A DNA stretch of 64,000 bases from Flaviaestuariibacter flavus (GTDB taxonomy: Bacteria; Bacteroidota; Bacteroidia; Chitinophagales; Chitinophagaceae): contig NZ_SJZI01000002.1 in assembly GCF_004337505.1 (NCBI RefSeq), positions 1-64,000 of the forward strand. Direction: 5' to 3'. The stretch's first letter is position 1; each line of letters begins with the position of its first letter. The translations under genes and the position numbers were made by a program. Below, piece after piece: positions 1 through 64,000 of this stretch. Below the pieces are notes generated by a model. That model saw only the letters and a list, made by a program, of their open reading frames with translations, was not told where the DNA came from and made no database searches.

Positions 1-527
1 CGGACTTTGAAGTGGATGGCATCGAGCCACACCACCGGGTAAACGCTCTCCAGTACCCGGTTCTGCCACTCCTTGATCGCCGGGATGATCCGGTCGGTAA
101 TGGCCGTCAGCGTGCCATCCGAGATGTCGAAGTCATAAATCTCCTTCAGGTGCTTCTGAATGTCTGAATAAGACAGGCCCATGCCATACAGGCTCAGGAT
201 CTTCTGGTCCATATCCTCGGAGATGACCCGCTGACGCTTGGCCACTGTCTGTGGCTCGAAGGAGGCGTCGCGGTCGCGGGGAGAAAAAATATCAAAGCCG
301 CCCAACGAGCTTTGTATATTTTTTTGTGTGTGGCCGTTGCGCCGGTTGCCGCCCGGCCTTTTCTTCTCCTTAAGGTGCTCGTCCATCTCACCTTCTAAAG
401 AAGCTTCAATAACGCGCTTTAAAAGCGGCGTAAAAACACCTTCCGCTCCAACTAAAGGCTTGCCGGAGCGAAGCTGCTCACCAGCCTCCTTTACAAAAGC
501 ATCAAAATCAAATGATTTCTTTTCCAT
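1..527 (-). CDS. IS256-family transposase, N-terminal part (runs off the left edge)
   Basis: The reverse strand reads open from an ATG at 525-527 to the window edge, about 175 codons, so the C-terminal half is outside. IS256/Mutator-family hallmarks are visible: MDEHLKEKKRPGGNRRNGH near residue 50, then GMGLSYSDIQKHLKEIYDF, then VVWLDAIHFKV at the edge, which should hold the first Asp of the DDE triad. The enzyme cuts and pastes its own element. The start is set by the ATG followed by a well-conserved N-terminus; no RBS is evident. Whether the copy is intact cannot be judged here. The family call is firm. Confidence 0.93.
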   Translation of the reverse strand, partial: MEKKSFDFDAFVKEAGEQLRSGKPLVGAEGVFTPLLKRVIEASLEGEMDEHLKEKKRPGGNRRNGHTQKNIQSSLGGFDIFSPRDRDASFEPQTVAKRQRVISEDMDQKILSLYGMGLSYSDIQKHLKEIYDFDISDGTLTAITDRIIPAIKEWQNRVLESVYPVVWLDAIHFKV

Positions 528-600
528 CGTATATCAATTTAATCAGTTTTAAATTGACACACTTTATTGAGCATACTCTTTGCGACACATTAAACAATAA
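1..600 (-). mobile_element. Right-hand end of an IS256-family insertion sequence (boundary approximate)
   Basis: Only one element end is present, so the terminal inverted repeat cannot be confirmed by pairing. The AT-rich stretch at 541-590 just upstream of the transposase is where the end should lie. Position 600 is my estimate, because a chromosomal-type repeat (601-656) begins there. Confidence 0.45.
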
Positions 601-656
601 AACTTAGCGTAACCCTTAGTCCCTTCTATTCTTTGCGGTTCAAAACGCTTCTTTTA
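601..656 (+). repeat. Dispersed intergenic repeat, CTTAGCG type, copy 1
   Basis: This 56-base stretch matches the reverse complement of 20073-20128 at about 47 of 56 positions by eye. Shared words include CTTAGCGTAA, CCTTAG and CCCTTCT. It lies between the insertion sequence and the ubiD-like gene. It is not coding on either strand. Confidence 0.6.
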
Positions 657-689
657 CTTTCTTAAACTTTTTACTCCCTGCCCTGTTTT

Positions 690-697
690 TACCTTTG
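690..697 (+). promoter_or_regulatory. Putative -7 box TACCTTTG upstream of the ubiD-like gene
   Basis: Exact match to the Bacteroidota -7 consensus TAnnTTTG, ending 8 nt before the ATG at 706. That predicts a very short or absent 5' leader. No clear -33 element was seen. Confidence 0.5.
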
Positions 698-705
698 CAC
701 CTCAC

Positions 706-2622
706 ATGGCATACAAGAACCTCCAGCAATTCATCGATCTTCTTGAAAAGGAAGGCGAGCTTCTCCGGATAAAGACTTACGTAAACCCGAAGCTCGAGAT
801 CGCCGAGATCACCGACCGCATGTCGAAAGAACCGGGTGGTGGAAAGGCATTGCTCTTCGAGAACACGGGCTACGATTTCCCGGTGCTGATGAACGCCTAC
901 GGCTCGGAGCGCCGCGTATGCCTCGCACTCGGTGTGCAAAAACTCGATGATGTTGCCCACGAGATCGAGCGCCTGTTCAAGGCGTTGTCGACACCCAAGG
1001 AAGGCATCATGGACAAGCTCCGGATGCTGCCGATGCTGGGTCAGTTTGCCAACTGGATGCCCAGGGTGCGCTCGGGTCGCGGAGAATGCCAGGAGGTGGT
1101 GATCACCGATAACCCGGACATCACGAAGCTGCCGGTCATTACCTGCTGGCCCAAGGACGGTGGCCCCTTTGTAACGCTGCCGGTTATCCATACCAAAGAC
1201 CCGGGCACCGGTATCCGCAATGTGGGCATGTACCGGATGCAGGTATTTGAACCCCGCCTCACCGGCATGCACTGGCACAAGCACAAGGTGTCGGCGCGTC
1301 ACTTCAACGAATACAGGCAGCTGGGTAAAAAGATGCCGGTGGCCGTGGCCCTTGGCGGTGATCCCGCTTATGCCTACAGCGCCACGGCGCCGCTGCCGGA
1401 TAACGTGGACGAATACATGCTTGCCGGCTTTCTCCGCAAAAAGAAGGTGGAACTCGTACGGTGCATCACCCAGCCCGATATCGAAGTGCCTGCCGATGCC
1501 GACATCGTGATCGAAGGCTACGTAGATCCCGCGGAGGAGCTGATCTGGGAAGGACCTTTCGGTGACCACACGGGCTATTACTCGCTGCCCGACTGGTACC
1601 CGCGCTTTCATATTACCGCGATCACTCATCGTAAAAATGCGATATATCCGGCGACCATCGTCGGCATCCCGCCACAGGAAGATGCCTGGCTGATCAAGGC
1701 TTCGGAGCGCATCTTCCTCGCGCCGATGAAGATGACCCTCATCCCGGAGATCCTCGATATGGACATGCCGGTGGAGGGCGTGGCGCACAACCTGGTGATC
1801 GCGCAGATCAAAAAGGATTACGCCGGCCAGGGTCTCAAGGTCATGAACGCCATGTGGGGCGCGGGCCAGATGATGTTCAACAAGATCCTCGTGCTCGCCG
1901 ACCAGGGTGTTTCGATACAGGACTACAAGGCGCTGGCCCAATACACGTTCCGCAACCTCAACCCGGCCACCGATATCGCCTTTTCGCAGGGCCCGATGGA
2001 TGTGCTCGACCATAGCTGCAGCAAGCTCGGCTTCGGCGGCAAGATGTGCCTCGACGGCACCGCCAAGCACGACGAGGAAACCGACGACCGGTATTACTTC
2101 GGTACCCCCGGCGACCTGTCGTTTATCCCGAATGATTTTCCCGAGGTAAAAGCGGTGAACAGCACACTGGTTGAAGCAGGGATCCCGGTACTCATCGTGG
2201 CCATGAAAAAAGAACGCCCCGGGCACCTGCGCGGTCTGCACCAGCAGCTTGCGGCACGTCCCCGGCTGGAGGGCATCAAGATGATCCTTTACGTGGAGCA
2301 CAACGTGGACCCGGCCGACCTGGGCCTCGCGCTCTGGCGGTTCTGCAACAACCTCGACCCGCGCCGCGATATGGTGCTTTACGAAGGCCCTTCGGCACAG
2401 CAGCCCGGAAAGCTAACGGCCTGCATGGGCCTCGACGGCACCCGCAAAACCCGGGAGCATGACGGTTTTCAGCGCGACTGGCCCAATATCATTGTGGCCG
2501 ACGATGCCACCATCGCGGCGGTTGACGCCAAGTGGGAAGCCCTGAACATCGGGCCGTTCCTGCCATCGCCCTCGCTGCGCTATAAGGCACAGATCTATGG
2601 CGAAGAGGCGGTGGCGTCGTGA
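706..2622 (+). CDS. UbiD-family decarboxylase (menaquinone/ubiquinone-type)
   Basis: The protein is 638 residues, the usual length for UbiD-family enzymes in Bacteroidota. These decarboxylate aromatic or unsaturated acids using prenylated FMN. Members in this phylum are commonly annotated as menaquinone-pathway decarboxylases, but the substrate here is inference. Recognisable segments are GDPAYAYSATAPLPDN near residue 219 and PQEDAWLIKASER near 323-335, which lies in the conserved acidic active-site region. The start ATG is preceded by a -7 box. The gene is monocistronic. No UbiX (prFMN synthase) is in the window. Confidence 0.88.
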   Translation: MAYKNLQQFIDLLEKEGELLRIKTYVNPKLEIAEITDRMSKEPGGGKALLFENTGYDFPVLMNAYGSERRVCLALGVQKLDDVAHEIERLFKALSTPKEGIMDKLRMLPMLGQFANWMPRVRSGRGECQEVVITDNPDITKLPVITCWPKDGGPFVTLPVIHTKDPGTGIRNVGMYRMQVFEPRLTGMHWHKHKVSARHFNEYRQLGKKMPVAVALGGDPAYAYSATAPLPDNVDEYMLAGFLRKKKVELVRCITQPDIEVPADADIVIEGYVDPAEELIWEGPFGDHTGYYSLPDWYPRFHITAITHRKNAIYPATIVGIPPQEDAWLIKASERIFLAPMKMTLIPEILDMDMPVEGVAHNLVIAQIKKDYAGQGLKVMNAMWGAGQMMFNKILVLADQGVSIQDYKALAQYTFRNLNPATDIAFSQGPMDVLDHSCSKLGFGGKMCLDGTAKHDEETDDRYYFGTPGDLSFIPNDFPEVKAVNSTLVEAGIPVLIVAMKKERPGHLRGLHQQLAARPRLEGIKMILYVEHNVDPADLGLALWRFCNNLDPRRDMVLYEGPSAQQPGKLTACMGLDGTRKTREHDGFQRDWPNIIVADDATIAAVDAKWEALNIGPFLPSPSLRYKAQIYGEEAVAS

Positions 2623-2753
2623 ATCGAAGCAGCTGACGCCTCACGATTCCGGCATGCCGATTGAACTACATACGACAGGACAGTCCTTTCCGCAATCCGG
2701 GGAAATTCACAGAGCCGCTTTTCGGTTGTGCCTGCCCGATTAACCACGCGATC

Positions 2754-3719
2754 ATGAAAAACATCTTTCTCGCCTTACTGCTCCTGGTGGGAGTGGGAAG
2801 CGTATCGGCACAAAAACGGGCGGCGCAGAAAACACCGGCGTTACAAAAAGTATCTGCAGCACAGAAGATTCCGGCAGTCGACGAAAACACGCTCCTGTGG
2901 CGGATCTCCGGCAACGGGCTCCAGCAGCCCTCGTATCTTTTCGGAACCATGCACCTGCTCTGCGCCCAGCAGATCGACCTGAGTGATTCGCTGCGCGCAG
3001 CGATCGCATCGACCAGCCAGGTGTACCTCGAACTGGATATGGAAAATGTTCAGGAGCTCTCCGGCGTCATGGGCCGTATGAAAATGAACGGCGATACAAC
3101 GCTGGCCGACCTGCTCCCGCGCCCGCAATACGATTCGGTGCGCAGTTTTTTCAGCGATAAGGACAATATGATCCCGTTTGCGATGCTGGAGAAGTTCAAG
3201 CCCATGCTGGCCGCGTCCGCACTCATGGAAGCCGATATGGATTGTCCCAACCCGATCAGCATGGAGCAGCTTATCATGGCTGAGGCCAAAGAGCAGGGAC
3301 GCGATATCAAAGGACTTGAGACCATGTCCTTCCAGATGAGCATTTTCGATTCTATTCCCTACGCGTTGCAGGCCCGCCAGCTGATCGACTATGTACGCAA
3401 CTATGGCAAGGGCGACAGCCGCAAGGAGTTCGAGGAAATGATGCAGGCCTACCTGCTCCAGCGCCTTGATAAGCTCGAAGGTATTACCCGCCGCGACGGC
3501 GCCGGTATGGACAGCTACAACGACCTGCTGCTGTTTCGCCGCAACGCTAACTGGGTGCAGCAGCTGCAGCGGCTCATGCCCGAATCTTCGGTGCTCGTAG
3601 CGGTAGGCGCTGGCCACCTGCCGGGAGACAAAGGCCTCATCCGGTTGCTCCGTGCTGCCGGTTACACGGTTGAGCCGGTAGCGAATAACATGCTCCGCAA
3701 AATGGAGAAAACGCTGTAG
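2754..3719 (+). CDS. TraB/GumN family protein, exported
   Basis: 321 residues. I chose the ATG at 2754 rather than an upstream TTG because it opens a clean signal peptide, MKNIFLALLLLVGVGSVSAQ. The TraB/GumN family is a divergent metalloprotease-like fold. Typical family pieces are LFGTMHLLCA near residues 62-71 and VAVGAGHLPG near 282-291. It is expected in the periplasm or membrane-associated. The molecular role in bacteria is not established. It converges with ndk across a shared hairpin terminator. Confidence 0.85.
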   Translation: MKNIFLALLLLVGVGSVSAQKRAAQKTPALQKVSAAQKIPAVDENTLLWRISGNGLQQPSYLFGTMHLLCAQQIDLSDSLRAAIASTSQVYLELDMENVQELSGVMGRMKMNGDTTLADLLPRPQYDSVRSFFSDKDNMIPFAMLEKFKPMLAASALMEADMDCPNPISMEQLIMAEAKEQGRDIKGLETMSFQMSIFDSIPYALQARQLIDYVRNYGKGDSRKEFEEMMQAYLLQRLDKLEGITRRDGAGMDSYNDLLLFRRNANWVQQLQRLMPESSVLVAVGAGHLPGDKGLIRLLRAAGYTVEPVANNMLRKMEKTL

Positions 3720-3721
3720 GA

Positions 3722-3823
3722 ATCTCGGATCTCTGATCTAAGTCATCAAATGCAAAAAGGATCGCTTAGCGATCCTTTTTGCGTTGGTATCAAAAGATCC
3801 GAGATCAGAGATCCGAGATCGAA
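3722..3823. repeat. Inverted heptamer arrays flanking a terminator hairpin
   Basis: Left side: atctcgg, atctctg, atctaag (3722-3742). Right side: gatccga, gatcaga, gatccga, gatcgaa (3796-3823). The two sides are reverse complements in word content and flank the hairpin at 3752-3782. The right array ends 6 nt before the ndk stop codon. Confidence 0.75.
3752..3782. terminator. Bidirectional intrinsic terminator between the TraB gene and ndk
   Basis: Perfect 14-bp stem (3752-3765 with 3769-3782) and a 3-nt loop. The stem carries A5 on one side and T5 on the other, so it can serve both converging genes. Confidence 0.85.
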
Positions 3824-3829
3824 AGATTC

Positions 3830-4246
3830 TTAGAACTGCTCGAGGCCCGAGAAGAAGAAGTCGCCTTCGATCTTGGCGTTTTCGTCGGAGTCGGAGCCGT
3901 GTACGGCGTTCTCTCCGAGCGAGGTGGCGAACTTCTTGCGGATGGTGCCTTCCTCGGCCTGGGCCGGATTGGTGGCGCCGATGAGGGTGCGGAAATCAGC
4001 TACCGCATTGTCCTTCTCGAGGATGGCGGCGATGATCACCCCGCTGCTCATGAACTGGGTCAGCTCACCGTAGAAGGGACGCTCCTTGTGAACGGCATAG
4101 AATTCACCGGCCTTGTCGAGGCTCAGCTTGGTTTGCTTCAGGGCTACGATGCGGAAACCCGCCTTGATGATCTGGTCGAGAATGGCACCGGCGTGGCCGT
4201 TGCGCATGGCGTCCGGCTTGATCATCGTAAAAGTTCTGTTGCTCAT
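3830..4246 (-). CDS. ndk: Nucleoside-diphosphate kinase
   Basis: 138 residues, the standard Ndk length. The start is [14 protein letters not shown], the canonical N-terminus. The catalytic phospho-histidine is His116 in NAVHGSDS. The enzyme transfers the gamma-phosphate of ATP to NDPs in the cytoplasm, balancing nucleotide pools. A longer open frame upstream is rejected because the family start is unambiguous. A -7 box sits just upstream at 4267-4274. Confidence 0.98.
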
Positions 4247-4266
4247 TGTTGCTTGCTTTTGGGGCG

Positions 4267-4274
4267 CAAAGATA
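4267..4274 (-). promoter_or_regulatory. Putative -7 box TATCTTTG for ndk
   Basis: Reverse-strand TATCTTTG, matching TAnnTTTG, 20 nt upstream of the ndk ATG. It implies a leader of about 15 nt. Confidence 0.55.
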
Positions 4275-4301
4275 GGGGAACTTCCTCTTGGCGTCCGTCG
4301 C

Positions 4302-7300
4302 TTAATGAAGTACCAGCACCCGGTCGGTATAGGTTTTCGTCCCGATCGTCGTCTCGAGGAAATAGACACCCGGGGCGAGGCCGGTGGTGGCGAAGCTGCG
4401 TGAGAAGCTGCCCGACACGCGTTGCGGCCCGGTTTGCAACTGCAGCTGGCCCGCCGCATTGCGGAGCATAAACCGCACCGGCTGCGTTAGCGGCAGCTGG
4501 AGGCGTACCTCGAAGTAGCTCCGCGCCGGGCTGGGAAACACCTGGGCCCACCCGCTGCCGGAGATCGCCGGCACGGCCGTGCCGGTGCAGTTGACCGTCA
4601 CCGGCGGCGCCTGGGCCGTTGCCGGTAATGCGCAGGGCGCATCCGACGTAATCACGGCATGAACCTGCGCATTCAGCGGCACATTGCTGAGCGTGATCGG
4701 GTTGCCCGAGCCGGCCGCCGCACCGTTGATGAACCAGGCTACCTGCGGGTTGGTGCCGCCGTTGGTGATGTTGGCGTAAAAGCGCAGCGCGGCCGACGGA
4801 CAGCCGATATAGCCAACCGTGACAGAGGGGGCAACCGTCGTCTGATTTCCGCTGAACTCGTAGGCACCCAGGTCGGCGGCAACGCCGCTGATCCGGGCAT
4901 TGCCAAGCAGATCCTGCGTGATGCCGCTGGTGCCGGAGGCAAGGTTGTAGTTGATCATGGCCGAGCAGGGGAGCAGTTGCAGCCCGTCGTCGTCTGTCAT
5001 CCATTTCCCGTCCGGCCCGGCCGGGTTGTCCACATTGCGAAACAGGGGTTGCATCGCCACGTTCGAATTTTCATACACCACCTGGAAGGATTGGATCCGG
5101 TTGAAACGGACATTGGTACGGTTGCAACCATAGTATTGCGGGCAGGCATTGTCGAAGATGTCCACGCCCAGGTAAGTGGTGACAGTGGGATCGTTGAAGG
5201 CGAAGTTGCCGAAAAAGACGTTGTTATACAGCTCGGGCGAGGTGAGGCTGTTGGATCCGTTGTAGATGCCTGCACCCAGCAGCTCGTCGCAACGGTTGCG
5301 GATGAAGTCGCAATGGCGTACCCGCACGGCGCCGGCCGCTACATAAAGGCCGCCGCCTTTCCAGGAGGAGTTTCCATAAAAAACAACGTTGTCGATGTCG
5401 CGCTTTGACGACAGCCAGAGACCGCCGCCCTGGTAATCCGCGCGGTTGTTGAAAAATACGAGGTGCTCCAGCTTGTCGCCCGGATCAATCGTGTTGTTCT
5501 CGATGTAGAGGCCACCGCCGCTGCCGTTGCTGTAGTTGTTCAGGAACTGGCAGCGTCGCACGGCGGCGCGCCCGCGGAAAACGGCGATGCCGGCCCCGCG
5601 GCTGGCGATGTTATTCCTGAAGATCGCGTTTCGAACGTCTACGATCGAATTGTCGATGCTCATGCCGCCGCCCATCGAGCCTTCGTACGAGCTGCTGTTC
5701 AGGTTGCAGGCGCTTTCCACCACAAAGCCGTCGAATACCACGAGGGTGTCGGCATCCTTGATGCGCACTACGCGGCGGGCGTTGTCGGAAGAGTCGAAGG
5801 GGTTGCCCAGCTCGCCGCTGAGTATGGTGGCATAGGCGGCCGGGTCGCGCTGCGCATCGGTAGGGGCGCCGGTGGCCGGGTAGCCGCCCAGCAGCACGCT
5901 CATGGGCCGCGGCGTGAAGGCGCTGTCGCGGCTGGCAACAGCCGGCTTATAGGTGCCGGCGGCTACCTTGATGCTGTCGGCGCAGGCGTCGGCGATAGCG
6001 GCGCTCAGCGAGCGGTAGGCATTGGCCCAGCTGCTGCCGTTGTTGGCGCCGGTTGCCGCCGCATTCACATACACGGTATTCACTACGGGTAATGGGCTTT
6101 GCGGCACTTCGTAGGCGCCGATGTCGATGGCGCCGACGAGACGCGGTGCGCCCGTTATGTCCGTGGCTTCCACCGGGCTGAGCGCCGCCCCGGCATTGAC
6201 GGCAGGAGAGCAGCGCGAGGGGCGGAGGCCATCGTCGGCGGTCCCCAGCAGGCCGTCGGCACCCGCCGGGACGTTGATGTCGACGAGCCGCGGCGGGATG
6301 CCCACGAGGTTGCCGCTGCCCCCGTTGCGGAAACGCTGGGTTATGCTGTTTTCCAGTACGAGCGCGCCCGAAGCCGTGCTGGTATTAGAGATCTCGGGGT
6401 AGGGACCCGGTACGTAAGAGAAGAAATTACCCCAGAAGAGGGAGTTACGGATCACCACCCTGCCCGTGTCCGTATTACTGATTACGGCGAAGGAGGTGTT
6501 GGTGGTATTGGTTTCGCGCTCCAGGAAGTTATTGCCGATCAGCGTGCAGTTGAGTAGCTGCGCGCGGCTGTTGGAGTTGGAGAGAAAGGTTCCCTCGGCG
6601 CCCCAGTTGCGGATGCCGACGCCCTGCGTCACCGTGAGGTCGCTGCCGTTGACGTTGGCAAAGACGGCCCCCGTACCGTACCGCGCCTGGCAGCTGTCGA
6701 AGGAGCAGCGGGTGAAGACCGCCTGCGACCCGTCGTTGTAAATGGCTCCCCCGGAATAGCGGGCGCGTGTTCCCATGAAGCGGCAATCGAGGAAAGTAGC
6801 GGTGCTGCGCAGGTTGAATACGGAGCCGGCATGCCCGGTCATAATGGTGTTGAAGAAATTGATGCTCTCACCTGTGAAGGTGCAATTGCGTACCTGCACT
6901 ACCGATTCTTCATTGAATAGGTCCGGTGCCTGGCTTTTGCCCTCGTTTCCTAAAAAGGTGCAGTTGCTGATCCGGATATTGCTGAGACGGTTATAGAAAG
7001 CACCTCCATAGGTGTCAGCGCGGTTGTGGGTAAACAGGCAGGAGTCATAGGTGCCGCGGCTTGCCTGGTTATAAATAGCGCCGCCGTTCTGCGGCTGTGC
7101 GCCCGTGTTGAGCACCGTGGTGTTTTCGACGAAGCGGCAGCGCACAAAGCGGGGTTCGGAGTTGTCGAAGTAGCAGCCAACATCGGTGCTGCTGTCGATG
7201 AGGCAATTGTAGAAATACGGTCGGGCGTCGTGGTAGGCGGCAACGGCGTGCACGTTATTGATGATACGGCAGTTGCGCACGAGGGGTGAAGCACCCTGGG

Positions 7301-8870
7301 TCAGGTAAAGTCCGCCATGTTGCAGGCTGCCGGAATAATAACCGGAGCCCTCGATCCGCGCGCCGTCGATCACCGTTGTGCTGTCGGTGCCGCGGGACGT
7401 AACGATGCGGCGGCTTATTTGCCCGTTGCTGAGGGTACCGGAGAGGCGGGTCTCCAGCGCACCGGGGTTACGTTGCGCATCAGTTGGGTTTCCGGTGGCC
7501 GGGTAGCCCCCTAACAACACCCGTCCGCGACCGAGGAAAAAGGAGGCGTAGATATCGTTTTGGTGCGGGGTGTAGGTGCCGGCCGCCACTTTAAGTGTAT
7601 CGGCACAATCGCCTAGGGCGTCCTGAAGCGAAGTGTACGCATTTGCCCAGCTGCTGCCGTCGTTGAGGCCGGTGGCTGCCGCGTTAACATACGCTACGCG
7701 GCTGGCCGGCGCCGGTGCGCCCTGGAATTCATAAGCGCCCATATCGGCCACACCGGCATTGTAGCGGCGCGGGGCACCGGTGATGTCCTGAATCGGGAGA
7801 TCTGTCAGCGCATTATCGCCCGCGTTTAGGGCCGGGGAACAGCGGTTGGTGAGCTGGAGGCCGTCGTCGGCCGTTCCCCAGAAACCGTCGGCCCCAGGCA
7901 GGTTTGTAGTATCGCGGAAGCGGGGATTGGCAGCCGGCAACAGCCCGCTGCCGATCTTATTATTCTGGGTGATGCTGTTGGCGACATTGATCGTACCACC
8001 CCACGCACCTACCTCGAGCGAGTCGGGCGTAACGGGCTCGTTACCGTAATAGGGGCGGGCAATATTTTCGTAGAAGATCGAATTGGTAACCTGCACCGAG
8101 GCGCCGTTGGTGGCCGCCACCGCCGTTATTCCGAAATTCCGGAACCAGGTGCAATGCAACAGGCGGGCGCTGCCCCCGGTAACCTGAACCGAGCTCGTGG
8201 AATCGCCGTTTCCGTTCTGTGCAAATACGGTATTGCGGATCAGGGCGCTGCTGTTGCGCAGCCAGATCACACCTTTTGATGAGCTCCCGTTTGCATGAAA
8301 AATGCAGTTGTCGATAGCGGGCGTGCTGCTATCGATTGAAAGGGCGCCGGTGGCGGCGAGGTAATACGCAGCTGAATTGCCTGTAAACACAAGGTTGCGC
8401 AGCTGAACCTGGCTGCCGCCGGTGAGTACCAGCGCGCCCTGGAAAACGCCGGCAGATTGCACGTAGGTGCTTGTGAAAAAGAGGCCGTCCAATACGGTTG
8501 CCGCATTGAGCCCCGACCCTTGCATGATCTCCGGTAAGTTATCGTAAAGTGCCGGCCCGCCCGTTTCTCCGCTGAGGATGCTGCGGTAGCGCCGCCAGTC
8601 GCGCACCTTGGTGCTGTCGTTGGCATATCCGCCGAGTGTCACCACACCGCTCACCAGGAAGTATCTTGTTTGTGGTTTGTAGGTACCCTCCGCCACGCGG
8701 ATGGTGTCGCCGGAAACCGCCACCCGGTAGGCCGAATCAAGCAGGCGGTAGGCATGAAGCCAGCTGCTGCCCTTATTATTGCCGGTTGCCGCGCTTTTTA
8801 CATAAATCGTGCGGCCGAAGGCTCCGATGGTGCCGGTCAGCAGCATCAGGAGGAAAAGCACTTTTCTCAT
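4302..8870 (-). CDS. Secreted right-handed beta-helix protein with choice-of-anchor-Q-type repeats and T9SS C-terminal sorting domain
   Basis: 1522 residues from the ATG at 8870, which opens a signal peptide ([19 protein letters not shown]). An in-frame ATG 7 codons earlier is possible. Three long homologous modules each begin with a block like [17 protein letters not shown], near residues 25, 395 and 930. Each continues with many short repeats containing C.F..N (parallel beta-helix) and ends near a TGAPR...DIGAYEF-type block. The last roughly 75 residues ([12 protein letters not shown] to [10 protein letters not shown]) are a type A T9SS sorting domain. It should therefore be exported through the T9SS and anchored to or released from the surface. 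Such beta-helices often bind or degrade glycans, but no catalytic residues can be assigned. Confidence 0.88.
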
Positions 8871-8998
8871 TAGCAGTAGGTTATGACTCAAATATAAGCC
8901 GTCCCTGCCTTATGCCACCCGGCAACGGGGCCCGGACAGCCGCGGCCCAATTTTTTAGCCGCGGGTACCTGTACCGTTATCACTTAATAGACGACAAC

Positions 8999-10462
8999 AT
9001 GAAAAGAATCTTTCTTTACGGCGGTGTAGCCCTTTCGCTGGCCCTTGCCAACTCCTGCGCCCGCAACCCCGTGACGGGCAAAAAGCAGGTTGTTTTCACC
9101 TCGGAAGCCTCGGAGATCCAGCAAGGCGCCGCCGCCGACCCCGAAGTAGTAGCCCAGTTCGGGCTTTATCCCGATTCGGCCCTGCAGCGCTATTTCCGCG
9201 AGCACGGCCTCGCCCTGGCTGCCCAGAGCCATCGCCCCGGCCTGCAGTGGAGCTACAAGATCCTCGACTCCGACGTGATCAACGCCTTTGCCACCCCCGG
9301 CGGCTACGTATATTTTACCCGCGGCATCATGGCCTATTTCAACGACGAAGCCCAGATGGAGGGCGTCCTGGGCCACGAAACCGGCCACGTAACCGCGCGC
9401 CACTCCGTGATCCAGCAGCGCAACCAGATCCTCGGCCAGGCCGGTGTGCTGGCAACGGTGATCGTGAACCCGAACCTGGGGCAGGTGGCGCAGACCGCCT
9501 CCCAGGGCCTGGGCCTGCTCATGCTGAAGTTCAGCCGCGACGACGAGCGCCAGGCCGATGAGCTCGGCGTGGAATACAGCACCAAAATGGGATACGATGC
9601 GAAGCACATGGCGGCATTTTTTCAAACCCTCCAGCGCGAAACGCAGTCCCACGGCGGCTCCACGCTTCCGCCCTTCCTGAGTACCCACCCCGACCCGGGC
9701 GACCGCTTTGTAACGGTGAGCCAGCTGGCCGAGCAGTGGCAGCAGAAAACCGGCAAAACTTCCGGCCTCCTGGTGAACCGCGACTCTTACCTGCGCCGCA
9801 TCGAAGGCATTACCTACGGTGCCGACCCGCGCCAGGGATTTGTGGAAGCGGGCGCCTTTTACCACCCCGACCTGAAGTTTCAATTCCCTGTGCCTTCGGG
9901 CTGGCAGACCCAGAACACGCCGGCGCAATTCCAGATGGCGCCCCAGGACGGGTCCGCGCTGATGGTGCTCACCCTGGCCCCGGGCAATGATCTCAACACC
10001 GCCGCCACGCAACAGCTGCAGAAATTCGGGCTCGAGTCGCGCGAGTCGCGCAGCAGCACGGTAAACGGAAACCCGGCGCTCATTGTCGTAGCCGACCAGG
10101 CAGCGCAGGCAAGCCAGGGAGGCCAAACCGGCGCCGTTACCCGTACCCTGAATTATTTCATCCAGTATGGCGGCGCGATCTATCACCTGATCGGTGCAAC
10201 TTCCTCGCAGAATTTTGCCACCTACCAGAGCACGTTTACAAATGTCATGGAAGGCTTCCGGCAACTGACCGATCCGAACAAGCTCAACCGCAAGCCGGAA
10301 CGCGTGCGCCTGCGCACGGTAGGAAGCGCCACCACACTCCGCCAGGCACTCACCGGTTTTGGCGTGCCCCAGGCGCGGCTCGAGGAGCTGGCCATCCTCA
10401 ACGGGATGCAGCTGACCGATAACCTCGCTGCCGGAACGCTCATCAAAACGGTGGGTCAGTAA
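8999..10462 (+). CDS. M48 family metalloprotease, lipoprotein (BepA/YfgC-like)
   Basis: 487 residues. The ATG at 8999 gives MKRIFLYGGVALSLALANSC, a lipoprotein signal with Cys20 as the lipidated residue. The zinc motif HETGH lies at residues 126-130 and a downstream ERQADE at about 183-188 supplies the third ligand region. The C-terminal part ends in RVRLRTVGSATTLRQAL, seen in proteins of this group. M48 enzymes in the periplasm act in outer-membrane protein quality control; that role is inferred here. A longer in-frame extension upstream is rejected because it would bury the lipobox. A terminator follows. Confidence 0.92.
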   Translation: MKRIFLYGGVALSLALANSCARNPVTGKKQVVFTSEASEIQQGAAADPEVVAQFGLYPDSALQRYFREHGLALAAQSHRPGLQWSYKILDSDVINAFATPGGYVYFTRGIMAYFNDEAQMEGVLGHETGHVTARHSVIQQRNQILGQAGVLATVIVNPNLGQVAQTASQGLGLLMLKFSRDDERQADELGVEYSTKMGYDAKHMAAFFQTLQRETQSHGGSTLPPFLSTHPDPGDRFVTVSQLAEQWQQKTGKTSGLLVNRDSYLRRIEGITYGADPRQGFVEAGAFYHPDLKFQFPVPSGWQTQNTPAQFQMAPQDGSALMVLTLAPGNDLNTAATQQLQKFGLESRESRSSTVNGNPALIVVADQAAQASQGGQTGAVTRTLNYFIQYGGAIYHLIGATSSQNFATYQSTFTNVMEGFRQLTDPNKLNRKPERVRLRTVGSATTLRQALTGFGVPQARLEELAILNGMQLTDNLAAGTLIKTVGQ

Positions 10463-10483
10463 ACAAAGCAGCTATATCTTGTT

Positions 10484-10512
10484 GAAGCCCGCCTGCCAGC
10501 GGGCTTCTTTTT
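10484..10512 (+). terminator. Intrinsic terminator after the M48 protease
   Basis: 9-bp GC-rich stem (10484-10492 with 10499-10507), 6-nt loop, then a T5 run. Confidence 0.85.
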
Positions 10513-10531
10513 CACCTGAAGACAATTGGAC

Positions 10532-11110
10532 ATGACCGAACGAGAAAAAATGTTGTCCGGCGCTTTAAACAACGCCGCCGACGAGGAGCTAACAGCCGAG
10601 CGTACCCGCTGCCGCCTCCTGCTGCACCAGCTGAACGGATGCCCCGAAGACACGCCCGGCCTCCGCCTGCGGGTGCTGCACGAGCTGTTACCCCATGCGA
10701 CGCCCGACCTGCAGATACAGCCACCTTTTTATTGCGACTACGGCACCAATATCCGCATCGGCAAAGGCGTATTCATCAATTTCAATTGCGTCGTGCTCGA
10801 TGTAGCGCCGGTGAGCGTTGGCAACCGTACGCTGATTGGTCCGAACGTCCAGATCTATACCGCCACGCATCCAATGGAGGCACACGTGCGGGCGCAAGGC
10901 CTCGAATCAGGTGCGCCGGTAACGATCGGGGACGACGTGTGGATCGGGGGAAGCGCCGTCATCCTGCCCGGTGTAACCATCGGCGACCGCAGCGTGATCG
11001 GCGCGGGCAGCGTGGTGACAAGAGACGTTCCAGCCGATGTATTCGTAGCCGGCAACCCGGCCCGGGTCATCCGGAAAATAGGGGAGGGAAATGTTGCAGC
11101 AACCGTGTAA
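10532..11110 (+). CDS. Sugar O-acetyltransferase, maltose/galactoside acetyltransferase type (Maa/LacA family)
   Basis: 192 residues. The ATG at 10532 gives MTEREKMLSGALNN, the typical Maa N-terminus. A left-handed hexapeptide beta-helix follows (IRIGKGVFINFNCVVLD, VTIGDDVWIGGSAVILPG, VTIGDRSVIGAGSVVTRDV) and ends with NPARVIRKI. It transfers acetyl from acetyl-CoA to a sugar hydroxyl, as a cytoplasmic trimer. The physiological acceptor is unknown. Confidence 0.93.
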   Translation: MTEREKMLSGALNNAADEELTAERTRCRLLLHQLNGCPEDTPGLRLRVLHELLPHATPDLQIQPPFYCDYGTNIRIGKGVFINFNCVVLDVAPVSVGNRTLIGPNVQIYTATHPMEAHVRAQGLESGAPVTIGDDVWIGGSAVILPGVTIGDRSVIGAGSVVTRDVPADVFVAGNPARVIRKIGEGNVAATV

Positions 11111-11133
11111 TTTGTGCGGACCAACCAAACCGC

Positions 11134-11943
11134 ATGAAAATAGCATTCGCGCTCCTGATTCTTTTGCAGGCCAGTGCCGCAACCGCACAACAATTGAAGG
11201 TATATCATACCCGGCTTCCCGATGGCGGCTATACGCTTTACGTATCAAACCCGGAGTTGTACCCGGTCTCTATCCGTTATGAGTTTTCCAATACCGGCCT
11301 GCGCTTTTCCGAAGGAGGACGCAGCCAGTTTGTAGCACCGCCACGCACCGATTCATTCCGTATCGGCGTCCTGACACCGGTGTCGGCCAATACAAGCTGG
11401 AGCATGGCCTACCGTTATTTTACGGCGATGGGCGATGTTAGTCCGGCTGCCCGCAGCCGCGACCATGTATACGATCTCCCTTATGCGAAAGACGCCGCCT
11501 ACCAGATTTTCCAGGGGTATAACGGGGTGTTCTCGCACGCCGGCGAAAACGCGCTGGATTTTTCGATGCCCGAGGGTACGGAAATTCTGGCAGTCCGGGA
11601 GGGAACGGTAGTGCAGGTCGTGCAGGAGAACGACCGCTCCTGCGCTACGGCCGATTGCAAGAAATACAATAACTACATCACCATCCTGCACCCAGATGGC
11701 ACCTTTGCGCACTATGCCCATATCCGCAAGAACGGTGCGACCGTAAAACCGGGCGATTCAGTGAAGACGGGCGATCGGATCGCCTACAGCGGAAACGTAG
11801 GCTGGAGCAGCGGTCCCCACCTGCACCTGGTCATCTTTAGCGCCGGCTTCGATAGATGGAACACCCTGCCCGTTCGCTTCCGGGTGGAGGAAGGCCGCCC
11901 GGCGCTGTTGCGGGAGGGCGTCACCTACAGCCGCGCATATTGA
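11134..11943 (+). CDS. M23 family metallopeptidase, secreted
   Basis: 269 residues. The ATG at 11134 opens a signal peptide (MKIAFALLILLQASAATAQ). The C-terminal M23/LytM domain shows ALDFSMPEGT (Asp ligand), HYAHI and GPHLHL (the HxH ligand pair). The N-terminal half is a beta-rich segment without a recognised family. It likely cleaves peptidoglycan cross-bridges or regulates such cleavage in the periplasm. It follows the acetyltransferase by 23 nt. Confidence 0.93.
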   Translation: MKIAFALLILLQASAATAQQLKVYHTRLPDGGYTLYVSNPELYPVSIRYEFSNTGLRFSEGGRSQFVAPPRTDSFRIGVLTPVSANTSWSMAYRYFTAMGDVSPAARSRDHVYDLPYAKDAAYQIFQGYNGVFSHAGENALDFSMPEGTEILAVREGTVVQVVQENDRSCATADCKKYNNYITILHPDGTFAHYAHIRKNGATVKPGDSVKTGDRIAYSGNVGWSSGPHLHLVIFSAGFDRWNTLPVRFRVEEGRPALLREGVTYSRAY

Positions 11944-11992
11944 TAGGGCGCCGGGCGTCCGGATGGCCGCCCGCCTATTGCTTAAAATGGCG

Positions 11993-12000
11993 TAGGTTTG
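11993..12000 (+). promoter_or_regulatory. Putative -7 box TAGGTTTG for the NrnA-like gene
   Basis: Matches TAnnTTTG and ends 10 nt before the ATG at 12011. Confidence 0.5.
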
Positions 12001-12010
12001 CCCCTCTTTT

Positions 12011-13021
12011 ATGCAAGCCATCTCCGAAATATATCCCTTGCTCGCGGGCCCGGCCCGGCGCATCGCCATCACTATGCACCAGAAGCCCGATGCTGATGCC
12101 ATGGGCTCTACCCTCGGTCTGCGCCACGTGCTGGTACAGCTGGGGCATACCGTGCAGGTGATCTCGCCCACCAACTGGGCACGCTGGGTAGACTGGATGC
12201 CGGGAGCGAAGGATGTGCTCGATTACGAGCTGCACCGTGCCGCCGCCGATGCCTGGCTCGACAGTGCCGACTGGCTTTTTTGCCTCGACTTCAACCATAT
12301 GGGCCGAACCAAGAATATGGCCCCGAAGCTGACGGCGCTGAAATGCGTCAAGGTCCTCATCGACCACCACCAGGAGCCCGATGAAGCGATGTTCACCTAT
12401 GGTGTTTCCGACACCTCGAAAAGCTCCACCTGCGAAATGGTGTATGACTTCATCGTAGGAGCGGGGCTGCAGGAAAAGATCAACGACGATGCCGCGCAAT
12501 GCCTCTACGCCGGCGTGGTGGCCGATACCGGGTCGTTCCGTTTTTCATCTACCGGCGCCTCCGTGCACCATATGGTGGGTTACCTGAAAGAGCGCGGCCT
12601 CGATCATACAAAGATTCACGAAGCCCTTTATGACAATTACCTCGAAAACCGCCTTCGCTTCCTTGGCCATGTGCTGATGAACCGGATGGAGGTAATCTAT
12701 GAACTCAACACCGCGCTCATCTCCATCCCGAAGGCCGACCTGCTCAAGTTCGACATCAAGACCGGCGATACGGAAGGCCTCGTCAACTACCCGTTGTCGA
12801 TCCAGGGCATCAAGCTCGTTGGCCTTTGCATCGACCGCGATGAAGAGCGCAAGTGGTCCTTCCGCAGCAAGGGTGAGTTCGACTGCAATACCTTTGCCCG
12901 CCGCTATTTTGAAGGGGGCGGACATTTCAATGCCGCCGGCGGCCGCGACAGCCTTTCGCTCAGCGAAACCGTGCGCCGCTTCCGTGAAGCCATCAACGAA
13001 AACAGTTCTGTTTTACAATAA
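12011..13021 (+). CDS. DHH-family phosphoesterase (NrnA-type oligoribonuclease / pAp phosphatase)
   Basis: 336 residues. The N-terminal DHH domain shows MHQKPDADAMGS and the IDHHQEP motif near residue 117. The C-terminal DHHA1 domain has GGGHFNAAGG near residue 302. Family members degrade 2-5 nt RNAs and convert pAp to AMP in the cytoplasm, replacing Orn. The assignment to NrnA rather than another DHH member rests on length and motif order. The following FKBP gene starts 10 nt after its stop, so the two are probably cotranscribed. Confidence 0.88.
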   Translation: MQAISEIYPLLAGPARRIAITMHQKPDADAMGSTLGLRHVLVQLGHTVQVISPTNWARWVDWMPGAKDVLDYELHRAAADAWLDSADWLFCLDFNHMGRTKNMAPKLTALKCVKVLIDHHQEPDEAMFTYGVSDTSKSSTCEMVYDFIVGAGLQEKINDDAAQCLYAGVVADTGSFRFSSTGASVHHMVGYLKERGLDHTKIHEALYDNYLENRLRFLGHVLMNRMEVIYELNTALISIPKADLLKFDIKTGDTEGLVNYPLSIQGIKLVGLCIDRDEERKWSFRSKGEFDCNTFARRYFEGGGHFNAAGGRDSLSLSETVRRFREAINENSSVLQ

Positions 13022-13031
13022 ACATCGATAC

Positions 13032-13988
13032 ATGCAATTCAAGAATTTCCTTTCCGCCGCACTGCTCGGCCTGCTGGCCACCGGTTGCAACCGCGTCGAC
13101 TTTAAAAAGACGAAGAGCGGACTGCCTTACAAGATTTACTCCGACAAGAAAGGCGCAACCCTGCGCACCGGCGAGGTGGTTAAGATCCACTATACCGTTA
13201 AGATCACCAACAACGGCAAAGACAGCGTGTTGCAGTCAACCCGCACTTCGGGCGGCCCGGTCTACATGCCCGTCAATACAAGCCAGAGCCAGCCTTACGA
13301 TATCTCCGAGATCGTACCCATGCTGCGCAAGGGTGACAGTGTCGTAGTCGTTCAGGCAGTGGATACCTTCCTGCGCCGCAGCCCGGCGGGGGCGCCCCCG
13401 TTCTTCAAGAAGGGCGGCAAGCTGACCACTACGCTCCGCATCGTGGACGTATATCCCAGCCAGGAAGCCGCGCGTCTCGACGAGCGCAAAGAGCGGGAGA
13501 ACTCCTTCAATACCGACAAGACGATCCAGGCACAACTGCAGAAGGACGCCCAGACCCTGCAGGCTTTCTTCCAGCAAAACAATATCCAGGCAACCAAAAC
13601 ACCTGCCGGCGCCTACATCCAGATGCTGACGCCGGGTTCGGGTCCGCACGTGCAGAACGGCGACCTGGTGAACGTTTACTACACCGGCCGTACCATGGAA
13701 GGAAAAGCCTTCGATTCCAATACGGATACGAGCTTCCACCACACCGAGCCGCTGATGGTACGCGTGGGCGAAGGCCAGATGATGCGTGGCTTTGAAGACG
13801 CGCTGCTGCAGATGAAAGCAGGCGACAAAGCCCGCGTTTATATTCCCTCGTCGCTGGCCTACGGCGCACAGGGCATTCCGCAGGCTGGCATCGGTCCCAA
13901 CGCCATCCTGGTGTTCGACGTGGAGCCCCGCAGCATCCAACCCAAAGGTGGTGCGCAGGCCGTTCCCCCGCCGCCCCCGGCTCACTAA
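13032..13988 (+). CDS. FKBP-type peptidyl-prolyl isomerase lipoprotein with two FKBP domains
   Basis: 318 residues. MQFKNFLSAALLGLLATGC gives a lipobox with Cys19. Domain 1 (about 35-145) is a divergent FKBP fold. Domain 2 (about 194-306) is canonical, with VNVYYTGRTMEGKAFDS, MRGFEDALLQMKAGDKARV and LAYGAQG...IGPNAILVFDVE. It probably assists proline isomerisation of envelope proteins. Domain 1 lacks the classic YTG...FDSS motif and may serve as a chaperone or dimer surface. A Pro-rich tail (PPPPPAH) ends the protein. Confidence 0.92.
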   Translation: MQFKNFLSAALLGLLATGCNRVDFKKTKSGLPYKIYSDKKGATLRTGEVVKIHYTVKITNNGKDSVLQSTRTSGGPVYMPVNTSQSQPYDISEIVPMLRKGDSVVVVQAVDTFLRRSPAGAPPFFKKGGKLTTTLRIVDVYPSQEAARLDERKERENSFNTDKTIQAQLQKDAQTLQAFFQQNNIQATKTPAGAYIQMLTPGSGPHVQNGDLVNVYYTGRTMEGKAFDSNTDTSFHHTEPLMVRVGEGQMMRGFEDALLQMKAGDKARVYIPSSLAYGAQGIPQAGIGPNAILVFDVEPRSIQPKGGAQAVPPPPPAH

Positions 13989-14010
13989 GCAAGCTTCAAA
14001 ATGATCAATA

Positions 14011-14040
14011 AAAAAGGGTGAACGTTGGTTCACCCTTTTT
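14011..14040. terminator. Bidirectional terminator between the FKBP gene and folP
   Basis: Perfect 13-bp stem (14011-14023 with 14028-14040), 4-nt loop, with A5 and T5 on the outer ends. Confidence 0.85.
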
Positions 14041-14042
14041 TA

Positions 14043-14885
14043 TTAGCCGGCGTTGCACACCTCGGCATGCAAGCGGATCGCCTCCCTAGCGGCCTTCACA
14101 TCATGCACGCGGAGAAGCTGCGCGCCCTGTTGCAGGGCAAGCGTGTGCAGCACTGTAGTGCCGTTGAGCGCTTCCTCGGGCGTGATGCCGAGTGTGCGGT
14201 AAACGGTGGCCTTGCGGGAGATGCCTACCAGCAAGGGGCAACCGAGCTCGTGAAAAAACGAAAGCTGCTGCAGCAGCCGGAAATTATGCGCGCTGGTTTT
14301 GGCAAAGCCAAAACCGGGATCGATAATGATATCGTTGATGCCGGCCTCCGTCAATTCCCGGCGGCGGCGGTTGAGGGCGTCGAACACTTCGGTTACGACG
14401 TTGTCGTAGCGCGCCTCGGCCTGCATCGTCTGCGGGTCGCCTTTGAGGTGCATCAGCACATAGGGCACCTTGAGCGCAGCCACCGTTGGGATGAGCTCGG
14501 CGTCGATGCTGCCGCCACTGACATCGTTGACAAGCACAGCGCCGGCTTCCACCGCGGCGCGGGCCACTTTCGCATAATAGGTATCGATGGAGATCAGGGC
14601 GAGCGGGAAGTTGCGCCGGATGGCTTCGATGGCGGGCAGCACCCGCGCCAGCTCCTCGCCGGCATCAACGCGTACGCTGCCGGGCCTTGTGCTCTGCCCG
14701 CCAATATCGAGAAACAACGCGCCCTCCAGCAGCATCTGCTCGGCGCGGCGCAGGAGCTCCGCTTCCTGCTGTACCCGGCTGCCCGAAAAAAAAGAGTCGG
14801 GCGTGACGTTGAGAATACCCAGCACGCCGGGTTCGTTGAGCCCGACGAGTTGTCCGCGGCAGTTGAGGGAGAAAGTTGTCGTCAT
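14043..14885 (-). CDS. folP: Dihydropteroate synthase
   Basis: 280 residues. Signature motifs are LGILNVTPDSFFSGSR near residue 22 (PABA/pterin site), GGQSTRPGS, ISIDTYYAKVARAAVEAGA, VNDVSGG and IIDPGFGFAKT. It condenses 6-hydroxymethyl-7,8-dihydropterin pyrophosphate with p-aminobenzoate in folate synthesis, in the cytoplasm. It diverges from DUF1599/DoxX, a gene arrangement common in Bacteroidota. The start ATG at 14885 is the only one that gives the family N-terminus. Confidence 0.97.
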   Translation of the reverse strand: MTTTFSLNCRGQLVGLNEPGVLGILNVTPDSFFSGSRVQQEAELLRRAEQMLLEGALFLDIGGQSTRPGSVRVDAGEELARVLPAIEAIRRNFPLALISIDTYYAKVARAAVEAGAVLVNDVSGGSIDAELIPTVAALKVPYVLMHLKGDPQTMQAEARYDNVVTEVFDALNRRRRELTEAGINDIIIDPGFGFAKTSAHNFRLLQQLSFFHELGCPLLVGISRKATVYRTLGITPEEALNGTTVLHTLALQQGAQLLRVHDVKAAREAIRLHAEVCNAG

Positions 14886-14902
14886 AATCTGAAGGCTTGT
14901 TT

Positions 14903-15075
14903 GTAGCCGGACGGCGACGCCGTCCGGCTACATTGCGAGCGTAGCGAAGCAAACTCCCCGACCTGAATACCGATCGTGGCCGAAAGAGCTTCATAGGGCG
15001 CTCTCCCGGGGTAATGGAAACGCTGCGTAATACAGGAGTTTGTTTCGCTTCGCTCGCAATGGCAGGCTCCGCCTG
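14903..15075. repeat. Mosaic of palindromic intergenic repeats in the folP-DUF1599 gap
   Basis: Three pieces fill most of this 246-bp gap. A perfect 13-bp hairpin with 3-nt loop lies at 14903-14931. A 27-bp inverted repeat has arms 14931-14957 and 15035-15061, differing at two positions, with core word GCGAGCGTAGCG or GCGAGCGAAGCG. A short palindrome (GGCAGGCTCCGCCTGTC) lies at 15061-15077. The core word belongs to a dispersed repeat type known from many bacterial genomes. Confidence 0.75.
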
Positions 15076-15101
15076 TCGTTTGCCAGCGACACGCGATTCC
15101 C

Positions 15102-15109
15102 TACTTTTG
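15102..15109 (+). promoter_or_regulatory. Putative -7 box TACTTTTG for the DUF1599-DoxX operon
   Basis: Matches TAnnTTTG, 22 nt before the ATG at 15132. Confidence 0.45.
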
Positions 15110-15131
15110 AAGCTAAAGTAGCAAAGAACCG

Positions 15132-15689
15132 ATGAACCTCCCCGAGCCGAATGTGCAGAAGACCAGTGCCGAATACGATGCCGCCCTGGCGCGTTGCCGC
15201 GACATCTTTTCAAAAAAGACCCGTGACTATGGAACGGCCTGGCGCGTGCTGCGCCCCATCTCGATTGTGGACCAGATCTTCATCAAGGCCCAGCGCATCC
15301 GCACCATCCAGGAAAAAGGCGCGCAGCGGATCGGCGATGATATCCGGAGCGAATTCATCGGCATCGCCAACTATGCCATCATCGGCCTCATCCAGCTGTC
15401 GCTCCCCGACGACGCCGCCGAGGAGCTCGCGGCAGACCGCGCGGTAACTCTTTATGAAAAGGAATCGGCCGCGGCAAAGGCGCTGATGCTGGATAAGAAC
15501 CACGACTACGGCGAAGCCTGGCGCTCGATGTCGCAGGAAAGCTTTGTCGATCTTATCCTCATGAAGCTCGCCCGGATCAGGCAGATACTTGCCAATAAAG
15601 GCCAGACCTTGATCAGCGAGGGCATCGACGCCAACTACCACGATATCCTGAACTACGCGCTCTTTGCACTTATCCTGATGGAACCGTAA
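15132..15689 (+). CDS. DUF1599 domain protein with an internal duplication
   Basis: 185 residues. The protein is two tandem copies of one motif. Copy 1 (about 14-90) has RDYGTAWR followed by IFIKAQRIRTIQEKG and a ...NYAIIGLIQL end. Copy 2 (about 105-183) has HDYGEAWR, ILMKLARIRQILANKG and ...NYALFALILM. The function of DUF1599 is unknown. The pattern of conserved D, Y, W and R residues suggests a nucleotide- or metal-binding helical fold, but this is inference. It is 16 nt upstream of the DoxX gene, so probably cotranscribed. Confidence 0.85.
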   Translation: MNLPEPNVQKTSAEYDAALARCRDIFSKKTRDYGTAWRVLRPISIVDQIFIKAQRIRTIQEKGAQRIGDDIRSEFIGIANYAIIGLIQLSLPDDAAEELAADRAVTLYEKESAAAKALMLDKNHDYGEAWRSMSQESFVDLILMKLARIRQILANKGQTLISEGIDANYHDILNYALFALILMEP

Positions 15690-15705
15690 AACCGAACACT
15701 GCGTC

Positions 15706-16854
15706 ATGAGAATCGCCACCAACGTCATCCGCGTCCTTGTGGGCGTGCTGTTTATCGTGTCGGGCCTGGTAAAGGCCAACGATCCCCTTGGGCTTGCCTA
15801 TAAAATGGAGGAGTTCTTCGAGGTGTGGAACGCGTCGCTGGCGGCGGGCAGCTTCTTTGCAAAAGGCGCGCTCATCGGGCTGTTCAACTGGCTGCACGGC
15901 CATGCGCTGGCGCTTTCCATTTTCATGATCGCACTGGAGATCATCGCGGGTGTTGCGTTGCTGCTCGGCATCTGGCGCCGCTGGGTGCTCAACGGGTTGC
16001 TGCTGCTGATCATCTTCTTCACCTTTCTCACGGCCTATGCAACGCTCTCCGGAAAGTTCCGCAGCTGCGGTTGCTTCGGCGACTGCCTGCCGATACCGCC
16101 ACTTGCTTCTTTCGGCAAAGACATTGCGCTGCTGCTGCTGATCATCTGGCTGCTTGTTTTTCAACGCTACATCCAACCATTGTTTTCGCTGCGCGCCGGG
16201 CGGCTGGTGCTTGTGCTGTCGGTGATCTTCAGCTTCGGTATCCAGTGGTATTTCCTTCGCCACCTGCCGGCCGCCGATTGCCTCCCGTATAAGATCGGTA
16301 AGAACATTCCCGAAGGCATGAAGATCCCCGCCGGTGCCGTCCCGGATTCCTTCGCCATGAAATTCATCTACCAGAAAGGAGGGAAGCAGTACGACTTCGA
16401 CCTGAGCAACCTGCCAACGGATACGGCCTATAAATTTGTAGACCGCCAGGACAAGCTGGTGCGCAAGGGAAATGCAGAGGCGCCCATCAAGGGTTTTGTG
16501 CTGCAGGATGCTGCCGGTACTGACGTCACCGCGCAGGTGCTTGCCGAGCCGAAAGCGGTACTGGTATTCGTGCTGCATTTCGATAACCTGAACGACTGGC
16601 TGCCCGATGTGCGCGAGCTCTACCGGCAGGCGCGCGGGCGCAATGTGCCGTTCTTTGTCATCACCGCCAACGCCTCGAAGGGACGCGTGCTCTTCAATGG
16701 TGCCGGACTCAGCGAAGTCGTCATCCTCAGCTGCGACAATACCGCTGTGCGCACGGCGGCCCGCGCTAACCCCACCGTTTACCTCGTCGAAAAAGGAACG
16801 ATCCGCGACAAAACTGCAATAGGAAGTGTGAAACGGGTAATCAGTAAAATCTGA
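15706..16854 (+). CDS. BT_3928-type DoxX family membrane protein
   Basis: 382 residues. The first half is a four-helix DoxX-like membrane domain (MRIATNVIRVLVGVLFIVSG onward) with a Cys-rich loop CGCFGDCLP near residues 122-130. A further membrane segment spans about 165-185. The C-terminal half (about 280-382) resembles a thioredoxin-like fold but lacks CxxC. DoxX relatives include thiosulfate:quinone oxidoreductase subunits; the role of the BT_3928 group is not established. It forms a two-gene operon with DUF1599. In related genomes tpiA often follows; here it does not. Confidence 0.85.
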   Translation: MRIATNVIRVLVGVLFIVSGLVKANDPLGLAYKMEEFFEVWNASLAAGSFFAKGALIGLFNWLHGHALALSIFMIALEIIAGVALLLGIWRRWVLNGLLLLIIFFTFLTAYATLSGKFRSCGCFGDCLPIPPLASFGKDIALLLLIIWLLVFQRYIQPLFSLRAGRLVLVLSVIFSFGIQWYFLRHLPAADCLPYKIGKNIPEGMKIPAGAVPDSFAMKFIYQKGGKQYDFDLSNLPTDTAYKFVDRQDKLVRKGNAEAPIKGFVLQDAAGTDVTAQVLAEPKAVLVFVLHFDNLNDWLPDVRELYRQARGRNVPFFVITANASKGRVLFNGAGLSEVVILSCDNTAVRTAARANPTVYLVEKGTIRDKTAIGSVKRVISKI

Positions 16855-16957
16855 ATTATATCCGATATCGATTTAAGAACACCGAAATTCGAAGGGAAGC
16901 CCAATTCAGTTTTCATTATTCCCTGATCAATATTCGATTTTATTCAACCCCACAGCA

Positions 16958-18004
16958 TTGTTGACGTTCATCCTTAAAAAGCTTTTCTACGGGCTCCTCG
17001 TTCTGCTCGGCGTGGTGCTGCTCGTGTTTATCCTCTTCCAGGGCTTTGGCGACCCCGCGCGCCTGGTAATGGGCCAGACCGGGAACGCGGCTACGGAAGC
17101 GGCGATCCGGAAGGAGCTTTACCTGGATCAACCCAAAAGCAGCCAGTTTTTTCATTACCTCAACGACATTTCACCCGTTAGCTTTTACCGGCGCTCCGAC
17201 TGGAAAGAGCGCGCTGTTGGCGGCATCGCCCTTGGCGGCGAGCGGGTGCTGGTGCTGAAGACGCCTTACCTGCGGCGTTCCTACCAGACAAAACGGCCCG
17301 TAGGTGCTATGCTGCTCCAGGCCCTGCCCGGCACCTTGCTGCTGGCGCTGGCGGCCATGCTGATCGCCGTACTGATCGGGATTCCGCTCGGCATGCTGGC
17401 GGCGGTGCGCAAGGGCTCCTGGGTTGACAGCACCGCTATTTTTACCAGCATCCTCGGCATATCGGCGCCTTCCTTTTTCATGGGTATTATCATCGCCTAC
17501 CTGTTTGGATTCGTGCTCAGCGACTGGACCGGGCTATCGCTCACCGGCAGCTGGTCGGCCATTGATATGAACGGTCAGCGCCGGCTGACACTTCAAAATC
17601 TAATCCTTCCGGCACTGACGCTCGGCATTCGGCCACTGGCCATCATCACGCAGCTTACCCGCAGTGCCCTGCTCGACGTGCTGCAGCAGGATTATATCCG
17701 TACCGCCTATGCGAAGGGCCTATCCCGTAGCGCCGTGCTGTGGCGGCACGCCCTGCCCAATGCCCTGAACCCGGTCATCACAGCCATTACCGGCTGGTTT
17801 GCCGAGCTGCTCGCGGGCGCCTTCTTTATCGAATACATCTTCGGGTGGCAGGGCATCGGAAAGCTAACAGTTGATGCGCTGGAAAAGCTCGACTTCCCCA
17901 TCGTTATGGGCGCGGTACTGCTGTCGGCCACGTTTTTCATAGTTATCAACATCCTTGCAGACATACTCTACGGGATCGTCGATCCGCGGGTACGGGTGAA
18001 ATAA
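16958..18004 (+). CDS. ABC transporter permease, oligopeptide/dipeptide type (DppB-like)
   Basis: 348 residues. The TTG at 16958 is used because no ATG or GTG precedes the first membrane helix (LTFILKKLFYGLLVLLGVVL). The binding-protein-dependent permease domain occupies about 110-345, with the EAA-loop sequence GLSRSAVLWRHALPNALNPV that contacts the ATPase. Family length and layout fit DppB/OppB. Neither the partner permease, the ATPases nor the solute-binding protein is adjacent, so the transporter must be assembled from a distant locus or the substrate is atypical. Confidence 0.88.
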   Translation: MLTFILKKLFYGLLVLLGVVLLVFILFQGFGDPARLVMGQTGNAATEAAIRKELYLDQPKSSQFFHYLNDISPVSFYRRSDWKERAVGGIALGGERVLVLKTPYLRRSYQTKRPVGAMLLQALPGTLLLALAAMLIAVLIGIPLGMLAAVRKGSWVDSTAIFTSILGISAPSFFMGIIIAYLFGFVLSDWTGLSLTGSWSAIDMNGQRRLTLQNLILPALTLGIRPLAIITQLTRSALLDVLQQDYIRTAYAKGLSRSAVLWRHALPNALNPVITAITGWFAELLAGAFFIEYIFGWQGIGKLTVDALEKLDFPIVMGAVLLSATFFIVINILADILYGIVDPRVRVK

Positions 18005-18122
18005 GGCAGCGTGTGCCGGGTACACAAAGCCCTGCTCGTATAACAAATGGTTTTAATTTTACCGGGCCATACGTCACCCGCTTCACCGAACACCCAGGGG
18101 GCAACCCTTTAAACCCTTAACC

Positions 18123-18563
18123 ATGGAAAGAGTAGCAGATGTGCTCCGTCACAAGTATCCCCAGTTCAACACGACCTCATCGCGTCGCCGGATTACCGAA
18201 GCCTTACACCAGATGCATTGCGAGAATGTCGACTACCTGATCGTTCTTGATGAAGACCGCTTTATGGGCATCCTTACCGAGCATGATATTGCCGAGAAGT
18301 TGCTTTACCGTTCGGGCGAGCTGGAACAGGCAACGGTAAAGGATTTTATGAGCACCTACCTCCCGGTTGCCACCGCCGGCGATTCGCTGGAATATTGCAT
18401 GCAGCTGATGGAGCGTTACAACGTGCGGCATGTGGCGGTGTACGACCGCTTCAACTTCAAAGGTGTCGTTTCCTCGCACGACCTGATGAAGCAGGCACTT
18501 TCGAAGCGCAAAAGCTTCTTTGAAGAAGAAAGCACCTCCGAGAACTTTACCTGGAGTTATTGA
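18123..18563 (+). CDS. CBS-domain-pair protein
   Basis: 146 residues made of two CBS modules (about 12-70 and 76-135), with FMGILTEHDIAEKL and FKGVVSSHDLMKQAL as the typical closing motifs. Stand-alone CBS pairs bind adenosyl ligands such as AMP or ATP and usually regulate a partner. No partner is apparent in the neighbours. It ends 1 bp before the stop of the opposing DUF721 gene. Confidence 0.88.
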   Translation: MERVADVLRHKYPQFNTTSSRRRITEALHQMHCENVDYLIVLDEDRFMGILTEHDIAEKLLYRSGELEQATVKDFMSTYLPVATAGDSLEYCMQLMERYNVRHVAVYDRFNFKGVVSSHDLMKQALSKRKSFFEEESTSENFTWSY

Positions 18564-18564
18564 G

Positions 18565-18846
18565 TTACTGAATCACCACGTCGGTGACCACCGCCTCTCC
18601 TAAAGCTTCGTTTACGCGAAGCTTTATTTTTTCCTTCTGGTACATGAGCTCCTGCTTGAGCGGCGCCACATGCGTGGTGATAAAGAGCGTGCCGTTGATA
18701 ATGGCAATGCGCTCCGTGTACTTGGCGATGGTTGCGCCCATGAGCTCCGCCCATACGTCGCCGATCCGCAGCGCCTGGATCTCACCCTTGATGCGGCTGC
18801 CTTGGAGAAACTTCTGGATCGCGTCGCCTAAAGAATACTGGGCCAT
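18565..18846 (-). CDS. DUF721 domain protein (DciA-like)
   Basis: 93 residues with the DUF721 pattern: SLGDAIQKFLQ, the VWAELMGATIAKYTERI core and a V.T..A.L.QEL segment. DUF721 includes DciA, the loader of replicative helicase DnaB in many bacteria. The position next to recF agrees with a replication or repair role, but DciA function is inferred. A -7 box lies 5 nt upstream of the ATG, suggesting a leaderless or nearly leaderless transcript. Confidence 0.85.
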   Translation of the reverse strand: MAQYSLGDAIQKFLQGSRIKGEIQALRIGDVWAELMGATIAKYTERIAIINGTLFITTHVAPLKQELMYQKEKIKLRVNEALGEAVVTDVVIQ

Positions 18847-18850
18847 AACA

Positions 18851-18858
18851 CAAAGATA
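18851..18858 (-). promoter_or_regulatory. Putative -7 box TATCTTTG for the DUF721 gene
   Basis: Reverse-strand exact match to TAnnTTTG, 4 nt from the start codon, which predicts transcription starting at about the ATG itself. Confidence 0.5.
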
Positions 18859-18862
18859 ATGG

Positions 18863-18934
18863 GCTAGTGTGCTAATGTGCTAGTGTGCTAGTGCGGTAAT
18901 GTGGTAATGCGGTAATGCAGTAATGCAGTAATGG
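18863..18934. repeat. Octamer tandem array, nine units
   Basis: Nine consecutive 8-bp units: gctagtgt, gctaatgt, gctagtgt, gctagtgc, ggtaatgt, ggtaatgc, ggtaatgc, agtaatgc, agtaatgg. The period never slips. A weaker accaat-based segment follows at 18948-18972. The array fills the gap between the DUF721 promoter and the recF stop. Confidence 0.9.
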
Positions 18935-18976
18935 AAGTTGTAACGTACAAATTACCAATAGACCAATTCACTAAGC

Positions 18977-20062
18977 TCAGAGCTCGATAATCTGGAACGG
19001 TTGACCCAAAGCCTCCAGCTGTTTTGTCAGTCGCGCGCAGTTGGTGTCGGTGATGAAGATCTGCGCGTCGGGGTCGCCGGCCACTTTCTGGAGGAGGTTG
19101 CCGATGCGCTCCTCGTCAAGCTTTTCAAAAACGTCGTCGAGCAGCAGGAGGGGCGTGAGGCGTTTTTCTTCCCGCAATACTTCCAGCTCTGCCAGCTTCA
19201 GGGCAAACAGCAGGCTCTTGCGCTGCCCTTGTGAGGCGATGCTTTTAAAGGCCTGGCTGCCCATCTGGAAAACCAGGTCGTCGCGGTGCGGCCCGGCGGA
19301 GGTACGCTGGAGGTGCAGGTCGCGGGGACGGTTCTGCCGCAGCAGGGTTTCGAAATCCTGGGTCAGCAGCTCACTTTCGTAAAGCAGCTGGAGCGGCTCG
19401 TAGCTCTGCGCGATTTCATTATAACCCCGCTTCACCTCGGCCAGGAAACCCAGCAGGAAACGCTCGCGCTTTTCAAACAAAGGCAGGCCTTCGCGCAGCA
19501 GCTGCTCGTCGAGGACGTCGAGCACGGAGAGGTCGCGGCTGGGTCCGTCGCCGTAGTTTTTCAGAAAGGAATTGCGCTGCTGCAGGATCTTGTTGTAGGC
19601 GATGAGATGCTGGAGGTAAGCGGCATCAAGCTGGGAGAGGAGCGTATCGGTAAACTTGCGCCGCTCCTCGGAGCCGCCGATAATGAGCTGCACGTCGTCG
19701 GGCGCGATCACCACGCAGGGGTAGCGGCCGATGTGCTGGGAAAAGCGGCTGTAAGCCTGCTCATTTACCGAAAACTCCTTGCGGCCCGTTTCGCGGAGCA
19801 CGCAGACGGCCTTTTCTTCCTTGCCGCGGAGCCGGAAGTGGCCCTCCAGCCGGAAGCCCGCGTGCCCGTGCTGCGGCACGTTCTGGTCGAGACGGGTAAA
19901 ATAACTCTTGGTAAAGCAGAGGTAGTGGATGGCGTCGAGGAGGTTGGTCTTGCCCCTCCCGTTGCGCCCGCAGATGCCCACGATCCGCTCGGTGAAGCGG
20001 AATTCCTGGTGGAAGTAGTTCTTGAACTGGAAGAGTGATATGTCCTGAACGGCGAGACTCAA
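18977..20062 (-). CDS. recF: DNA replication and repair protein RecF
   Basis: 361 residues, the usual length. The Walker A motif GRNGRGKT lies at residues 32-39. The ABC signature region reads SQGQRKSLLFALKLAEL and Walker B LLLLDDVFEKLDEER, followed by the D-loop. It is an SMC-like ATPase that loads RecA at gaps with RecO/RecR in the cytoplasm. The order recF-DUF721 is common in this phylum. The start ATG at 20062 matches the family N-terminus. Confidence 0.97.
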   Translation of the reverse strand: MSLAVQDISLFQFKNYFHQEFRFTERIVGICGRNGRGKTNLLDAIHYLCFTKSYFTRLDQNVPQHGHAGFRLEGHFRLRGKEEKAVCVLRETGRKEFSVNEQAYSRFSQHIGRYPCVVIAPDDVQLIIGGSEERRKFTDTLLSQLDAAYLQHLIAYNKILQQRNSFLKNYGDGPSRDLSVLDVLDEQLLREGLPLFEKRERFLLGFLAEVKRGYNEIAQSYEPLQLLYESELLTQDFETLLRQNRPRDLHLQRTSAGPHRDDLVFQMGSQAFKSIASQGQRKSLLFALKLAELEVLREEKRLTPLLLLDDVFEKLDEERIGNLLQKVAGDPDAQIFITDTNCARLTKQLEALGQPFQIIEL

Positions 20063-20072
20063 GGAGGCGAAG

Positions 20073-20240
20073 TTAAAGAAGGGTTTTTCACCGCTAAGAA
20101 AAGAAGGGGCTAAGGTTTACGCTAAGGTATTTCTTATGTTTCCGGTGGTTGAAAGCCGCAACCAAAACTTAGCGAAACGCTTCTTTGGCTTTTTTCCTGG
20201 CGGTGAAAAACTCTTTTTCCGCTTTAAACCCTTCTTTCTC
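20073..20240. repeat. CTTAGCG-type repeat, copy 2, with an inverted partial third copy
   Basis: 20073-20128 is the reverse complement, with about nine mismatches, of 601-656. A forward-oriented relative (ACTTAGCGAAACGCTTCTTT) begins near 20167 and continues with GGCGGTGAAAAAC near 20200. The recF-pdhA gap is therefore a large imperfect inverted repeat. It holds no open frame of note. Confidence 0.6.
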
Positions 20241-20278
20241 AGCCTGAAAAAGGCTATTCGCATCCCATTGGAAAGTCT

Positions 20279-20286
20279 TATTTTCG
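20279..20286 (+). promoter_or_regulatory. Putative -7 box TATTTTCG for pdhA
   Basis: Seven of eight positions fit TAnnTTTG (C in place of the third T), 18 nt before the GTG start at 20305. Confidence 0.35.
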
Positions 20287-20304
20287 CGCTTCAAATTTGG
20301 ACCC

Positions 20305-21300
20305 GTGTCGACTAAATACACGAAAGAAACCTACCTGTACTGGTACGAACTGATGCAGCTCATCCGCCAGTTTGAGCTGATGGCTGAAGAGAAATACAAG
20401 ATGGAAGGCAAGATCCGTGGCTTCTTCCACGCCTATGTGGGCCAGGAAGCCATCGCCGCCGGTTGCATGACCGCCACGCGTCCGGAAGATCCATTCATCA
20501 CCGCTTACCGCGACCACGGCCTCGCCATCGCCAAGGGCATCTCCGTTAACTCCTGCATGGCCGAACTTTACGGCAAGGCCACCGGCAACGCCAAAGGCAA
20601 GGGCGGCTCGATGCACTTCTTTGGCAAGGAGCAGGCCTTCTACGGCGGCCACGGCATCGTAGGTGCCCAGATCGGCACCGGCGCGGGACTGGCGTTTGCT
20701 GAGAAGTATAAAGGCACCGATAACGTTTGCCTCGCCTACTTCGGCGACGGCGCCGCCCGCCAGGGTATGCTCCACGAGACCTTCAACCTGGCCATGACCT
20801 GGAAGCTTCCCGTGATCTTCATCTGCGAGAATAACAACTACGCGATGGGTACCTCGGTACAGCGTACTTCCAACATCGTGGACATCTACAAGCTGGCCGA
20901 CGCTTACGAAATGCCCAGCGACGTGATCGACGGCATGAGCGCCGAAGCCGTGCACGAAGGCGTAAGCCGCGCCGTGAAGCGTGCCCGCGAAGGCGGCGGT
21001 CCGACCCTGCTCGAGATCAAAACCTACCGCTATAAAGGTCACTCTATTTCCGACCCGCAGAAATACCGCACCAAGGAAGAGGTGGAAGAATACAAGGGCA
21101 AGGATCCCATTACCGCCCTGCTCCACACGATGAAGGAGAATAACCTCGTTTCCGACGAGGAGATTCAGGCGATCAACGAGCGCGTGGACGCCGCTGTGGC
21201 CGAAAGCGTGAAATTTGCCGAAGATTCGCCCTGGCCCGATGACAGCGAGGTTTACAAGGATATCTATGTAGACCAGAACTATCCGTTCATCACCGACTGA
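20305..21300 (+). CDS. pdhA: Pyruvate dehydrogenase E1 component, alpha subunit
   Basis: 331 residues. The start is a GTG at 20305 (MSTKYTKETYLYWYELM). The TPP-binding motif runs from GDGAARQGMLHETFNLA to ICENNN (about 148-177). The phosphorylation-loop region reads TYRYKGHSISDPQKYR. It decarboxylates pyruvate with TPP as part of the E1 heterotetramer. The E1 beta and E2 genes are not adjacent; split loci are usual in Bacteroidota. A branched-chain 2-oxoacid E1 alpha is less likely given the close fit to PdhA. Confidence 0.95.
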   Translation: MSTKYTKETYLYWYELMQLIRQFELMAEEKYKMEGKIRGFFHAYVGQEAIAAGCMTATRPEDPFITAYRDHGLAIAKGISVNSCMAELYGKATGNAKGKGGSMHFFGKEQAFYGGHGIVGAQIGTGAGLAFAEKYKGTDNVCLAYFGDGAARQGMLHETFNLAMTWKLPVIFICENNNYAMGTSVQRTSNIVDIYKLADAYEMPSDVIDGMSAEAVHEGVSRAVKRAREGGGPTLLEIKTYRYKGHSISDPQKYRTKEEVEEYKGKDPITALLHTMKENNLVSDEEIQAINERVDAAVAESVKFAEDSPWPDDSEVYKDIYVDQNYPFITD

Positions 21301-21345
21301 TACCAAAACTAAAACGCAAATACCTACGCATTAAAAACGCAAAAA

Positions 21346-22053
21346 ATGGCTGAAACGAAAATGGTAACCCCGCAACAACCCCTGGAAGACCACGAGATCG
21401 TGGTGGAGCGCGCAAAGGACTTCTGGACGCGCAACAACCGCCTGATCATGATGCTTGGCCTCGGCATCATCCTGCTGGGCGGCGGCTACCTTGCCTATAA
21501 AAAGTTTTATAAGGAGCCGCAGGAAGTAAAGGCCCAGGAAGCCATCTTCAAGGCGGAGGAATATTTCCGCATGGACTCCGTTCGCCTGGCGCTGAACGGC
21601 GACGGCGTTAACCCCGGCTTCCTGAAGCTGGCCGACCGCTACAGCGGCACCCGCGCCGGCGAGCTGGCGCACTTCTATGCCGGTGCCTGCTTCCTGCAGC
21701 TGGGCGACGCCAAAAATGCCCAGAAGCAGCTCGAGGACTTCTCCACCGAAGCCCCCCAGATCCAGGCCCGCGCCTACAAGCTGCTCGGCGATGCTTATGC
21801 CGAGCAAGGCAAGAACGGCGACGCCCTGAGCAACTACAAGAAAGCCGCCCACCACTTCGAGCAAGACGAGCAGAATGCTTCGGAATACCTGTTCCTGGCA
21901 GCTTACTTCGCCCAGCGCGTGCAGAACAACAGCGGCGAGGCTACGACGCTCTACCGCGAGCTGAAGAACAAATTTCCCCGTACGCAGCGTGGCATCGAGG
22001 CCGACAAGTACCTTGCCCAGCTCGGTGTGTACAGCACAGACGATAAAAAGTAA
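21346..22053 (+). CDS. TPR-repeat membrane protein (YfgM-like layout)
   Basis: 235 residues. A cytoplasmic N-tail (about 1-30) precedes a single membrane helix (LIMMLGLGIILLGGGYLAY, about 33-51). TPR-like helical repeats follow in the periplasm (AHFYAGACFLQLGDAKNAQ; AYKLLGDAYAEQGKNGDAL). The layout is like YfgM, which works with membrane chaperones, but orthology is not shown. It is followed by ribH after 8 nt, so the two are probably cotranscribed. Confidence 0.85.
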   Translation: MAETKMVTPQQPLEDHEIVVERAKDFWTRNNRLIMMLGLGIILLGGGYLAYKKFYKEPQEVKAQEAIFKAEEYFRMDSVRLALNGDGVNPGFLKLADRYSGTRAGELAHFYAGACFLQLGDAKNAQKQLEDFSTEAPQIQARAYKLLGDAYAEQGKNGDALSNYKKAAHHFEQDEQNASEYLFLAAYFAQRVQNNSGEATTLYRELKNKFPRTQRGIEADKYLAQLGVYSTDDKK

Positions 22054-22061
22054 TTACCCGA

Positions 22062-22568
22062 ATGGCTGACAGCAAAGACAGCACGTTATGGAATTTGAAC
22101 GAGGGCATCCCGGAGCTTCAGGATGCCCTCGTTGTTTTGGTAAAGACCGAATGGAATGCCGCCATCGCAGACGCGCTTGAAGAAGGCGTGTTGCGGGTTC
22201 TTTCGCGTAACGGTCTCCGGTCGGAAACGATCCTGGTGCCGGGCGCGGTGGAGATCCCCTTTGCGATCCGGCATTACTGGGACAACGTCCGCAAAAAAGA
22301 CCGACCCGCCGCCTTTATTGCTTTGGGATGTGTCCTGCGTGGCGATACCCCGCATTTCGAATATGTATGCCAGTCGGTAACCATGGGCATTACCCAGTTG
22401 AACCTCTCGATTTCCGCGCCCTCTATTTTCGGTGTGCTGACCGTAAACACGCAGGAACAGGCCGACGAGCGCATCGGTGGCCGGCACGGCCATAAGGGGG
22501 AGGAAGCGGCCATTACCGCCATCAAGATGATCCAGCTGAGCCGGAGGCTCAAAAAGAAAGAAGAATGA
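22062..22568 (+). CDS. ribH: 6,7-dimethyl-8-ribityllumazine synthase
   Basis: 168 residues with the family motifs VPGAVEIPFAI and GDTPHFEYVCQ, which contains the catalytic His. It condenses 5-amino-6-ribitylamino-uracil with dihydroxybutanone phosphate, the penultimate step of riboflavin synthesis, in the cytoplasm. Its stop overlaps the next start by 4 nt (ATGA). Confidence 0.96.
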   Translation: MADSKDSTLWNLNEGIPELQDALVVLVKTEWNAAIADALEEGVLRVLSRNGLRSETILVPGAVEIPFAIRHYWDNVRKKDRPAAFIALGCVLRGDTPHFEYVCQSVTMGITQLNLSISAPSIFGVLTVNTQEQADERIGGRHGHKGEEAAITAIKMIQLSRRLKKKEE

Positions 22569-23284
22569 CCGTCCAGCTTTTTATTCCCTGCTTCGTAGAC
22601 CAGCTTTTCCCCGATACCGCCTTCAATATGATCAAGGTGCTGGAAAAAGCCGGCTGTACCGTAAAATACAACCCGGCGCAAACCTGCTGCGGCCAGCCAG
22701 CCTTCAACTCGGGCTTCCTCGACGACGCCCGCGCCGTTTGCAGCAAGTTTCTTTCCGACTTCGAACCCGACCTGCCCATCGTGGCACCATCTGCTTCCTG
22801 TGTCGGTTTTGTGCGGAATTATTACAGCAAGCTGTTCGATAACTCCGCCCAGCACCACCGGGTGCAGGCGCTCCGCAACCAGATATTCGAGTTCAGCGAG
22901 TTCCTGGTGCAGCAGCTCGGGGTGACCGAGCTGGGGGCGCGCCTTCCCGGCAAGGCCACCTACCACGACTCCTGCGCCGGGCTGCGGGAGTGTCGCATCA
23001 AGGAGGAGCCCCGCAGGCTCCTGATGAACGTGGCCGGTCTCGAGCTCACCGAGCTTTCGGATGTGGAAACCTGCTGCGGCTTCGGTGGCGCGTTCGCAGT
23101 GAAATTCGAATCGATCTCCATCGGTATGGGAGAGCAAAAGGTGGAAAATGCGTTGGCTACCGGTGCCGACTACCTCATCTCCACCGATCTTTCCTGCCTC
23201 ATGCACCTGCAGGGCTATATCGACGGCCGCGGCGCGCCGATAAGGACGATGCACCTGGCGGATGTATTGGCCAGTGGGTGGTAA
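22565..23284 (+). CDS. (Fe-S)-binding protein, LutA/YkgE-like (CCG-domain)
   Basis: 239 residues with two cysteine-rich CCG domains: QTCCGQPAFNSGF near residue 37 and ETCCGFGGAFAVKF near 170, plus DSCAGLREC between them. This is the LutA subunit layout of the L-lactate oxidation complex, which passes electrons through heterodisulfide-reductase-like clusters. LutB and LutC are not adjacent, so the role in lactate use is uncertain. It is translationally coupled to ribH through the ATGA overlap, an unusual partner. Confidence 0.88.
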   Translation: MTVQLFIPCFVDQLFPDTAFNMIKVLEKAGCTVKYNPAQTCCGQPAFNSGFLDDARAVCSKFLSDFEPDLPIVAPSASCVGFVRNYYSKLFDNSAQHHRVQALRNQIFEFSEFLVQQLGVTELGARLPGKATYHDSCAGLRECRIKEEPRRLLMNVAGLELTELSDVETCCGFGGAFAVKFESISIGMGEQKVENALATGADYLISTDLSCLMHLQGYIDGRGAPIRTMHLADVLASGW

Positions 23285-23309
23285 ACCTCACCCCCGTCCC
23301 CTCCGGGTC

Positions 23310-23472
23310 GGAGAGGGGTGCCTCTGTTGTATATTCATTGGGTTTTGTTTCTTTCTGCTGATTGAACTTCAAAAGCAAAAAGCGGATGCCAAAGGCATCC
23401 GCTTTTTCAGTATCAGGATCGAATCGAAGATTGTTACTTCAAAAATAAACTACCCGGGAGTCACCCCTCTCC
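23310..23472. repeat. Short inverted repeat bracketing a terminator
   Basis: GGAGAGGGGTG at 23310-23320 is the exact reverse complement of CACCCCTCTCC at 23462-23472. Each arm sits in a longer C-rich tract of a type often dispersed in bacterial genomes. The arms flank the hairpin at 23377-23407. Confidence 0.6.
23377..23407. terminator. Bidirectional terminator between the LutA-like and fasciclin genes
   Basis: Perfect 14-bp stem (23377-23390 with 23394-23407) and a 3-nt loop, with A5 and T5 outer ends. It serves two converging genes. Confidence 0.85.
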
Positions 23473-23496
23473 CCAGGGAGAAGGGCCGGGAGGAGG

Positions 23497-24066
23497 TCAG
23501 GGCATCAGCACGCTATCTACCACATGAATTACCCCGTTCCTTTGGTAAACGTTCGGGATGGTGATCCGGGCGGTGCCTCCTTTTTCATCTTTTACCCACC
23601 ACTTGCCCTCGTTGTCTTTCATGATCCAGAGCTTTTCGCCCTGGACGGTGGTCAGTTCCGCCTTTCCGCCGTTCTTGCGCATTTTCTTTTCCAGGTCCTT
23701 GCTGTCGAGGCGTCCCGGAACCACGTGGTAGGTGAGGATCTTCGTGAGCGTGGCTTTATTTTCGGGCTTTACCAGTGTTTCTACGGTACCGGCGGGCAGC
23801 TTTGCGAAGGCGGCATTGGTGGGAGCGAAGACGGTAAAGGGGCCGCTTCCCTGTAACGTTTCCACAAGGCCCGCGGCCTTCACTGCGGCCACCAGGGTTG
23901 TGTGATCCGCCGAGTTGACGGCATTCTCAACGATGTTGCGGCTCGGGTACATCGGCGCGCCACCCACGGTTACGGTCTTTTCCTTTTTCATCGAAGCCAT
24001 CGTAGCCTCCTGGCCAAAGGAATTCACGGACAATACGATGCCTGCAAGCAGCAGGACTGCTTTCAT
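23497..24066 (-). CDS. Fasciclin-domain secreted protein
   Basis: About 189 residues from the ATG at 24066; an ATG three codons earlier (24075) is also possible. The signal peptide is MKAVLLLAGIVLSVNSFGQ. One FAS1 domain covers the C-terminal 140 residues, with GPFTVFAPTNAAFAKLP and YHVVPGRLD as the H1/H2 boxes and ending GVIHVVDSVLMP. FAS1 proteins mediate adhesion or bind small ligands at the cell surface. Single-domain bacterial versions are common and their ligands unknown. Confidence 0.93.
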   Translation of the reverse strand: MKAVLLLAGIVLSVNSFGQEATMASMKKEKTVTVGGAPMYPSRNIVENAVNSADHTTLVAAVKAAGLVETLQGSGPFTVFAPTNAAFAKLPAGTVETLVKPENKATLTKILTYHVVPGRLDSKDLEKKMRKNGGKAELTTVQGEKLWIMKDNEGKWWVKDEKGGTARITIPNVYQRNGVIHVVDSVLMP

Positions 24067-24216
24067 TTTTTTCATAAAATGGTATTTGATTAGTTGTTTC
24101 GCGATAAGGGCCTTATGCCTTGCGTTGCGTTCGGATTAGATACGCCGCGCCATACAATTTGGTTTTACGATCCGAAAAAATATTTGCAGTTACATTCGCC
24201 TCCTCAATCGCAACAC

Positions 24217-24630
24217 ATGGCTTACTGGCTGATCAAATCGGAACCTTTTAAGTACAGCTGGGAACAATTCGAGAAGGACGGTCAGACCTTTTGGGACGGC
24301 GTTCGCAACTACGCGGCCCGCAACAATCTCCGGGCAATGAAAAAGGGCGACCTGGCATTTTTCTACCACAGTAATGAAGGTCTCGAGATCGTCGGCATCG
24401 CCAGGGTTGTCAAGGAAGCCTATCCCGATCCTACCGCAGAAGACGATACCTGGTCGGTGGTGGATTTCAAGCCATTTAAAAAGTTGAAACAACCGGTTAC
24501 GCTGGCGACCATCAAAGCCGATCCGCGGCTTAAAGAGATGGACCTGCTGCGGCTTGGGCGCCTTTCGGTAGGGCAGGTGCGTGACGAAGAGTGGGCGATT
24601 GTGCTGGAATATGCGCAGACAAAAGCGTAA
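24217..24630 (+). CDS. EVE-domain protein
   Basis: 137 residues from the ATG at 24217. This is a full EVE domain: AYWLIKSEPFKYSWEQ at the start, WDGVRNYAARNNLRAMKKGD and FYHSN in the middle. EVE is a PUA-like fold that can read modified bases in DNA or RNA. Stand-alone copies occur in many bacteria and may bind modified nucleic acids; the ligand here is unknown. An upstream TTG frame is rejected because the domain starts at this ATG. Confidence 0.92.
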   Translation: MAYWLIKSEPFKYSWEQFEKDGQTFWDGVRNYAARNNLRAMKKGDLAFFYHSNEGLEIVGIARVVKEAYPDPTAEDDTWSVVDFKPFKKLKQPVTLATIKADPRLKEMDLLRLGRLSVGQVRDEEWAIVLEYAQTKA

Positions 24631-24674
24631 CGGGAAATTCTCGGTTTTCCATCCCCGCTAAACCACGGTTTTCC

Positions 24675-25559
24675 TTAGCTCCACTGATGCCCGAGCCAGC
24701 CACCGAGTTCCATGAGCCAGGCGATACCGAGGTGCACCATCAACCCACCCCTGATACTCCGTGTGTGGTAACTCACCACCCCGAGAACGATACCGCCGAA
24801 GAATGACGAGATGCATTCTCCGAGGGGCTTGCCGAAGTGAATGGTGCAATAAAAAACGGCCATCGGCAGGATCGCTTTGGTGCCCGCGATGCGGCTGAAC
24901 GCCAGCACCAGGAAGCCCCGGAAAAAGAGCTCGATCGTAATGAAGTCGCTCCCGTAGGATAATTCATAAAGAAGCTTCTCCGCGGCCGTCGCATGACGCA
25001 CGGAATCATAGTGCCACCATTTGGGATAGATGGATAAGAAGTCGGGTTGCGTAGACGCTGCGGCGATCAACGGCAACATTACCAATAGCATCAGCAGGTA
25101 GGGGCGTAGGGAAGAGCGCGGCGCGCCGGTGCCATAAAAAGGGCGGTCGGCATCCCAATACCGCCAGATGGCTATCAGGATACCGGTGGTCAGCAGCAAC
25201 TTGTACGGATAGTAGAGAATGCGCTGCCAATAGTCGGAACCGCGGGTCAACGTCGCCATGCCCGGCGGAAAGGGAAGGGCCAGCTTAAGAGCGAATATCG
25301 CCGGCGCCAGCAGCAGCAGCACACGAAAACGGCGCGTGGGCGGCGCTCCCTGGAGCAGCCAGGGCAGCCAGAAGGCAAGTGCAAAAACAGAATACCACGC
25401 CAGCAGCCGGGGCAGCAGCACCCACCTCGTGATGAGGGGCTCCAGCCCGTAGTGGAAATTGCAGTAAACCAGCAAGGCGGTGAAGAGAAGCGCTGTTGCC
25501 CAGGTGCCGACAGACAGCGACCGCACATAGGCCGTCAATGCGTTCAGGATCGCTTTCAT
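24675..25559 (-). CDS. CPBP-family intramembrane protease-like protein with a degenerate motif 1
   Basis: 294 residues with about eight membrane helices. The CPBP domain is at the C-terminal end (about 190-290). Motif 1, normally EExxxR, reads IELFFR, so the first Glu is replaced. The two conserved His regions, CTIHFGKP and MVHLGIAWL, are kept. Members resemble Rce1 prenyl proteases or bacteriocin self-immunity proteins. Activity is uncertain because of the missing Glu. It overlaps the upstream VOC gene by 4 nt (ATGA), so the two form one unit. Confidence 0.82.
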   Translation of the reverse strand: MKAILNALTAYVRSLSVGTWATALLFTALLVYCNFHYGLEPLITRWVLLPRLLAWYSVFALAFWLPWLLQGAPPTRRFRVLLLLAPAIFALKLALPFPPGMATLTRGSDYWQRILYYPYKLLLTTGILIAIWRYWDADRPFYGTGAPRSSLRPYLLMLLVMLPLIAAASTQPDFLSIYPKWWHYDSVRHATAAEKLLYELSYGSDFITIELFFRGFLVLAFSRIAGTKAILPMAVFYCTIHFGKPLGECISSFFGGIVLGVVSYHTRSIRGGLMVHLGIAWLMELGGWLGHQWS

Positions 25560-25921
25560 GGTTCCAACTCCTGACCGATCTGGATCATAAAGCCGTTCAG
25601 ATCACGGATAGCAAATTCACGCATGTTCCAGTCGAAGCTTTCTACCGGGTATACGACTTCGGCCCGGTCTTTCAACCGTTGCCACCAGCCTTCCACGTCG
25701 TCGGTGCGCAGGTAAAGGCTGCCGGTGAATTTCGGTCCCTCGTAAGGGATATGCCCGGTGGGGTGGGCCATCATCAGTCCGACCCCGTCGCGGTGCAGCG
25801 AGGCCCATTGCCATTCTTCCGAGTATTCGTCTTCGGTAAAACAAAGGATTTCAACGTACCAGTCAACGGCGGCCCGCAGGTCGGGAACCCAAAGCAATGG
25901 CCGGAGTTCGAGCAATTTCAT
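25556..25921 (-). CDS. VOC-superfamily (glyoxalase/bleomycin-resistance fold) protein
   Basis: 121 residues with one vicinal-oxygen-chelate domain: VPDLRAAVDWYVEILCFTEDEY at the N-terminus, FTGSLYLRTDDVEGWWQRLKD in the middle and FAIRDLNGFMIQIGQELEP at the C-terminus. VOC proteins are dimeric metal enzymes or binding proteins with varied substrates, and no substrate can be assigned. It is translationally coupled to the CPBP gene. Confidence 0.88.
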   Translation of the reverse strand: MKLLELRPLLWVPDLRAAVDWYVEILCFTEDEYSEEWQWASLHRDGVGLMMAHPTGHIPYEGPKFTGSLYLRTDDVEGWWQRLKDRAEVVYPVESFDWNMREFAIRDLNGFMIQIGQELEP

Positions 25922-25984
25922 GCGAAAGTTTTAACCTCCGTTAACGGGAGGCATCGCTAACTTACGGTTTCAAATCTACCGATC

Positions 25985-26377
25985 ATGAAAAAGCTATTTT
26001 TCCTGCTGGCACTTACCGCAGGGATCTCTTCTACCTCGCTTTATGCCCAGGACCAGCAGCGCGACCCGGCCGCCATGGCCCAGCGCTACAAGGAGCGTGT
26101 AAAACCCGCGCTCGTGGAGAAGCTGAAGTTCTCCGACACCGAAGCTGAAAAGATCATGGACATCTACCTCGGCCAGCGCGAGCAGATGCGCGGACTCCGC
26201 GACCTGTCGCAGGAAGACCGTGCGAAGAAGATGGAAGAAATGAATGCCGACCTGGCGAAGAAACTCAAGGCCATCCCGCTGTCCGACGAGCAGGTGAAGA
26301 CCGTGACGACCTTCTTCGAAGAGCAGCGCGCGCAGCAGCGCCAGCGCATGCAGCAGAATGGCGGCGGCGGTCGTTAA
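25985..26377 (+). CDS. Small secreted helical protein, Spy/CpxP-like in character
   Basis: 130 residues. The signal peptide is MKKLFFLLALTAGISSTSLYAQ. The remainder is highly charged and helical, with repeated K/E/R/Q and two similar segments (LKFSDTEAEKIMDIYLGQR and IPLSDEQVKTVTTFFEEQR). It ends in a Gln/Gly-rich tail. This matches the general character of periplasmic Spy/CpxP-type chaperones, but I see no LTxxQ motif, so homology is not claimed. A terminator follows. Confidence 0.75.
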   Translation: MKKLFFLLALTAGISSTSLYAQDQQRDPAAMAQRYKERVKPALVEKLKFSDTEAEKIMDIYLGQREQMRGLRDLSQEDRAKKMEEMNADLAKKLKAIPLSDEQVKTVTTFFEEQRAQQRQRMQQNGGGGR

Positions 26378-26400
26378 TTTCCCCCACTTATCGAATTGTG

Positions 26401-26428
26401 AAAGCTGTCCTAAGGGGCAGCTTTTCTG
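26401..26428 (+). terminator. Intrinsic terminator after the small helical protein
   Basis: 10-bp stem (26401-26410 with 26415-26424, one G-U pair), 4-nt loop, then T4. Confidence 0.65.
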
Positions 26429-26458
26429 TTTTACCTTGCGCTTTCTCATTCATCAACC

Positions 26459-26932
26459 ATGGCAGAAGACCTTCAGATTATCCAGGGCACCCGTGCCGAG
26501 CAGTACGAGGCCCTTATCCCACAGATCAAAGGACTCCTCGAAGGAGAGCCCGACCTGGTAGCCAACCTGGCCAATGTTGCCGCTGCCCTCAAGGAGCAGT
26601 TCGGGTGGCTGTGGATCGGTTTTTACCTCGTAAAGGGAGACGAACTCGTCCTTGGACCCTTCCAGGGCCCGGTAGCCTGTACCCGCATCCGGAAGGGCCG
26701 CGGGGTGTGCGGCGCCAGCTGGGCCGAAGCCCGCACCCTGGTGGTTCCCGACGTGGAAAAGTTCCCGGGGCATATCGCCTGCAGCTCCCTGTCGCGCTCC
26801 GAGATCGTGGTGCCGCTCATCCGCAACGGCGCCGTACTGGGCGTGCTTGACGTAGACAGTGCTGAGCTGGCCACCTTTGACGAAACCGACCGGGAATTCC
26901 TGGAACAGATCGTAGCGCTTATTCCCTTTTGA
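26459..26932 (+). CDS. Free methionine-(R)-sulfoxide reductase (GAF domain, fRMsr)
   Basis: 157 residues, a single GAF domain (about 30-155). The three cysteines typical of fRMsr are present: ACTRI and GVCGASW plus HIACSSLSRSEIVVPL. The enzyme reduces free methionine-R-sulfoxide using thioredoxin in the cytoplasm, repairing oxidised methionine. The gene is followed by a strong terminator, so it is a single-gene unit. Confidence 0.93.
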   Translation: MAEDLQIIQGTRAEQYEALIPQIKGLLEGEPDLVANLANVAAALKEQFGWLWIGFYLVKGDELVLGPFQGPVACTRIRKGRGVCGASWAEARTLVVPDVEKFPGHIACSSLSRSEIVVPLIRNGAVLGVLDVDSAELATFDETDREFLEQIVALIPF

Positions 26933-26950
26933 GCCCGCAGAACGGGTTGA

Positions 26951-26980
26951 AGCCCCCTGGCTCGGGCGGGGGCTTTTTTT
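26951..26980 (+). terminator. Intrinsic terminator after the fRMsr gene
   Basis: 7-bp GC-rich stem (26951-26957 with 26968-26974), 10-nt loop, then T6-7. Confidence 0.8.
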
Positions 26981-27090
26981 ATTTAGCGAAACAGAGGATT
27001 ACAGAGCTGTTAAATCGAAAATTCCGGGCAATTCGCGCCCTGTTTTTGCTGTTAGGGGCAAACACACGCGTAAACCCATCTTTTCTATAC

Positions 27091-28476
27091 ATGCGACACC
27101 TGAAACACCTCCTCCCGGTGGCCCTCTTGCTGGCTGCCGCGGCACCGGCCTGTAAAAAGGCGGATGTGGCGGCGCCGGCCTCTTCGCTCGCACCGGCACC
27201 CTCTACGCCCGCAGCGCCGGTTTCCGCCTCTTTTCGCGATACGGCCGTGGCCTACGCCCGCGATATCTACCTCTGGAACGACCAGATCCCTCCTTCCTTC
27301 ACCGGCAACTCCTTCACCGACCTTTCGATGATGATGACCTCGCTGCGGCAATACAGCGCTGAGCCCGGCTTCAGCGGACCGGTGGACAAATGGAGCTTTG
27401 CCGTGACCCGTGCCGAGTGGGACGGTGTCAGCAACGGCACCGCTACCGGCGATTTCGGGATGGGCGTCTTTTTCCGCTCCACAACCGATCTGCGTGTAAA
27501 GCACGTGGAGCCCGAGTCGCCGGCCGGGCGCGCGGGTATCCGCCGCGGCTGGCGCATTCTCAAGATCAACGGCTCCGAAAACTTCAGCACGTCCAATACC
27601 GACCCGGTAGTGCAGGCCGTTTTCCAAAGCGCTTCCTCCCAGTTCACCTTCCTGCGTCCCGACAACGTGCAGGTGACGCTTAATCTCAATGCCGGCGGCT
27701 ACCGCGACCGGCCGATCATCAAGGATACGGTACTGCAGGCAGGTGGAAAGAAGATCGGCTATTTCGCTTTCAACTCCTTTATGGGTGACAGCTCCGAGGT
27801 GGCCGATGGCTTCCGTACCGCCTTTACCCGGTATGCCGCCGCGGGCGTCAGCGACCTCGTGGTTGACCTCCGCTACAATGGCGGCGGCTACGTGTATATG
27901 TCGGAGAATCTCGCCGACTATATCGCGCCGGCGGCTGCCAACGGCAGCCTTATGATGAAGCAGCAATTCAATGCACGTAACAGCGCCTATAACGCGGAAA
28001 CGTATTTCCGCAAGCAGGGAAGCCTCAACCTGCCGCGTGTATTTTTCATTGTGAGCAAAAGCACCGCATCGGCTTCCGAGCTGCTGATCAATAATCTGCG
28101 CCCCTGGATGAACGTGGTGCTGGTAGGTCCCACCGCTACGCACGGCAAGCCGGTAGGCTTCTTCCCGATCCCGGTGCAGGACTGGTACATCTTCCCCGTT
28201 TCCTTCAAGACGGTCAATAAGAACGGCGAAGGTTCGTATTATAACGGGATCCCGGTTACGGCCGCCGTGCCCGACGGGCTCGACAAGGACTGGGGCGATC
28301 CGACCGAGGCTTGTCTGCAGGCAGCTATCAATTATTCGGTAAACGGCACCTTCGCGATCGCCGGTCGCAGCACCGAATTGCAAGGTGCAATTGACGACCG
28401 GGTGCTGAACAGCAACCGCAAACTTGATGTCACCGGTTTCAAAGGAGCCGTGGACACCCGCGGGTTCCGTAATTAA
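27091..28476 (+). CDS. S41-family (C-terminal processing) protease, lipoprotein
   Basis: 461 residues. The ATG at 27091 opens a lipoprotein signal (LLPVALLLAAAAPAC). An Ala/Pro-rich linker follows, then a PDZ domain (GVFFRSTTDLRVKHVEPESP, GRAGIRRGWRILKING) and the S41 peptidase domain. The nucleophile is the Ser in SKSTASASELLINNL and the general-base Lys region is THGKPVG. It should cleave C-terminal tails of envelope proteins on the periplasmic side. Terminator hairpin at 28492-28523. Confidence 0.93.
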   Translation: MRHLKHLLPVALLLAAAAPACKKADVAAPASSLAPAPSTPAAPVSASFRDTAVAYARDIYLWNDQIPPSFTGNSFTDLSMMMTSLRQYSAEPGFSGPVDKWSFAVTRAEWDGVSNGTATGDFGMGVFFRSTTDLRVKHVEPESPAGRAGIRRGWRILKINGSENFSTSNTDPVVQAVFQSASSQFTFLRPDNVQVTLNLNAGGYRDRPIIKDTVLQAGGKKIGYFAFNSFMGDSSEVADGFRTAFTRYAAAGVSDLVVDLRYNGGGYVYMSENLADYIAPAAANGSLMMKQQFNARNSAYNAETYFRKQGSLNLPRVFFIVSKSTASASELLINNLRPWMNVVLVGPTATHGKPVGFFPIPVQDWYIFPVSFKTVNKNGEGSYYNGIPVTAAVPDGLDKDWGDPTEACLQAAINYSVNGTFAIAGRSTELQGAIDDRVLNSNRKLDVTGFKGAVDTRGFRN

Positions 28477-28491
28477 TCTGGCAACATGAAT

Positions 28492-28524
28492 AAAAAATCC
28501 CCTCGCCTGCGAGGGGATTTTTTT
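28492..28524. terminator. Bidirectional terminator between the S41 protease and the Cys-rich protein
   Basis: 14-bp perfect stem (28492-28505 with 28510-28523), 4-nt loop, A6 and T6-7 outer ends. It overlaps the last bases of the opposing stop codon. Confidence 0.85.
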
Positions 28525-28765
28525 ATGACTTATGGCAGCAACCCTTGCCGCAGCTTTTCTTATTCCGGGTTTTTTTCGCCGCTGTGCCCTGCTTGTCTTT
28601 TGCCCGATCGGTCACGTTCGTTTTGTCCTGCACATACAGGTCGGCGCGGGCGCTCTGGGCAGGCCGGTCGGGAGCGGTAGCCGCTTTATGCACCGCGGGT
28701 CGCGATTGCGCGCCGGCGATGAGCGCAGTGGCGCTGCAGAGGAGGGCGAGCAGGTATTTTTTCAT
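28523..28765 (-). CDS. Small secreted protein with Cys-rich C-terminus
   Basis: 80 residues. The signal peptide is MKKYLLALLCSATALIAGAQ. The mature part is Lys/Ala-rich and ends with KKSCGKGCCHKS, three Cys and one His in a cluster that could bind metal. A longer in-frame extension upstream is rejected because the ATG at 28765 begins a textbook signal peptide. Family unknown; a metal-handling role is speculation from composition alone. Confidence 0.7.
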   Translation of the reverse strand: MKKYLLALLCSATALIAGAQSRPAVHKAATAPDRPAQSARADLYVQDKTNVTDRAKDKQGTAAKKTRNKKSCGKGCCHKS

Positions 28766-28882
28766 AACAATGCTTTTGCACAAGACGTGCCCGCCGCGCC
28801 CACGGTTGTGCAGGGATTGTGAAAATTGCGGAGGAGCAATCGTATAACGGCACAGTATTTCGGGTATCGAAAAGAAAAAATC

Positions 28883-29101
28883 ATGGCACAACCCAGAAAC
28901 CCAGCCGGTGGCGGCGGACGCCACGAACACCCGCTGCGTCGTGAGCTCCGTGAAAACGAGCAGGAAGCGGCCCGCGTGGCCCACGAGCAGGCCGATCATG
29001 ATATGGAAGAGGATCCTGACCTGGCGCCGGGAAGCCCCAACGACGACCTCGATGAAGGTGAGACGGCCCGCCTTGGTGAAGACACATCCGGAATCATTTA
29101 A
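28883..29101 (+). CDS. Small acidic, probably disordered protein (unknown)
   Basis: 72 residues from the ATG at 28883 (MAQPRNPAGGGGRHEHPLRR). Composition is dominated by Glu, Asp, Arg, His and Gly, with no hydrophobic core and no Cys. It is followed after 9 nt by another small polar protein. I do not recognise the family. The tidy spacing and ATG support a real gene. Confidence 0.6.
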   Translation: MAQPRNPAGGGGRHEHPLRRELRENEQEAARVAHEQADHDMEEDPDLAPGSPNDDLDEGETARLGEDTSGII

Positions 29102-29110
29102 TACAGGATC

Positions 29111-29311
29111 ATGGACGAGAAAAAGAAGAACTACGATATGACGGAGCGCGCCAGCCAACTATCGCAGGAAGAAACAACGCAGGAGCTGCGCTGGCAGGAA
29201 AGCGATGGCCATTCCGGCCAGGGTGCGCGGCAGCCGGTTGACAAGCCCCACTATGATGATCTCGGGAACAACAAGCTGAGCACCTCGCTCGACGAGGACT
29301 CGGCCCTGTGA
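29111..29311 (+). CDS. Small polar, probably disordered protein (unknown)
   Basis: 66 residues (MDEKKKNYDMTERASQLSQE at the start, ending TSLDEDSAL). It is rich in Glu, Gln, Asp and Ser, with no signal peptide and no Cys. It pairs with the 72-residue gene just upstream and resembles the 83-residue Asn-rich protein at 30277 in character. Unknown function; a hydrophilin-like stress role is a guess from composition. Confidence 0.6.
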   Translation: MDEKKKNYDMTERASQLSQEETTQELRWQESDGHSGQGARQPVDKPHYDDLGNNKLSTSLDEDSAL

Positions 29312-29373
29312 CGGGCGCCCCGGCGCCGTATGCGCGAAGGCGGATGTGTATCTTTATGTGCAAATTGCGCGTC

Positions 29374-30177
29374 ATGTCCTCCGCCTCCGCCTATACCGGC
29401 AACATTCCCCAGAACTACGAAGAATACCTCGGGCCGGTGCTTTTTGAGCCCTATGCGGAAGACCTTGCCGCGCGCGTCCCGCCAGGTATCACTTCCCTGC
29501 TCGAACTGGCATGCGGCACCGGCCGGGTGACGCATCATCTCGACCAGCGACTCGGAAAGGACGCACGTATTGTTGCTTCCGATCTCAACCAGGATATGCT
29601 GAAGCTCGCGCGCAGCATCGTGTACAGCCCGCGTGTGGAATGGATGGAGGTCAACGCGCAGGAGCTGCCTTTCGCCTCCGCTTCGTTCGACGTGGTGCTT
29701 TGCCAGTTCGGGGTCATGTTTTTCACCGACAAGCTAAAGGCATTCCGGGAAGCCTACCGCGTGCTGCGACGCGGTGGCCGTTTCCTGTTCAACACCTGGG
29801 ACGGTCTTGGCGCCAACCCGCGCGCCGCTATTATCCTTCAGGTGATGCAGGAGGAGCTTGGCGCCGGGGCGCCGGATTTTTTGCGTACCGGGCCTTATTC
29901 CTTCCACGACGAATCGGTGATCGCGCTTCTGCTGGAAGAAGCAGGCTTCGCGCAGATCCGCATCGAAAAGGTGGCGCGGACCGGTACCTATACCGATCCG
30001 CAACAGATCGCTGCCGGCTTCGTGGAAGGATCACCGTTAGGTGCGTACCTGGATCGCTACGGGCCGCAGATGCGCGGCAGGATCATTCAACGCCTCCGCG
30101 AGGCGCTGAAGGCACAGGAAACCACCTACGGAACCAGTGTGCCGATGCGCGCGATTGTGGCCGAAGCTCAGAAGTAA
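29374..30177 (+). CDS. Class I SAM-dependent methyltransferase
   Basis: 267 residues from the ATG at 29374. The SAM-binding motif I is LLELACGTGRVTHHL near residues 46-60, followed by VASDLNQDMLKLAR and the post-motif FDVVLCQFGVMFF. This is the Methyltransf_11/25 group. No substrate can be named. A frame extending upstream to 29308 is less likely, since the conserved region starts after this ATG. It is embedded among small polar proteins. Confidence 0.9.
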   Translation: MSSASAYTGNIPQNYEEYLGPVLFEPYAEDLAARVPPGITSLLELACGTGRVTHHLDQRLGKDARIVASDLNQDMLKLARSIVYSPRVEWMEVNAQELPFASASFDVVLCQFGVMFFTDKLKAFREAYRVLRRGGRFLFNTWDGLGANPRAAIILQVMQEELGAGAPDFLRTGPYSFHDESVIALLLEEAGFAQIRIEKVARTGTYTDPQQIAAGFVEGSPLGAYLDRYGPQMRGRIIQRLREALKAQETTYGTSVPMRAIVAEAQK

Positions 30178-30192
30178 AAGGTCGAGGCTTCT

Positions 30193-30227
30193 GAAAATCA
30201 AAAATCCGAAATCACAAATCTGAAATC
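30193..30227. repeat. Heptamer tandem array, five units
   Basis: gaaaatc, aaaaatc, cgaaatc, acaaatc, tgaaatc in strict 7-bp register, 15 nt after the methyltransferase stop codon. Confidence 0.85.
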
Positions 30228-30276
30228 CCGGACCGGCTTTCGGCTTGCCTTTTGATGCTTTTGGAAAACGATTCCT

Positions 30277-30528
30277 ATGTCAACAGATCAGCACAAGCGC
30301 GGTGAGCAGAATACCGCCAACAACGATGCCATTGTCAATCGCCATCCCCGCAAAAACAACAACAATACGGCCGATGCGCAGAACGTCGCCGATGACAACG
30401 TGGGCTACCTGAACGAGCCCTTGAATGAAGGCCACAGCGGTCACGCACGCAACAAAGCCCAGGAAGGCCTTCGTCAGAACAGCAACCCGCGTCCTAACAA
30501 CGACAACACGGGGCGAAGCAACAAATAG
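30277..30528 (+). CDS. Small Asn-rich disordered protein (unknown)
   Basis: 83 residues (MSTDQHKRGEQNTANNDAI at the start), with an unusually high content of Asn, Asp, Gly and Arg and almost no hydrophobics. No signal peptide. It shares character with the two small proteins at 28883-29311, all in one neighbourhood. I do not recognise a family. Confidence 0.6.
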   Translation: MSTDQHKRGEQNTANNDAIVNRHPRKNNNNTADAQNVADDNVGYLNEPLNEGHSGHARNKAQEGLRQNSNPRPNNDNTGRSNK

Positions 30529-30538
30529 TAAAAACGAA

Positions 30539-30560
30539 AATGCCACCGCGGGGTGGCATT
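30539..30560. terminator. Terminator hairpin, U-tract best on the minus strand
   Basis: 9-bp stem (30539-30547 with 30552-30560). The plus strand lacks a T-run, whereas the minus strand reads into TTTTCGTTTTT. The hairpin therefore best ends a minus-strand transcript, namely the small gene at 30575-30727. Confidence 0.6.
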
Positions 30561-30574
30561 GCTGTTTATGATGT

Positions 30575-30727
30575 TTACTTGCTTCCTGACAGTAATTGCT
30601 CCAGCAGTTCTTCGCGTCGTTGCTCGAGCTCGAGGCGGCGAAACTGCCGGTAAAACCAGGCCGATACTCCAAGTGACAGCAGGAAGCTGATTTCATTGAT
30701 CCTTTCGGTGATCATGGCTCCGATCAT
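30575..30727 (-). CDS. Possible 50-residue membrane peptide
   Basis: ATG at 30727, 50 codons: MIGAMITERINEISFLLSLG at the start, then a Trp/Tyr-containing end of one membrane segment, then a strongly charged helix (RRLELEQRREELLEQL). One membrane anchor plus charged tail is typical of real small membrane proteins. Support is the minus-strand terminator 15 nt past its stop. It has no known homologue that I recognise. Confidence 0.4.
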   Translation of the reverse strand: MIGAMITERINEISFLLSLGVSAWFYRQFRRLELEQRREELLEQLLSGSK

Positions 30728-30819
30728 AGGAAAGCTGTTTGAAAAAATGGTGCAAAACCTTTGCCAGAACCCAAACCCGGGAACCCCGGAACCATAAAAC
30801 CTCAGAAGCCTGTTCTCCT

Positions 30820-30827
30820 TATCTTTG
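30820..30827 (+). promoter_or_regulatory. Putative -7 box TATCTTTG for prfB
   Basis: Exact TAnnTTTG match ending 6 nt before the ATG at 30834, predicting a leaderless or nearly leaderless mRNA. Confidence 0.5.
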
Positions 30828-30833
30828 CGCCCT

Positions 30834-31929
30834 ATGACACAAGAAGCGATTAAAGATATGAGGGACCGCGTTGTTGTCCTGAGGAGGTTTCTTTGACGTC
30901 GATAACCGACGTTCCAAGATTGCTCAAGACAAACAACTGTCCCTGTCGCCCGGTTTCTGGGACGACAACGCCCGTGCAACGGGCATCCTGAAAGAAATTA
31001 AAGTAAACGAGTACTGGACCGGGCTCTACGAGTCGGTGGAAGGTGCCGTGGAAGACTTCGCCGTGCTCTTCGAATTCTGGAAAGAAGGAGAGGGGACCGA
31101 AGAAGACGTACGCGTCGCCTACGACAAGGCCCTTGCGGCCATCGAGGAAGCCGAGTTCAAGAGCACGCTCAACCAGCCCGAGGATGAGCTCCCCGCCGTG
31201 CTCCAGATCAATTCGGGCGCCGGTGGCACGGAAAGCCAGGACTGGTCGGAGCAGCTCGCGCGCATGTACCGCATGTACGGCGAAAAGCAGGGCTGGACTG
31301 TAACCGTGCTTGACTGGGTGGACGGCGATGGTGCCGGCATCAAGACCTGCACCATGCAGTTTGACGGTCCCTTCGCCTACGGCTTCCTGAAAGCCGAGAG
31401 CGGCGTACACCGCCTTGTGCGGATCTCGCCCTTCGATTCCAATGCACGCCGGCACACCTCTTTCTCCTCCGTTTTCGTGTACCCGCTCGTCGACGACACC
31501 ATCGAGATCGAGGTGAAGGACAGCGAGGTGAAAATGGAAACGGCCCGCTCCGGCGGCGCCGGAGGCCAGAACGTGAACAAGGTGGAAACGAAGGTGCTGC
31601 TCACGCACTTGCCCACCGGCATCGTGGTGGTGTGCCAGACCGAGCGTACGCAGCTGGGTAACCGCGAAAAGGCCATGCAGATGCTGAAAAGCCGCCTCTA
31701 TGAAGAGGAGCTGCGCCGCCGCGAGGAAGCCAAGAACGCCACCAACGCCTCCAAGAAAAAGATCGAGTGGGGCTCGCAGATCCGCAGCTACGTGTTCCAT
31801 CCCTACAAGATGATCAAGGACCACCGCACCGACTTTGAAGTAGGTAATATCGGCCCGGTGATGGACGGCGAGCTGGACGGCTTTATCAAGGCCTACCTGA
31901 TGTCGACGAAAGAAGAGGAGAGTGCTTAG
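30834..31929 (+). CDS. prfB: Peptide chain release factor 2 with programmed +1 frameshift
   Basis: The zero frame starts at 30834 and reaches TGA at 30894-30896 after 20 codons. A SD-like AGGAGG (30882-30887) lies three bases before CTTTGAC. Ribosomes slip +1 on CTT, skip T30894 and continue GAC GTC GAT to 31929, giving 364 residues. RF2 hallmarks are SPF (in [13 protein letters not shown]), the tripeptide that reads UGA/UAA, and GGQ (in [16 protein letters not shown]), which triggers peptidyl-tRNA hydrolysis. The frameshift is autoregulatory: low RF2 stalls at UGA and favours slipping. The coding segments are 30834-30893 and 30895-31929. Confidence 0.97.
30882..30897 (+). promoter_or_regulatory. 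prfB programmed frameshift site
   Basis: AGGAGGTTTCTTTGAC: internal SD-like stimulator, 3-nt spacer, slip codon CTT, stop codon TGA in poor context followed by C. This is the classical RF2 arrangement. Confidence 0.95.
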
Positions 31930-31967
31930 TGTGCTGGCTTCGGCTGTGCTCAGCCTGACTAAGATTT

Positions 31968-31992
31968 GTCATCCCGAGCGAAGTCGAGGGAG
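31968..31992. repeat. Dispersed GTCATCCCGAGCG-type repeat
   Basis: The stretch holds GTCATCCCGAGCGAAGTCGA, a word found scattered between genes in many Bacteroidota and other genomes. It shares the GAGCGAAG core with the 14931-15061 repeat. It lies in the prfB-pruA gap. Confidence 0.6.
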
Positions 31993-32031
31993 TGCTCGTG
32001 TACTGAAAGGTGGTAGCGGAAAAGATATTGA

Positions 32032-32063
32032 TTAACCAATTGACGAATTAACCAATTTACCAT
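32032..32063. repeat. Octamer tandem array running into the pruA start codon
   Basis: ttaaccaa, ttgacgaa, ttaaccaa, tttaccat in strict 8-bp register. The last unit ends inside the ATG of pruA (32062-32064), so the array forms the immediate 5' leader. Confidence 0.8.
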
Positions 32064-33711
32064 GAGTCTCGGAACCTTTTCATACCCTACGCCGGCAAAC
32101 GAGCCGGTACTGAGCTACGGACCCGGCAGCGCGGAGCGCGCAGCCCTGAAAAAGGCGCTTGCCGAATTGAAAGGCCAGAATATCGATGTGCCGATGTATA
32201 TCGGCGGCGACGAAGTGCGTACCGGGAAGCTGGTGGCCATGCGGCCGCCGCACGAACATCGTCATGTGCTCGGGCATTTTCATGCTGGTGACGCATCGCA
32301 TGTGACGATGGCCATCGACGCTGCCCTGGCGGCCCGCGAAAGCTGGCAGGCCATGCCCTGGGAAGACCGTGCCGGTATCTTCCTGCGCGCCGCCGAACTG
32401 ATCTCCACCAAATACCGTTACCACATGAACGGTACCACGATGCTGGGGCAAAGCAAGAACGCCTTCCAGGCGGAGATCGATGCGGCCTGCGAGCTGATCG
32501 ACTTTCTCCGCTTCAACGTACACTACCTGAGCGAAATTTATAAGCAGCAGCCCATCAGCGGCCCCGGCATGCATAACCGCCTCGAATGGCGCCCGCTTGA
32601 AGGCTTTGTGCTGGCAGTTACGCCATTCAACTTTACCGCCATCGGCGGCAACCTGCCCACTTCGGCTGCCCTGTGCGGCAACGTGGTAGTGTGGAAGCCG
32701 GCCAACACCCAGGTGTTTTCGGCCCAGATGTTCCTGCGCATCCTGCGCGAGGCTGGCCTTCCCGACGGCGTCATCAACCTGATTTATGTTGACGGTCCCA
32801 CAATCGGCGACGTGTGCTTCCGGCACCGCGAGTTCGCGGGCGTGCACTTCACCGGCTCTACCGGCGTCTTCAACCAGATGTGGGCTACCATCGGTGCCAA
32901 CGTGGGCAATTACCGCAGCTACCCGCGCATCGTGGGTGAGACCGGGGGCAAGGACTTTGTCATCGCGCACAGATCGGCATCGCCCGACGTGGTGGCCACG
33001 GCCTTGCTGCGCGGCGCCTTTGAATACCAGGGACAAAAATGCTCGGCCGCTTCGCGTGCCTACATTCCTTCGAATATCGCTGATGAAGTAAAGCGCCTGC
33101 TCGTTGATGGTATCAACAGTTTCAAAATGGGAACTGTCGAAAACTTCAACAACTTCGTCAACGCGGTTATCGACGAGAAAAGCTTCGACCGGATTGCGAA
33201 ATACATCGACGATGTGAAAGCGAGCGGTGGTGCGGCAGCCTCCATTCTTGTTGGCGGCACCTACGACAAGTCGCAGGGCTGGTTCATCGAGCCTACGGTT
33301 ATTGAAGCCACCGACCCGAAATACGTGACGATGTGCGACGAGATCTTCGGGCCTGTGCTGACCATTCACGTTTACGACGCCGACCGGTATGAAGAAGCGC
33401 TGGAGCTGGTAGACAACACCTCGCCCTATGCGCTTACCGGCTCTGTAATCGCGCAGGACCGTTCGGCGGTGGTGCTGGCAACGGAGCGACTGCGTCATGC
33501 CGCTGGCAATTTCTATATCAACGACAAGCCCACCGGCGCGGTGGTAGGGCAGCAGCCTTTCGGTGGCGCCCGCGCATCGGGTACGAACGATAAGGCCGGT
33601 TCTGCGCTTAACCTTTACCGTTGGCTCAGCGCACGTACCATCAAGGAAACCTTTGTTCCGCCTACCGATTACCGTTACCCCTTCCTTCGTGGTGAAAGCG
33701 AGGGTATCTGA
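32062..33711 (+). CDS. pruA: L-glutamate gamma-semialdehyde dehydrogenase (1-pyrroline-5-carboxylate dehydrogenase)
   Basis: 549 residues, the length of the stand-alone P5CDH form found in Bacteroidota and eukaryotes. The catalytic Cys is in EYQGQKCSAASRAY (about 318), and the preceding loop is VGETGGKDF (about 293). The Rossmann segment reads VVWKPANTQVFSA. It oxidises glutamate semialdehyde to glutamate with NAD+, the second step of proline breakdown. The proline dehydrogenase (PutA/ProDH) is not adjacent. Confidence 0.96.
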   Translation: MSLGTFSYPTPANEPVLSYGPGSAERAALKKALAELKGQNIDVPMYIGGDEVRTGKLVAMRPPHEHRHVLGHFHAGDASHVTMAIDAALAARESWQAMPWEDRAGIFLRAAELISTKYRYHMNGTTMLGQSKNAFQAEIDAACELIDFLRFNVHYLSEIYKQQPISGPGMHNRLEWRPLEGFVLAVTPFNFTAIGGNLPTSAALCGNVVVWKPANTQVFSAQMFLRILREAGLPDGVINLIYVDGPTIGDVCFRHREFAGVHFTGSTGVFNQMWATIGANVGNYRSYPRIVGETGGKDFVIAHRSASPDVVATALLRGAFEYQGQKCSAASRAYIPSNIADEVKRLLVDGINSFKMGTVENFNNFVNAVIDEKSFDRIAKYIDDVKASGGAAASILVGGTYDKSQGWFIEPTVIEATDPKYVTMCDEIFGPVLTIHVYDADRYEEALELVDNTSPYALTGSVIAQDRSAVVLATERLRHAAGNFYINDKPTGAVVGQQPFGGARASGTNDKAGSALNLYRWLSARTIKETFVPPTDYRYPFLRGESEGI

Positions 33712-33755
33712 TAAAAAAATTACATACAAAAAATTTAGCACATTTAAAAGCCGTT

Positions 33756-33789
33756 CGCTGAAAATACCCGTCTGTAGGTATTTTCAGCG
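33756..33789. terminator. Perfect hairpin after pruA (terminator or structural element)
   Basis: 13-bp perfect stem (33756-33768 with 33777-33789), 8-nt loop. No T-run follows on the plus strand, so it may be a Rho-independent-like or mRNA-stabilising element. Confidence 0.5.
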
Positions 33790-33884
33790 GATGGGCTAAA
33801 AAAGAAGAGCTGAAATTTTGATGAGATCGCCGGATTCATTTTCTTTGCAGCGATTTCTAATCTATCAAAACAAACAACTGTATT

Positions 33885-34463
33885 ATGAAGAAAGTATTAC
33901 TCTCTGCCGCAGTACTTTTTGCTGCCCTCGCAGGTAACGCCCAGGCCTTCCAGAAAGGTTCTTCTACCATCAACCTCGGTTATGGTCTTCTGAACGTAAA
34001 CCGCACCACTTTCAAAATCTACGAAGCATTCGATCCGACTGCTAAGGCTACCGCTATGGGCCCCGCCGTTATCGGTTATGAGTATGGTGTTTCTGACAAG
34101 ATCAGCGTTGGTGCTCAGGTTGGGTACGGTCAGGTGAAACTGACTATGGTTGACGGCTCTGACAAAACCGTTCTTCAGCTGAACCAGATCACTGCTGTCG
34201 TTCGTGGTGCTTACCACTTCGGTAACGGTGAGAACTTCGACCCGTATGTTGCTCTCGGTCTCGGTTACAACAACTTCAAGTATACCGCCAAAGAGAATGA
34301 CAAGGACGTATCGGCTGACTTCACTTACGCTGTTCCCGGTGCTATCGGTTACACGGCTGCTGTGGGTGCTAACTACTACTTCTCTAAGAACATCGGTGCT
34401 TACGCTGAACTCGGTTACACCGCTGGTTCCCTGTTCCAGATTGGTGTAAAGGCCAAGTTCTAA
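33885..34463 (+). CDS. Outer-membrane beta-barrel protein with highly biased codon use
   Basis: 192 residues. The signal peptide is MKKVLLSAAVLFAALAGNAQA. The rest alternates hydrophobic and polar residues as in an eight-stranded OmpW/OmpA-like barrel and ends in FQIGVKAKF, with the C-terminal Phe typical of barrels. Its codons are far richer in GGT, GCT and TCT than its neighbours, which favour GC-ending codons. That suggests high expression rather than transfer. A strong terminator follows. Ligand unknown. Confidence 0.9.
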   Translation: MKKVLLSAAVLFAALAGNAQAFQKGSSTINLGYGLLNVNRTTFKIYEAFDPTAKATAMGPAVIGYEYGVSDKISVGAQVGYGQVKLTMVDGSDKTVLQLNQITAVVRGAYHFGNGENFDPYVALGLGYNNFKYTAKENDKDVSADFTYAVPGAIGYTAAVGANYYFSKNIGAYAELGYTAGSLFQIGVKAKF

Positions 34464-34484
34464 TTGAACAATACCTTCCAAATG

Positions 34485-34516
34485 AAAAGTCCCGCTCTCA
34501 AGGCGGGACTTTTTAT
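34485..34516 (+). terminator. Intrinsic terminator after the highly expressed barrel gene
   Basis: 11-bp stem (34485-34495 with 34503-34513), 7-nt loop, T5. Confidence 0.85.
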
Positions 34517-34692
34517 GTGCAGGTATCGTGGTGCGCAACAACGAGGTAATTCAATACGATACTTATGTAATTGCGCACGCAGATCTTCGGTAAAGCGGAA
34601 CTTTTTTCATTGAACCGACCGGAAATCTCATCTTTTTCCCCGGAAAAAGCAGGCCCGGCCCTTTTTTTGCATCATGCGGGCAAAAACTGGAT

Positions 34693-35286
34693 ATGAAGAA
34701 AAGTGTATTTGCACTGCTCGCCCTCGCAGGTGGCATTGCTGCCCGCGCACAGGCTCCGCAGATCGGCTTTAAAGCAGGCCTCAACATCGCAACGATTTCT
34801 ACCAAGCAAGGTACGGTATCAAACAAACTCAGCGGCCATGGCGGTATCATGGTGCATGCGCACGTGTCGCCCAACTTTGCCATTCAGCCGGAACTCCTTT
34901 ACTCCGGCCAGGGAACAAAGCAACAATACCTCGGGCAGAATTTCGACTGGAACCTCAACTACCTCAATGTTCCGATCATGTTGCAGTATATGGTTGCCGA
35001 CGGCCTCCGCATTGAGGCAGGTCCGCAGGTAGGCCTGCTGCTGAGCGCCAAGGTGAAGAACGGCGGCGGTTCCACCGACATCAAGAACGACCTCAAGCAG
35101 GCCGACTTTGGCGTAGGGATCGGTTTCGGTTACGTATCGTCGATGGGCCTTGGTGCCGGCGCCCGGTACAATTTCGGTTTGACCAATATCAATAAGAACC
35201 AGGACCTCCCGATCAAAAACCAGGTAGGACAGATTTCCGTGTTCTACCTCATCGGCGGTAAAGGCACGACGCGTACACGCCGTTAA
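34693..35286 (+). CDS. Outer-membrane beta-barrel protein, PorT-like
   Basis: 197 residues. The signal peptide is MKKSVFALLALAGGIAARAQ. The pattern QIGFKAGLNIATIS, then ...VHAHVSPNFAIQPELLYSGQG and LNYLNVPIMLQY is that of the Bacteroidota PorT/outer-membrane-barrel family. The function within that broad family is mostly unknown; PorT itself acts in T9SS, but many paralogues do not. It forms a cluster with the barrels before and after it. Confidence 0.88.
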   Translation: MKKSVFALLALAGGIAARAQAPQIGFKAGLNIATISTKQGTVSNKLSGHGGIMVHAHVSPNFAIQPELLYSGQGTKQQYLGQNFDWNLNYLNVPIMLQYMVADGLRIEAGPQVGLLLSAKVKNGGGSTDIKNDLKQADFGVGIGFGYVSSMGLGAGARYNFGLTNINKNQDLPIKNQVGQISVFYLIGGKGTTRTRR

Positions 35287-35370
35287 GCACGCAGGTGTGG
35301 CAACGGCAGAGCCCTGTCACACCGCGGCCTTTTTTTTGCATACTACGGTCCAATCGAAAACTTTACCAAT

Positions 35371-36093
35371 ATGAAAAAGATCAGTTTACTTACTCTGGGT
35401 TGCATGGCAGTAGCTTCAGTAATGGCACAGGATACCCAGAGTAGCACTACCGGCACCAAGGATTTTAAACCGGTTCGCACGGAAATGGCGCGTAAGGTGC
35501 GGTTTGGCCTCCAGGGTGGCATCAACATAGCAAAGTTTGCGGTCACAGATGTGCCTGGATATGATGTCACCGGTAAGACCTCGATTTACGGTGGTGCGTT
35601 CGTGAACATCCCCATCGGCCCGCTGCGCATTCAACCGGGTGTTATGTGGAATGGCCTGGGCAGCAAGTATACCCAAACCTTTACCACTGTCGGCACCGGC
35701 GGCACAACGGTGAGCAGCACGCATGCGTTTCAACAAAACCTGAACTATATCACCGTGCCGGTGATGTTCCAGCTCATGCCCGGCCATAATGGATTCTTTA
35801 TCGAGGCAGGTCCGTACGCAAGCTTCCTCGTGAATGCGAAATATGAAGACCAGACATCCGGTGCTACGCAGCCTTCCAACTCGGATAACAAGGCTGACTT
35901 CGACAAGACCGATTTCGGTGCGATCGGTGGTATCGGTTATGAAACCCGGATCGGCTTAGGCTTTACCGCCTCCTACCTCAATGGTTTCACCAATGTGATC
36001 AAAGACGATAATGCAGCGTCCAACTCGGGCCAGAAACTGCGCAATCGTGCCTGGCGCTTCGGTCTTATTTACCACTTCGGTGCGGCCAAGTAA
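35371..36093 (+). CDS. Outer-membrane beta-barrel protein, PorT-like, paralogue
   Basis: 240 residues. The signal peptide is MKKISLLTLGCMAVASVMAQ. A variable N-terminal part precedes the barrel (RFGLQGGINIAKF, IPIGPLRIQPGVMWNGLG, LNYITVPVMFQLMPGH, FFIEAGPYASFLV). The order of motifs parallels the 34693 gene, indicating local duplication. A strong terminator follows. Confidence 0.88.
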   Translation: MKKISLLTLGCMAVASVMAQDTQSSTTGTKDFKPVRTEMARKVRFGLQGGINIAKFAVTDVPGYDVTGKTSIYGGAFVNIPIGPLRIQPGVMWNGLGSKYTQTFTTVGTGGTTVSSTHAFQQNLNYITVPVMFQLMPGHNGFFIEAGPYASFLVNAKYEDQTSGATQPSNSDNKADFDKTDFGAIGGIGYETRIGLGFTASYLNGFTNVIKDDNAASNSGQKLRNRAWRFGLIYHFGAAK

Positions 36094-36123
36094 GCTCCAC
36101 TTCAGTGTTCATTTTATCAATCA

Positions 36124-36154
36124 GAAAGACCGCCGAAAGGCGGTCTTTCATTTT
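36124..36154 (+). terminator. Intrinsic terminator after the third barrel gene
   Basis: 11-bp perfect stem (36124-36134 with 36139-36149), GAAA tetraloop. The following bases A-TTTT complete it. Confidence 0.85.
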
Positions 36155-36224
36155 ATCGGTAGGTCCTATGCCCGCCGGGCGCCCTGAAGAAAGCGGATGT
36201 CTTAAATTAGCGCAAAGTTTTGCG

Positions 36225-36752
36225 TTGAAACCCATTCTCCGATCCGAACAAATGGCGCTGACCGTGAGCCGTCTTGCCCACCAGCTGCTTGAAGATCCGG
36301 CCCTGCTGGAGCAAACGGCGCTTATCGGCATCCAGCCGAGGGGCGTGTTCCTGAGCGACCGACTCGTGCAGGAACTGCAGCGTAACGGGGCCCCCGCCTT
36401 CGACTATGGCCGGCTCGACATCACATTCTACCGCGATGATATCCGCAAGGAGCTGCACGTGCCGGCACAAACGCAGATCGATTTTTCCATAGAGGGCAAG
36501 CGGGTGGTGCTGGTGGATGATGTACTGTATACGGGGCGTACTATCCGCGCGGCGCTCGATGCGCTGATGGATTTTGGCCGCCCGGCGCGCGTGGAGCTGC
36601 TCGTGCTCATCGATCGTCGTTACACCCGTGAATTACCGGTTCAGCCCAACTACGCGGGCCGCGCCATCGATTCTATCGTGTCGCAGAAAGTAAAGGTGCT
36701 CTGGAAAGAGCGCGATGGCCGTGATGAAGTGATCCTCCTGGACCAGGAATAG
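36225..36752 (+). CDS. pyrR: PyrR-type bifunctional regulator / uracil phosphoribosyltransferase
   Basis: 175 residues from a TTG at 36225 (LKPILRSEQMALTVSRL), which restores the usual PyrR N-terminus; an ATG nine codons later would cut it. The PRPP-binding motif is VVLVDDVLYTGRTIRAAL (about 94-111). IGIQPRGVFLSDRL sits near 32. PyrR binds pyr mRNA with UMP to attenuate transcription, and has weak UPRTase activity. It lies directly upstream of pyrB, consistent with control of the pyrimidine genes. Confidence 0.92.
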   Translation: MKPILRSEQMALTVSRLAHQLLEDPALLEQTALIGIQPRGVFLSDRLVQELQRNGAPAFDYGRLDITFYRDDIRKELHVPAQTQIDFSIEGKRVVLVDDVLYTGRTIRAALDALMDFGRPARVELLVLIDRRYTRELPVQPNYAGRAIDSIVSQKVKVLWKERDGRDEVILLDQE

Positions 36753-36769
36753 AAGACGGGCAGTAATAA

Positions 36770-36790
36770 ATCAGATATCAGACTTCCCAC
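36770..36790. repeat. Heptamer repeat in the pyrR-pyrB gap
   Basis: Two clear 7-bp units, atcagat and atcagac, plus a decayed third. They are preceded by aataa as in the 37810 array, so the two share a word. Confidence 0.55.
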
Positions 36791-36795
36791 ATCAT

Positions 36796-36803
36796 TAAAT
36801 TTG
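36796..36803 (+). promoter_or_regulatory. Putative -7 box TAAATTTG for pyrB
   Basis: Exact TAnnTTTG, 7 nt before the pyrB ATG. It lies downstream of the heptamer remnants and suggests pyrB has its own near-leaderless promoter. Confidence 0.5.
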
Positions 36804-36810
36804 CCTTTTA

Positions 36811-37737
36811 ATGGCACTTTCCACCCGACACCTTCTGGGCATCAAAGAGCTGCTCCCTTCGGATATCGCAACCATTCTCGAAACAGCGGCCCAATTCAAA
36901 GAGGTGCTGCAGCGACCCATTAAAAAAGTTCCCTCGCTCCGCGACGTTACGATCGTCAACCTGTTTTACGAAAACTCTACCCGCACCCGCATTTCCTTTG
37001 AGCTTGCGGAAAAGCGGCTGTCGGCCGACACCATCAACTTCAGCGCTTCGGGTTCTTCGGTGTCAAAAGGAGAGACCCTGCTCGACACTGTAAACAATAT
37101 CCTGTCGATGAAGGTCGATATGGTGGTGATGCGGCACAGCGCCAGCGGTGCGCCGCATTTTTTGGCGAAGCACATTCCCGCGGCCATTATCAATGCCGGT
37201 GACGGGATCAACGAGCACCCGACCCAGGCCTTGCTGGATGCTTTTTCGATCCGGGAGAAGCTCGGCACGCTTGAAGGCGTTCGCGTTGCCATTATCGGCG
37301 ACATCCTGCACAGCCGCGTGGCCCAAAGCAACATTCACCTGTTGCAGAAAATGGGAGCGGAGGTGATCGTGTGCGGCCCACCCACGCTCATCCCGCGCTA
37401 CCTTACGGAGGCTTTCGGGGTGCGGGTTGAATACAGCGTAGAAAAGGCCCTGGCCTGGTGCGATGTGGCCAATGTGCTGCGGATCCAGCTGGAGCGACAA
37501 AATCAGGTGCTTTTTTCCTCCCTGCGCGAATACAACCTCGCCTATGGCATCACGCGCCGCCGGCTCGACGCACTGGCAAAGCCGATTACGATCATGCACC
37601 CCGGCCCGATCAACCGGGGCGTGGAGCTCGACTCCGACGTGGCCGACGGCCCGCATTCACTCGTGCTGCAGCAGGTAGAAAACGGCGTTGCCGTCCGGAT
37701 GGCCGTTCTTTACCTCCTCGCCAATCGAAACGGATGA
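36811..37737 (+). CDS. pyrB: Aspartate carbamoyltransferase, catalytic subunit
   Basis: 308 residues. Carbamoyl-phosphate site: YENSTRTRISFELAEKRL (about 52-69). Aspartate domain: HPTQALLDAFSI (about 133) and HPGPINRGVEL (about 264). It makes carbamoyl-aspartate, the committed step of UMP synthesis, as a cytoplasmic trimer. No pyrI regulatory gene is adjacent, so control is probably through PyrR. Confidence 0.97.
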   Translation: MALSTRHLLGIKELLPSDIATILETAAQFKEVLQRPIKKVPSLRDVTIVNLFYENSTRTRISFELAEKRLSADTINFSASGSSVSKGETLLDTVNNILSMKVDMVVMRHSASGAPHFLAKHIPAAIINAGDGINEHPTQALLDAFSIREKLGTLEGVRVAIIGDILHSRVAQSNIHLLQKMGAEVIVCGPPTLIPRYLTEAFGVRVEYSVEKALAWCDVANVLRIQLERQNQVLFSSLREYNLAYGITRRRLDALAKPITIMHPGPINRGVELDSDVADGPHSLVLQQVENGVAVRMAVLYLLANRNG

Positions 37738-37809
37738 CGGCCGGCGCGGTGGTTTGCGCTTTACTGGTAGGTTCCTGTGAAGCGATAAAGGCAACGACAC
37801 TTAAAATAA

Positions 37810-37837
37810 ATCAGACATCAGCGATCAGACATCGTAA
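37810..37837. repeat. Heptamer tandem array, four units, before coaD
   Basis: atcagac, atcagcg, atcagac, atcgtaa in strict register, 12 nt before the coaD ATG. The word is the reverse complement of the 47419-47446 array (gatgtct units). Confidence 0.85.
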
Positions 37838-37849
37838 AATTCTCTTCCC

Positions 37850-38323
37850 ATGCGTATCGGCTTTTTCCCGGGCACTTTCGACCCGGTGACCCTCGGGCAT
37901 ATCGACATCGTCAACCGCGCCCTGCCGCTGTTCGACAAGCTGTATATCGGTATCGGCGTCAACGCCAATAAACAACCGATGTTCCCGGCGGAACAGCGCC
38001 GCGAATGGTTCCGGGGGATCTTCTCCGGCGTTCCGAAGGTGGAAGCCGTCGTTTACGAAGGGCTTACGGTGGACTGCTGCAAGCTGGTGGGGGCTAACTA
38101 TATCGTCCGGGGCATCCGCTACGTATCGGATTTTGAATACGAAAAAGCGATCGCCGATATGAACCGCACGATCGACGGCGGCATCGAAACGATCTTCCTG
38201 ACCTGCCTGCCGCAATACACTTCGGTAGCGTCTACCCTGGTGCGCGATGTGCTGCGCTACGGGGGCGATATTTCGCGTTTCGTACCCGAAGTGGTGCTAC
38301 GGAGCATCCACGCCGCGACCTGA
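37850..38323 (+). CDS. coaD: Phosphopantetheine adenylyltransferase
   Basis: 157 residues. The nucleotidyltransferase motif GTFDPVTLGHIDIV is at residues 8-21. The second motif, usually ISSTLVR, reads VASTLVRD. It adenylates 4'-phosphopantetheine in CoA synthesis as a cytoplasmic hexamer. Its last 27 nt overlap the end of the opposing Nudix gene. Confidence 0.97.
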   Translation: MRIGFFPGTFDPVTLGHIDIVNRALPLFDKLYIGIGVNANKQPMFPAEQRREWFRGIFSGVPKVEAVVYEGLTVDCCKLVGANYIVRGIRYVSDFEYEKAIADMNRTIDGGIETIFLTCLPQYTSVASTLVRDVLRYGGDISRFVPEVVLRSIHAAT

Positions 38324-38950
38324 GTTATATGCGTCGAAAACGCGTCGTATCGACCGGAACATTTCATCCCGGTAGGCCGCAAGTCCGCCTGGATCAAGCC
38401 ATATGCAATCGGTAATGTCTTCCTCCGTCTGCGGCTTTAAGGGGCCATCGTAGGCCGTACGCATCAAAAACCAATGATTCTCTTTCAGCACCTCCTTTCC
38501 TTTGTGCATATAGGTGTGATAGGTTACAACCAGCGGGCCGACGAGCGACAGCGGGTTTACACCGGTTTCTTCTTCCACCTCGCGCAAGGCTGCGTCGGCG
38601 GGTGATTCACCTTCGTCCAGTTTCCCTTTAGGAAGGTCCCAGTGCTCGAGGCGCCGGATCAGGAGCAGCTGGCCCGATTGATTTTCAACCAGGCCGCCGC
38701 CGGTTTGCAACCGCACCGGGAACAGTGTGTCGAAAAGGTAGTCCCAATCGGTTTTCCACCCAAGCTGCACGCGGAAGTTTCCGGTCGCCCGTGCCCCGAA
38801 AGAATCAAGGGCCGCACGCAGCTCACCGGTGTTGTTTACCTGCACGATCTCCGGATCGCCGGCCGGTGTTTCGCCGGTTTTCTGAGGGTTGCCTGGCTCC
38901 TGGAAGGGCAGCAGAAAGACCGAATGCCCGGTGTAATCGATAATGCGCAT
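38297..38950 (-). CDS. Nudix hydrolase
   Basis: 217 residues from the ATG at 38950 (MRIIDYTGHSVFLLPF). The Nudix box GKLDEGESPADAALREVEEETG follows the GX5EX7REUXEEXGU pattern (about residues 122-144; the stretch is longer than quoted elsewhere, so only its key residues G, E, REV.EE.G matter). An N-terminal extension of about 90 residues precedes the Nudix fold. Substrate unknown. The gene diverges from pyrE, a pairing common in the phylum. A long upstream open frame is rejected because the -7 box lies within it. Confidence 0.9.
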   Translation of the reverse strand: MRIIDYTGHSVFLLPFQEPGNPQKTGETPAGDPEIVQVNNTGELRAALDSFGARATGNFRVQLGWKTDWDYLFDTLFPVRLQTGGGLVENQSGQLLLIRRLEHWDLPKGKLDEGESPADAALREVEEETGVNPLSLVGPLVVTYHTYMHKGKEVLKENHWFLMRTAYDGPLKPQTEEDITDCIWLDPGGLAAYRDEMFRSIRRVFDAYNSGRGVDAP

Positions 38951-38953
38951 GTA

Positions 38954-38961
38954 CAAATGTA
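38954..38961 (-). promoter_or_regulatory. Putative -7 box TACATTTG for the Nudix gene
   Basis: Reverse-strand TACATTTG (TAnnTTTG), 3 nt from the Nudix ATG, which predicts a leaderless mRNA. Confidence 0.5.
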
Positions 38962-38985
38962 GGGTCGGGAAAATTGCATTCCGCC

Positions 38986-38993
38986 TACCTTCG
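38986..38993 (+). promoter_or_regulatory. Putative -7 box TACCTTCG for pyrE
   Basis: Seven of eight positions fit TAnnTTTG, 4 nt before the pyrE ATG. Both divergent promoters therefore share a 47-bp gap. Confidence 0.4.
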
Positions 38994-38997
38994 CGGC

Positions 38998-39633
38998 ATG
39001 ACCGACGCACACGTGACCGCCGAAAAACTGCTCCAGTCCGGGGCCGTGAAACTGAGTCCCTCGGCACCCTTTACCTGGGCCAGCGGCTGGAAGAGCCCGA
39101 TTTACTGCGACAACCGCCGCGTGCTGTCGCAGCCGTTTATCCGCGATTATATCAAGAGCGAGCTCTGCAACCTGGTATTCGAGCGTTTCCCGGACGCGGA
39201 GGCGATTGCCGGTGTTGCAACGGCGGGCATCGCCTGGGGCGCCCTGGTGGCCGACCAGCTGAAGCTTCCCTTCCTCTATGTGCGTCCGAAGCCGAAAGAG
39301 CACGGGATGGGCAACCAGATCGAAGGCAGTTATACGGAAGGACAGCAGGTAGTAGTGCTCGAGGACCTCGTGTCGACGGGCAAGAGCTCGCTGCAGGTGG
39401 TGGAAGTATTGCGTGCGGCGGGGCTCGTGGTAAACGGTATGGCCGCCATTTTTCAATATGGCTTTTCCGAGGGTACCCGCAGGTTTGACGAAGCCGGCGT
39501 GCCGCTTTGCACCCTTACCGACTACGAGCACCTGATCGCCCTCGCGGTGCAGAAGGGGCAGGTTGCGGCAGAGGAGCAGTCGGTTTTGTTAAAATGGCGC
39601 GAAGACCCGGCAAGCTGGACCGGTGTGGCTTAA
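38998..39633 (+). CDS. pyrE: Orotate phosphoribosyltransferase
   Basis: 211 residues from the ATG at 38998 (MTDAHVTAEKLLQSGAVKL). The PRPP loop is VVVLEDLVSTGKSSLQV near residues 117-133, and FTWASGWKSPIYCDNRR is the N-terminal substrate region. It joins orotate to PRPP to give OMP in the cytoplasm. An upstream TTG in frame is less likely because of the -7 box placement. Confidence 0.95.
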   Translation: MTDAHVTAEKLLQSGAVKLSPSAPFTWASGWKSPIYCDNRRVLSQPFIRDYIKSELCNLVFERFPDAEAIAGVATAGIAWGALVADQLKLPFLYVRPKPKEHGMGNQIEGSYTEGQQVVVLEDLVSTGKSSLQVVEVLRAAGLVVNGMAAIFQYGFSEGTRRFDEAGVPLCTLTDYEHLIALAVQKGQVAAEEQSVLLKWREDPASWTGVA

Positions 39634-39659
39634 ATTGTTATCAAATTCAAACCCCGATA

Positions 39660-40004
39660 ATGAAGAAACTTCTTTTCCTGCTGCTTGTGCTTGCCGGCCT
39701 GAATGCATCGGCGCAAACAAAGGCGCTGCAGACCGTGACGATCAAGCTGCCCACGGTGCAATGCGAAATGGCCAAGGGGCAGATTGAAACCTACCTCAAG
39801 CGCTATGACGGCGTCAACAGTGTCGTAGTAAATGTGAAGAAAAAGGAAGTTGTCGTGAAATACCTGGTCGACCGCGTTTCCGATGAGGATATCAAGGCGG
39901 CAATCGCTAATGTCGGTTATGATGCCAACGAGGTGACAGCCGAGCCTGATGCGGTGAAGCGCCTCCCGGCCTGCTGCCGGAAAACGGCGACCGCCCAGAA
40001 CTAA
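39660..40004 (+). CDS. Secreted HMA-like (heavy-metal-associated fold) protein
   Basis: 114 residues. The signal peptide is MKKLLFLLLVLAGLNASAQ. A ferredoxin-like HMA fold follows (VTIKLPTVQCEMAKGQIET, VNSVVVNVKKKEVVVKYL, DEDIKAAIANVGYDAN). The metal motif CxxC is degenerate: only one Cys (QCEMAK) remains, while a CC pair sits near the end (LPACCRK). It may bind metal by a different Cys set, or may have lost binding. It converges with the LEA-like gene, sharing a hairpin. Confidence 0.85.
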   Translation: MKKLLFLLLVLAGLNASAQTKALQTVTIKLPTVQCEMAKGQIETYLKRYDGVNSVVVNVKKKEVVVKYLVDRVSDEDIKAAIANVGYDANEVTAEPDAVKRLPACCRKTATAQN

Positions 40005-40024
40005 GTTTTGATCCCATAAAGAAA

Positions 40025-40504
40025 TCAACGTCCCGCTCCGGCGGGATTTTTTATTAGGTCCATGCTGATCGTTTGCCGGCCCACATAACGGATGGGCTTT
40101 GTGACAAATACCCCTACTTTCCCCACCTTCACCGTACCCTCAGCCCGAAGCGTTACCGTCTTGCCCAGCAGTTTGGGTAAATCGAATTGCAGGGCTTTAG
40201 CCACCGGAATCCGTCCTTCGAGGGGGATGGAAAACTCGGCGGTTTTATTGACCGTCACTTCTGCCGGCTGGGTGAATTTGCCCAAAAAGATCGTATCCAC
40301 ATAAACATCAATACCTGCCTCTTTGACAGATACGCCAAAGTTGTTGGGGTTGTAATAGGTGGCGGCAAAGCCGACTACTGATTCTTCGAAACCCAATTTA
40401 CGGACCCCGAATTCGTCGACCCTGCGGAATTCGGGGTCTTTGATTTTGGTGCAGCTACCAAGGGCGCAGGCGAGGAGCAGGCAAAGGGGTATGGCGATTC
40501 GCAT
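40025..40504 (-). CDS. LEA type 2 family lipoprotein
   Basis: 159 residues. The lipobox is LLLACALGSC (Cys18). The domain is LEA14/WHy-like: GFEESVVGFAATYYNPNNFG, VSVKEAGIDVYVDTIFLGKF, then FSIPLEGRIPVAKALQF. Family members are thought to protect or organise envelope components; the bacterial role is unproven. The last codons contain the terminator hairpin of the opposing HMA gene. Confidence 0.88.
   Translation of the reverse strand: MRIAIPLCLLLACALGSCTKIKDPEFRRVDEFGVRKLGFEESVVGFAATYYNPNNFGVSVKEAGIDVYVDTIFLGKFTQPAEVTVNKTAEFSIPLEGRIPVAKALQFDLPKLLGKTVTLRAEGTVKVGKVGVFVTKPIRYVGRQTISMDLIKNPAGAGR
40031..40052 (+). terminator. Terminator of the HMA-like gene, embedded in LEA coding sequence
   Basis: 6-bp GC stem (40031-40036 with 40041-40046), 4-nt loop, T6. 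It lies within the final codons of the opposing gene. Confidence 0.7.
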
Positions 40505-41247
40505 GGATACCTTCCGGCAAATACAATGCTAAGCAGGCGGCAGAGCCCGGTTATCCACAGCTAATTTCGTTAGCAAGTTCCTAGATGGTCCTTCCATACA
40601 ACATGCTATTTTATTTAGTATTTATAATACTACCTAATCAATATAAAATGATTACATAATGGTTATTTACTCAAATAAAATATAAGTAAAACTGCGCCGA
40701 TCTTTGATTTGTCAGCCTGGTCGGGAATAATATTTAAACAAAATTTGACGACAGTTAGATATCTACTTCATTTACAGTTACTTATATGAAATATCTATAA
40801 AAAATAATAGAATAACTTGAATTCGACGACTTTATGCGCGGATGAGATATCCACAATCCTTGATTTTGCAGGTTTTTTGGTCGACGCGGGGTGTCCGGCC
40901 TCGAACAGATCGATTGCCGTAATTTGCCGCTGAATGCCCTTTACCGGGATCGGCGCTCGACCAGCCCGCCGACCTGATCCGGAGTTGGCCAGAGATCCGG
41001 ACCCCTCCGCATGGGAAACAGGAAGGGAAAAGGGTTGATGTCAAAGTGGCATAAAGACAGTAAAACAACCTGCCCGTTAAACCCCGAGGCGGCCGCTCCT
41101 TCTAAGCGATCATATTCCTGGATACGGCCGGGATTACCGATCATCCCAAACCCTTCTGAATTAGCCCCTTAGGCAGATCCAGCGGATGAGCACACGGTGT
41201 CTTTGTCGTAACTTGGGCTTTTATTTCCCACACTACTGTCCGGATAA
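40505..41247. other. 743-bp intergenic region, AT-rich left half, possible DnaA-box-like sites
   Basis: No convincing gene. From about 40590 to 40830 the sequence is markedly AT-rich, unlike the rest of the window. TTATCCACA at 40551-40559 is a perfect DnaA-box consensus and ATATCCACA at 40847-40855 a one-mismatch copy; they bracket the AT-rich segment. The right half (40860-41200) is GC-rich and holds short open frames on the minus strand that look spurious. It may be a promoter region for the giant gene downstream, a transcribed RNA, or an origin-like element. Confidence 0.4.
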
Positions 41248-44200
41248 ATGAAACCACTAATTGCGCGACTGCTGCTGCTCCTGCTATTATGCACCGGAGG
41301 CCTGAAGGCTATGGCCCAGGACTTTTCAAACAAGGGAAAGGAGTTCTGGCTGGCCTATTCTTACCATGTGGGTATGCAGTCGGGCACCGGTCTGCCGCAA
41401 ATGACCCTGTACCTTACTTCGGACGTTACCACTACCTATAATGTAGCCATTTTCGGCGGCGCGAACCTGGCCTCCGGCACGCTGACCGCCGGAAGTGTGG
41501 TACAGGTAACTGTGCCTACCACGTATATGGTTAACGACGAAGGCCTGTTTTTGAACCGGGCAATCCGTGTTACCGCCGACAAGCCGATCGTGGTGTACTC
41601 CTATATTACCCGGAGCGCGGCCTCGGCTGCCACCCTTTGCCTGCCGGTTCCGGTACTGGGAAAGGAGTATATGACCACGAGCTTTACGCAGGTTTCGAAT
41701 GAGCCGGGGTCCAACTCTTATATCACGATTGTGGCGGTCGACAGCAACACAACCGTGGAGATCAAGCCGACCGCGGCCACCAAGAGCGGCTGGGCTGCCG
41801 GGAGTACCCAGATCATCACCCTACAGAAGGGACAGGTGTACCAGGTGCTTGGCTTTGAAAACAATGCCCCGTCCGGGGGAACTTATTCCGGTGTCGATCT
41901 CAGCGGCACCACGGTGCGCTCTATTTCAAGCGGCACAGGCGGCTGTAAGCGCATCGCCGTGTTTTCCGGCTCCGGCAAGATCCGGATTCCGCAGAGCGGT
42001 TGCAGCAACAACTCGTCCGACAACCTGTACCAGCAACTTTATCCGATTTCCACCTGGGGTAAGAAATACCTGACGGTTCCCAGCAAGAACAACCCGTTCA
42101 ATTACTACCGGATCTACCGGAGCGTCGGTTCCGCCAATATCACCCTGAACGGCACCCCGATCCCTGCCGGGTCTTTTGTAAACAATTACTACACGCTACC
42201 TGTCGGCAACGTGCCTAACCGGATCGAATCCGACCAGCCCATCAGCGTCGTCCAGTATTTCACCACCCAGGGGTGCAACGGCAACCCATCCGGCAAGCCG
42301 TATGATCCCGATATGATCGTGCTGAACCCGGTGGAGCAAAACATCAACAAGGTAACCCTGGTGAGCTCGAACCTCGCGGCCGCTTCCACGGCGCAGTACC
42401 CGCACCAGCACCATATCCACGTTATTATTCCCAACACCGGTACGGCGATTTCTTCGTTCCGCTTCGACGGCAACCCCGTTCCGGCCTCCATCTGGACAGT
42501 CCACCCCGCCGACCCTTCGTACTCCTACGCCTATATGGCGGATATCAGCGGGGGCGGAAATACGATCACCCAGGGCTACCACACGCTGGCCAGCGACTCC
42601 GGCTTTCTTGCCCTGGCCTATGGCTATGCCAACGCGGAAAGCTACGGCTACTCGGCCGGCGCCAATGTGAAAGACCTGTACCAGTATGCCGGTATCCGCA
42701 ACCAGTACGCCACCGTCAACTTCCCGGCAACCTGCCGCAATACGCCGTTTAAGTTTTCCATGACCTTCCCGTACCAGCCCACCCAGATCCAGTGGCAGTT
42801 TAACGGGCTTTTTTCCGATGTGACCGTGAACACGCCGGTGGCCGATTCGGTATTCCTGGTCAACGGGAAAACGCTCTACCGTTACACGCTGGCCGGCACC
42901 TACGTGACGCCGAACATCGGTACCTTCCCGATCCGGATCCTGGCGCAGAACCCCACCACCGACGGCTGCGCCGGCGAGCAGGAGATCAACTACGACCTCC
43001 AGGTGATCGAGCGGCCGAAGACCGAGTACACCATGACCACCAGCGGCTGCGTGACCGACCCGGTGCAGTTCGCCGATGGAAGCAACAGCCAGGGGCGTAC
43101 GATCGTGAATTATTTCTGGAGCTTCGGAGCCGGAGGCTATAACCCGGTTACCCAGGCCAATACCAGCTTTACCTTTCCCACAGCGGGCAGCTATACCATC
43201 AATCATTTTGTGGTGACGGATATCGGCTGTGTGTCGGACACCCTGCCGAAAACGCTGACCCTGGCGCAGCCCCCGGCCGCCGGCTTCGATGTGGTTGGAC
43301 CCTATTGCGAAGACAGCCCCCTGACCTTCACCGACCAGTCGTCGGGTAACGGCAGCTCCATTACCCAATGGAGCTGGGACTTCGGTGACGGCAGCACCCC
43401 GGTCACACTCGGGTCGGGTGTGGCGCAGCAGCACCTTTTTGCCAACCCCGGCACCTACGTGGTATCGCTGGTGGTAAAATCCTCGGGTTGTACGAGCACG
43501 GCATTCACCAAAACCATTACAGTCAACCCGCGCCCCGCGGCGGGATTCACCTTTGGAAATGCCTGCCTTCCTACGGGCGCGCTGGCGTTTACCAACAGCT
43601 CTACGGTTACCGCGGGCGGACCGCTTACCTACGCCTGGAGCTTTGGACCGGCGGGAGCGGTGAGTGCCAGCGCAAACCCGATATATAATTATGCGACTGT
43701 TGGGCCGCACCAGGTGGAGCTCATTGCGAAGTCGGCGGCGGGCTGTTCGGATACCTCCCGGCAGACTGTCAATACCGTTTATGCAGCCCCGACATCGGCG
43801 TTCGGACGCAGTGTTTCGCCGATCGACAGCCTCTACTGCCCTAATTCTGCTATGGGGTTGACGAGTATGGCGCTCTCACCGGGAAGCTCCACCAGCGAAT
43901 GGCATTGGAGCTTTGGCGATGGCAACACCTCCACGGCAATGAACCCAGTGATCGCCTACCCGACACCCGGCACCTATATCATCAAACATTGGGTGATCTC
44001 GGCCATCGGCTGCGTTTCCGATACTACCCGCGATACGGTCACCATCGTTCCGCCGCCGGTTTCGTCTTTTACCGTAAATGCCCTGCGCTGTGAACGTGAT
44101 ACACTGCGGGCGCTTTCCGTATCGACTCCCGGTGCGGGCGCGTTAACGCAGTACAAGTGGGAGGTAAACGGCTCGCCGGCCGGCACCACATCGGCGCTCG

Positions 44201-46389
44201 CCTACCTGCCGGCAACTGCCGGCAACTACACGATCCGTCTCCAGGTTGGTTCGAATATCAATTGTGAAGACGATACAACGATCGTGATAGCGGTACACCC
44301 CAAGCCGGTCCCCGACTTTACCCTGCCGAATGTGTGTCTCCCCGCCGGAACCGCAACGTTTACGAACACCTCCGGTATTGCCGGCGGCACTACCGCCGAC
44401 ATGAGCTACCAATGGAGCTTCGGTAATGGAAATACCGCCACCACCGTCAACGGGAATACAACCTATTCTACGACCGGGCCATTCAACGTAAAGCTGACCG
44501 CCACTTCGAACAACGGTTGTGTGCAGGACACGGTGAAAGTGCTCAGCACGGTATATGCCGAGCCCAAAGCGCTGTTTTCGATCAATGCGGGCGAGGTCTG
44601 CATCGGCGCCGCCTTTACGTTTACCGATGCGAGCACGGCGCCTGCTTCGACGGTAACGGGCTGGAACTGGAGCTTTGGTGATGGCACTTTTTCTACCAGC
44701 CAGAACCCGGTAAAAACCTATTTGAGTCCCGGCACCTACACCGTGCGGCTGCAGGTGACCTCGGCCATCGGCTGCGTGTCGGCATTCCGCGATACCACAG
44801 TTACGGTTAATCGCCTGCCCTCGCCTGCCTTTGGTACCAGCGCGGTGCTCTGCGCCACCCGCGCCATTACGTTTACCGATGCTTCTACTGCCAATTCGGG
44901 TATCCTGCAAAGCTGGAGCTGGGATTTCGGAGACGGAAGCACGGTGCAGACCGGGCAGGGGCCGCAGCAACATGCTTATCCCGATGCGGGTAATTATGGC
45001 GTATCGCTGACCGTTGTCACCGATAAAGGTTGCACGGCCACGCGCACCGATACGGTGCGTGTGCACCAGCGTCCGCGGGCCGGCTTCGTGATCCCTCAGA
45101 ACTGTCTCGCCGATCCCTACTCGCAGTTTACCGACACGAGTTCCGTGACCGGTCCGGATGCGATATCGGGGTGGTTGTGGAATTTTGGTGATGCGCTTGC
45201 CAACCCTGCTTCCAGCAACTTCTCCGTGCTGCAAAACCCGCGGCACCGGTATACGGCCGTAGGGCCCTACCGGGCCAGCCTCGAGGTGGTGACCAACTTC
45301 GGCTGCCGCGACACCATTCGCCAGGACCTGTTCGTTTCCAACACCTCGCCGGTGCCGGTACTTGCCGTGCTGCAGGGTGCCGTGTGCAGCAACGACTCGG
45401 TGCGGATCAAGGATTCTTCCTGGGTGGATATCGGCAATATCGTCCGCCTCGATATCTGGTGGGATGCCGCCGACCCCTCGAGTGTACAGACCGTGCTGAA
45501 CCCGGTGCTCAATACGGTTTATGCGCACCGTTATCCTGAATTCTTCAGCCCGGCGAACCGAGACCTCAATATCAAGCTGGTAGCCTATTCCGGTACCACC
45601 TGCGCCATCGATGTCACCCGACCGCTGCGCCTGCTCGCAACGCCGGAAGTGCGCTTTGCCCCGCTCACTGATGTATGCGCCAATGTGCCGTCTTTCAGCT
45701 TCAACCAGGGATCTTCGGCCAACAGCGCCGTCGTGCCGGGGCAGCCGCTTTATAGCGGTGCCGGCGTTAACGCTGCCGGGCTCTTCAATCCCCGGACGGC
45801 CGGAATCGGTATCCACGACATCACCTATACCTTCCGCGGCAACAATGGCTGCGTCAACGACAGTGTGCATACGATCGAAGTATTTGACATCCCCACCGTG
45901 GATGCCGGCCCCGACAAATTCGTGCTGGAGGGAGGCGTTGATTCGCTACTCGGCTCGGGCGTCGGTTCCAACGTCCGCTACCTCTGGAGCCCGGCCCGCT
46001 TCCTGAATACGGATACGGTGGCGCATCCTGCGGTGCGGCCGGCCGATGACCAGCTGTATACACTCACCGTTACGTCGGAAGAAGGGTGTTTTGCTACCGA
46101 CCAGGTATTTGTGAAGCTGCTGCGCCTGCCGGTCATCCCGAACGTATTTACACCGAACGGCGACGGCGTTAATGACCGCTGGGTCATCAATCACCTCGAG
46201 TCCTACCCGGGCGCCACGGTGGAAGTTTATAACCGTTATGGCCAGCTCGTATTCCGCTCGGTTAACTATACCACGGCCTGGGATGGCACGCTGAATGGCC
46301 AGCTGCTTCCCACCGGAACCTATTATTATATCATCAACCCGAAGAACGGCCGCAAGCAGATGACCGGCTTCGTAGATCTTATCCGCTGA
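41248..46389 (+). CDS. Giant PKD-repeat surface protein with IgGFc-binding-type N-terminus and gliding-motility C-terminal domain
   Basis: 1713 residues. The signal peptide is MKPLIARLLLLLLLCTGGLK onward. Residues about 27-480 match an IgGFc-binding-type domain (DFSNKGKEFWLAYSYHVGM, RAIRVTADKPIVVYSYITRS). From about 590 to 1380 there are roughly nine PKD domains with W.FGDG-type cores (WSWDFGDGS, WHWSFGDGNTS, WNWSFGDGTFS). The end is the CHU_C/gliding-motility domain, with VIPNVFTPNGDGVNDRW and EVYNRYGQLVF. That domain is a T9SS (type B) export signal, so the protein is displayed at the surface, probably as an adhesin. PorP/SprF follows at 5 nt. Confidence 0.93.
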   Translation: MKPLIARLLLLLLLCTGGLKAMAQDFSNKGKEFWLAYSYHVGMQSGTGLPQMTLYLTSDVTTTYNVAIFGGANLASGTLTAGSVVQVTVPTTYMVNDEGLFLNRAIRVTADKPIVVYSYITRSAASAATLCLPVPVLGKEYMTTSFTQVSNEPGSNSYITIVAVDSNTTVEIKPTAATKSGWAAGSTQIITLQKGQVYQVLGFENNAPSGGTYSGVDLSGTTVRSISSGTGGCKRIAVFSGSGKIRIPQSGCSNNSSDNLYQQLYPISTWGKKYLTVPSKNNPFNYYRIYRSVGSANITLNGTPIPAGSFVNNYYTLPVGNVPNRIESDQPISVVQYFTTQGCNGNPSGKPYDPDMIVLNPVEQNINKVTLVSSNLAAASTAQYPHQHHIHVIIPNTGTAISSFRFDGNPVPASIWTVHPADPSYSYAYMADISGGGNTITQGYHTLASDSGFLALAYGYANAESYGYSAGANVKDLYQYAGIRNQYATVNFPATCRNTPFKFSMTFPYQPTQIQWQFNGLFSDVTVNTPVADSVFLVNGKTLYRYTLAGTYVTPNIGTFPIRILAQNPTTDGCAGEQEINYDLQVIERPKTEYTMTTSGCVTDPVQFADGSNSQGRTIVNYFWSFGAGGYNPVTQANTSFTFPTAGSYTINHFVVTDIGCVSDTLPKTLTLAQPPAAGFDVVGPYCEDSPLTFTDQSSGNGSSITQWSWDFGDGSTPVTLGSGVAQQHLFANPGTYVVSLVVKSSGCTSTAFTKTITVNPRPAAGFTFGNACLPTGALAFTNSSTVTAGGPLTYAWSFGPAGAVSASANPIYNYATVGPHQVELIAKSAAGCSDTSRQTVNTVYAAPTSAFGRSVSPIDSLYCPNSAMGLTSMALSPGSSTSEWHWSFGDGNTSTAMNPVIAYPTPGTYIIKHWVISAIGCVSDTTRDTVTIVPPPVSSFTVNALRCERDTLRALSVSTPGAGALTQYKWEVNGSPAGTTSALAYLPATAGNYTIRLQVGSNINCEDDTTIVIAVHPKPVPDFTLPNVCLPAGTATFTNTSGIAGGTTADMSYQWSFGNGNTATTVNGNTTYSTTGPFNVKLTATSNNGCVQDTVKVLSTVYAEPKALFSINAGEVCIGAAFTFTDASTAPASTVTGWNWSFGDGTFSTSQNPVKTYLSPGTYTVRLQVTSAIGCVSAFRDTTVTVNRLPSPAFGTSAVLCATRAITFTDASTANSGILQSWSWDFGDGSTVQTGQGPQQHAYPDAGNYGVSLTVVTDKGCTATRTDTVRVHQRPRAGFVIPQNCLADPYSQFTDTSSVTGPDAISGWLWNFGDALANPASSNFSVLQNPRHRYTAVGPYRASLEVVTNFGCRDTIRQDLFVSNTSPVPVLAVLQGAVCSNDSVRIKDSSWVDIGNIVRLDIWWDAADPSSVQTVLNPVLNTVYAHRYPEFFSPANRDLNIKLVAYSGTTCAIDVTRPLRLLATPEVRFAPLTDVCANVPSFSFNQGSSANSAVVPGQPLYSGAGVNAAGLFNPRTAGIGIHDITYTFRGNNGCVNDSVHTIEVFDIPTVDAGPDKFVLEGGVDSLLGSGVGSNVRYLWSPARFLNTDTVAHPAVRPADDQLYTLTVTSEEGCFATDQVFVKLLRLPVIPNVFTPNGDGVNDRWVINHLESYPGATVEVYNRYGQLVFRSVNYTTAWDGTLNGQLLPTGTYYYIINPKNGRKQMTGFVDLIR

Positions 46390-46394
46390 CAACC

Positions 46395-47417
46395 ATGAAC
46401 AAGCATCTCTGCACCGCACTGGGTCTTGTTGCTTCGCTGGCTGCCGCCGGCCAGCAGCGGCCGCACTATACGCAGTACCTGCTCAACCAGTATATCATCA
46501 ACCCGGCGCTGACGGGGATCGAGAATTACACCGATGTAAAGCTCAGTATCCGCGACCAGTGGGTAGGACTGAACGGCGCGCCGCGCACTTCCTACCTCAC
46601 GATCCACAAACCGATCGGCAAGCAGGATTACAAGCCATCGCCGACCGGGTTTGCCGTACCGGGCGAAAACCCGCGGGGCGAGGGCTACTGGGATGGCTAT
46701 ACCGCCTCGGCGCCACATGCAGGTATCGGCCTTGTGTTGCTCAATGACCGCACCGGCAACCTGAACTGCTTCAGCGCCGATGTTTCGTATGCTTACCACC
46801 TCGGGCTCAGTCCGAAGCTGAATCTATCGGCCGGCTTTTCGGGCGGCATTTCCAAAATGAGCTACGACCGCTCAAAGGCAACGCCCGCGGTTGCAGGTGA
46901 TGTTGCCCTCGGCGATGTCAATGTGTACCTGAGCAAGTTTCGTCCCGACCTGAACCTGGGCGTTTATCTCTATTCTTCCGATTTCTTCGCCGGGATATCG
47001 GCGCAACAGGTAATCCCGCAGAAGTACGTGGTGGCCGACGATGCCACCTTCAACAAAGGGAAGCTGGTGCCCCACCTTTTCGGTACCGCGGGATATCGCT
47101 TCCTGCTAAGTGAAGACATCAATGCCACGCCCTCGGTGATGGTGAAGTATGTGGCCGGCGCACCGCTGCCGATGCAATATGACCTGAACCTGAAACTGCA
47201 GTACCAGGACCTGCTCTGGCTGGGCGGCGGCTACCGGGTGCGGGAAGGCTATTCCGGCATGCTGGGGCTCAATGTGGGAAATACGTTCAACGTGAGCTAT
47301 TCGTACGATTATTCCACCACGCCAATCAATACCGCCAGCCGCGGCACCCACGAGATCATGATCGGTTTCCTGATCGGAAACCACTATGGCGATACCTGCC
47401 CGAGGAACATCTGGTAA
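46395..47417 (+). CDS. PorP/SprF family T9SS outer-membrane protein
   Basis: 340 residues. Signal peptide MNKHLCTALGLVASLAAAGQ, then the PorP/SprF start QRPHYTQYLLNQYIINPALT. The remainder is a beta-barrel. SprF/PorP proteins usually accompany a gene whose product carries the type B (CHU_C) sorting domain and are needed for that product's secretion or anchoring. The 5-nt spacing to the giant gene strongly supports such a pair here. The array at 47419 begins one base after the stop. Confidence 0.95.
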   Translation: MNKHLCTALGLVASLAAAGQQRPHYTQYLLNQYIINPALTGIENYTDVKLSIRDQWVGLNGAPRTSYLTIHKPIGKQDYKPSPTGFAVPGENPRGEGYWDGYTASAPHAGIGLVLLNDRTGNLNCFSADVSYAYHLGLSPKLNLSAGFSGGISKMSYDRSKATPAVAGDVALGDVNVYLSKFRPDLNLGVYLYSSDFFAGISAQQVIPQKYVVADDATFNKGKLVPHLFGTAGYRFLLSEDINATPSVMVKYVAGAPLPMQYDLNLKLQYQDLLWLGGGYRVREGYSGMLGLNVGNTFNVSYSYDYSTTPINTASRGTHEIMIGFLIGNHYGDTCPRNIW

Positions 47418-47418
47418 A

Positions 47419-47446
47419 GATGTTTGATGTCTGATGTCTGATTTAG
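47419..47446. repeat. Heptamer tandem array, four units
   Basis: gatgttt, gatgtct, gatgtct, gatttag in strict 7-bp register, starting one base after the PorP/SprF stop codon. It shares CTGATGTCTGATTTA with the reverse complement of the 37810 array. Confidence 0.85.
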
Positions 47447-47491
47447 GTTCCGGTTCGGGATTGGACGAGCCAATCGAGAGACATAGTGATA

Positions 47492-47525
47492 AAAGAAAGA
47501 GACCGCCGGAGCGGTCTCTTTCTTT
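47492..47525. terminator. Bidirectional terminator between PorP/SprF and the M56 gene
   Basis: Perfect 15-bp stem (47492-47506 with 47511-47525), 4-nt loop. Confidence 0.85.
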
Positions 47526-47562
47526 GTAATTTCTGATCAGTTATCGAAGGAATAGTCTTGCT

Positions 47563-47586
47563 AATAAACCAACGAACCTATTAACC
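47563..47586. repeat. Octamer tandem array, three units
   Basis: aataaacc, aacgaacc, tattaacc in strict 8-bp register, ending 2 nt before the M56 stop codon (47589-47591). Confidence 0.75.
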
Positions 47587-47588
47587 GG

Positions 47589-49265
47589 TTACAGCTTGAT
47601 CACACCGTCTTTGCGGCCACGGCCTTTCAGCTCGCTGATTTCGGCGATCTTCTGTGAAAGCACGCGACGGGCTTTCTTCAACTCGGAGATCGAGGCATCG
47701 GGGAGGGGAGTGGCGGAGATGCGGCCTTTCTGGGCGGCAACCGTCAGCTTATCCAGTTCCACGAGTGTCTGCTGGTAAACGGTCTGGATAGAGTCCATCC
47801 TGGCAGAGGCGATATCGCAGGCCATCTGTTTATTAGCCTTGTCGAGGTCAATCTTTTCATAGCCGGCTTTCAGGTTCTGTTCCACACGCTGCCAGTTGAT
47901 CCTTTCCACCTGGCTCATATAGTCGTGGCGAGCCGCCACGCGTTCCTCATCCGTCAGTCCGTCGGGGAAATTCTTTTCCACCGTATTCCATTGTGCCTCG
48001 AGGGTCTTGCGGGTGTTTTCAACCGTAGCCTTAACCTTCTCCACGTCTTCGGGACTCAGGTTGGAATAGGTTTCATCAAAGGCTACCTGGCGAAAATCGC
48101 TTACCGGCTCTTCAGGTGCGGGTGCCGGTGTCGGGATAATATCTTTCGGGTTGGCGGTAGATTCCATGGCGGCAGCGGCGGCTGTTACCGGGGCTACCAC
48201 CGCCACCGAAGTTGCAACCGGGGATGAGTCGGCCTGCGCCGACGTTGCCGGGAAATTGTAAGGAAGAAAGGCGGACCCGTAAATTTCGCTGCCGGCATTG
48301 CTCACGGGCGCTTTCACGCGGATCACCATTGAGTTAAGGGTAAGCACCAGGATCATTGCGGCAAAGGCGCCCATCAGGTGTTGGGCGTTGATGCGCGGCT
48401 TTTTGCGGATGCCTACGATTTTTTCGATGCGACTCAGGAGTGCATTGCGGCCGGTTGCACCCATGGCGAGCTCGGCGGAAACGTGGTTGCTTTTCTCCAA
48501 TTCGAGCAGCGCCGAAGCATAGCCTACCTTGTCGTATTCAAACTGGAGTACCAGCTCGTCGCAGCAATTCTCGCGTTCGTTTTCGACCGCACGGATAAAA
48601 AGGCGGACAAATGGATTGAAGTAAAGCACCACGTTGATAGCGGTGATCAGGAGGTTGACGAGATAGTCGTAGCGACGGATATGGGACAGCTCGTGGAGCA
48701 GCACCGCCTCCAGCTGGGCCGGAGTGAGGTTAGCCATCGCGGCTACCGGGAGCAGGATGACCGGCTTGAGGTAGCCGATGGTGAGCGGTGAGGTGACGAG
48801 GCTGGAAAGGTACACGCGTACCCGCTTGCGGATGCCTACGTGGCCGGCGATCTTGTCTACAAACAGGCGGTACTTCACCGGGGCCTTGCTGAGGCCGCGG
48901 GTGCGAATGGCCTGGACGTAGCGCCAGTTGCGCAGCACGTTGAACACCGGCACCACCAGCAGCAGGATGTAGGTAACCGAAGCCCCGGTGAGGATCATCG
49001 GGAGCACCGATTTACCCTGCACGATGGGCTCGGCCAGGAAGCCGGGAGCGGAGATGCCGTTTTTTAAATAGGTGTAGAAGGTCCAGGCAAACCAGGCTGC
49101 CCCGAGGGCAAGGCTATAAACCGCCTGGAGGTAACGCTGGTTGCTGCTGGGACGGGCAAAATAGCCGGTCAGCTGGAACAAACACCACAGCAGCCCGAGT
49201 TGCCAGAAGCTGTTGAGGGTGGCCCAGCCAAGGGCCTGCAGAAAGATCGACTGGCTCAGGGCCAT
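47589..49265 (-). CDS. M56-family metallopeptidase (BlaR1-like sensor without a penicillin-binding domain)
   Basis: 558 residues. Four N-terminal membrane helices and the M56 protease loop, with LLHELSHIRRYDYLVN (HExxH) near residue 195. After the last helix (about 295-312) there is no BlaR/MecR penicillin-binding domain. Instead there is an Ala/Pro-rich linker and a long charged helical C-terminus (about 385-555) in the periplasm. It follows BlaI by 3 nt. The pair probably senses an envelope signal and cleaves the repressor. Confidence 0.9.
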   Translation of the reverse strand: MALSQSIFLQALGWATLNSFWQLGLLWCLFQLTGYFARPSSNQRYLQAVYSLALGAAWFAWTFYTYLKNGISAPGFLAEPIVQGKSVLPMILTGASVTYILLLVVPVFNVLRNWRYVQAIRTRGLSKAPVKYRLFVDKIAGHVGIRKRVRVYLSSLVTSPLTIGYLKPVILLPVAAMANLTPAQLEAVLLHELSHIRRYDYLVNLLITAINVVLYFNPFVRLFIRAVENERENCCDELVLQFEYDKVGYASALLELEKSNHVSAELAMGATGRNALLSRIEKIVGIRKKPRINAQHLMGAFAAMILVLTLNSMVIRVKAPVSNAGSEIYGSAFLPYNFPATSAQADSSPVATSVAVVAPVTAAAAAMESTANPKDIIPTPAPAPEEPVSDFRQVAFDETYSNLSPEDVEKVKATVENTRKTLEAQWNTVEKNFPDGLTDEERVAARHDYMSQVERINWQRVEQNLKAGYEKIDLDKANKQMACDIASARMDSIQTVYQQTLVELDKLTVAAQKGRISATPLPDASISELKKARRVLSQKIAEISELKGRGRKDGVIKL

Positions 49266-49268
49266 GGC

Positions 49269-49655
49269 TTACTTGTTTTTGAGGTTGTTCAGCAATTTTT
49301 GAATCTGCTCTAACTCCTCGGGGCTCGCATTATTCTGCTCACCCAATGCCTGCAACACTAATTGCGTCGAAGATCCGCCAAATAGCGAATCGATCATCTT
49401 GGTCAGTAAATGTTTTTGCGTCTTTTCCTTGTTAACGCTGGGCTGGTAAACGTGGGTGCGCATGGATTCGTCGCGCTTCACCAGCCCTTTTTCATGCATG
49501 ATCTGCATCAGCTTGAGGGTGGTGGTATAGCCCACTTCCTTGGTTTTCGCCAGCTCTTCGTGCACCTCGCGAACCGTGGCCAACCCTTTACTCCAGAGGA
49601 TTTGAAGGATTTCCAGCTCGCTTTCCGTAGGTTTAATCGCTTTTGAAGCTGCCAT
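49269..49655 (-). CDS. BlaI/MecI/CopY-family repressor
   Basis: 128 residues with a winged helix: KPTESELEILQILWSKGLAT, VREVHEELAKTKEVGYTTT, LKLMQIMHEKGLVKRDES. The C-terminal helix dimerises and carries the proteolysis site used by BlaR1-type partners. It is the first gene of a two-gene operon with the M56 protease. The initiating ATG at 49655 is followed by MAASKAIKPT. A TATATTCG element lies upstream (49671-49678 on the minus strand). Confidence 0.93.
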   Translation of the reverse strand: MAASKAIKPTESELEILQILWSKGLATVREVHEELAKTKEVGYTTTLKLMQIMHEKGLVKRDESMRTHVYQPSVNKEKTQKHLLTKMIDSLFGGSSTQLVLQALGEQNNASPEELEQIQKLLNNLKNK

Positions 49656-49687
49656 GGTAATTCAGGTTTTCAAAACGAATATACGAC

Positions 49688-50659
49688 CTATTTCGTACGA
49701 ACAACTCCGTCCTTACCGTTTTTCGATCCTTTAACATTATTTAACAACTGCCCGCCGAGGTTCTTAGACCCCGCTCCCGGCAGAAGTGCCCCCGCGCGGG
49801 CGCGTGTCCGCATCTGGGCGGACGTGAGGCTGCTGCCATCGGGGCTCCAGCCGGGCGGACCAAAGAGATAACCGGCGCGCTGCCGCCAGCCCCGCGCCCG
49901 CCGCACCTTCCCCAGCAGTTCGCCCCAGGTGCGCAGTGCCACCACAAAGGGGTTGAAGGAGCCGATATTGCGGGTAAGCCCGTAAGTGGGCCGCTCCTCT
50001 TCGGCCTGGAAGGTGCCGAAAAGACGGTCCCAGACAATGAGGATGCCGCCATGATTGCGGTCGAGGTATTTGAGGTCGCTCCCATGGTGCACCCGGTGGT
50101 GCGAGGGCGTGTTGAAGACGAATTCCACCGGCCGGGGGAGGCGCCGCACCAGTTCGGTGTGGATCCAGAACTGGTAAATCAGCGACACCTGCTGCATCAG
50201 CAGGATCCATACCGGGTGAAAGCCGACGAGTGGCATCCAGGCCCAGAAAAGGAAGGTGCCGGTGGCGTTGCCTGTCCAGGTCTGGCGCAGGGCGGCCGCC
50301 AGGTTGTACCGCTCCGAAGAATGATGCACCACGTGGGAAGCCCAGAACCAGTTGACACTGTGGGCGGTGCGGTGAAACCAGTAATAGGAGCAATCGTCGG
50401 CAAGGAAGAGCGCCAGCCAGAACCAGGCGGCGTGGTCGGGTAAGGTAAAAAGCCGGTACCGGTAAAGGAGACTGAAAAGTCCGAAGATGAGTGCTTTGGT
50501 GACAAAGCCGGTCAACACGTTGCCGGTCCCCAGGGCCAGGCTGGTGACCGTATCGCGCTTTTCGTAGAGGTTGCGGTGCTCCCGGGCGGCCAGCCAGGCC
50601 TCCAGGGCAAGCAGCAGCAGGAATACCGGGATCGCATAAATAAGGAGCGCGGGGGCCAT
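49688..50659 (-). CDS. Sterol desaturase / fatty acid hydroxylase family protein
   Basis: 323 residues with several membrane helices and the di-iron His clusters HRTAHSVNWFW, HVVHHSSERYN and HRVHHG. A C-terminal extension of about 60 polar residues after the core is unusual and poorly conserved. It hydroxylates or desaturates lipid substrates in the membrane; bacterial substrates include fatty acids and carotenoids. No pathway partner is adjacent. Confidence 0.9.
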   Translation of the reverse strand: MAPALLIYAIPVFLLLLALEAWLAAREHRNLYEKRDTVTSLALGTGNVLTGFVTKALIFGLFSLLYRYRLFTLPDHAAWFWLALFLADDCSYYWFHRTAHSVNWFWASHVVHHSSERYNLAAALRQTWTGNATGTFLFWAWMPLVGFHPVWILLMQQVSLIYQFWIHTELVRRLPRPVEFVFNTPSHHRVHHGSDLKYLDRNHGGILIVWDRLFGTFQAEEERPTYGLTRNIGSFNPFVVALRTWGELLGKVRRARGWRQRAGYLFGPPGWSPDGSSLTSAQMRTRARAGALLPGAGSKNLGGQLLNNVKGSKNGKDGVVRTK

Positions 50660-50809
50660 TCTTAAAGGTACGCATTCCCTTTCTTCACAAACGGCCGCTC
50701 CTCCCGGAAAACGGGCGGTTGATAACTTAACTCATTATGCATGAGCGTGATGTGCATGGAATTTGCAGGAAGAACGGCAAACATCGATTACTAATAAAAA
50801 CAAAAGCTA

Positions 50810-51340
50810 ATGAAGAAGATGAAGCTCTTATTCGCCGCCGCATCGCTTGCCCTCGTGTTCAGCGCCTGTGATAAGGACAATGACAATACCAACGATGTGG
50901 GAGTAGAGTCCAGCAACCCTAACGACGTCAATTTTGCCCTGCAGGCATCCAATTCCAATACGATGGAGATCATTCTGGGGCGGCTGGCTGCAAGCATGGC
51001 CACAAATACCGGCGTCCGGACCTTCGGGCAGATGATGGTAACAGAGCATACGCCTGCCCAGGCGCAGTTGCAAACCGCAGCCAACAATGCACACCTGGCG
51101 GTCAGCCTGGATTCCTCAGCGGCCATTTCCGCGCGCACTTCGCTGATGCAGCTCAGCGGCCGTGCATTTGACTCTGCGTATATCACGATGCAGGTACAGG
51201 GACACACCCAAACCCTTCAACTGCTGCAAACCGAGGTGGCCGGCGGCGCATCGCCCTCGCTGAAAGGCTATGCATCGGCGCAGATCCCGGTGGTGACCGA
51301 GCACCTGCGGATTGCCGACAGCCTGCGCCGCAACCTGTAA
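50810..51340 (+). CDS. DUF4142 domain lipoprotein
   Basis: 176 residues. The lipobox is LALVFSAC (Cys21). DUF4142 (ferritin-like helical bundle) follows: AASMATNTGVRTFGQMMVTE, HTPAQAQLQTAA and a long final helix. DUF4142 proteins are common in the envelope of Bacteroidota and Proteobacteria; function unknown. It is flanked by terminators and stands alone. Confidence 0.9.
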   Translation: MKKMKLLFAAASLALVFSACDKDNDNTNDVGVESSNPNDVNFALQASNSNTMEIILGRLAASMATNTGVRTFGQMMVTEHTPAQAQLQTAANNAHLAVSLDSSAAISARTSLMQLSGRAFDSAYITMQVQGHTQTLQLLQTEVAGGASPSLKGYASAQIPVVTEHLRIADSLRRNL

Positions 51341-51391
51341 CTTATTGAATATCGATCAAGGAAGGCCGAAACTTGAAGTGAAGTACGAATG

Positions 51392-51424
51392 AAACAGGCC
51401 CCGCTGTCAGTGGGGCCTGTTTCT
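51392..51424 (+). terminator. Intrinsic terminator after DUF4142
   Basis: 11-bp stem (51392-51402 with 51412-51422), 9-nt loop, T3-4. Confidence 0.75.
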
Positions 51425-51477
51425 ATATTGGCTATTTGTTGTCCGCTATTCCGGTGGAAACTTTGCAAGGCCCTGCC

Positions 51478-51506
51478 AAAAAAAGCCCCCACCGGATGGT
51501 AGGGGC
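51478..51506 (-). terminator. Intrinsic terminator for hppA
   Basis: On the minus strand, a 9-bp stem with one mismatch (51485-51493 with 51498-51506) followed by T7. Confidence 0.7.
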
Positions 51507-51533
51507 GTCTCACATTAAGCAGTATCAAAGCGT

Positions 51534-53783
51534 TTATCGATAGGTGACTGTGTTCTCCGGGATGGCAACGGCCGCGGTTGTCTTAGTAGACACTTCGCTT
51601 GCGGGTTTCGCTGCACGGTCATCATTTTTATCTTTAAACATAGTAGCGAGTGTGGGGGCGATCACCAAGGAAACGATCGACATCAGCTTGATGAGGATGT
51701 TCATCGAGGGGCCCGAAGTGTCCTTGAAGGGGTCGCCTACGGTGTCGCCGGTTACAGAAGCCTTGTGGGGATCCGAACCTTTGAAATATTTCTGTCCGTT
51801 GATGTCCACGCCTTTTTCAAAGCTCTTCTTGGCATTATCCCAAGCGCCGCCGGCGTTGTTCTGGAACATACCCATCAGCACCCCGCTAACGGTTGCACCG
51901 GCCAGGAAGCCGCCGAGGGCCTCGGGGCCGAGCAGGAAGCCGATCACCAGGGGCGAGATGATGGCAATCGCACCGGGGAGCATCATTTTGCGGATCGAAG
52001 CCTCGGTGGAAATGGCCACGCACTTGTCGTACTCAGGCTTGCCTTTTCCTTCCATGATGCCTTTGATTTCGCGGAACTGGCGGCGAACTTCCTCCACCAT
52101 GGCCATGGCGGCCTCACCCACGGCACGGATGGCCAGGGAAGAGAAGATGAAGGGGATCATGCCACCGATGAACAGCGAAGCAAGTACATCGGCTTTATAG
52201 ATATTGATGCCGTCCATGTTGAGGCCGTTGGCGTTGATCACACCTACGTAAGCCGCAAACAGGGCGAGGGCCGTGAGGGCAGCCGAAGCGATGGCAAAGC
52301 CTTTACCGGTAGCCGCCGTGGTGTTGCCCACCGCGTCGAGGGTATCGGTTTTTTCGCGCACTTCCTTGGGCAGCTCGCTCATTTCAGCGATACCGCCGGC
52401 GTTGTCGGCGATGGGGCCGAAGGCGTCGATGGCCAGCTGCATGGCGGTGGTGGCCATCATACCGGCAGCGGCGATGGCAACACCATAGAGACCGGCGAAC
52501 TTATAAGAGCCGTAGATACCGCCGGCGAGCACGAGGATGGGGAGGAAGGTCGATTCCATGCCCACTGCCAGGCCACCGATTACGTTGGTAGCGTGGCCGG
52601 TGCCGCTCTGGCGCACGATGCTCAGCACCGGGCGCTTACCCATGGCCGTATAGTATTCGGTGATGATGCTCATGAGCGTACCCACCACGAGGCCTACGAT
52701 GATGGCATAGAATACATCCATGCGGTCAAAGGCGAAGCCGCGCAGGGTCATCTGGCCCTGGGGCAGGATGTTGGTGCACAGGAGGTACGAAGCAATGGCT
52801 GTGAGGATGATCGAGCCCCAGTTGCCCATGTTGAGCGCACGCTGCACAACAGCGGTGGAGATCGGCGAGTCTTCCGAAATACGTACGAAGAAGGTGCCGA
52901 TGATCGAGAAGATGATACCTACGCCGGCAATCAGCATCGGCAGCAGGATGGGCGAGAAGCCGTTGAAGCCGTCGCTCAGGTTGGTGCCGCCGGGGGCGGT
53001 TACTTCGTGGCCCAGCACGATGGTGGCCAGTACGGTAGCTACATAAGAGCCGAAAAGGTCGGCGCCCATGCCGGCAACGTCGCCTACGTTGTCGCCTACG
53101 TTGTCGGCGATGGTGGCAGGGTTGCGCGGGTCATCTTCAGGGATGCCGGCTTCTACCTTGCCTACAAGGTCGGCGCCTACGTCGGCCGCCTTAGTATAGA
53201 TACCGCCACCCACGCGGGCGAAGAGCGCGATGCTCTCAGCGCCGAGCGAGAAGCCGGTGAGTACTTCGATGGCGCGGGTCACCGTATGATCGGTGGCCAT
53301 GGCATCGGGAGCGAATACATGGAGGAGCACGATGAAAACACTACCGAGACCAAGCACGGCGAGGCCCGCAACACCCATACCCATCACGGCACCGCCGGTG
53401 AAGGATACGTTCAGTGCCTTGGCCAGCGAGGTGCGGGCGGCGTGGGCAGTACGCACGTTGGCCTTGGTGGCGGCGCGCATACCGATGTAGCCGGCGAGGG
53501 CGCTGAAGAAGGCCCCGATAAGGAAGGCAATGGCGATCGACCAGTGCGATTCCGCACTGCGGGTACCCATGTAACCAAGGAGCACAGCTACGATGATGCC
53601 GAAATAGGCAAGCAGTTTCCACTCGGCGCGCAGAAAGGCCATGGCGCCTTCGGCGATGTAGTTGCCGATCTCACGCATGCGGTCGGTTCCGTCATCCTGC
53701 TTTGATACCCAGGAAAATTTCCAGAACGTGTAAAGCAATCCGATCAAGCCCATCACGGGCACCAGGTACATGTACGAATTCAT
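51534..53783 (-). CDS. hppA: Membrane-bound pyrophosphatase (ion-pumping)
   Basis: 749 residues with about 16 membrane helices. The active-site signature [20 protein letters not shown] is near 218. [20 protein letters not shown] follows. It hydrolyses PPi and pumps Na+ or H+ across the inner membrane. The selectivity site reads [10 protein letters not shown], with Ala where potassium-independent enzymes carry Lys, so the enzyme should be K+-dependent (family knowledge). A -7 box lies upstream at 53860. Confidence 0.96.
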
Positions 53784-53859
53784 GTGTGCTGTTTGTTTTT
53801 GGTTTTATGGCACGCCTTCCGGCGTTAACAAAATGTGAATGCCGGTTTTTACCGGACGG

Positions 53860-53867
53860 CAAAGATA
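53860..53867 (-). promoter_or_regulatory. Putative -7 box TATCTTTG for hppA
   Basis: Exact TAnnTTTG on the minus strand, 76 nt upstream of the ATG at 53783, so this promoter would give a normal leader. Confidence 0.5.
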
Positions 53868-53879
53868 GGGGAGCAGGAG

Positions 53880-53914
53880 AATATCGGATATTGAATAACG
53901 AATATCGAAAACCG
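53880..53914. repeat. Heptamer tandem array, five units
   Basis: aatatcg, gatattg, aataacg, aatatcg, aaaaccg in strict 7-bp register, 13 nt beyond the hppA -7 box. Confidence 0.85.
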
Positions 53915-53981
53915 AAGGCGTTTCGCAGCTTAGACAGGCTCCCGTGGCGTATCGGTGGAACTGGCTTTGCGTATCACCGCA

Positions 53982-54374
53982 TTATCCCATTGGCGTGCAT
54001 AGCTCCAGAAGAAAGCCGTTCGGGTCCTGCACGTAAGCCACCACCTGTCCCCAGGGTTTTGTCTTCGGCGGTGCCAGTAGGGTGGCGCCCGCAGCGAGCG
54101 CACGCTCCACTGCCGCGGGAACATCGTCCGTAGTAAACCCGATCTCGAAACCGAATGGCTTTACGCCCCGGCTGCTTTCCTGGTAGCCTTCTGGCAGGTT
54201 GGACGCCGCGAGGCGGTGCTCCGCAAAGGAAAGGGTGGTGCTGCCCGTCGCAAGCTCGCCATAGCTCCCATCGGGTGCGACGAACTTTCGCTGCAGGCCC
54301 AGCGCGTTTTCATAAAAGGCAATTGCCGCGGCTACATCGGGCACATATAAAATAGTGTAGGCAAAAAAGTTCAT
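53982..54374 (-). CDS. VOC-superfamily protein
   Basis: 130 residues from the ATG at 54374 (MNFFAYTILYVPDVAAAIAF). The fold is glyoxalase-like: YENALGLQRKFVAPDGSY, FEIGFTTDDVPAAVERALAA, VAYVQDPNGFLLELCTPMG. It is closest in character to uncharacterised glyoxalase-family enzymes. Substrate unknown. A longer frame upstream is not favoured because the fold begins at this ATG. Confidence 0.88.
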   Translation of the reverse strand: MNFFAYTILYVPDVAAAIAFYENALGLQRKFVAPDGSYGELATGSTTLSFAEHRLAASNLPEGYQESSRGVKPFGFEIGFTTDDVPAAVERALAAGATLLAPPKTKPWGQVVAYVQDPNGFLLELCTPMG

Positions 54375-54432
54375 AGGGATTGAGTTGTTGTCTGAAAAAA
54401 TTGCAGGAAGGGCCACGTCCGGGCCTTTTGTA

Positions 54433-55278
54433 TTAATCCGCCACCGGGAATCGTCCTTCCTCGAGATCTGCATAGATGCTCAGGAGGATATTCCGGTCGT
54501 CTACAACCCACTCACCGGTAGCTGCGCCCCGGTAGCTGTTGGTGGCGAGGTAATGTTCGTACATCCGGTAGGCCTTCAGCGCGTCCTGTTTATTATAATA
54601 GGTCTCCGTCCACTTTCTCGGGACGATATGCAGCGGGTGAATGCCGATGCCGCCGTCATAGATCTTTACCGGGCCCTGCGAAAATTCAAAAGACACCACA
54701 TCCTGTTTGCGTGATTTTGCTGCCTGGAGCAGGTAGATCAGGTGGCGGAAATACCCGCCGAGGCGGGCCTGCAGCTGGCGACTGTTTTCGCTGCTGTCCG
54801 GGCGAATCCGCCAGCCGTTGTTAGAAGGATGATAGGGATCTTCTTGGTAACTGCTCAACGGCGTGGTTGTCTGCAGGTAGCTCCGGACAATGTTTCGATC
54901 AGTCAACATAATGCGTGCTTTCTTATCCGCCACTGTCTCAACCGAAACAACGCGTTCGCTGCCATCATTGTATTGGAGCAGCAGCTGCTGCTTCCGTTCG
55001 TTAAAACGCCAGTGCCCATGCGCATACGCTTTGGCGCCACCCAGCTCGCTGAACGTACTGTCGGGGAAAAAAGACAGTACCTGCCCGTCGGCGATCATCC
55101 GCTTCATTTTCGCCAGGTTGGCGAGTTCGTTGGCCTGCCCGTCTTTGTCATGTCCTTTCGACTCCACATCGTACAGTGCCCAGGAACCGGACAGGTTCTC
55201 CACGGTGACATCGTGCCTGTTTCCGGAGCACGAAAAAAGCAACAAAAACAGGGAAGCAAAAACTAAGGAGCGTAACAA
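54433..55278 (-). CDS. Lipoprotein, lipocalin-like N-terminal part (unknown)
   Basis: About 281 residues from a TTG at 55278; no ATG opens the signal LLRSLVFASLFLLLFSC, so the start is uncertain. After the lipobox Cys comes a segment VENLSGSWALYDVESKG that resembles the first strand of lipocalin-like domains, then a charged region ending FPVAD. No firm family. It diverges from the protease operon at 55403 and could be its partner or regulator by position only. Confidence 0.65.
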   Translation of the reverse strand: MLRSLVFASLFLLLFSCSGNRHDVTVENLSGSWALYDVESKGHDKDGQANELANLAKMKRMIADGQVLSFFPDSTFSELGGAKAYAHGHWRFNERKQQLLLQYNDGSERVVSVETVADKKARIMLTDRNIVRSYLQTTTPLSSYQEDPYHPSNNGWRIRPDSSENSRQLQARLGGYFRHLIYLLQAAKSRKQDVVSFEFSQGPVKIYDGGIGIHPLHIVPRKWTETYYNKQDALKAYRMYEHYLATNSYRGAATGEWVVDDRNILLSIYADLEEGRFPVAD

Positions 55279-55402
55279 GACAATTGGTTTTTGTGTAGCA
55301 ACGAAAATAGGGAAGCCGGCACGCAATGTCCGGGTTTCTTTTCCTCGTCGAAAAGCGCTTAATTCGTGAAGCCGACTGCAACCACGCAACCAAAACACGA
55401 CT

Positions 55403-56347
55403 ATGCCCAATCGAAAACGGAAGCACCTGCGCCGGCTTCGCCGGCAGCGGAAACCGCGGCTATCCAGCGCCGTTATCGCACGTCTTGCCCTGGAGCAGCA
55501 CGGCGCCGCGCTGCGCGCCCGCTTTTCCCAGATCGCCGCCATCAGCGATGCCGCCGTGCCCGGCACCGGCGCGGCGCAGCACGTGCTGGCTATTTACCTG
55601 CATCATTCCGACTGTGCCCGGATACCCTATGCGCTCCCGGTGCGCCTGCCCGGCGGTGGTCTCACCGCCATTGCCACGGAACTCGTGCCCGGGGTAGGGG
55701 CAGGCACGGTGCACATCTGCCAGCAGGACGAGATCTGCTGCAGCACCGACAACCCGGGCTCTGTGGGCTGCGTGGTGCGCGATGCCTACGGGGAGCATAA
55801 GGTGGCCACCGCCGGTCACGTTTTTTCTTCGGGCAGCCTGCGCAGCTACAACGGCGAGCTCGCCCCGACGGAGACCCACCCGGCGCTGGTAAACGGGCAA
55901 GCGATCGGCAACTGGTTTTTCCAGTTGATCGACTGGAAGACCGACCTGGCGCTGGGGGATATCGACAATTATATTCCCGGCGAGACCCTGCTGACCTTTC
56001 CCGGTCATTACACGGTGAGCGATGCCGATGTGGGCCGCACGCGCGTCCGCGTGGTGTCGGGCCGCTGGTCGCCGCCGGTACGCGATGCATGGATTCTCGA
56101 CCACAACACCGCCTGGGAAGTGGCTTACCGTGACGGCACCGCTACGCGTAATAATATTATCGTCATCGGCAGCGCGCCGAACCGCGCAGATGCCACTACG
56201 GTTTCGCGCGGCGGCGACTCGGGCGGCTGCGTGTACGAGCCGGTAAGCGGCCGACTTGTCGGGCTGATCCTGGGTGGCAATAACCGCTTTACCTGGGTGC
56301 TCCCGATCGGGGAAGTGCTGCAACGATTCAATTATGAACTCGCCTAA
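55403..56347 (+). CDS. Trypsin-like serine protease without signal peptide
   Basis: 314 residues. The chymotrypsin-fold triad is visible: His139 in ATAGHVF, Asp181 in WKTDLALGD, Ser273 in RGGDSGGCVYEP. The N-terminus is strongly basic (MPNRKRKHLRRLRRQRKPRL) and has no signal peptide or membrane helix. Five Cys lie at about 106, 112, 113, 123 and 276. It is the first gene of a three-gene operon (9 nt to the next). Nothing in the sequence says what it cuts. A phage or toxin-antitoxin origin is possible but not indicated. Confidence 0.85.
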   Translation: MPNRKRKHLRRLRRQRKPRLSSAVIARLALEQHGAALRARFSQIAAISDAAVPGTGAAQHVLAIYLHHSDCARIPYALPVRLPGGGLTAIATELVPGVGAGTVHICQQDEICCSTDNPGSVGCVVRDAYGEHKVATAGHVFSSGSLRSYNGELAPTETHPALVNGQAIGNWFFQLIDWKTDLALGDIDNYIPGETLLTFPGHYTVSDADVGRTRVRVVSGRWSPPVRDAWILDHNTAWEVAYRDGTATRNNIIVIGSAPNRADATTVSRGGDSGGCVYEPVSGRLVGLILGGNNRFTWVLPIGEVLQRFNYELA

Positions 56348-56356
56348 TCAATCCAA

Positions 56357-58774
56357 ATGAAGATCCAACGACTGCTTCTTTCCATGTTGCTGCTTTCCGT
56401 GTGCGCTGCGGCGCAGGAAAAGGCACTGGTGACCTGGCAAAACGGGGCGCCGCGTATCGTAAATAAAATTTACCGCCTTCCCTTCGCGCTTCATTTCTCG
56501 CGCGACTTTGCCGGTAAGCGCCTCGCGTTGGTGAATGCGGGCAACAACGACACCGTCGTGGCCGCCCGGTTTGGCTCCGCCGACCTGGGGACCTTCGAAG
56601 GAACGGGTGAATACCGGGTGCCGGTAGTGGCACCAGGCACCGCGCAGCTGCTTGGCAACAGCCAGCCCTTTTCCGATACGGGCTTTCGCATTTTCATTGA
56701 CGGGAAGGCGCTTCCGGTGACCGTTCGCTTTACCCGGTCTGCGGCAGTGCCCGGCGATGAAGTGGCGGCGCGCGCCTATCGCTTCAGCTACCAGCCCGGG
56801 TCAGTAGTACTCGATGCGCTCAAGCTGCGGGAGCTGCAACTTGCTGGCGGATCCCGCGACTCGGTACAGGCTTTTGTTCAATATATTCTTCGCGCATACG
56901 ATCTCGAAGGATCCAATAGCCAGGAGAATGTTTATATCAGCCGGGTGCTTGGCCCGCTGCTGGTGGAAAAGGGCGCCGCGCAAAGCGGTGGCGGACTCAT
57001 AAATAACGTGCTGTCCTCCGTGGGCAATGTAGATGTTACCGGCTTCGCTGACGGCCTTGCCCGCTTTATTGTAAAGCGGACGAAACAGGAGCTGAGCATG
57101 GCCTTTTTCCAGCGTTTCCGGGAGCGGCTCGATTCGCTGCCGGACCTCAAAGGCGTTTTCCCCGAAACGCACCAGCTGCTGATGGCCATCGACCAGCAGG
57201 TATACGATTACAATAGTTACATCAACAACCTGCGCGCCGGCTTCCGTTCCGACCTGCTGCGGATCGACGAGCGCCTGCCCGCAGTGGTGACGAATCACCC
57301 GGCCTATTTCGGGGCTAACGTTACCAACTTTTCGCTGGGGCTTGCCCTGCGCTCCGGGTGTTATGTCTCATCGTCGCTGCGCAAGGACATGCACCCGGGC
57401 GATGTGCTCGAATCTTTCCCGATGGAGTATTTCGCAGCGGGCGACAGCAGCATCTCGGGACGTCTTGCCGGTTTGCGCGGCGGGCTGCAGGCCTTGCAGC
57501 TGCTTAGCTATTCCTGCCGGGAGACGGATACCGCACGACACCGCTACTGGGTGGGGATGGATGACTTTCGTGGATTGACCCGCGACAAGCAGTCGCTGCA
57601 GCTTTTCCTGGGGCTGCTGATCGAAGTGGCCAAAGGGCGCTACGGTTCGGTGGCTTTCGGCGGCGGCACCAACCTGTACGGACTGCTGAACGATCCGCTG
57701 CTCTATGAAAAAATCGACCGTGACCTGACTACGCTGCAGGCTTTCCGCAACTTCCTCCTTCGTTTCGGCGGACGGGTAAGCGATCTTAACGGGATGGCGG
57801 GCGCTTTAAATGCGGCTATCGGCGATTCGGCACATGCGGAGGTCTATGTAAAATATTTCAATGCCTGCACCGACCTGCTGGAAACGGGATTCACCGCGCT
57901 TGAACTCCCGGGGCTCCGCGGGCTGCCCGATGCCGGCGAAGTGCACGGGCTTGCCGCCTCCTGGCTCGGTGTGGCGCGCCAGGCCTCCGACCTGTCGTCG
58001 GCGATTGTACGAAAACGCTATGCCGAAGCCGTGAATGCGTTGGTGGGACTATACGGGAATGTGCTGCGGCTTTCATCGCCGCCGGTTGTTGACACGGTAG
58101 CAGCGCGCACGACACCGATGCTTATGGCCAACGCGGCCGAGCCGGGAACGCGGTCCACGCTGAACGCATTTGTACGGTATGGCTCCGTGATGGTGGGCCT
58201 CGTGGAGGCGCGGAACAGCGAGGAGGTAGCGGCCGTCATCGAAGCAGCCGTGCTGCCGCCGGGCAGTGCGCGCGTAAAGCGGACCATGCCCGTCAGCATT
58301 TCGCTCAATGCTTACTGCGGACTTTTTTCGGGCAACGAGGTGATCCTCGGGCTCGACGACAACCGGCCTTTTTCACGCTGGAATGCCTTCGGAGTAGCCG
58401 CTCCCGTGGGTGTTGCCTACAGCGAGGCGGATGCCGTATTGCCCTGGCCGCTCAGTCGCGTCAAAGCGCTGCGCTGGAAGGGCGCTTCAGCCTCCTGGTT
58501 TGTTTCCGTGCTCGACCTGGGTGCTGTCGCGGCCTTCCGCTTCGGCGACAACACTACCGAGCAGGTACCGACGATCCGGCTTCGCGATATTTTTTCGCCG
58601 GGCATATTCTGGTCGGTCGGTTTGCCACGCAGCCCGCTGTCGGTGAACCTGGGCATTCAAACGGGACCGAACCTGCGCACCGTTAAAGCGGCAGGGAATG
58701 ATTTGGCAAATGGCCGCTATGTGCGGTACAGTGCCGCGCTCTGCGTTGACCTGCCCTTGCTAAACTTGAAGTAA
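56357..58774 (+). CDS. 805-residue exported protein of unknown family
   Basis: The signal peptide is MKIQRLLLSMLLLSVCAAAQ. Residues about 25-145 look beta-rich. About 150-640 is mostly helical, with few recognisable landmarks. The last roughly 160 residues look like repeated amphipathic strands (FFSGNEVILGLDD, WFVSVLDLGAVAAFRFGDN, SVNLGIQTGPNL), similar to a barrel or beta-sandwich, and end LPLLNLK. I do not recognise a family. Its stop overlaps the next start by 1 nt (TAATG), so it is translationally coupled to the Gmad2 lipoprotein. Confidence 0.85.
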   Translation: MKIQRLLLSMLLLSVCAAAQEKALVTWQNGAPRIVNKIYRLPFALHFSRDFAGKRLALVNAGNNDTVVAARFGSADLGTFEGTGEYRVPVVAPGTAQLLGNSQPFSDTGFRIFIDGKALPVTVRFTRSAAVPGDEVAARAYRFSYQPGSVVLDALKLRELQLAGGSRDSVQAFVQYILRAYDLEGSNSQENVYISRVLGPLLVEKGAAQSGGGLINNVLSSVGNVDVTGFADGLARFIVKRTKQELSMAFFQRFRERLDSLPDLKGVFPETHQLLMAIDQQVYDYNSYINNLRAGFRSDLLRIDERLPAVVTNHPAYFGANVTNFSLGLALRSGCYVSSSLRKDMHPGDVLESFPMEYFAAGDSSISGRLAGLRGGLQALQLLSYSCRETDTARHRYWVGMDDFRGLTRDKQSLQLFLGLLIEVAKGRYGSVAFGGGTNLYGLLNDPLLYEKIDRDLTTLQAFRNFLLRFGGRVSDLNGMAGALNAAIGDSAHAEVYVKYFNACTDLLETGFTALELPGLRGLPDAGEVHGLAASWLGVARQASDLSSAIVRKRYAEAVNALVGLYGNVLRLSSPPVVDTVAARTTPMLMANAAEPGTRSTLNAFVRYGSVMVGLVEARNSEEVAAVIEAAVLPPGSARVKRTMPVSISLNAYCGLFSGNEVILGLDDNRPFSRWNAFGVAAPVGVAYSEADAVLPWPLSRVKALRWKGASASWFVSVLDLGAVAAFRFGDNTTEQVPTIRLRDIFSPGIFWSVGLPRSPLSVNLGIQTGPNLRTVKAAGNDLANGRYVRYSAALCVDLPLLNLK

Positions 58775-59271
58775 TGAAACACCACGTATTAGTCCTGCTC
58801 TTTTTGTTTGCCGCCTGCGGTCATGATGCGAATAAGGAAAAGCCCGACGTGTCCGCCGCGCCGGTGGGCGTCGATGCACCCTTCGAAAACAAAGGCAGGT
58901 CTGACAGCGTCAAAACAGTTGCAGGGGCCGCACACACCGGCATCCCGGACACGTTGACGGTGGAGCAAAGGAACGGCACCGTGCTGCATTCCGGGCAGAT
59001 CATACGCGGAAAGGCGCGCGGCCTATTTTACTTCGAGGCGCAATTCCTGCTGCGGCTTTTCGACAGCAGCGGCCGGCAGCTGGCCATGGCACCGGCAACG
59101 GCCGAAGGCGACTGGATGACCACCAGCTGGGTGCCATTCAGTGGCCGGCTTCAATGGAAAAATTACAATGGGCCGGGCAGGCTGGTATATGAGAAAGCAA
59201 ATGCCTCCGGCGACCCTGAGCGCGACCGGAGCTATTCGGTGCCGGTGCTGCTTGTAGAAAAAGAAAAATAA
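58774..59271 (+). CDS. Gmad2-domain lipoprotein
   Basis: 165 residues. The lipobox is LFLFAAC (Cys15). After a polar linker, residues about 65-160 match the Gmad2 immunoglobulin-like domain: GQIIRGKARGLFYFEAQFLL, then GDWMTTSWVPFSGRLQW and YSVPVLLVEKE. Gmad2 is found in spore germination and other extracellular proteins as an interaction domain. It shares an operon with the trypsin-like protease and the 805-residue protein, so the three probably act together at the envelope. Confidence 0.88.
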   Translation: MKHHVLVLLFLFAACGHDANKEKPDVSAAPVGVDAPFENKGRSDSVKTVAGAAHTGIPDTLTVEQRNGTVLHSGQIIRGKARGLFYFEAQFLLRLFDSSGRQLAMAPATAEGDWMTTSWVPFSGRLQWKNYNGPGRLVYEKANASGDPERDRSYSVPVLLVEKEK

Positions 59272-59291
59272 CCGGAAGCATCCCCGCCGGT

Positions 59292-60797
59292 TTACGGGTA
59301 GAGCTGCCGGAATGCCGCACCGAGCCGGGCCACCAGGTCGCCCGGGAGCAGTGACTCATAAGACTGGCGCTCTACGGCAAGGTCACCGGCCTTGCCGTGC
59401 AGCCACACGCCAACAAGGGCCGCGTCTTCGGCACCATAACCCTGCGCGAGCAGGGCCGTGAGCAGGCCGGTGAGTACGTCGCCGGAGCCGCCTTTTGCCA
59501 TGCCGGCATTGCCGGTGGTATTGAAATAGCCGGAGCCAGTAGGTGAAGCGATAAAGGTGTGGTGTCCTTTAAGAAGCACTACCGATTGCAGGCGCTCCGC
59601 TGCCGCGAGCGCCGTTTCTATCCTGTCAAAATCGGAGTCATGCGCGCCGAACAGCCGGTCAAATTCTTTCGGGTGCGGCGTGAGGATGGAGCCAGCGGGC
59701 AGCAGCGACATAAGTGATTCGTCCTTCGCCAGCAGGTTCAAGGCATCCGCGTCGAGCACAAACGGCACCTGAAATTTTGCCAGGCAGGAGCGCAGCATTG
59801 CTGCCGTTTGCGTGCTGGTACCGATGCCGGGGCCGATGCCGGCGCAATTGTAACGGCTGGTTTCCCCGGGAAGGGTGGTCAGTCGGGTCTCGTCCGGGTC
59901 GGGCAGTGCCATGGCCTCCGGAAGTGCAGTTTGCAGGATGCCGACGCCGCAGCGCGGCACGTGGCAGGAGAGGAGTCCCGCGCCCCCGCGGAGGCAGGCA
60001 GTGGCCGCCATGAGCGCGGCACCCATTTTCCCGAGGGAGCCAGCCGCCAGGTACGCATGACCGAAGTTGCCCTTGTGGGCAAAGCGGTTTCGGGGGCGGA
60101 AGCGGGATTTTACCAGGGTGGCGGTTGCCAGCTGGAAGCGTGTTTCGGTGGCGGATTCGAAAGCAGGGGAAAGGCCTATGTCCAGAATATGGACTTCTCC
60201 GGTAAAGGGCGCGTTCTCCTGGAGCAGCAATCCCAGTTTGGGCGCGGCGAAGGTCAGCGTGTGTGTGGCCAGTAGCACCGGGTTACCGACGGCGCTACGA
60301 TCGGCAAACAGCCCGCTGGGAAGATCGATTGCAACGCGTGTGTTCGGAAGGCCGTTAAGGTGTTCCACCAGCCTTGCGGCATGGCCGCTGAGTGGTGTAT
60401 TCAGCCCCGTACCGAATAGCGCGTCCACCACGACGGCTCCCGCTGGCACATCCGGGATCGCATCGCCCGCCGCCAGCAAAAAGATCGCGCCGGAGGCGGC
60501 CTGCAGGCGCTTCAGGTTTTCCAGAAAATCGGGTGAGCCCTGACGCCGGCTTTCGAGAATGACCACCCCGGCACGCCGGCCGGCGGCCAGCAGCATCCGC
60601 GCGATGGCCAGCCCGTCTCCGCCATTGTTACCCATGCCGCAAAAAACCATGAAACCGGTTTCCTGCCCGAAATGAGCGAGCAGCCAATCGGCGCAGCGCC
60701 CGGCGGCCCGCTCCATGAGGTCGATCGACAATACGGGCTCATGGCGGATGGTGTACGCATCCCAGGCACGCATCTGTTCGGCCGAGAAAATCTTCAT
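59292..60797 (-). CDS. nnr: Bifunctional NAD(P)H-hydrate epimerase / ADP-dependent hydrate dehydratase
   Basis: 501 residues. The N-terminal YjeF_N epimerase domain (about 1-215) has CGMGNNGGDGLAIARML. The C-terminal ribokinase-like dehydratase domain (about 220-500) has RGGAGLLSCHVPR and GMAKGGSGDVLTGLLTALL. It repairs damaged NAD(P)H in the cytoplasm. The start MKIFSAEQMRAWDAY is canonical. It converges with the Gmad2 gene with only about 20 bp between. Confidence 0.97.
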   Translation of the reverse strand: MKIFSAEQMRAWDAYTIRHEPVLSIDLMERAAGRCADWLLAHFGQETGFMVFCGMGNNGGDGLAIARMLLAAGRRAGVVILESRRQGSPDFLENLKRLQAASGAIFLLAAGDAIPDVPAGAVVVDALFGTGLNTPLSGHAARLVEHLNGLPNTRVAIDLPSGLFADRSAVGNPVLLATHTLTFAAPKLGLLLQENAPFTGEVHILDIGLSPAFESATETRFQLATATLVKSRFRPRNRFAHKGNFGHAYLAAGSLGKMGAALMAATACLRGGAGLLSCHVPRCGVGILQTALPEAMALPDPDETRLTTLPGETSRYNCAGIGPGIGTSTQTAAMLRSCLAKFQVPFVLDADALNLLAKDESLMSLLPAGSILTPHPKEFDRLFGAHDSDFDRIETALAAAERLQSVVLLKGHHTFIASPTGSGYFNTTGNAGMAKGGSGDVLTGLLTALLAQGYGAEDAALVGVWLHGKAGDLAVERQSYESLLPGDLVARLGAAFRQLYP

Positions 60798-60809
60798 CAG
60801 CTAAAGCTA

Positions 60810-60935
60810 GGGAGAACAAGAGAAAAAGAGAGCGAGAGGAAAGAGACCGAGAGGAAAAGAAAACAAGAAATTGATTCAGCACAAGCCATCTCCTTTCTTG
60901 TTCTCAGCTTCTCTTTTTCTCGCGTTCCCACGTTC
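60810..60935. repeat. Imperfect inverted repeat of GAGAAC/GTTCTC words
   Basis: The left arm (about 60810-60868) is a degenerate run of GAGAACAAG, AGAGAAAAAGAGAG and GAGAGG words. The right arm (about 60892-60935) is built from their complements (TTCTTGTTCTC, CTCTTTTTCTCG, CGTTCTCG). The register is roughly heptameric but less strict than elsewhere. It fills the gap between two minus-strand genes. Confidence 0.6.
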
Positions 60936-60938
60936 TCG

Positions 60939-62114
60939 TCACTCTTCGCCTTCCGGTTGTCGTCCGTCATAGTTGCCGAAGGCATTGTAAAGAGCGCGGG
61001 CGAAGGGATAAACCGCCGGGTTGAATTTATTCGACAGGATGATAATGGTACCCTGCTCGTGCACGAGGCGGGCGAAGGCCGAGTTGAAGCCGTGCCAGTG
61101 CCCGTTGTGGTAGATCACCTTTTTGTTGCCGGGTGCTGCAAGGAGGCGCCAGCCAAGGCCGTAGTTGTGCGTGCCCGCGCGCTCGTTGCTGGCGCCGGTG
61201 AATGCGGAGTCGGCCATGGCCTTGCTGATGACGAGGCCCTGGTACCAGGCCTGGTCCCATTGCAGGAGGTCGCGCGGGGTGCTGTAGATATTCTTGTCGC
61301 CATACGGACCATCGCTGAAATCGAGGTCCCAGGGCCGCCAGTAGCGATCGAAGGATTGATTGAAGCTCGAGTCGCTCACGGTTTTGATATAGGTATTCTT
61401 CATACCGAACCGGTCGAAGAAGTTCTCTTTCATGTATTGCGGAAAGGGCGTGCCGGTCACTTTTTCCACGATGGAGGCGAGCAGCACGAAGTTGGTGTTG
61501 CAGTAGTTGAATGCTGCGTTGGGCCGGTAGGCGCGCGGTACGTTCCAGGTGAGCAGGGAGTTGATCACATCGGCATTGGTGGCGGGGCGGCGGCGCTCCC
61601 AGCGCGTGTCGCGGTCCATGTAGTTGATATAGTTGGGCAGGCCGCTGCGATGGGTGAGCAGGGAGCGCACCGTTACCTCGGGGTAGGGAAAGCCCGGGAA
61701 GTATTTCGACACCAGATCATCAAGGCCGATCTTGCCTTTTTCCACCAGCTGCAAAACAGCAGCCGCCGTGAACGGCTTGGAGGTAGAGGCGATCTGCAGG
61801 GGCGTCTCCGATGTGAGCGTATCGCGTGTTTTGTAGTCGCGAAAGCCCTGGTAATACTCGTAAACGGGAACGCCGTTCTTGGCGATGAGGATGCCCCCGC
61901 TGAAGTTGCGCAGGAAGCCCGAGCGCTGCATGAACGCCGCGATTGCATCGTGGTAGCGCTGCTTTTCCGCGGCCGGCAGGTCACCCACGGGGCGCAGGCC
62001 CTGTTTTTCTACCGTATCCACGGCGGTGATCTTTACCTTTTCGGAAGAGCCGCCGCAGGCGCAAAGAATGGCGGTTGAGAGTGCAACGAAAGCGAGGCTT
62101 TTATATCGATTCAT
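60939..62114 (-). CDS. Serine beta-lactamase-like hydrolase, lipoprotein
   Basis: 391 residues from the ATG at 62114. The lipobox is LSTAILCAC. The class C-like motifs are STSK (in ASTSKPFTAAA, the nucleophilic Ser and Lys) and Tyr-x-Asn (YCNTN). The third motif region is YHNGHWHG. This group covers esterases and D-aminopeptidase-like enzymes, and beta-lactam hydrolysis cannot be assumed. It is expected in the periplasm or outer membrane. A longer upstream frame is rejected on the lipobox. Confidence 0.92.
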   Translation of the reverse strand: MNRYKSLAFVALSTAILCACGGSSEKVKITAVDTVEKQGLRPVGDLPAAEKQRYHDAIAAFMQRSGFLRNFSGGILIAKNGVPVYEYYQGFRDYKTRDTLTSETPLQIASTSKPFTAAAVLQLVEKGKIGLDDLVSKYFPGFPYPEVTVRSLLTHRSGLPNYINYMDRDTRWERRRPATNADVINSLLTWNVPRAYRPNAAFNYCNTNFVLLASIVEKVTGTPFPQYMKENFFDRFGMKNTYIKTVSDSSFNQSFDRYWRPWDLDFSDGPYGDKNIYSTPRDLLQWDQAWYQGLVISKAMADSAFTGASNERAGTHNYGLGWRLLAAPGNKKVIYHNGHWHGFNSAFARLVHEQGTIIILSNKFNPAVYPFARALYNAFGNYDGRQPEGEE

Positions 62115-62289
62115 CAGTGGCAACAGGAAAAGGGCGTAAAAATAAGCGGTATCCAAAAAGGTTCCCGAGGTTCTTCGCGATCTTAAGGTTTTAGGGTTAG
62201 GGGGCGCTCCGGGAAACAAACTAAGGATGGAACCGTCAACCCCGGAGCCCGACGAACCATCAGAACCCGAAGAACCTTTTATTTGCAAT

Positions 62290-63516
62290 ATGAATACCAG
62301 CTACCCCAAAGAAAAGATCAACATCCTGTTGCTGGAAAATGTAAGCGACGTGGCGGTAGCCAATTTCCGGCGCGCCGGCTATACCAATGTGCGCAAGCTC
62401 ACGCGCGCCCTGCCGGAAGAGGAATTGGTACAGGAGCTCCGGCAGTGCCACCTGCTGGGTATCCGCTCCAAAACGCAGCTCACGGAGCGCGCCCTCGATG
62501 CGGCGCGGCACCTGCACGCGGTGGGCGCCTTCTGCATCGGCGTCAACCAGGTAGACCTTCGGGCTGCCACCGACCGCGGCATAGCGGTATTCAATGCGCC
62601 GTACAGCAACACACGCTCCGTGGCCGAACTCGTCATTGGTGCGGCCATTATGCTCATCCGCCGGGTGCCCGATAAAAACCGCGCGGCGCATGAAGGGATC
62701 TGGCTGAAAGAAGCTGCCGGCGCCTTCGAATTGCGTGGTAAAACACTTGGCATCATCGGCTATGGAAATATCGGCTCCCAGGTGAGCGTGCTGGCCGAGG
62801 CACTCGGCATGAAGGTGCTTTTTTACGACATTGAAACGAAGCTCCCGCTCGGCAATGCCACCGACGCCCGCAGCCTGAAAGCCTTGCTGGGTGCCGCCGA
62901 CGTGGTGACGGTTCACGTGCCGGAAACCGACCAGACCCGGAACCTGATCAACAAGACCAACCTGAAGTGGTTCCGCGAGGGAGCCATCCTGATCAACTAC
63001 GCCCGCGGTGAGGTAATTGACCTGCCGGCACTGCGGAAGGCGCTCGAAAGCGGCGCCATCGGGGGCGCGGCGGTGGATGTGTTCCCGGTGGAGCCGGAGA
63101 AAAACGGCGACCGCTTCCAAACCCCGCTGCAGGGCCTGCCCAACGTGCTGCTCACGCCGCATATCGGCGGCTCTACGGAGGAAGCCCAGGTGAACATCGG
63201 CGAAGACGTAAGCAACAAGCTCCTGCAGTATCTCGAAAAAGGCATTTCACTGGGCTCCCACACCGTGCCGGCCCTGGCCCTCCCGCCGCAGGAAGGCGCC
63301 CATCGCATCCTCCACATCCACCGCAACCAGCCCGGCGTGCTCGGTGCCATCAACAGTGAGCTTTCCAAGGCGCGGATCAACATCGTGGGGCAGTATCTCA
63401 AGACCAACGAGCGGATCGGCTACGTAGTTGTTGACGTGGACAAGCAGCTTTCGGCCCGCGCGGCCGGACTGCTCAAGGAAGTACCGGGCACCGTCAAGGT
63501 GCGATTATTGTATTGA
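62290..63516 (+). CDS. serA: D-3-phosphoglycerate dehydrogenase
   Basis: 408 residues from the ATG at 62290 (MNTSYPKEKINILLLENVSD). NAD-binding motif TLGIIGYGNIGSQVS (about 155-170). Catalytic HIGGSTEEAQ lies near 300, and FPVEPEKNG nearby. A C-terminal ACT domain (about 335-408, HRNQPGVLGAINSELSKARI) mediates serine feedback. It oxidises 3-phosphoglycerate in serine synthesis, in the cytoplasm. An in-frame ATG at 62227 would add 21 Pro/Glu-rich residues that I judge non-native. Confidence 0.96.
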   Translation: MNTSYPKEKINILLLENVSDVAVANFRRAGYTNVRKLTRALPEEELVQELRQCHLLGIRSKTQLTERALDAARHLHAVGAFCIGVNQVDLRAATDRGIAVFNAPYSNTRSVAELVIGAAIMLIRRVPDKNRAAHEGIWLKEAAGAFELRGKTLGIIGYGNIGSQVSVLAEALGMKVLFYDIETKLPLGNATDARSLKALLGAADVVTVHVPETDQTRNLINKTNLKWFREGAILINYARGEVIDLPALRKALESGAIGGAAVDVFPVEPEKNGDRFQTPLQGLPNVLLTPHIGGSTEEAQVNIGEDVSNKLLQYLEKGISLGSHTVPALALPPQEGAHRILHIHRNQPGVLGAINSELSKARINIVGQYLKTNERIGYVVVDVDKQLSARAAGLLKEVPGTVKVRLLY

Positions 63517-63546
63517 TGCGGTTATCGTTGAACAACGGAACCGAAT

Positions 63547-64000
63547 ATGAAAGTAGTTATTGTAGGAGCGGGCTTTGGCGGACTGCGCCTTGCCCGGAAG
63601 CTGAACAACAAGGAAGGAATTGACGTACTGCTGATCGACAAGTTCAATTACCACCAGTTCCAGCCCCTGTTTTACCAGGTGGCTACGGCAGCACTGGATG
63701 CGAGCAATATTTCCTTCCCGCTGCGCAAGGCTTTTCATAAAAGCCGCAACGTGCGCATCCGGGTTGAGGAACTGAAGCAGGTGGTTCCTGCGGAAAAAAA
63801 GATCATCACCGAAAGCGAGGTCATCACCTATGATGTGCTGGTGCTGGCCCTCGGCGCCGATACCAATTTTTTCAACAACCAGAACGTCACCACCAACGCC
63901 TTCCCGATGAAGTCGACGGTGGAAGCGATCCAGCTGCGGCACCGGTTTATCCAGAATTTCGAGGACGCCGTGCGTGCCTCCAACCCCGAAGACCGGCAGC
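63547..64000 (+). CDS. NADH dehydrogenase, type II-like (partial, runs off the right edge)
   Basis: The ATG at 63547 opens MKVVIVGAGFGGLRLARKLN, the FAD-binding GxGxxG motif. KFNYHQFQPLFYQVATAALD and LVLALGADTNFF follow, both typical of single-subunit NDH-2 enzymes. About 151 codons are visible. NDH-2 passes electrons from NADH to quinone at the inner membrane without pumping. The C-terminal NADH-binding part lies outside the window. Confidence 0.93.
   Translation, partial: MKVVIVGAGFGGLRLARKLNNKEGIDVLLIDKFNYHQFQPLFYQVATAALDASNISFPLRKAFHKSRNVRIRVEELKQVVPAEKKIITESEVITYDVLVLALGADTNFFNNQNVTTNAFPMKSTVEAIQLRHRFIQNFEDAVRASNPEDRQ

Follow-up and report, generated by a model that had tools for sequence, protein, structure and literature searches.

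A gene for an exported protein of 805 aa, here called C, forms a conserved pair in Bacteroidota with a serine peptidase gene directly upstream of it, and the conserved unit consists of these two genes, without a third or fourth member. The window, by which we mean the whole stretch of 64,000 nucleotides of Flaviaestuariibacter flavus DNA that was analysed, includes the following features:

54433–55278, − strand, inside a longer ORF: divergent lipoprotein gene, an unrelated neighbour (relatives in 56/244 genomes)
55403–56347, + strand: trypsin-like (S1) peptidase, 314 aa, no signal peptide (alignments to relatives; no direct Pfam match)
56357–58774, + strand: C, exported protein, 805 aa (signal peptide, relatives, AlphaFold2 model)
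58774–59271, + strand: Gmad2-domain lipoprotein, 165 aa, probably outside the unit (Pfam; the congener G248 has a homologue at the corresponding place)

The initial annotation had proposed an undescribed envelope system of three tightly packed genes, with the divergent lipoprotein gene as a possible further member. The packing is as described, with a 9 nt gap between the protease and C genes and a 1 nt overlap (TAATG) between the C and Gmad2 genes, according to the ORF coordinates. The accounts of the products also agree with the present results: a protease with an intact triad, no signal peptide and a basic N-terminus; a secreted protein of no recognised family; and a Gmad2 lipoprotein, which by eye has the lipobox LFAAC and which scores 29.3 bits with Pfam PF10648, against a gathering cut-off of 25.7. 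The layout that had been found odd, in which a protease that looks cytoplasmic is co-translated with an exported protein, is seen repeatedly in Bacteroidota. As a conserved system that co-occurs in this phylum, the proposal stands for the protease and C pair and falls for three genes together.

Linkage of the peptidase and C genes

An S1 or S8 peptidase gene with an intact triad was found directly upstream of 67 of 92 C genes, a set that counts the window's own and includes close, non-independent relatives (e.g. L102/L103, L108/L129 and L048–L050), whereas a serine peptidase was directly upstream of 3 of 999 other genes at the same loci. The layout is therefore beyond chance. At loci outside the profile training set, an S1/S8 gene was upstream in 51 of 76. 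The peptidase is nearly always upstream of C, the gap was 20 nt or less in 63 of the 67 pairs, and 20 of them overlap by 4 nt. Forty of the upstream peptidases are subtilisin-like (S8) and 27 trypsin-like (S1), and the letters of the catalytic triad were present in all of both types when read from alignments. This count was used instead of that from a regular-expression search for the triad, which gave 20/40 S8 and 18/27 S1. In some S8 sequences, mostly from Saprospiraceae, the context of the triad motif is unusual. On a tree of 66 C proteins the upstream peptidase changes between S1 and S8 about 10 times, at least five of which are forced by well-supported branches. Flavobacterium humi DS2-A is the closest relative on this tree.

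A fresh sample (n=11) contained four examples, the four longest single-piece matches, with the order A–S8–C, where A is a predicted membrane protein described below. Of the rest, a Trypsin_2 gene lay upstream in one and a caspase gene downstream in another, and in five there was no recognised adjacent peptidase. Two of the sample, G537 and G440, match C in two pieces, which between them span most of the protein. The 25 of 92 C genes without an S1/S8 gene directly upstream were scored as 'none' (18), 'opp' (four), A only (one) or contig edge (two), and the 'none' counts are upper bounds as the gene caller was crude and missed an S8 gene in L176. Since 25/92 lack the upstream S1/S8 gene and five of the fresh sample have no recognised one, C can occur without a peptidase. 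C39/C70, M10/M12 or caspase (C14) genes were found near C in a few relatives. A literature search, with most subscription journals outside its scope, found no paper on the C–peptidase gene pair.

The two lipoprotein genes were rejected as members of a three- or four-gene operon by the G248 interval and by their genome distributions. Relatives of the Gmad2 lipoprotein were found in 2 of 244 family genomes, its own included. The congener G248 has a Gmad2 homologue in the corresponding interval, where none of the called genes is homologous to the window protease or to C, and its genome has no C, so the Gmad2 gene is a resident neighbour. For the divergent lipoprotein, 56 of the 244 genomes contain a relative, its own included, and among the places listed only that in the window is beside a C gene, the nearest other being about 31 kb away (G070). 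Gmad2 is drawn among the domain architectures of BsuPI (inhibitor-like)-domain proteins in a paper on a Bacillus intracellular protease inhibitor (PMC3901451). A role for the Gmad2 lipoprotein as an inhibitor of the protease was dropped, because G248, which has the Gmad2 homologue, lacks C and has no homologue of the window protease in the stretch covered; it is a weak possibility.

Distribution of C is patchy (31/244 family genomes, 1/18 of the genus, 16/395). Carriage as a mobile cassette on plasmids or phages was considered and rejected: the window C had no match among plasmid records, and neither the C of L121 nor its A had a match among phage records (50,697 for A).

Predicted locations of the peptidase and C

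The window protease has 11 Lys/Arg among its first 19 residues and no strongly hydrophobic N-terminus. It carries the S1 hallmark of His, Asp and Ser in order, with Ser273 within GGDSGG, and His139, Asp181 and Ser273 fall in the catalytic columns of the aligned relatives. A Pfam search gave no direct match (Trypsin and Trypsin_2 included), and the assignment rests on alignments to the peptidases of L112 (37% over 298 aa), L128, where the peptidase is upstream of C (32% over 301 aa), L065 (2e-14) and L088 (24% over 258 aa, 2e-10). Trypsin or Trypsin_2 profiles matched the L138 peptidase above the cut-off (2.4e-8) and those of L065, L083 and L088, the last a weak Trypsin_2 match, below it. Of the peptidases that are not fused to A, 47 of 54 lack a hydrophobic N-terminus, consistent with a predicted location on the cytoplasmic side. 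By eye, the start of the L095 peptidase resembles that of an exported protein, which counts against a cytoplasmic peptidase.

C begins with MKIQRLLLSMLLLSVCAAAQ, a hydrophobic, signal-peptide-like start (by eye), and 66 of 67 C proteins have a hydrophobic N-terminus. It matched no family above the cut-off in Pfam and none in NCBIfam or PADLOC. The AlphaFold2 model (pLDDT 74.1, pTM 0.60) divides into the signal peptide, a poorly modelled beta-containing N-terminal part, a helical body (residues 228–631) and a C-terminal barrel-like domain (646–803). A Foldseek search with the model returned nothing at E≤0.001. Compared with 8-strand outer-membrane barrels, residues 636–803 show a weak likeness to OmpX (Z 5.6, 102 aligned, rmsd 8.1), OmpA (Z 5.4, 106, 6.1), NspA (Z 5.3, 105, 5.0) and Ail (Z 5.0, 100, 6.2). 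The weakest relatives of C have the C-terminal 200 residues in common. Going by the model, C probably sits in the outer membrane.

Membrane protein A and the exchangeable hydrolases

A was found within three genes upstream in 42 of the 92 C loci and was absent there in 50. It is present in 20 of 31 genomes with C and 23 of 213 without. Three transmembrane helices, with the N-terminus out and the C-terminus in, are predicted from its sequence; only weak stray matches were found in Pfam and NCBIfam, and the fold is helical with no informative structural match. In the C loci that have A, the peptidase is either fused to A (13 loci) or carries an SH3b-like domain. The same SH3b-like domain stands at the N-terminus of hydrolases with unrelated catalytic domains (S1, S8, GH25, GH46 and GH19), and its best PDB match was 8b2f (E 0.0097), an SH3-like cell wall binding domain, the next being an SH3b chain (E 0.08) and a GH24 muramidase (E 0.1). 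The last residue of A is Gly in 29 of 33 cases with an SH3b-like hydrolase partner within two genes downstream and in 3 of 30 otherwise, a correlation that may reflect a docking code. The window host has an A elsewhere in its genome, coupled to an amidase-GH19 gene. Plasmid records matched A, 12 for the host A and five for that of L121, and on a Hymenobacter plasmid with A a DNA/RNA non-specific endonuclease gene is two genes upstream of it.

When 111 of 121 listed operon neighbours were scanned with Pfam, considering the 25 commonest of 103 families, patatin (7), GH46 (5), GH25 (4), Amidase_2 (4), CHAP (3) and a Tli3-type T6SS immunity domain (2) were found. PADLOC gave no match for the window genes, one stray match for 47 C proteins, and only single matches among 25 of 46 families for the operon neighbours, none recurring. 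A link to T6SS or contractile tails was also rejected: one C-like gene of Saprospiraceae (L131) adjoins a gp19 tail-tube-like gene, but by eye the rest of that locus seems to consist of metabolic genes.

Possible roles of the pair

We tentatively favour a trans-envelope sensor-effector module built around the protease and C, in which the cytoplasmic peptidase would be the effector. C would be exported, its C-terminal barrel seated in the outer membrane and its helical body in the periplasm, and the peptidase would lie on the cytoplasmic side, held in many relatives at the inner membrane by A (through fusion or SH3b-like docking) or by transmembrane helices of its own. Loss of C, or an event that C senses, might then be relayed directly or via A to the peptidase, which once released would cleave cellular proteins broadly. 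The muramidases, amidases and patatin lipases of related cassettes may be alternative or added effectors, although for peptidoglycan hydrolases in the cytoplasm such a role is hard to understand without a breach of the inner membrane. The window peptidase has neither an A fusion nor an SH3b-like domain, which counts against a membrane-held effector. It is possible, but doubtful, that a new Bacteroidota class of trans-envelope alarm or self-destruct systems exists, in which a barrel protein of the outer membrane governs a cytoplasmic peptidase that is held at the membrane and whose catalytic family is interchangeable, on a modular platform of A and SH3b-like docking to its C-terminal tail, with muramidases and amidases carried elsewhere and lipases nearby.

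Peptidoglycan hydrolases must leave the cytoplasm to act, and A in the inner membrane and C in the outer could instead be a secretion device that exports antibacterial or nutritional hydrolases without signal peptides, recognised by their SH3b-like domain. The sharing of that one domain by S1, S8, GH25, GH46 and GH19 enzymes and the terminal Gly of A beside such partners would suit this rather unlikely alternative. However, the peptidases covalently fused to A in 13 loci are not simple cargo, 50 of 92 C loci have no A within three genes upstream, and no ATPase or known secretion component was matched in A or C. Regulated processing, in which C or some other envelope protein would be cut by the peptidase ahead of its export or in the course of it, for maturation or quality control, is unlikely. 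It would account for the close spacing, the upstream position of the peptidase, and some kind of peptidase being the usual companion of C, but an exported C is beyond the reach of a cytoplasmic enzyme, and a fixed cleavage site would resist the repeated exchange of trypsin-like and subtilisin-like enzymes. As non-homologous enzymes are exchanged in one slot, proteolysis itself appears to be the function, and the variety of folds found there is easier to reconcile with a broad effector than with a fixed step of processing.

A toxin–immunity arrangement, in which the hydrolases would act as toxins and C, located in the envelope, would confer immunity or serve as a receptor, is improbable. Catalytic domains are swappable and the Tli3-type domain was found in 2 of 111 neighbours, but C is large and shares its C-terminal 200 residues with its weakest relatives, peptidases are fused to A, and the hydrolases that were scanned singly gave no Pfam match to a delivery domain. 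The window protease has three relatives outside its own genome in the family sample (E≤0.001), only one of them in a genome with C (G029) and the others, in G138 and G201, in genomes with no C match, as might be expected of chance neighbours. Against the 67/92 versus 3/999 linkage, the tight gaps and the fresh sample, that explanation is hardly credible; it is refuted for the pair as a type and stands for the two lipoprotein genes.

The C unit has partial parallels in known systems. System 3, as described by Kaur et al. 2020 (PMC7159879), has a core of NucA endonuclease and trypsin, partly with EAD1 adaptors, and is mostly alphaproteobacterial. Like the C unit, it has operons that couple lysozyme or papain-like peptidoglycan enzymes with S8 and trypsin-like peptidases, the trypsin-like ones in part fused to TM segments; unlike System 3 as set out there, the C unit has no NucA/EAD1 core and has an outer-membrane-type exported protein and A, in Bacteroidota. 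A NucA-type endonuclease was absent from the window operon and present in at most 2 of the 111 operon neighbours, being outside the 25 commonest of 103 families, and no EAD match was found in the singly scanned peptidases or in those 25 families. Bacterial gasdermin is cut by a neighbouring protease to form membrane pores, and its operons, as reported, likewise have one conserved gene beside a protease (caspase-like, or trypsin-like in Lysobacter), but C differs in having a signal peptide and a barrel-like domain (PMC9079055). C did not match the gasdermin models in Pfam or PADLOC. The window peptidase shares the S1-type triad with HtrA/DegP; DegP is exported to the periplasm, whereas this peptidase has no signal peptide and its gene adjoins that of C, and the one NCBIfam match of HtrA/DegP type (L083) was far below the cut-off. 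In holin-endolysin cassettes a peptidoglycan hydrolase without a signal peptide adjoins a membrane protein, as in the host pair of A and amidase-GH19, but unfused A is mostly about 330–630 aa, the L121 A lacks a phage match, and elsewhere a peptidase takes the slot.

C has no family in the databases above, and A only weak stray matches there, yet C accompanies a peptidase with an intact triad in many Bacteroidota. The genetic tie of a peptidase without a signal peptide to an outer-membrane-type protein raises the question of how two compartments talk to each other. Should the module prove to be an effector system, the known protease-coupled conflict systems would be extended by surveillance of the outer membrane and by protease effectors.

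The protease, C and their lipoprotein neighbours

Three tightly packed genes had been proposed as one envelope system, with a divergent lipoprotein gene (54433-55278, - strand) as a possible further member:

55403-56347, +, trypsin-like protease gene (ORF listing of the window)
56357-58774, +, gene for the exported 805-aa protein, here called C (ORF listing of the window)
58774-59271, +, Gmad2 lipoprotein gene (ORF listing, Pfam)

The packing was borne out by the ORFs, with a 9-nt gap between the protease and C genes and a 1-nt overlap between the C and Gmad2 genes. As the initial annotation stated, the protease has no signal peptide, as judged by the absence of a strongly hydrophobic N-terminus, and its N-terminus is basic (Lys or Arg at 11 of the first 19 residues). 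The claimed triad corresponds to His139, Asp181 and Ser273, which occupy the catalytic columns in the alignment with relatives. No direct match to the protease was found in Pfam, NCBIfam or PADLOC, an anti-phage defence family library, but some relatives with which it can be aligned are weak Trypsin_2 matches. Similarity to the peptidase of L128, a C locus of Flavobacterium humi, begins at residue 19 of the window protease, just past the basic stretch; in the L128 protein it begins at residue 145, past the membrane helices.

C, described as belonging to no recognised family, indeed had no Pfam family above cut-off and no PADLOC or NCBIfam family. In the predicted model (pLDDT 74.1, pTM 0.60), a signal helix is followed by a poorly modelled N-terminal part; residues 228-631 form a helical body and residues 646-803 a C-terminal beta domain. 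Structural alignment of this domain with OmpX, OmpA, NspA and Ail was weak (Z 5.0 to 5.6), and a Foldseek search with C returned zero matches at E<=0.001. Elsewhere in the window (41248-47417), a gene for a 1713-aa exported protein is closely followed by a 340-aa gene resembling, by eye, PorP/SprF of gliding or T9SS loci.

Neither lipoprotein could be retained as part of the unit, given the family distribution and the corresponding interval in G248, a congener of the host. There, a Gmad2 lipoprotein (Pfam Gmad2, 49% identical to that of the window) is encoded next to a putative H+-pyrophosphatase gene (by eye) 93% identical to window 51534-53783, in the interval that holds the protease and C genes in the window. 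Homologues of these two were absent among the genes called in that interval, and C was absent from the whole G248 genome. Relatives of the Gmad2 lipoprotein were found in 2 of 244 family genomes and those of the divergent lipoprotein in 56 of 244, with none of the latter's listed places beside C except in the window. Between the matches of window 51534-53783 and 59292-60797 (L165:2037-7447 in G248), gene content differs from that of the host, the Gmad2 lipoprotein excepted, and this interval looks like a variable site.

Peptidases upstream of C

A C profile recovered 96 genes; four loci on duplicate contigs were dropped, leaving 92, with the split C gene of L110 entered twice. Genes were called by a simple script, and local profiles for S1 (trypsin-like) and S8 (subtilisin-like) peptidases were built from 11 and 6 of C's neighbours. 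A peptidase is the usual companion of C: an S1 or S8 gene lay directly upstream on the same strand in 67/92 cases (40 S8, 14 S1 and 13 S1 fused to A, a membrane protein family), compared with profile matches in 3/999 other genes of these loci. The protease-C pair withstood the co-occurrence check across Bacteroidota; the Gmad2 gene as third member, found without C in G248, did not. At loci outside profile training the figure was 51/76. Sixty-three of the 67 pairs had a gap of at most 20 nt, and 20 had a 4-nt overlap.

The remaining C genes comprised 18 with no match, one with A only, four with the gene on the other strand and two at contig edges. Among the 18, a C39/C70 papain-like peptidase (L060) or an M10/M12 metallopeptidase (L113) was found upstream; in L114, a near-copy of L113, the gene in that position agrees with it in length and start, and L058 has a trypsin-like gene downstream. 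At one other-strand locus (L104:7596-9503), the gene divergent from C encodes a caspase (C14) with a fused FGE-sulfatase domain. Speaking against the link, three relatives of the window protease were found in the family sample, with C present only in the genome of one (G029) and absent from G138 and G201.

A phylum search yielded 11 C genomes outside the earlier samples. The order A - S8 - C was found in four (L173, L174, L175 and L176, the S8 gene of L176 being seen in the ORF listing and missed by the script), and these were the longest single-piece C matches. At the fifth longest, L177, A and a peptidase were both missing beside C, and the other six loci, partial or two-piece matches, had no S1/S8 directly upstream by the local profiles; L181 has an upstream Trypsin_2 gene with an exported-like start, and in L178 the gene directly downstream encodes a caspase. 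The link is therefore strong in the core clade and looser outside.

For 66 C proteins whose gene neighbours an S1 or S8 gene, a tree was built quickly, with SH-aLRT as the only support measure; some of its branches are long. Neighbour type switches 10 times, at least 5 by high-support branches (shuffles, 21). The window's C pairs with that of L128, an S1 locus (SH-aLRT 95), in a group of four that includes S8 loci L121 and L078. Catalytic letters were retained in the alignments of 40/40 S8 and 27/27 S1 neighbours, with odd motif context in some, and proteolysis rather than one fold seems to be what is conserved.

Protein A and the placement of the parts

A was found within three genes upstream in 42/92 C loci. 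It is predicted to be helical, with three putative TM stretches counted by eye, and has a conserved LGAPFWFDLLNK-like stretch; no Pfam family was found above cut-off. A occurs in 20/31 C genomes and 23/213 other family genomes (Fisher p 2.5e-10, kinship ignored). The host's own copy is on another contig:

L069:9352-12221 (host contig C8), A and a 461-aa gene with a 4-nt overlap; Amidase_2, SH3b-like and GH19 domains

The 461-aa protein has no evident signal peptide, and the pair is possibly a lysis or envelope cassette in its own right. Twenty further A loci without C were examined and A was located by script in 18. A same-strand gene follows closely in 10, and genes scanned after A encode S1, S8, GH46, GH19, patatin, amidohydrolase and Amidase_2; no coupled hydrolase was seen in 8. 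Near A in nine plasmid regions of other bacteria were amidase (2), patatin (1), cell wall hydrolase (1) and vanadium haloperoxidase (3) genes, with no partner clearly coupled to A in those of Vitreoscilla and Nostoc. In the haloperoxidase plasmids (L168, L171, L172), A lies directly downstream of the vanadium-dependent enzyme gene in Rhizobium and Agrobacterium, and two small genes intervene in Paracoccus.

Many A partners share an N-terminal domain resembling SH3b (best E 0.0097). A ends in Gly in 29/33 cases when an SH3b-like partner comes within two genes, in 3/17 unfused A without such a partner and in 0/13 A-S1 fusions. We read this correlation among related sequences as the domain putatively docking on the A tail, for which covalent fusion would substitute in A-S1 proteins. 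The window peptidase has neither an SH3b-like domain nor an A fusion. At seven loci (L044, L048, L049, L050, L078, L081, L093) A and C flank a tandem of two SH3b-like hydrolase-type genes; in L048 the first encodes a GH25 muramidase and the second an S8 peptidase.

A hydrophobic N-terminus was found in 66/67 C proteins with S1/S8 upstream and in just 7/54 peptidases unfused to A, all S1. Those of L128, L085, L083 and L088 look by eye like membrane helices; that of L095 may be a signal peptide.

Candidate mechanisms and distribution

With this anatomy, the outer membrane and the cytoplasm would have to be connected. We tentatively prefer a sensor-effector module, in which C would report the state of the envelope, and the peptidase, tethered to the inner membrane by A or a TM anchor, would cut broadly once released or activated. 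A secretion device is rather unlikely: muramidases and amidases without signal peptides point to some route across the inner membrane, but A-S1 fusions argue against the peptidase being exported cargo. Regulated processing by a dedicated enzyme is unlikely too, as the exchange of S1 and S8 enzymes better fits the broad effector of the sensor-effector reading.

The peptidase-C pair was not found described in a literature search, and no recurring PADLOC family was found among C proteins and operon neighbours. Among the published systems found, System 3 of Kaur et al. 2020 comes closest. It is mostly alphaproteobacterial and combines peptidases of the trypsin-like and S8 types with NucA and with lysozyme and papain-like domains linked to EAD1 (PMC7159879). 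NucA and EAD1 lie outside the core of the C unit. Likeness to bacterial gasdermin operons is limited to the principle of one constant gene accompanied by a protease that varies (PMC9079055).

A named-genome scan gave 64 C loci, chiefly Bacteroidota (Flavobacterium, Chitinophaga, Mucilaginibacter, Niastella, Saprospiraceae and MAGs), besides single loci from KSB1, from Spirochaetaceae (a weak hit) and from a MAG labelled Williamsia. In a Saprospiraceae MAG (L131:8815-13365) a C-like 1180-aa gene adjoins one resembling the T4 gp19 tail tube; for a similar gene of 1166 aa in L123, no gp19-like neighbour is in view. Counting the host, C is present in 31/244 genomes of its family and 16/395 of an even phylum sample, and in its genus (18 genomes) in the host only. 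This patchy spread suggests that C is an accessory, exchanged unit.
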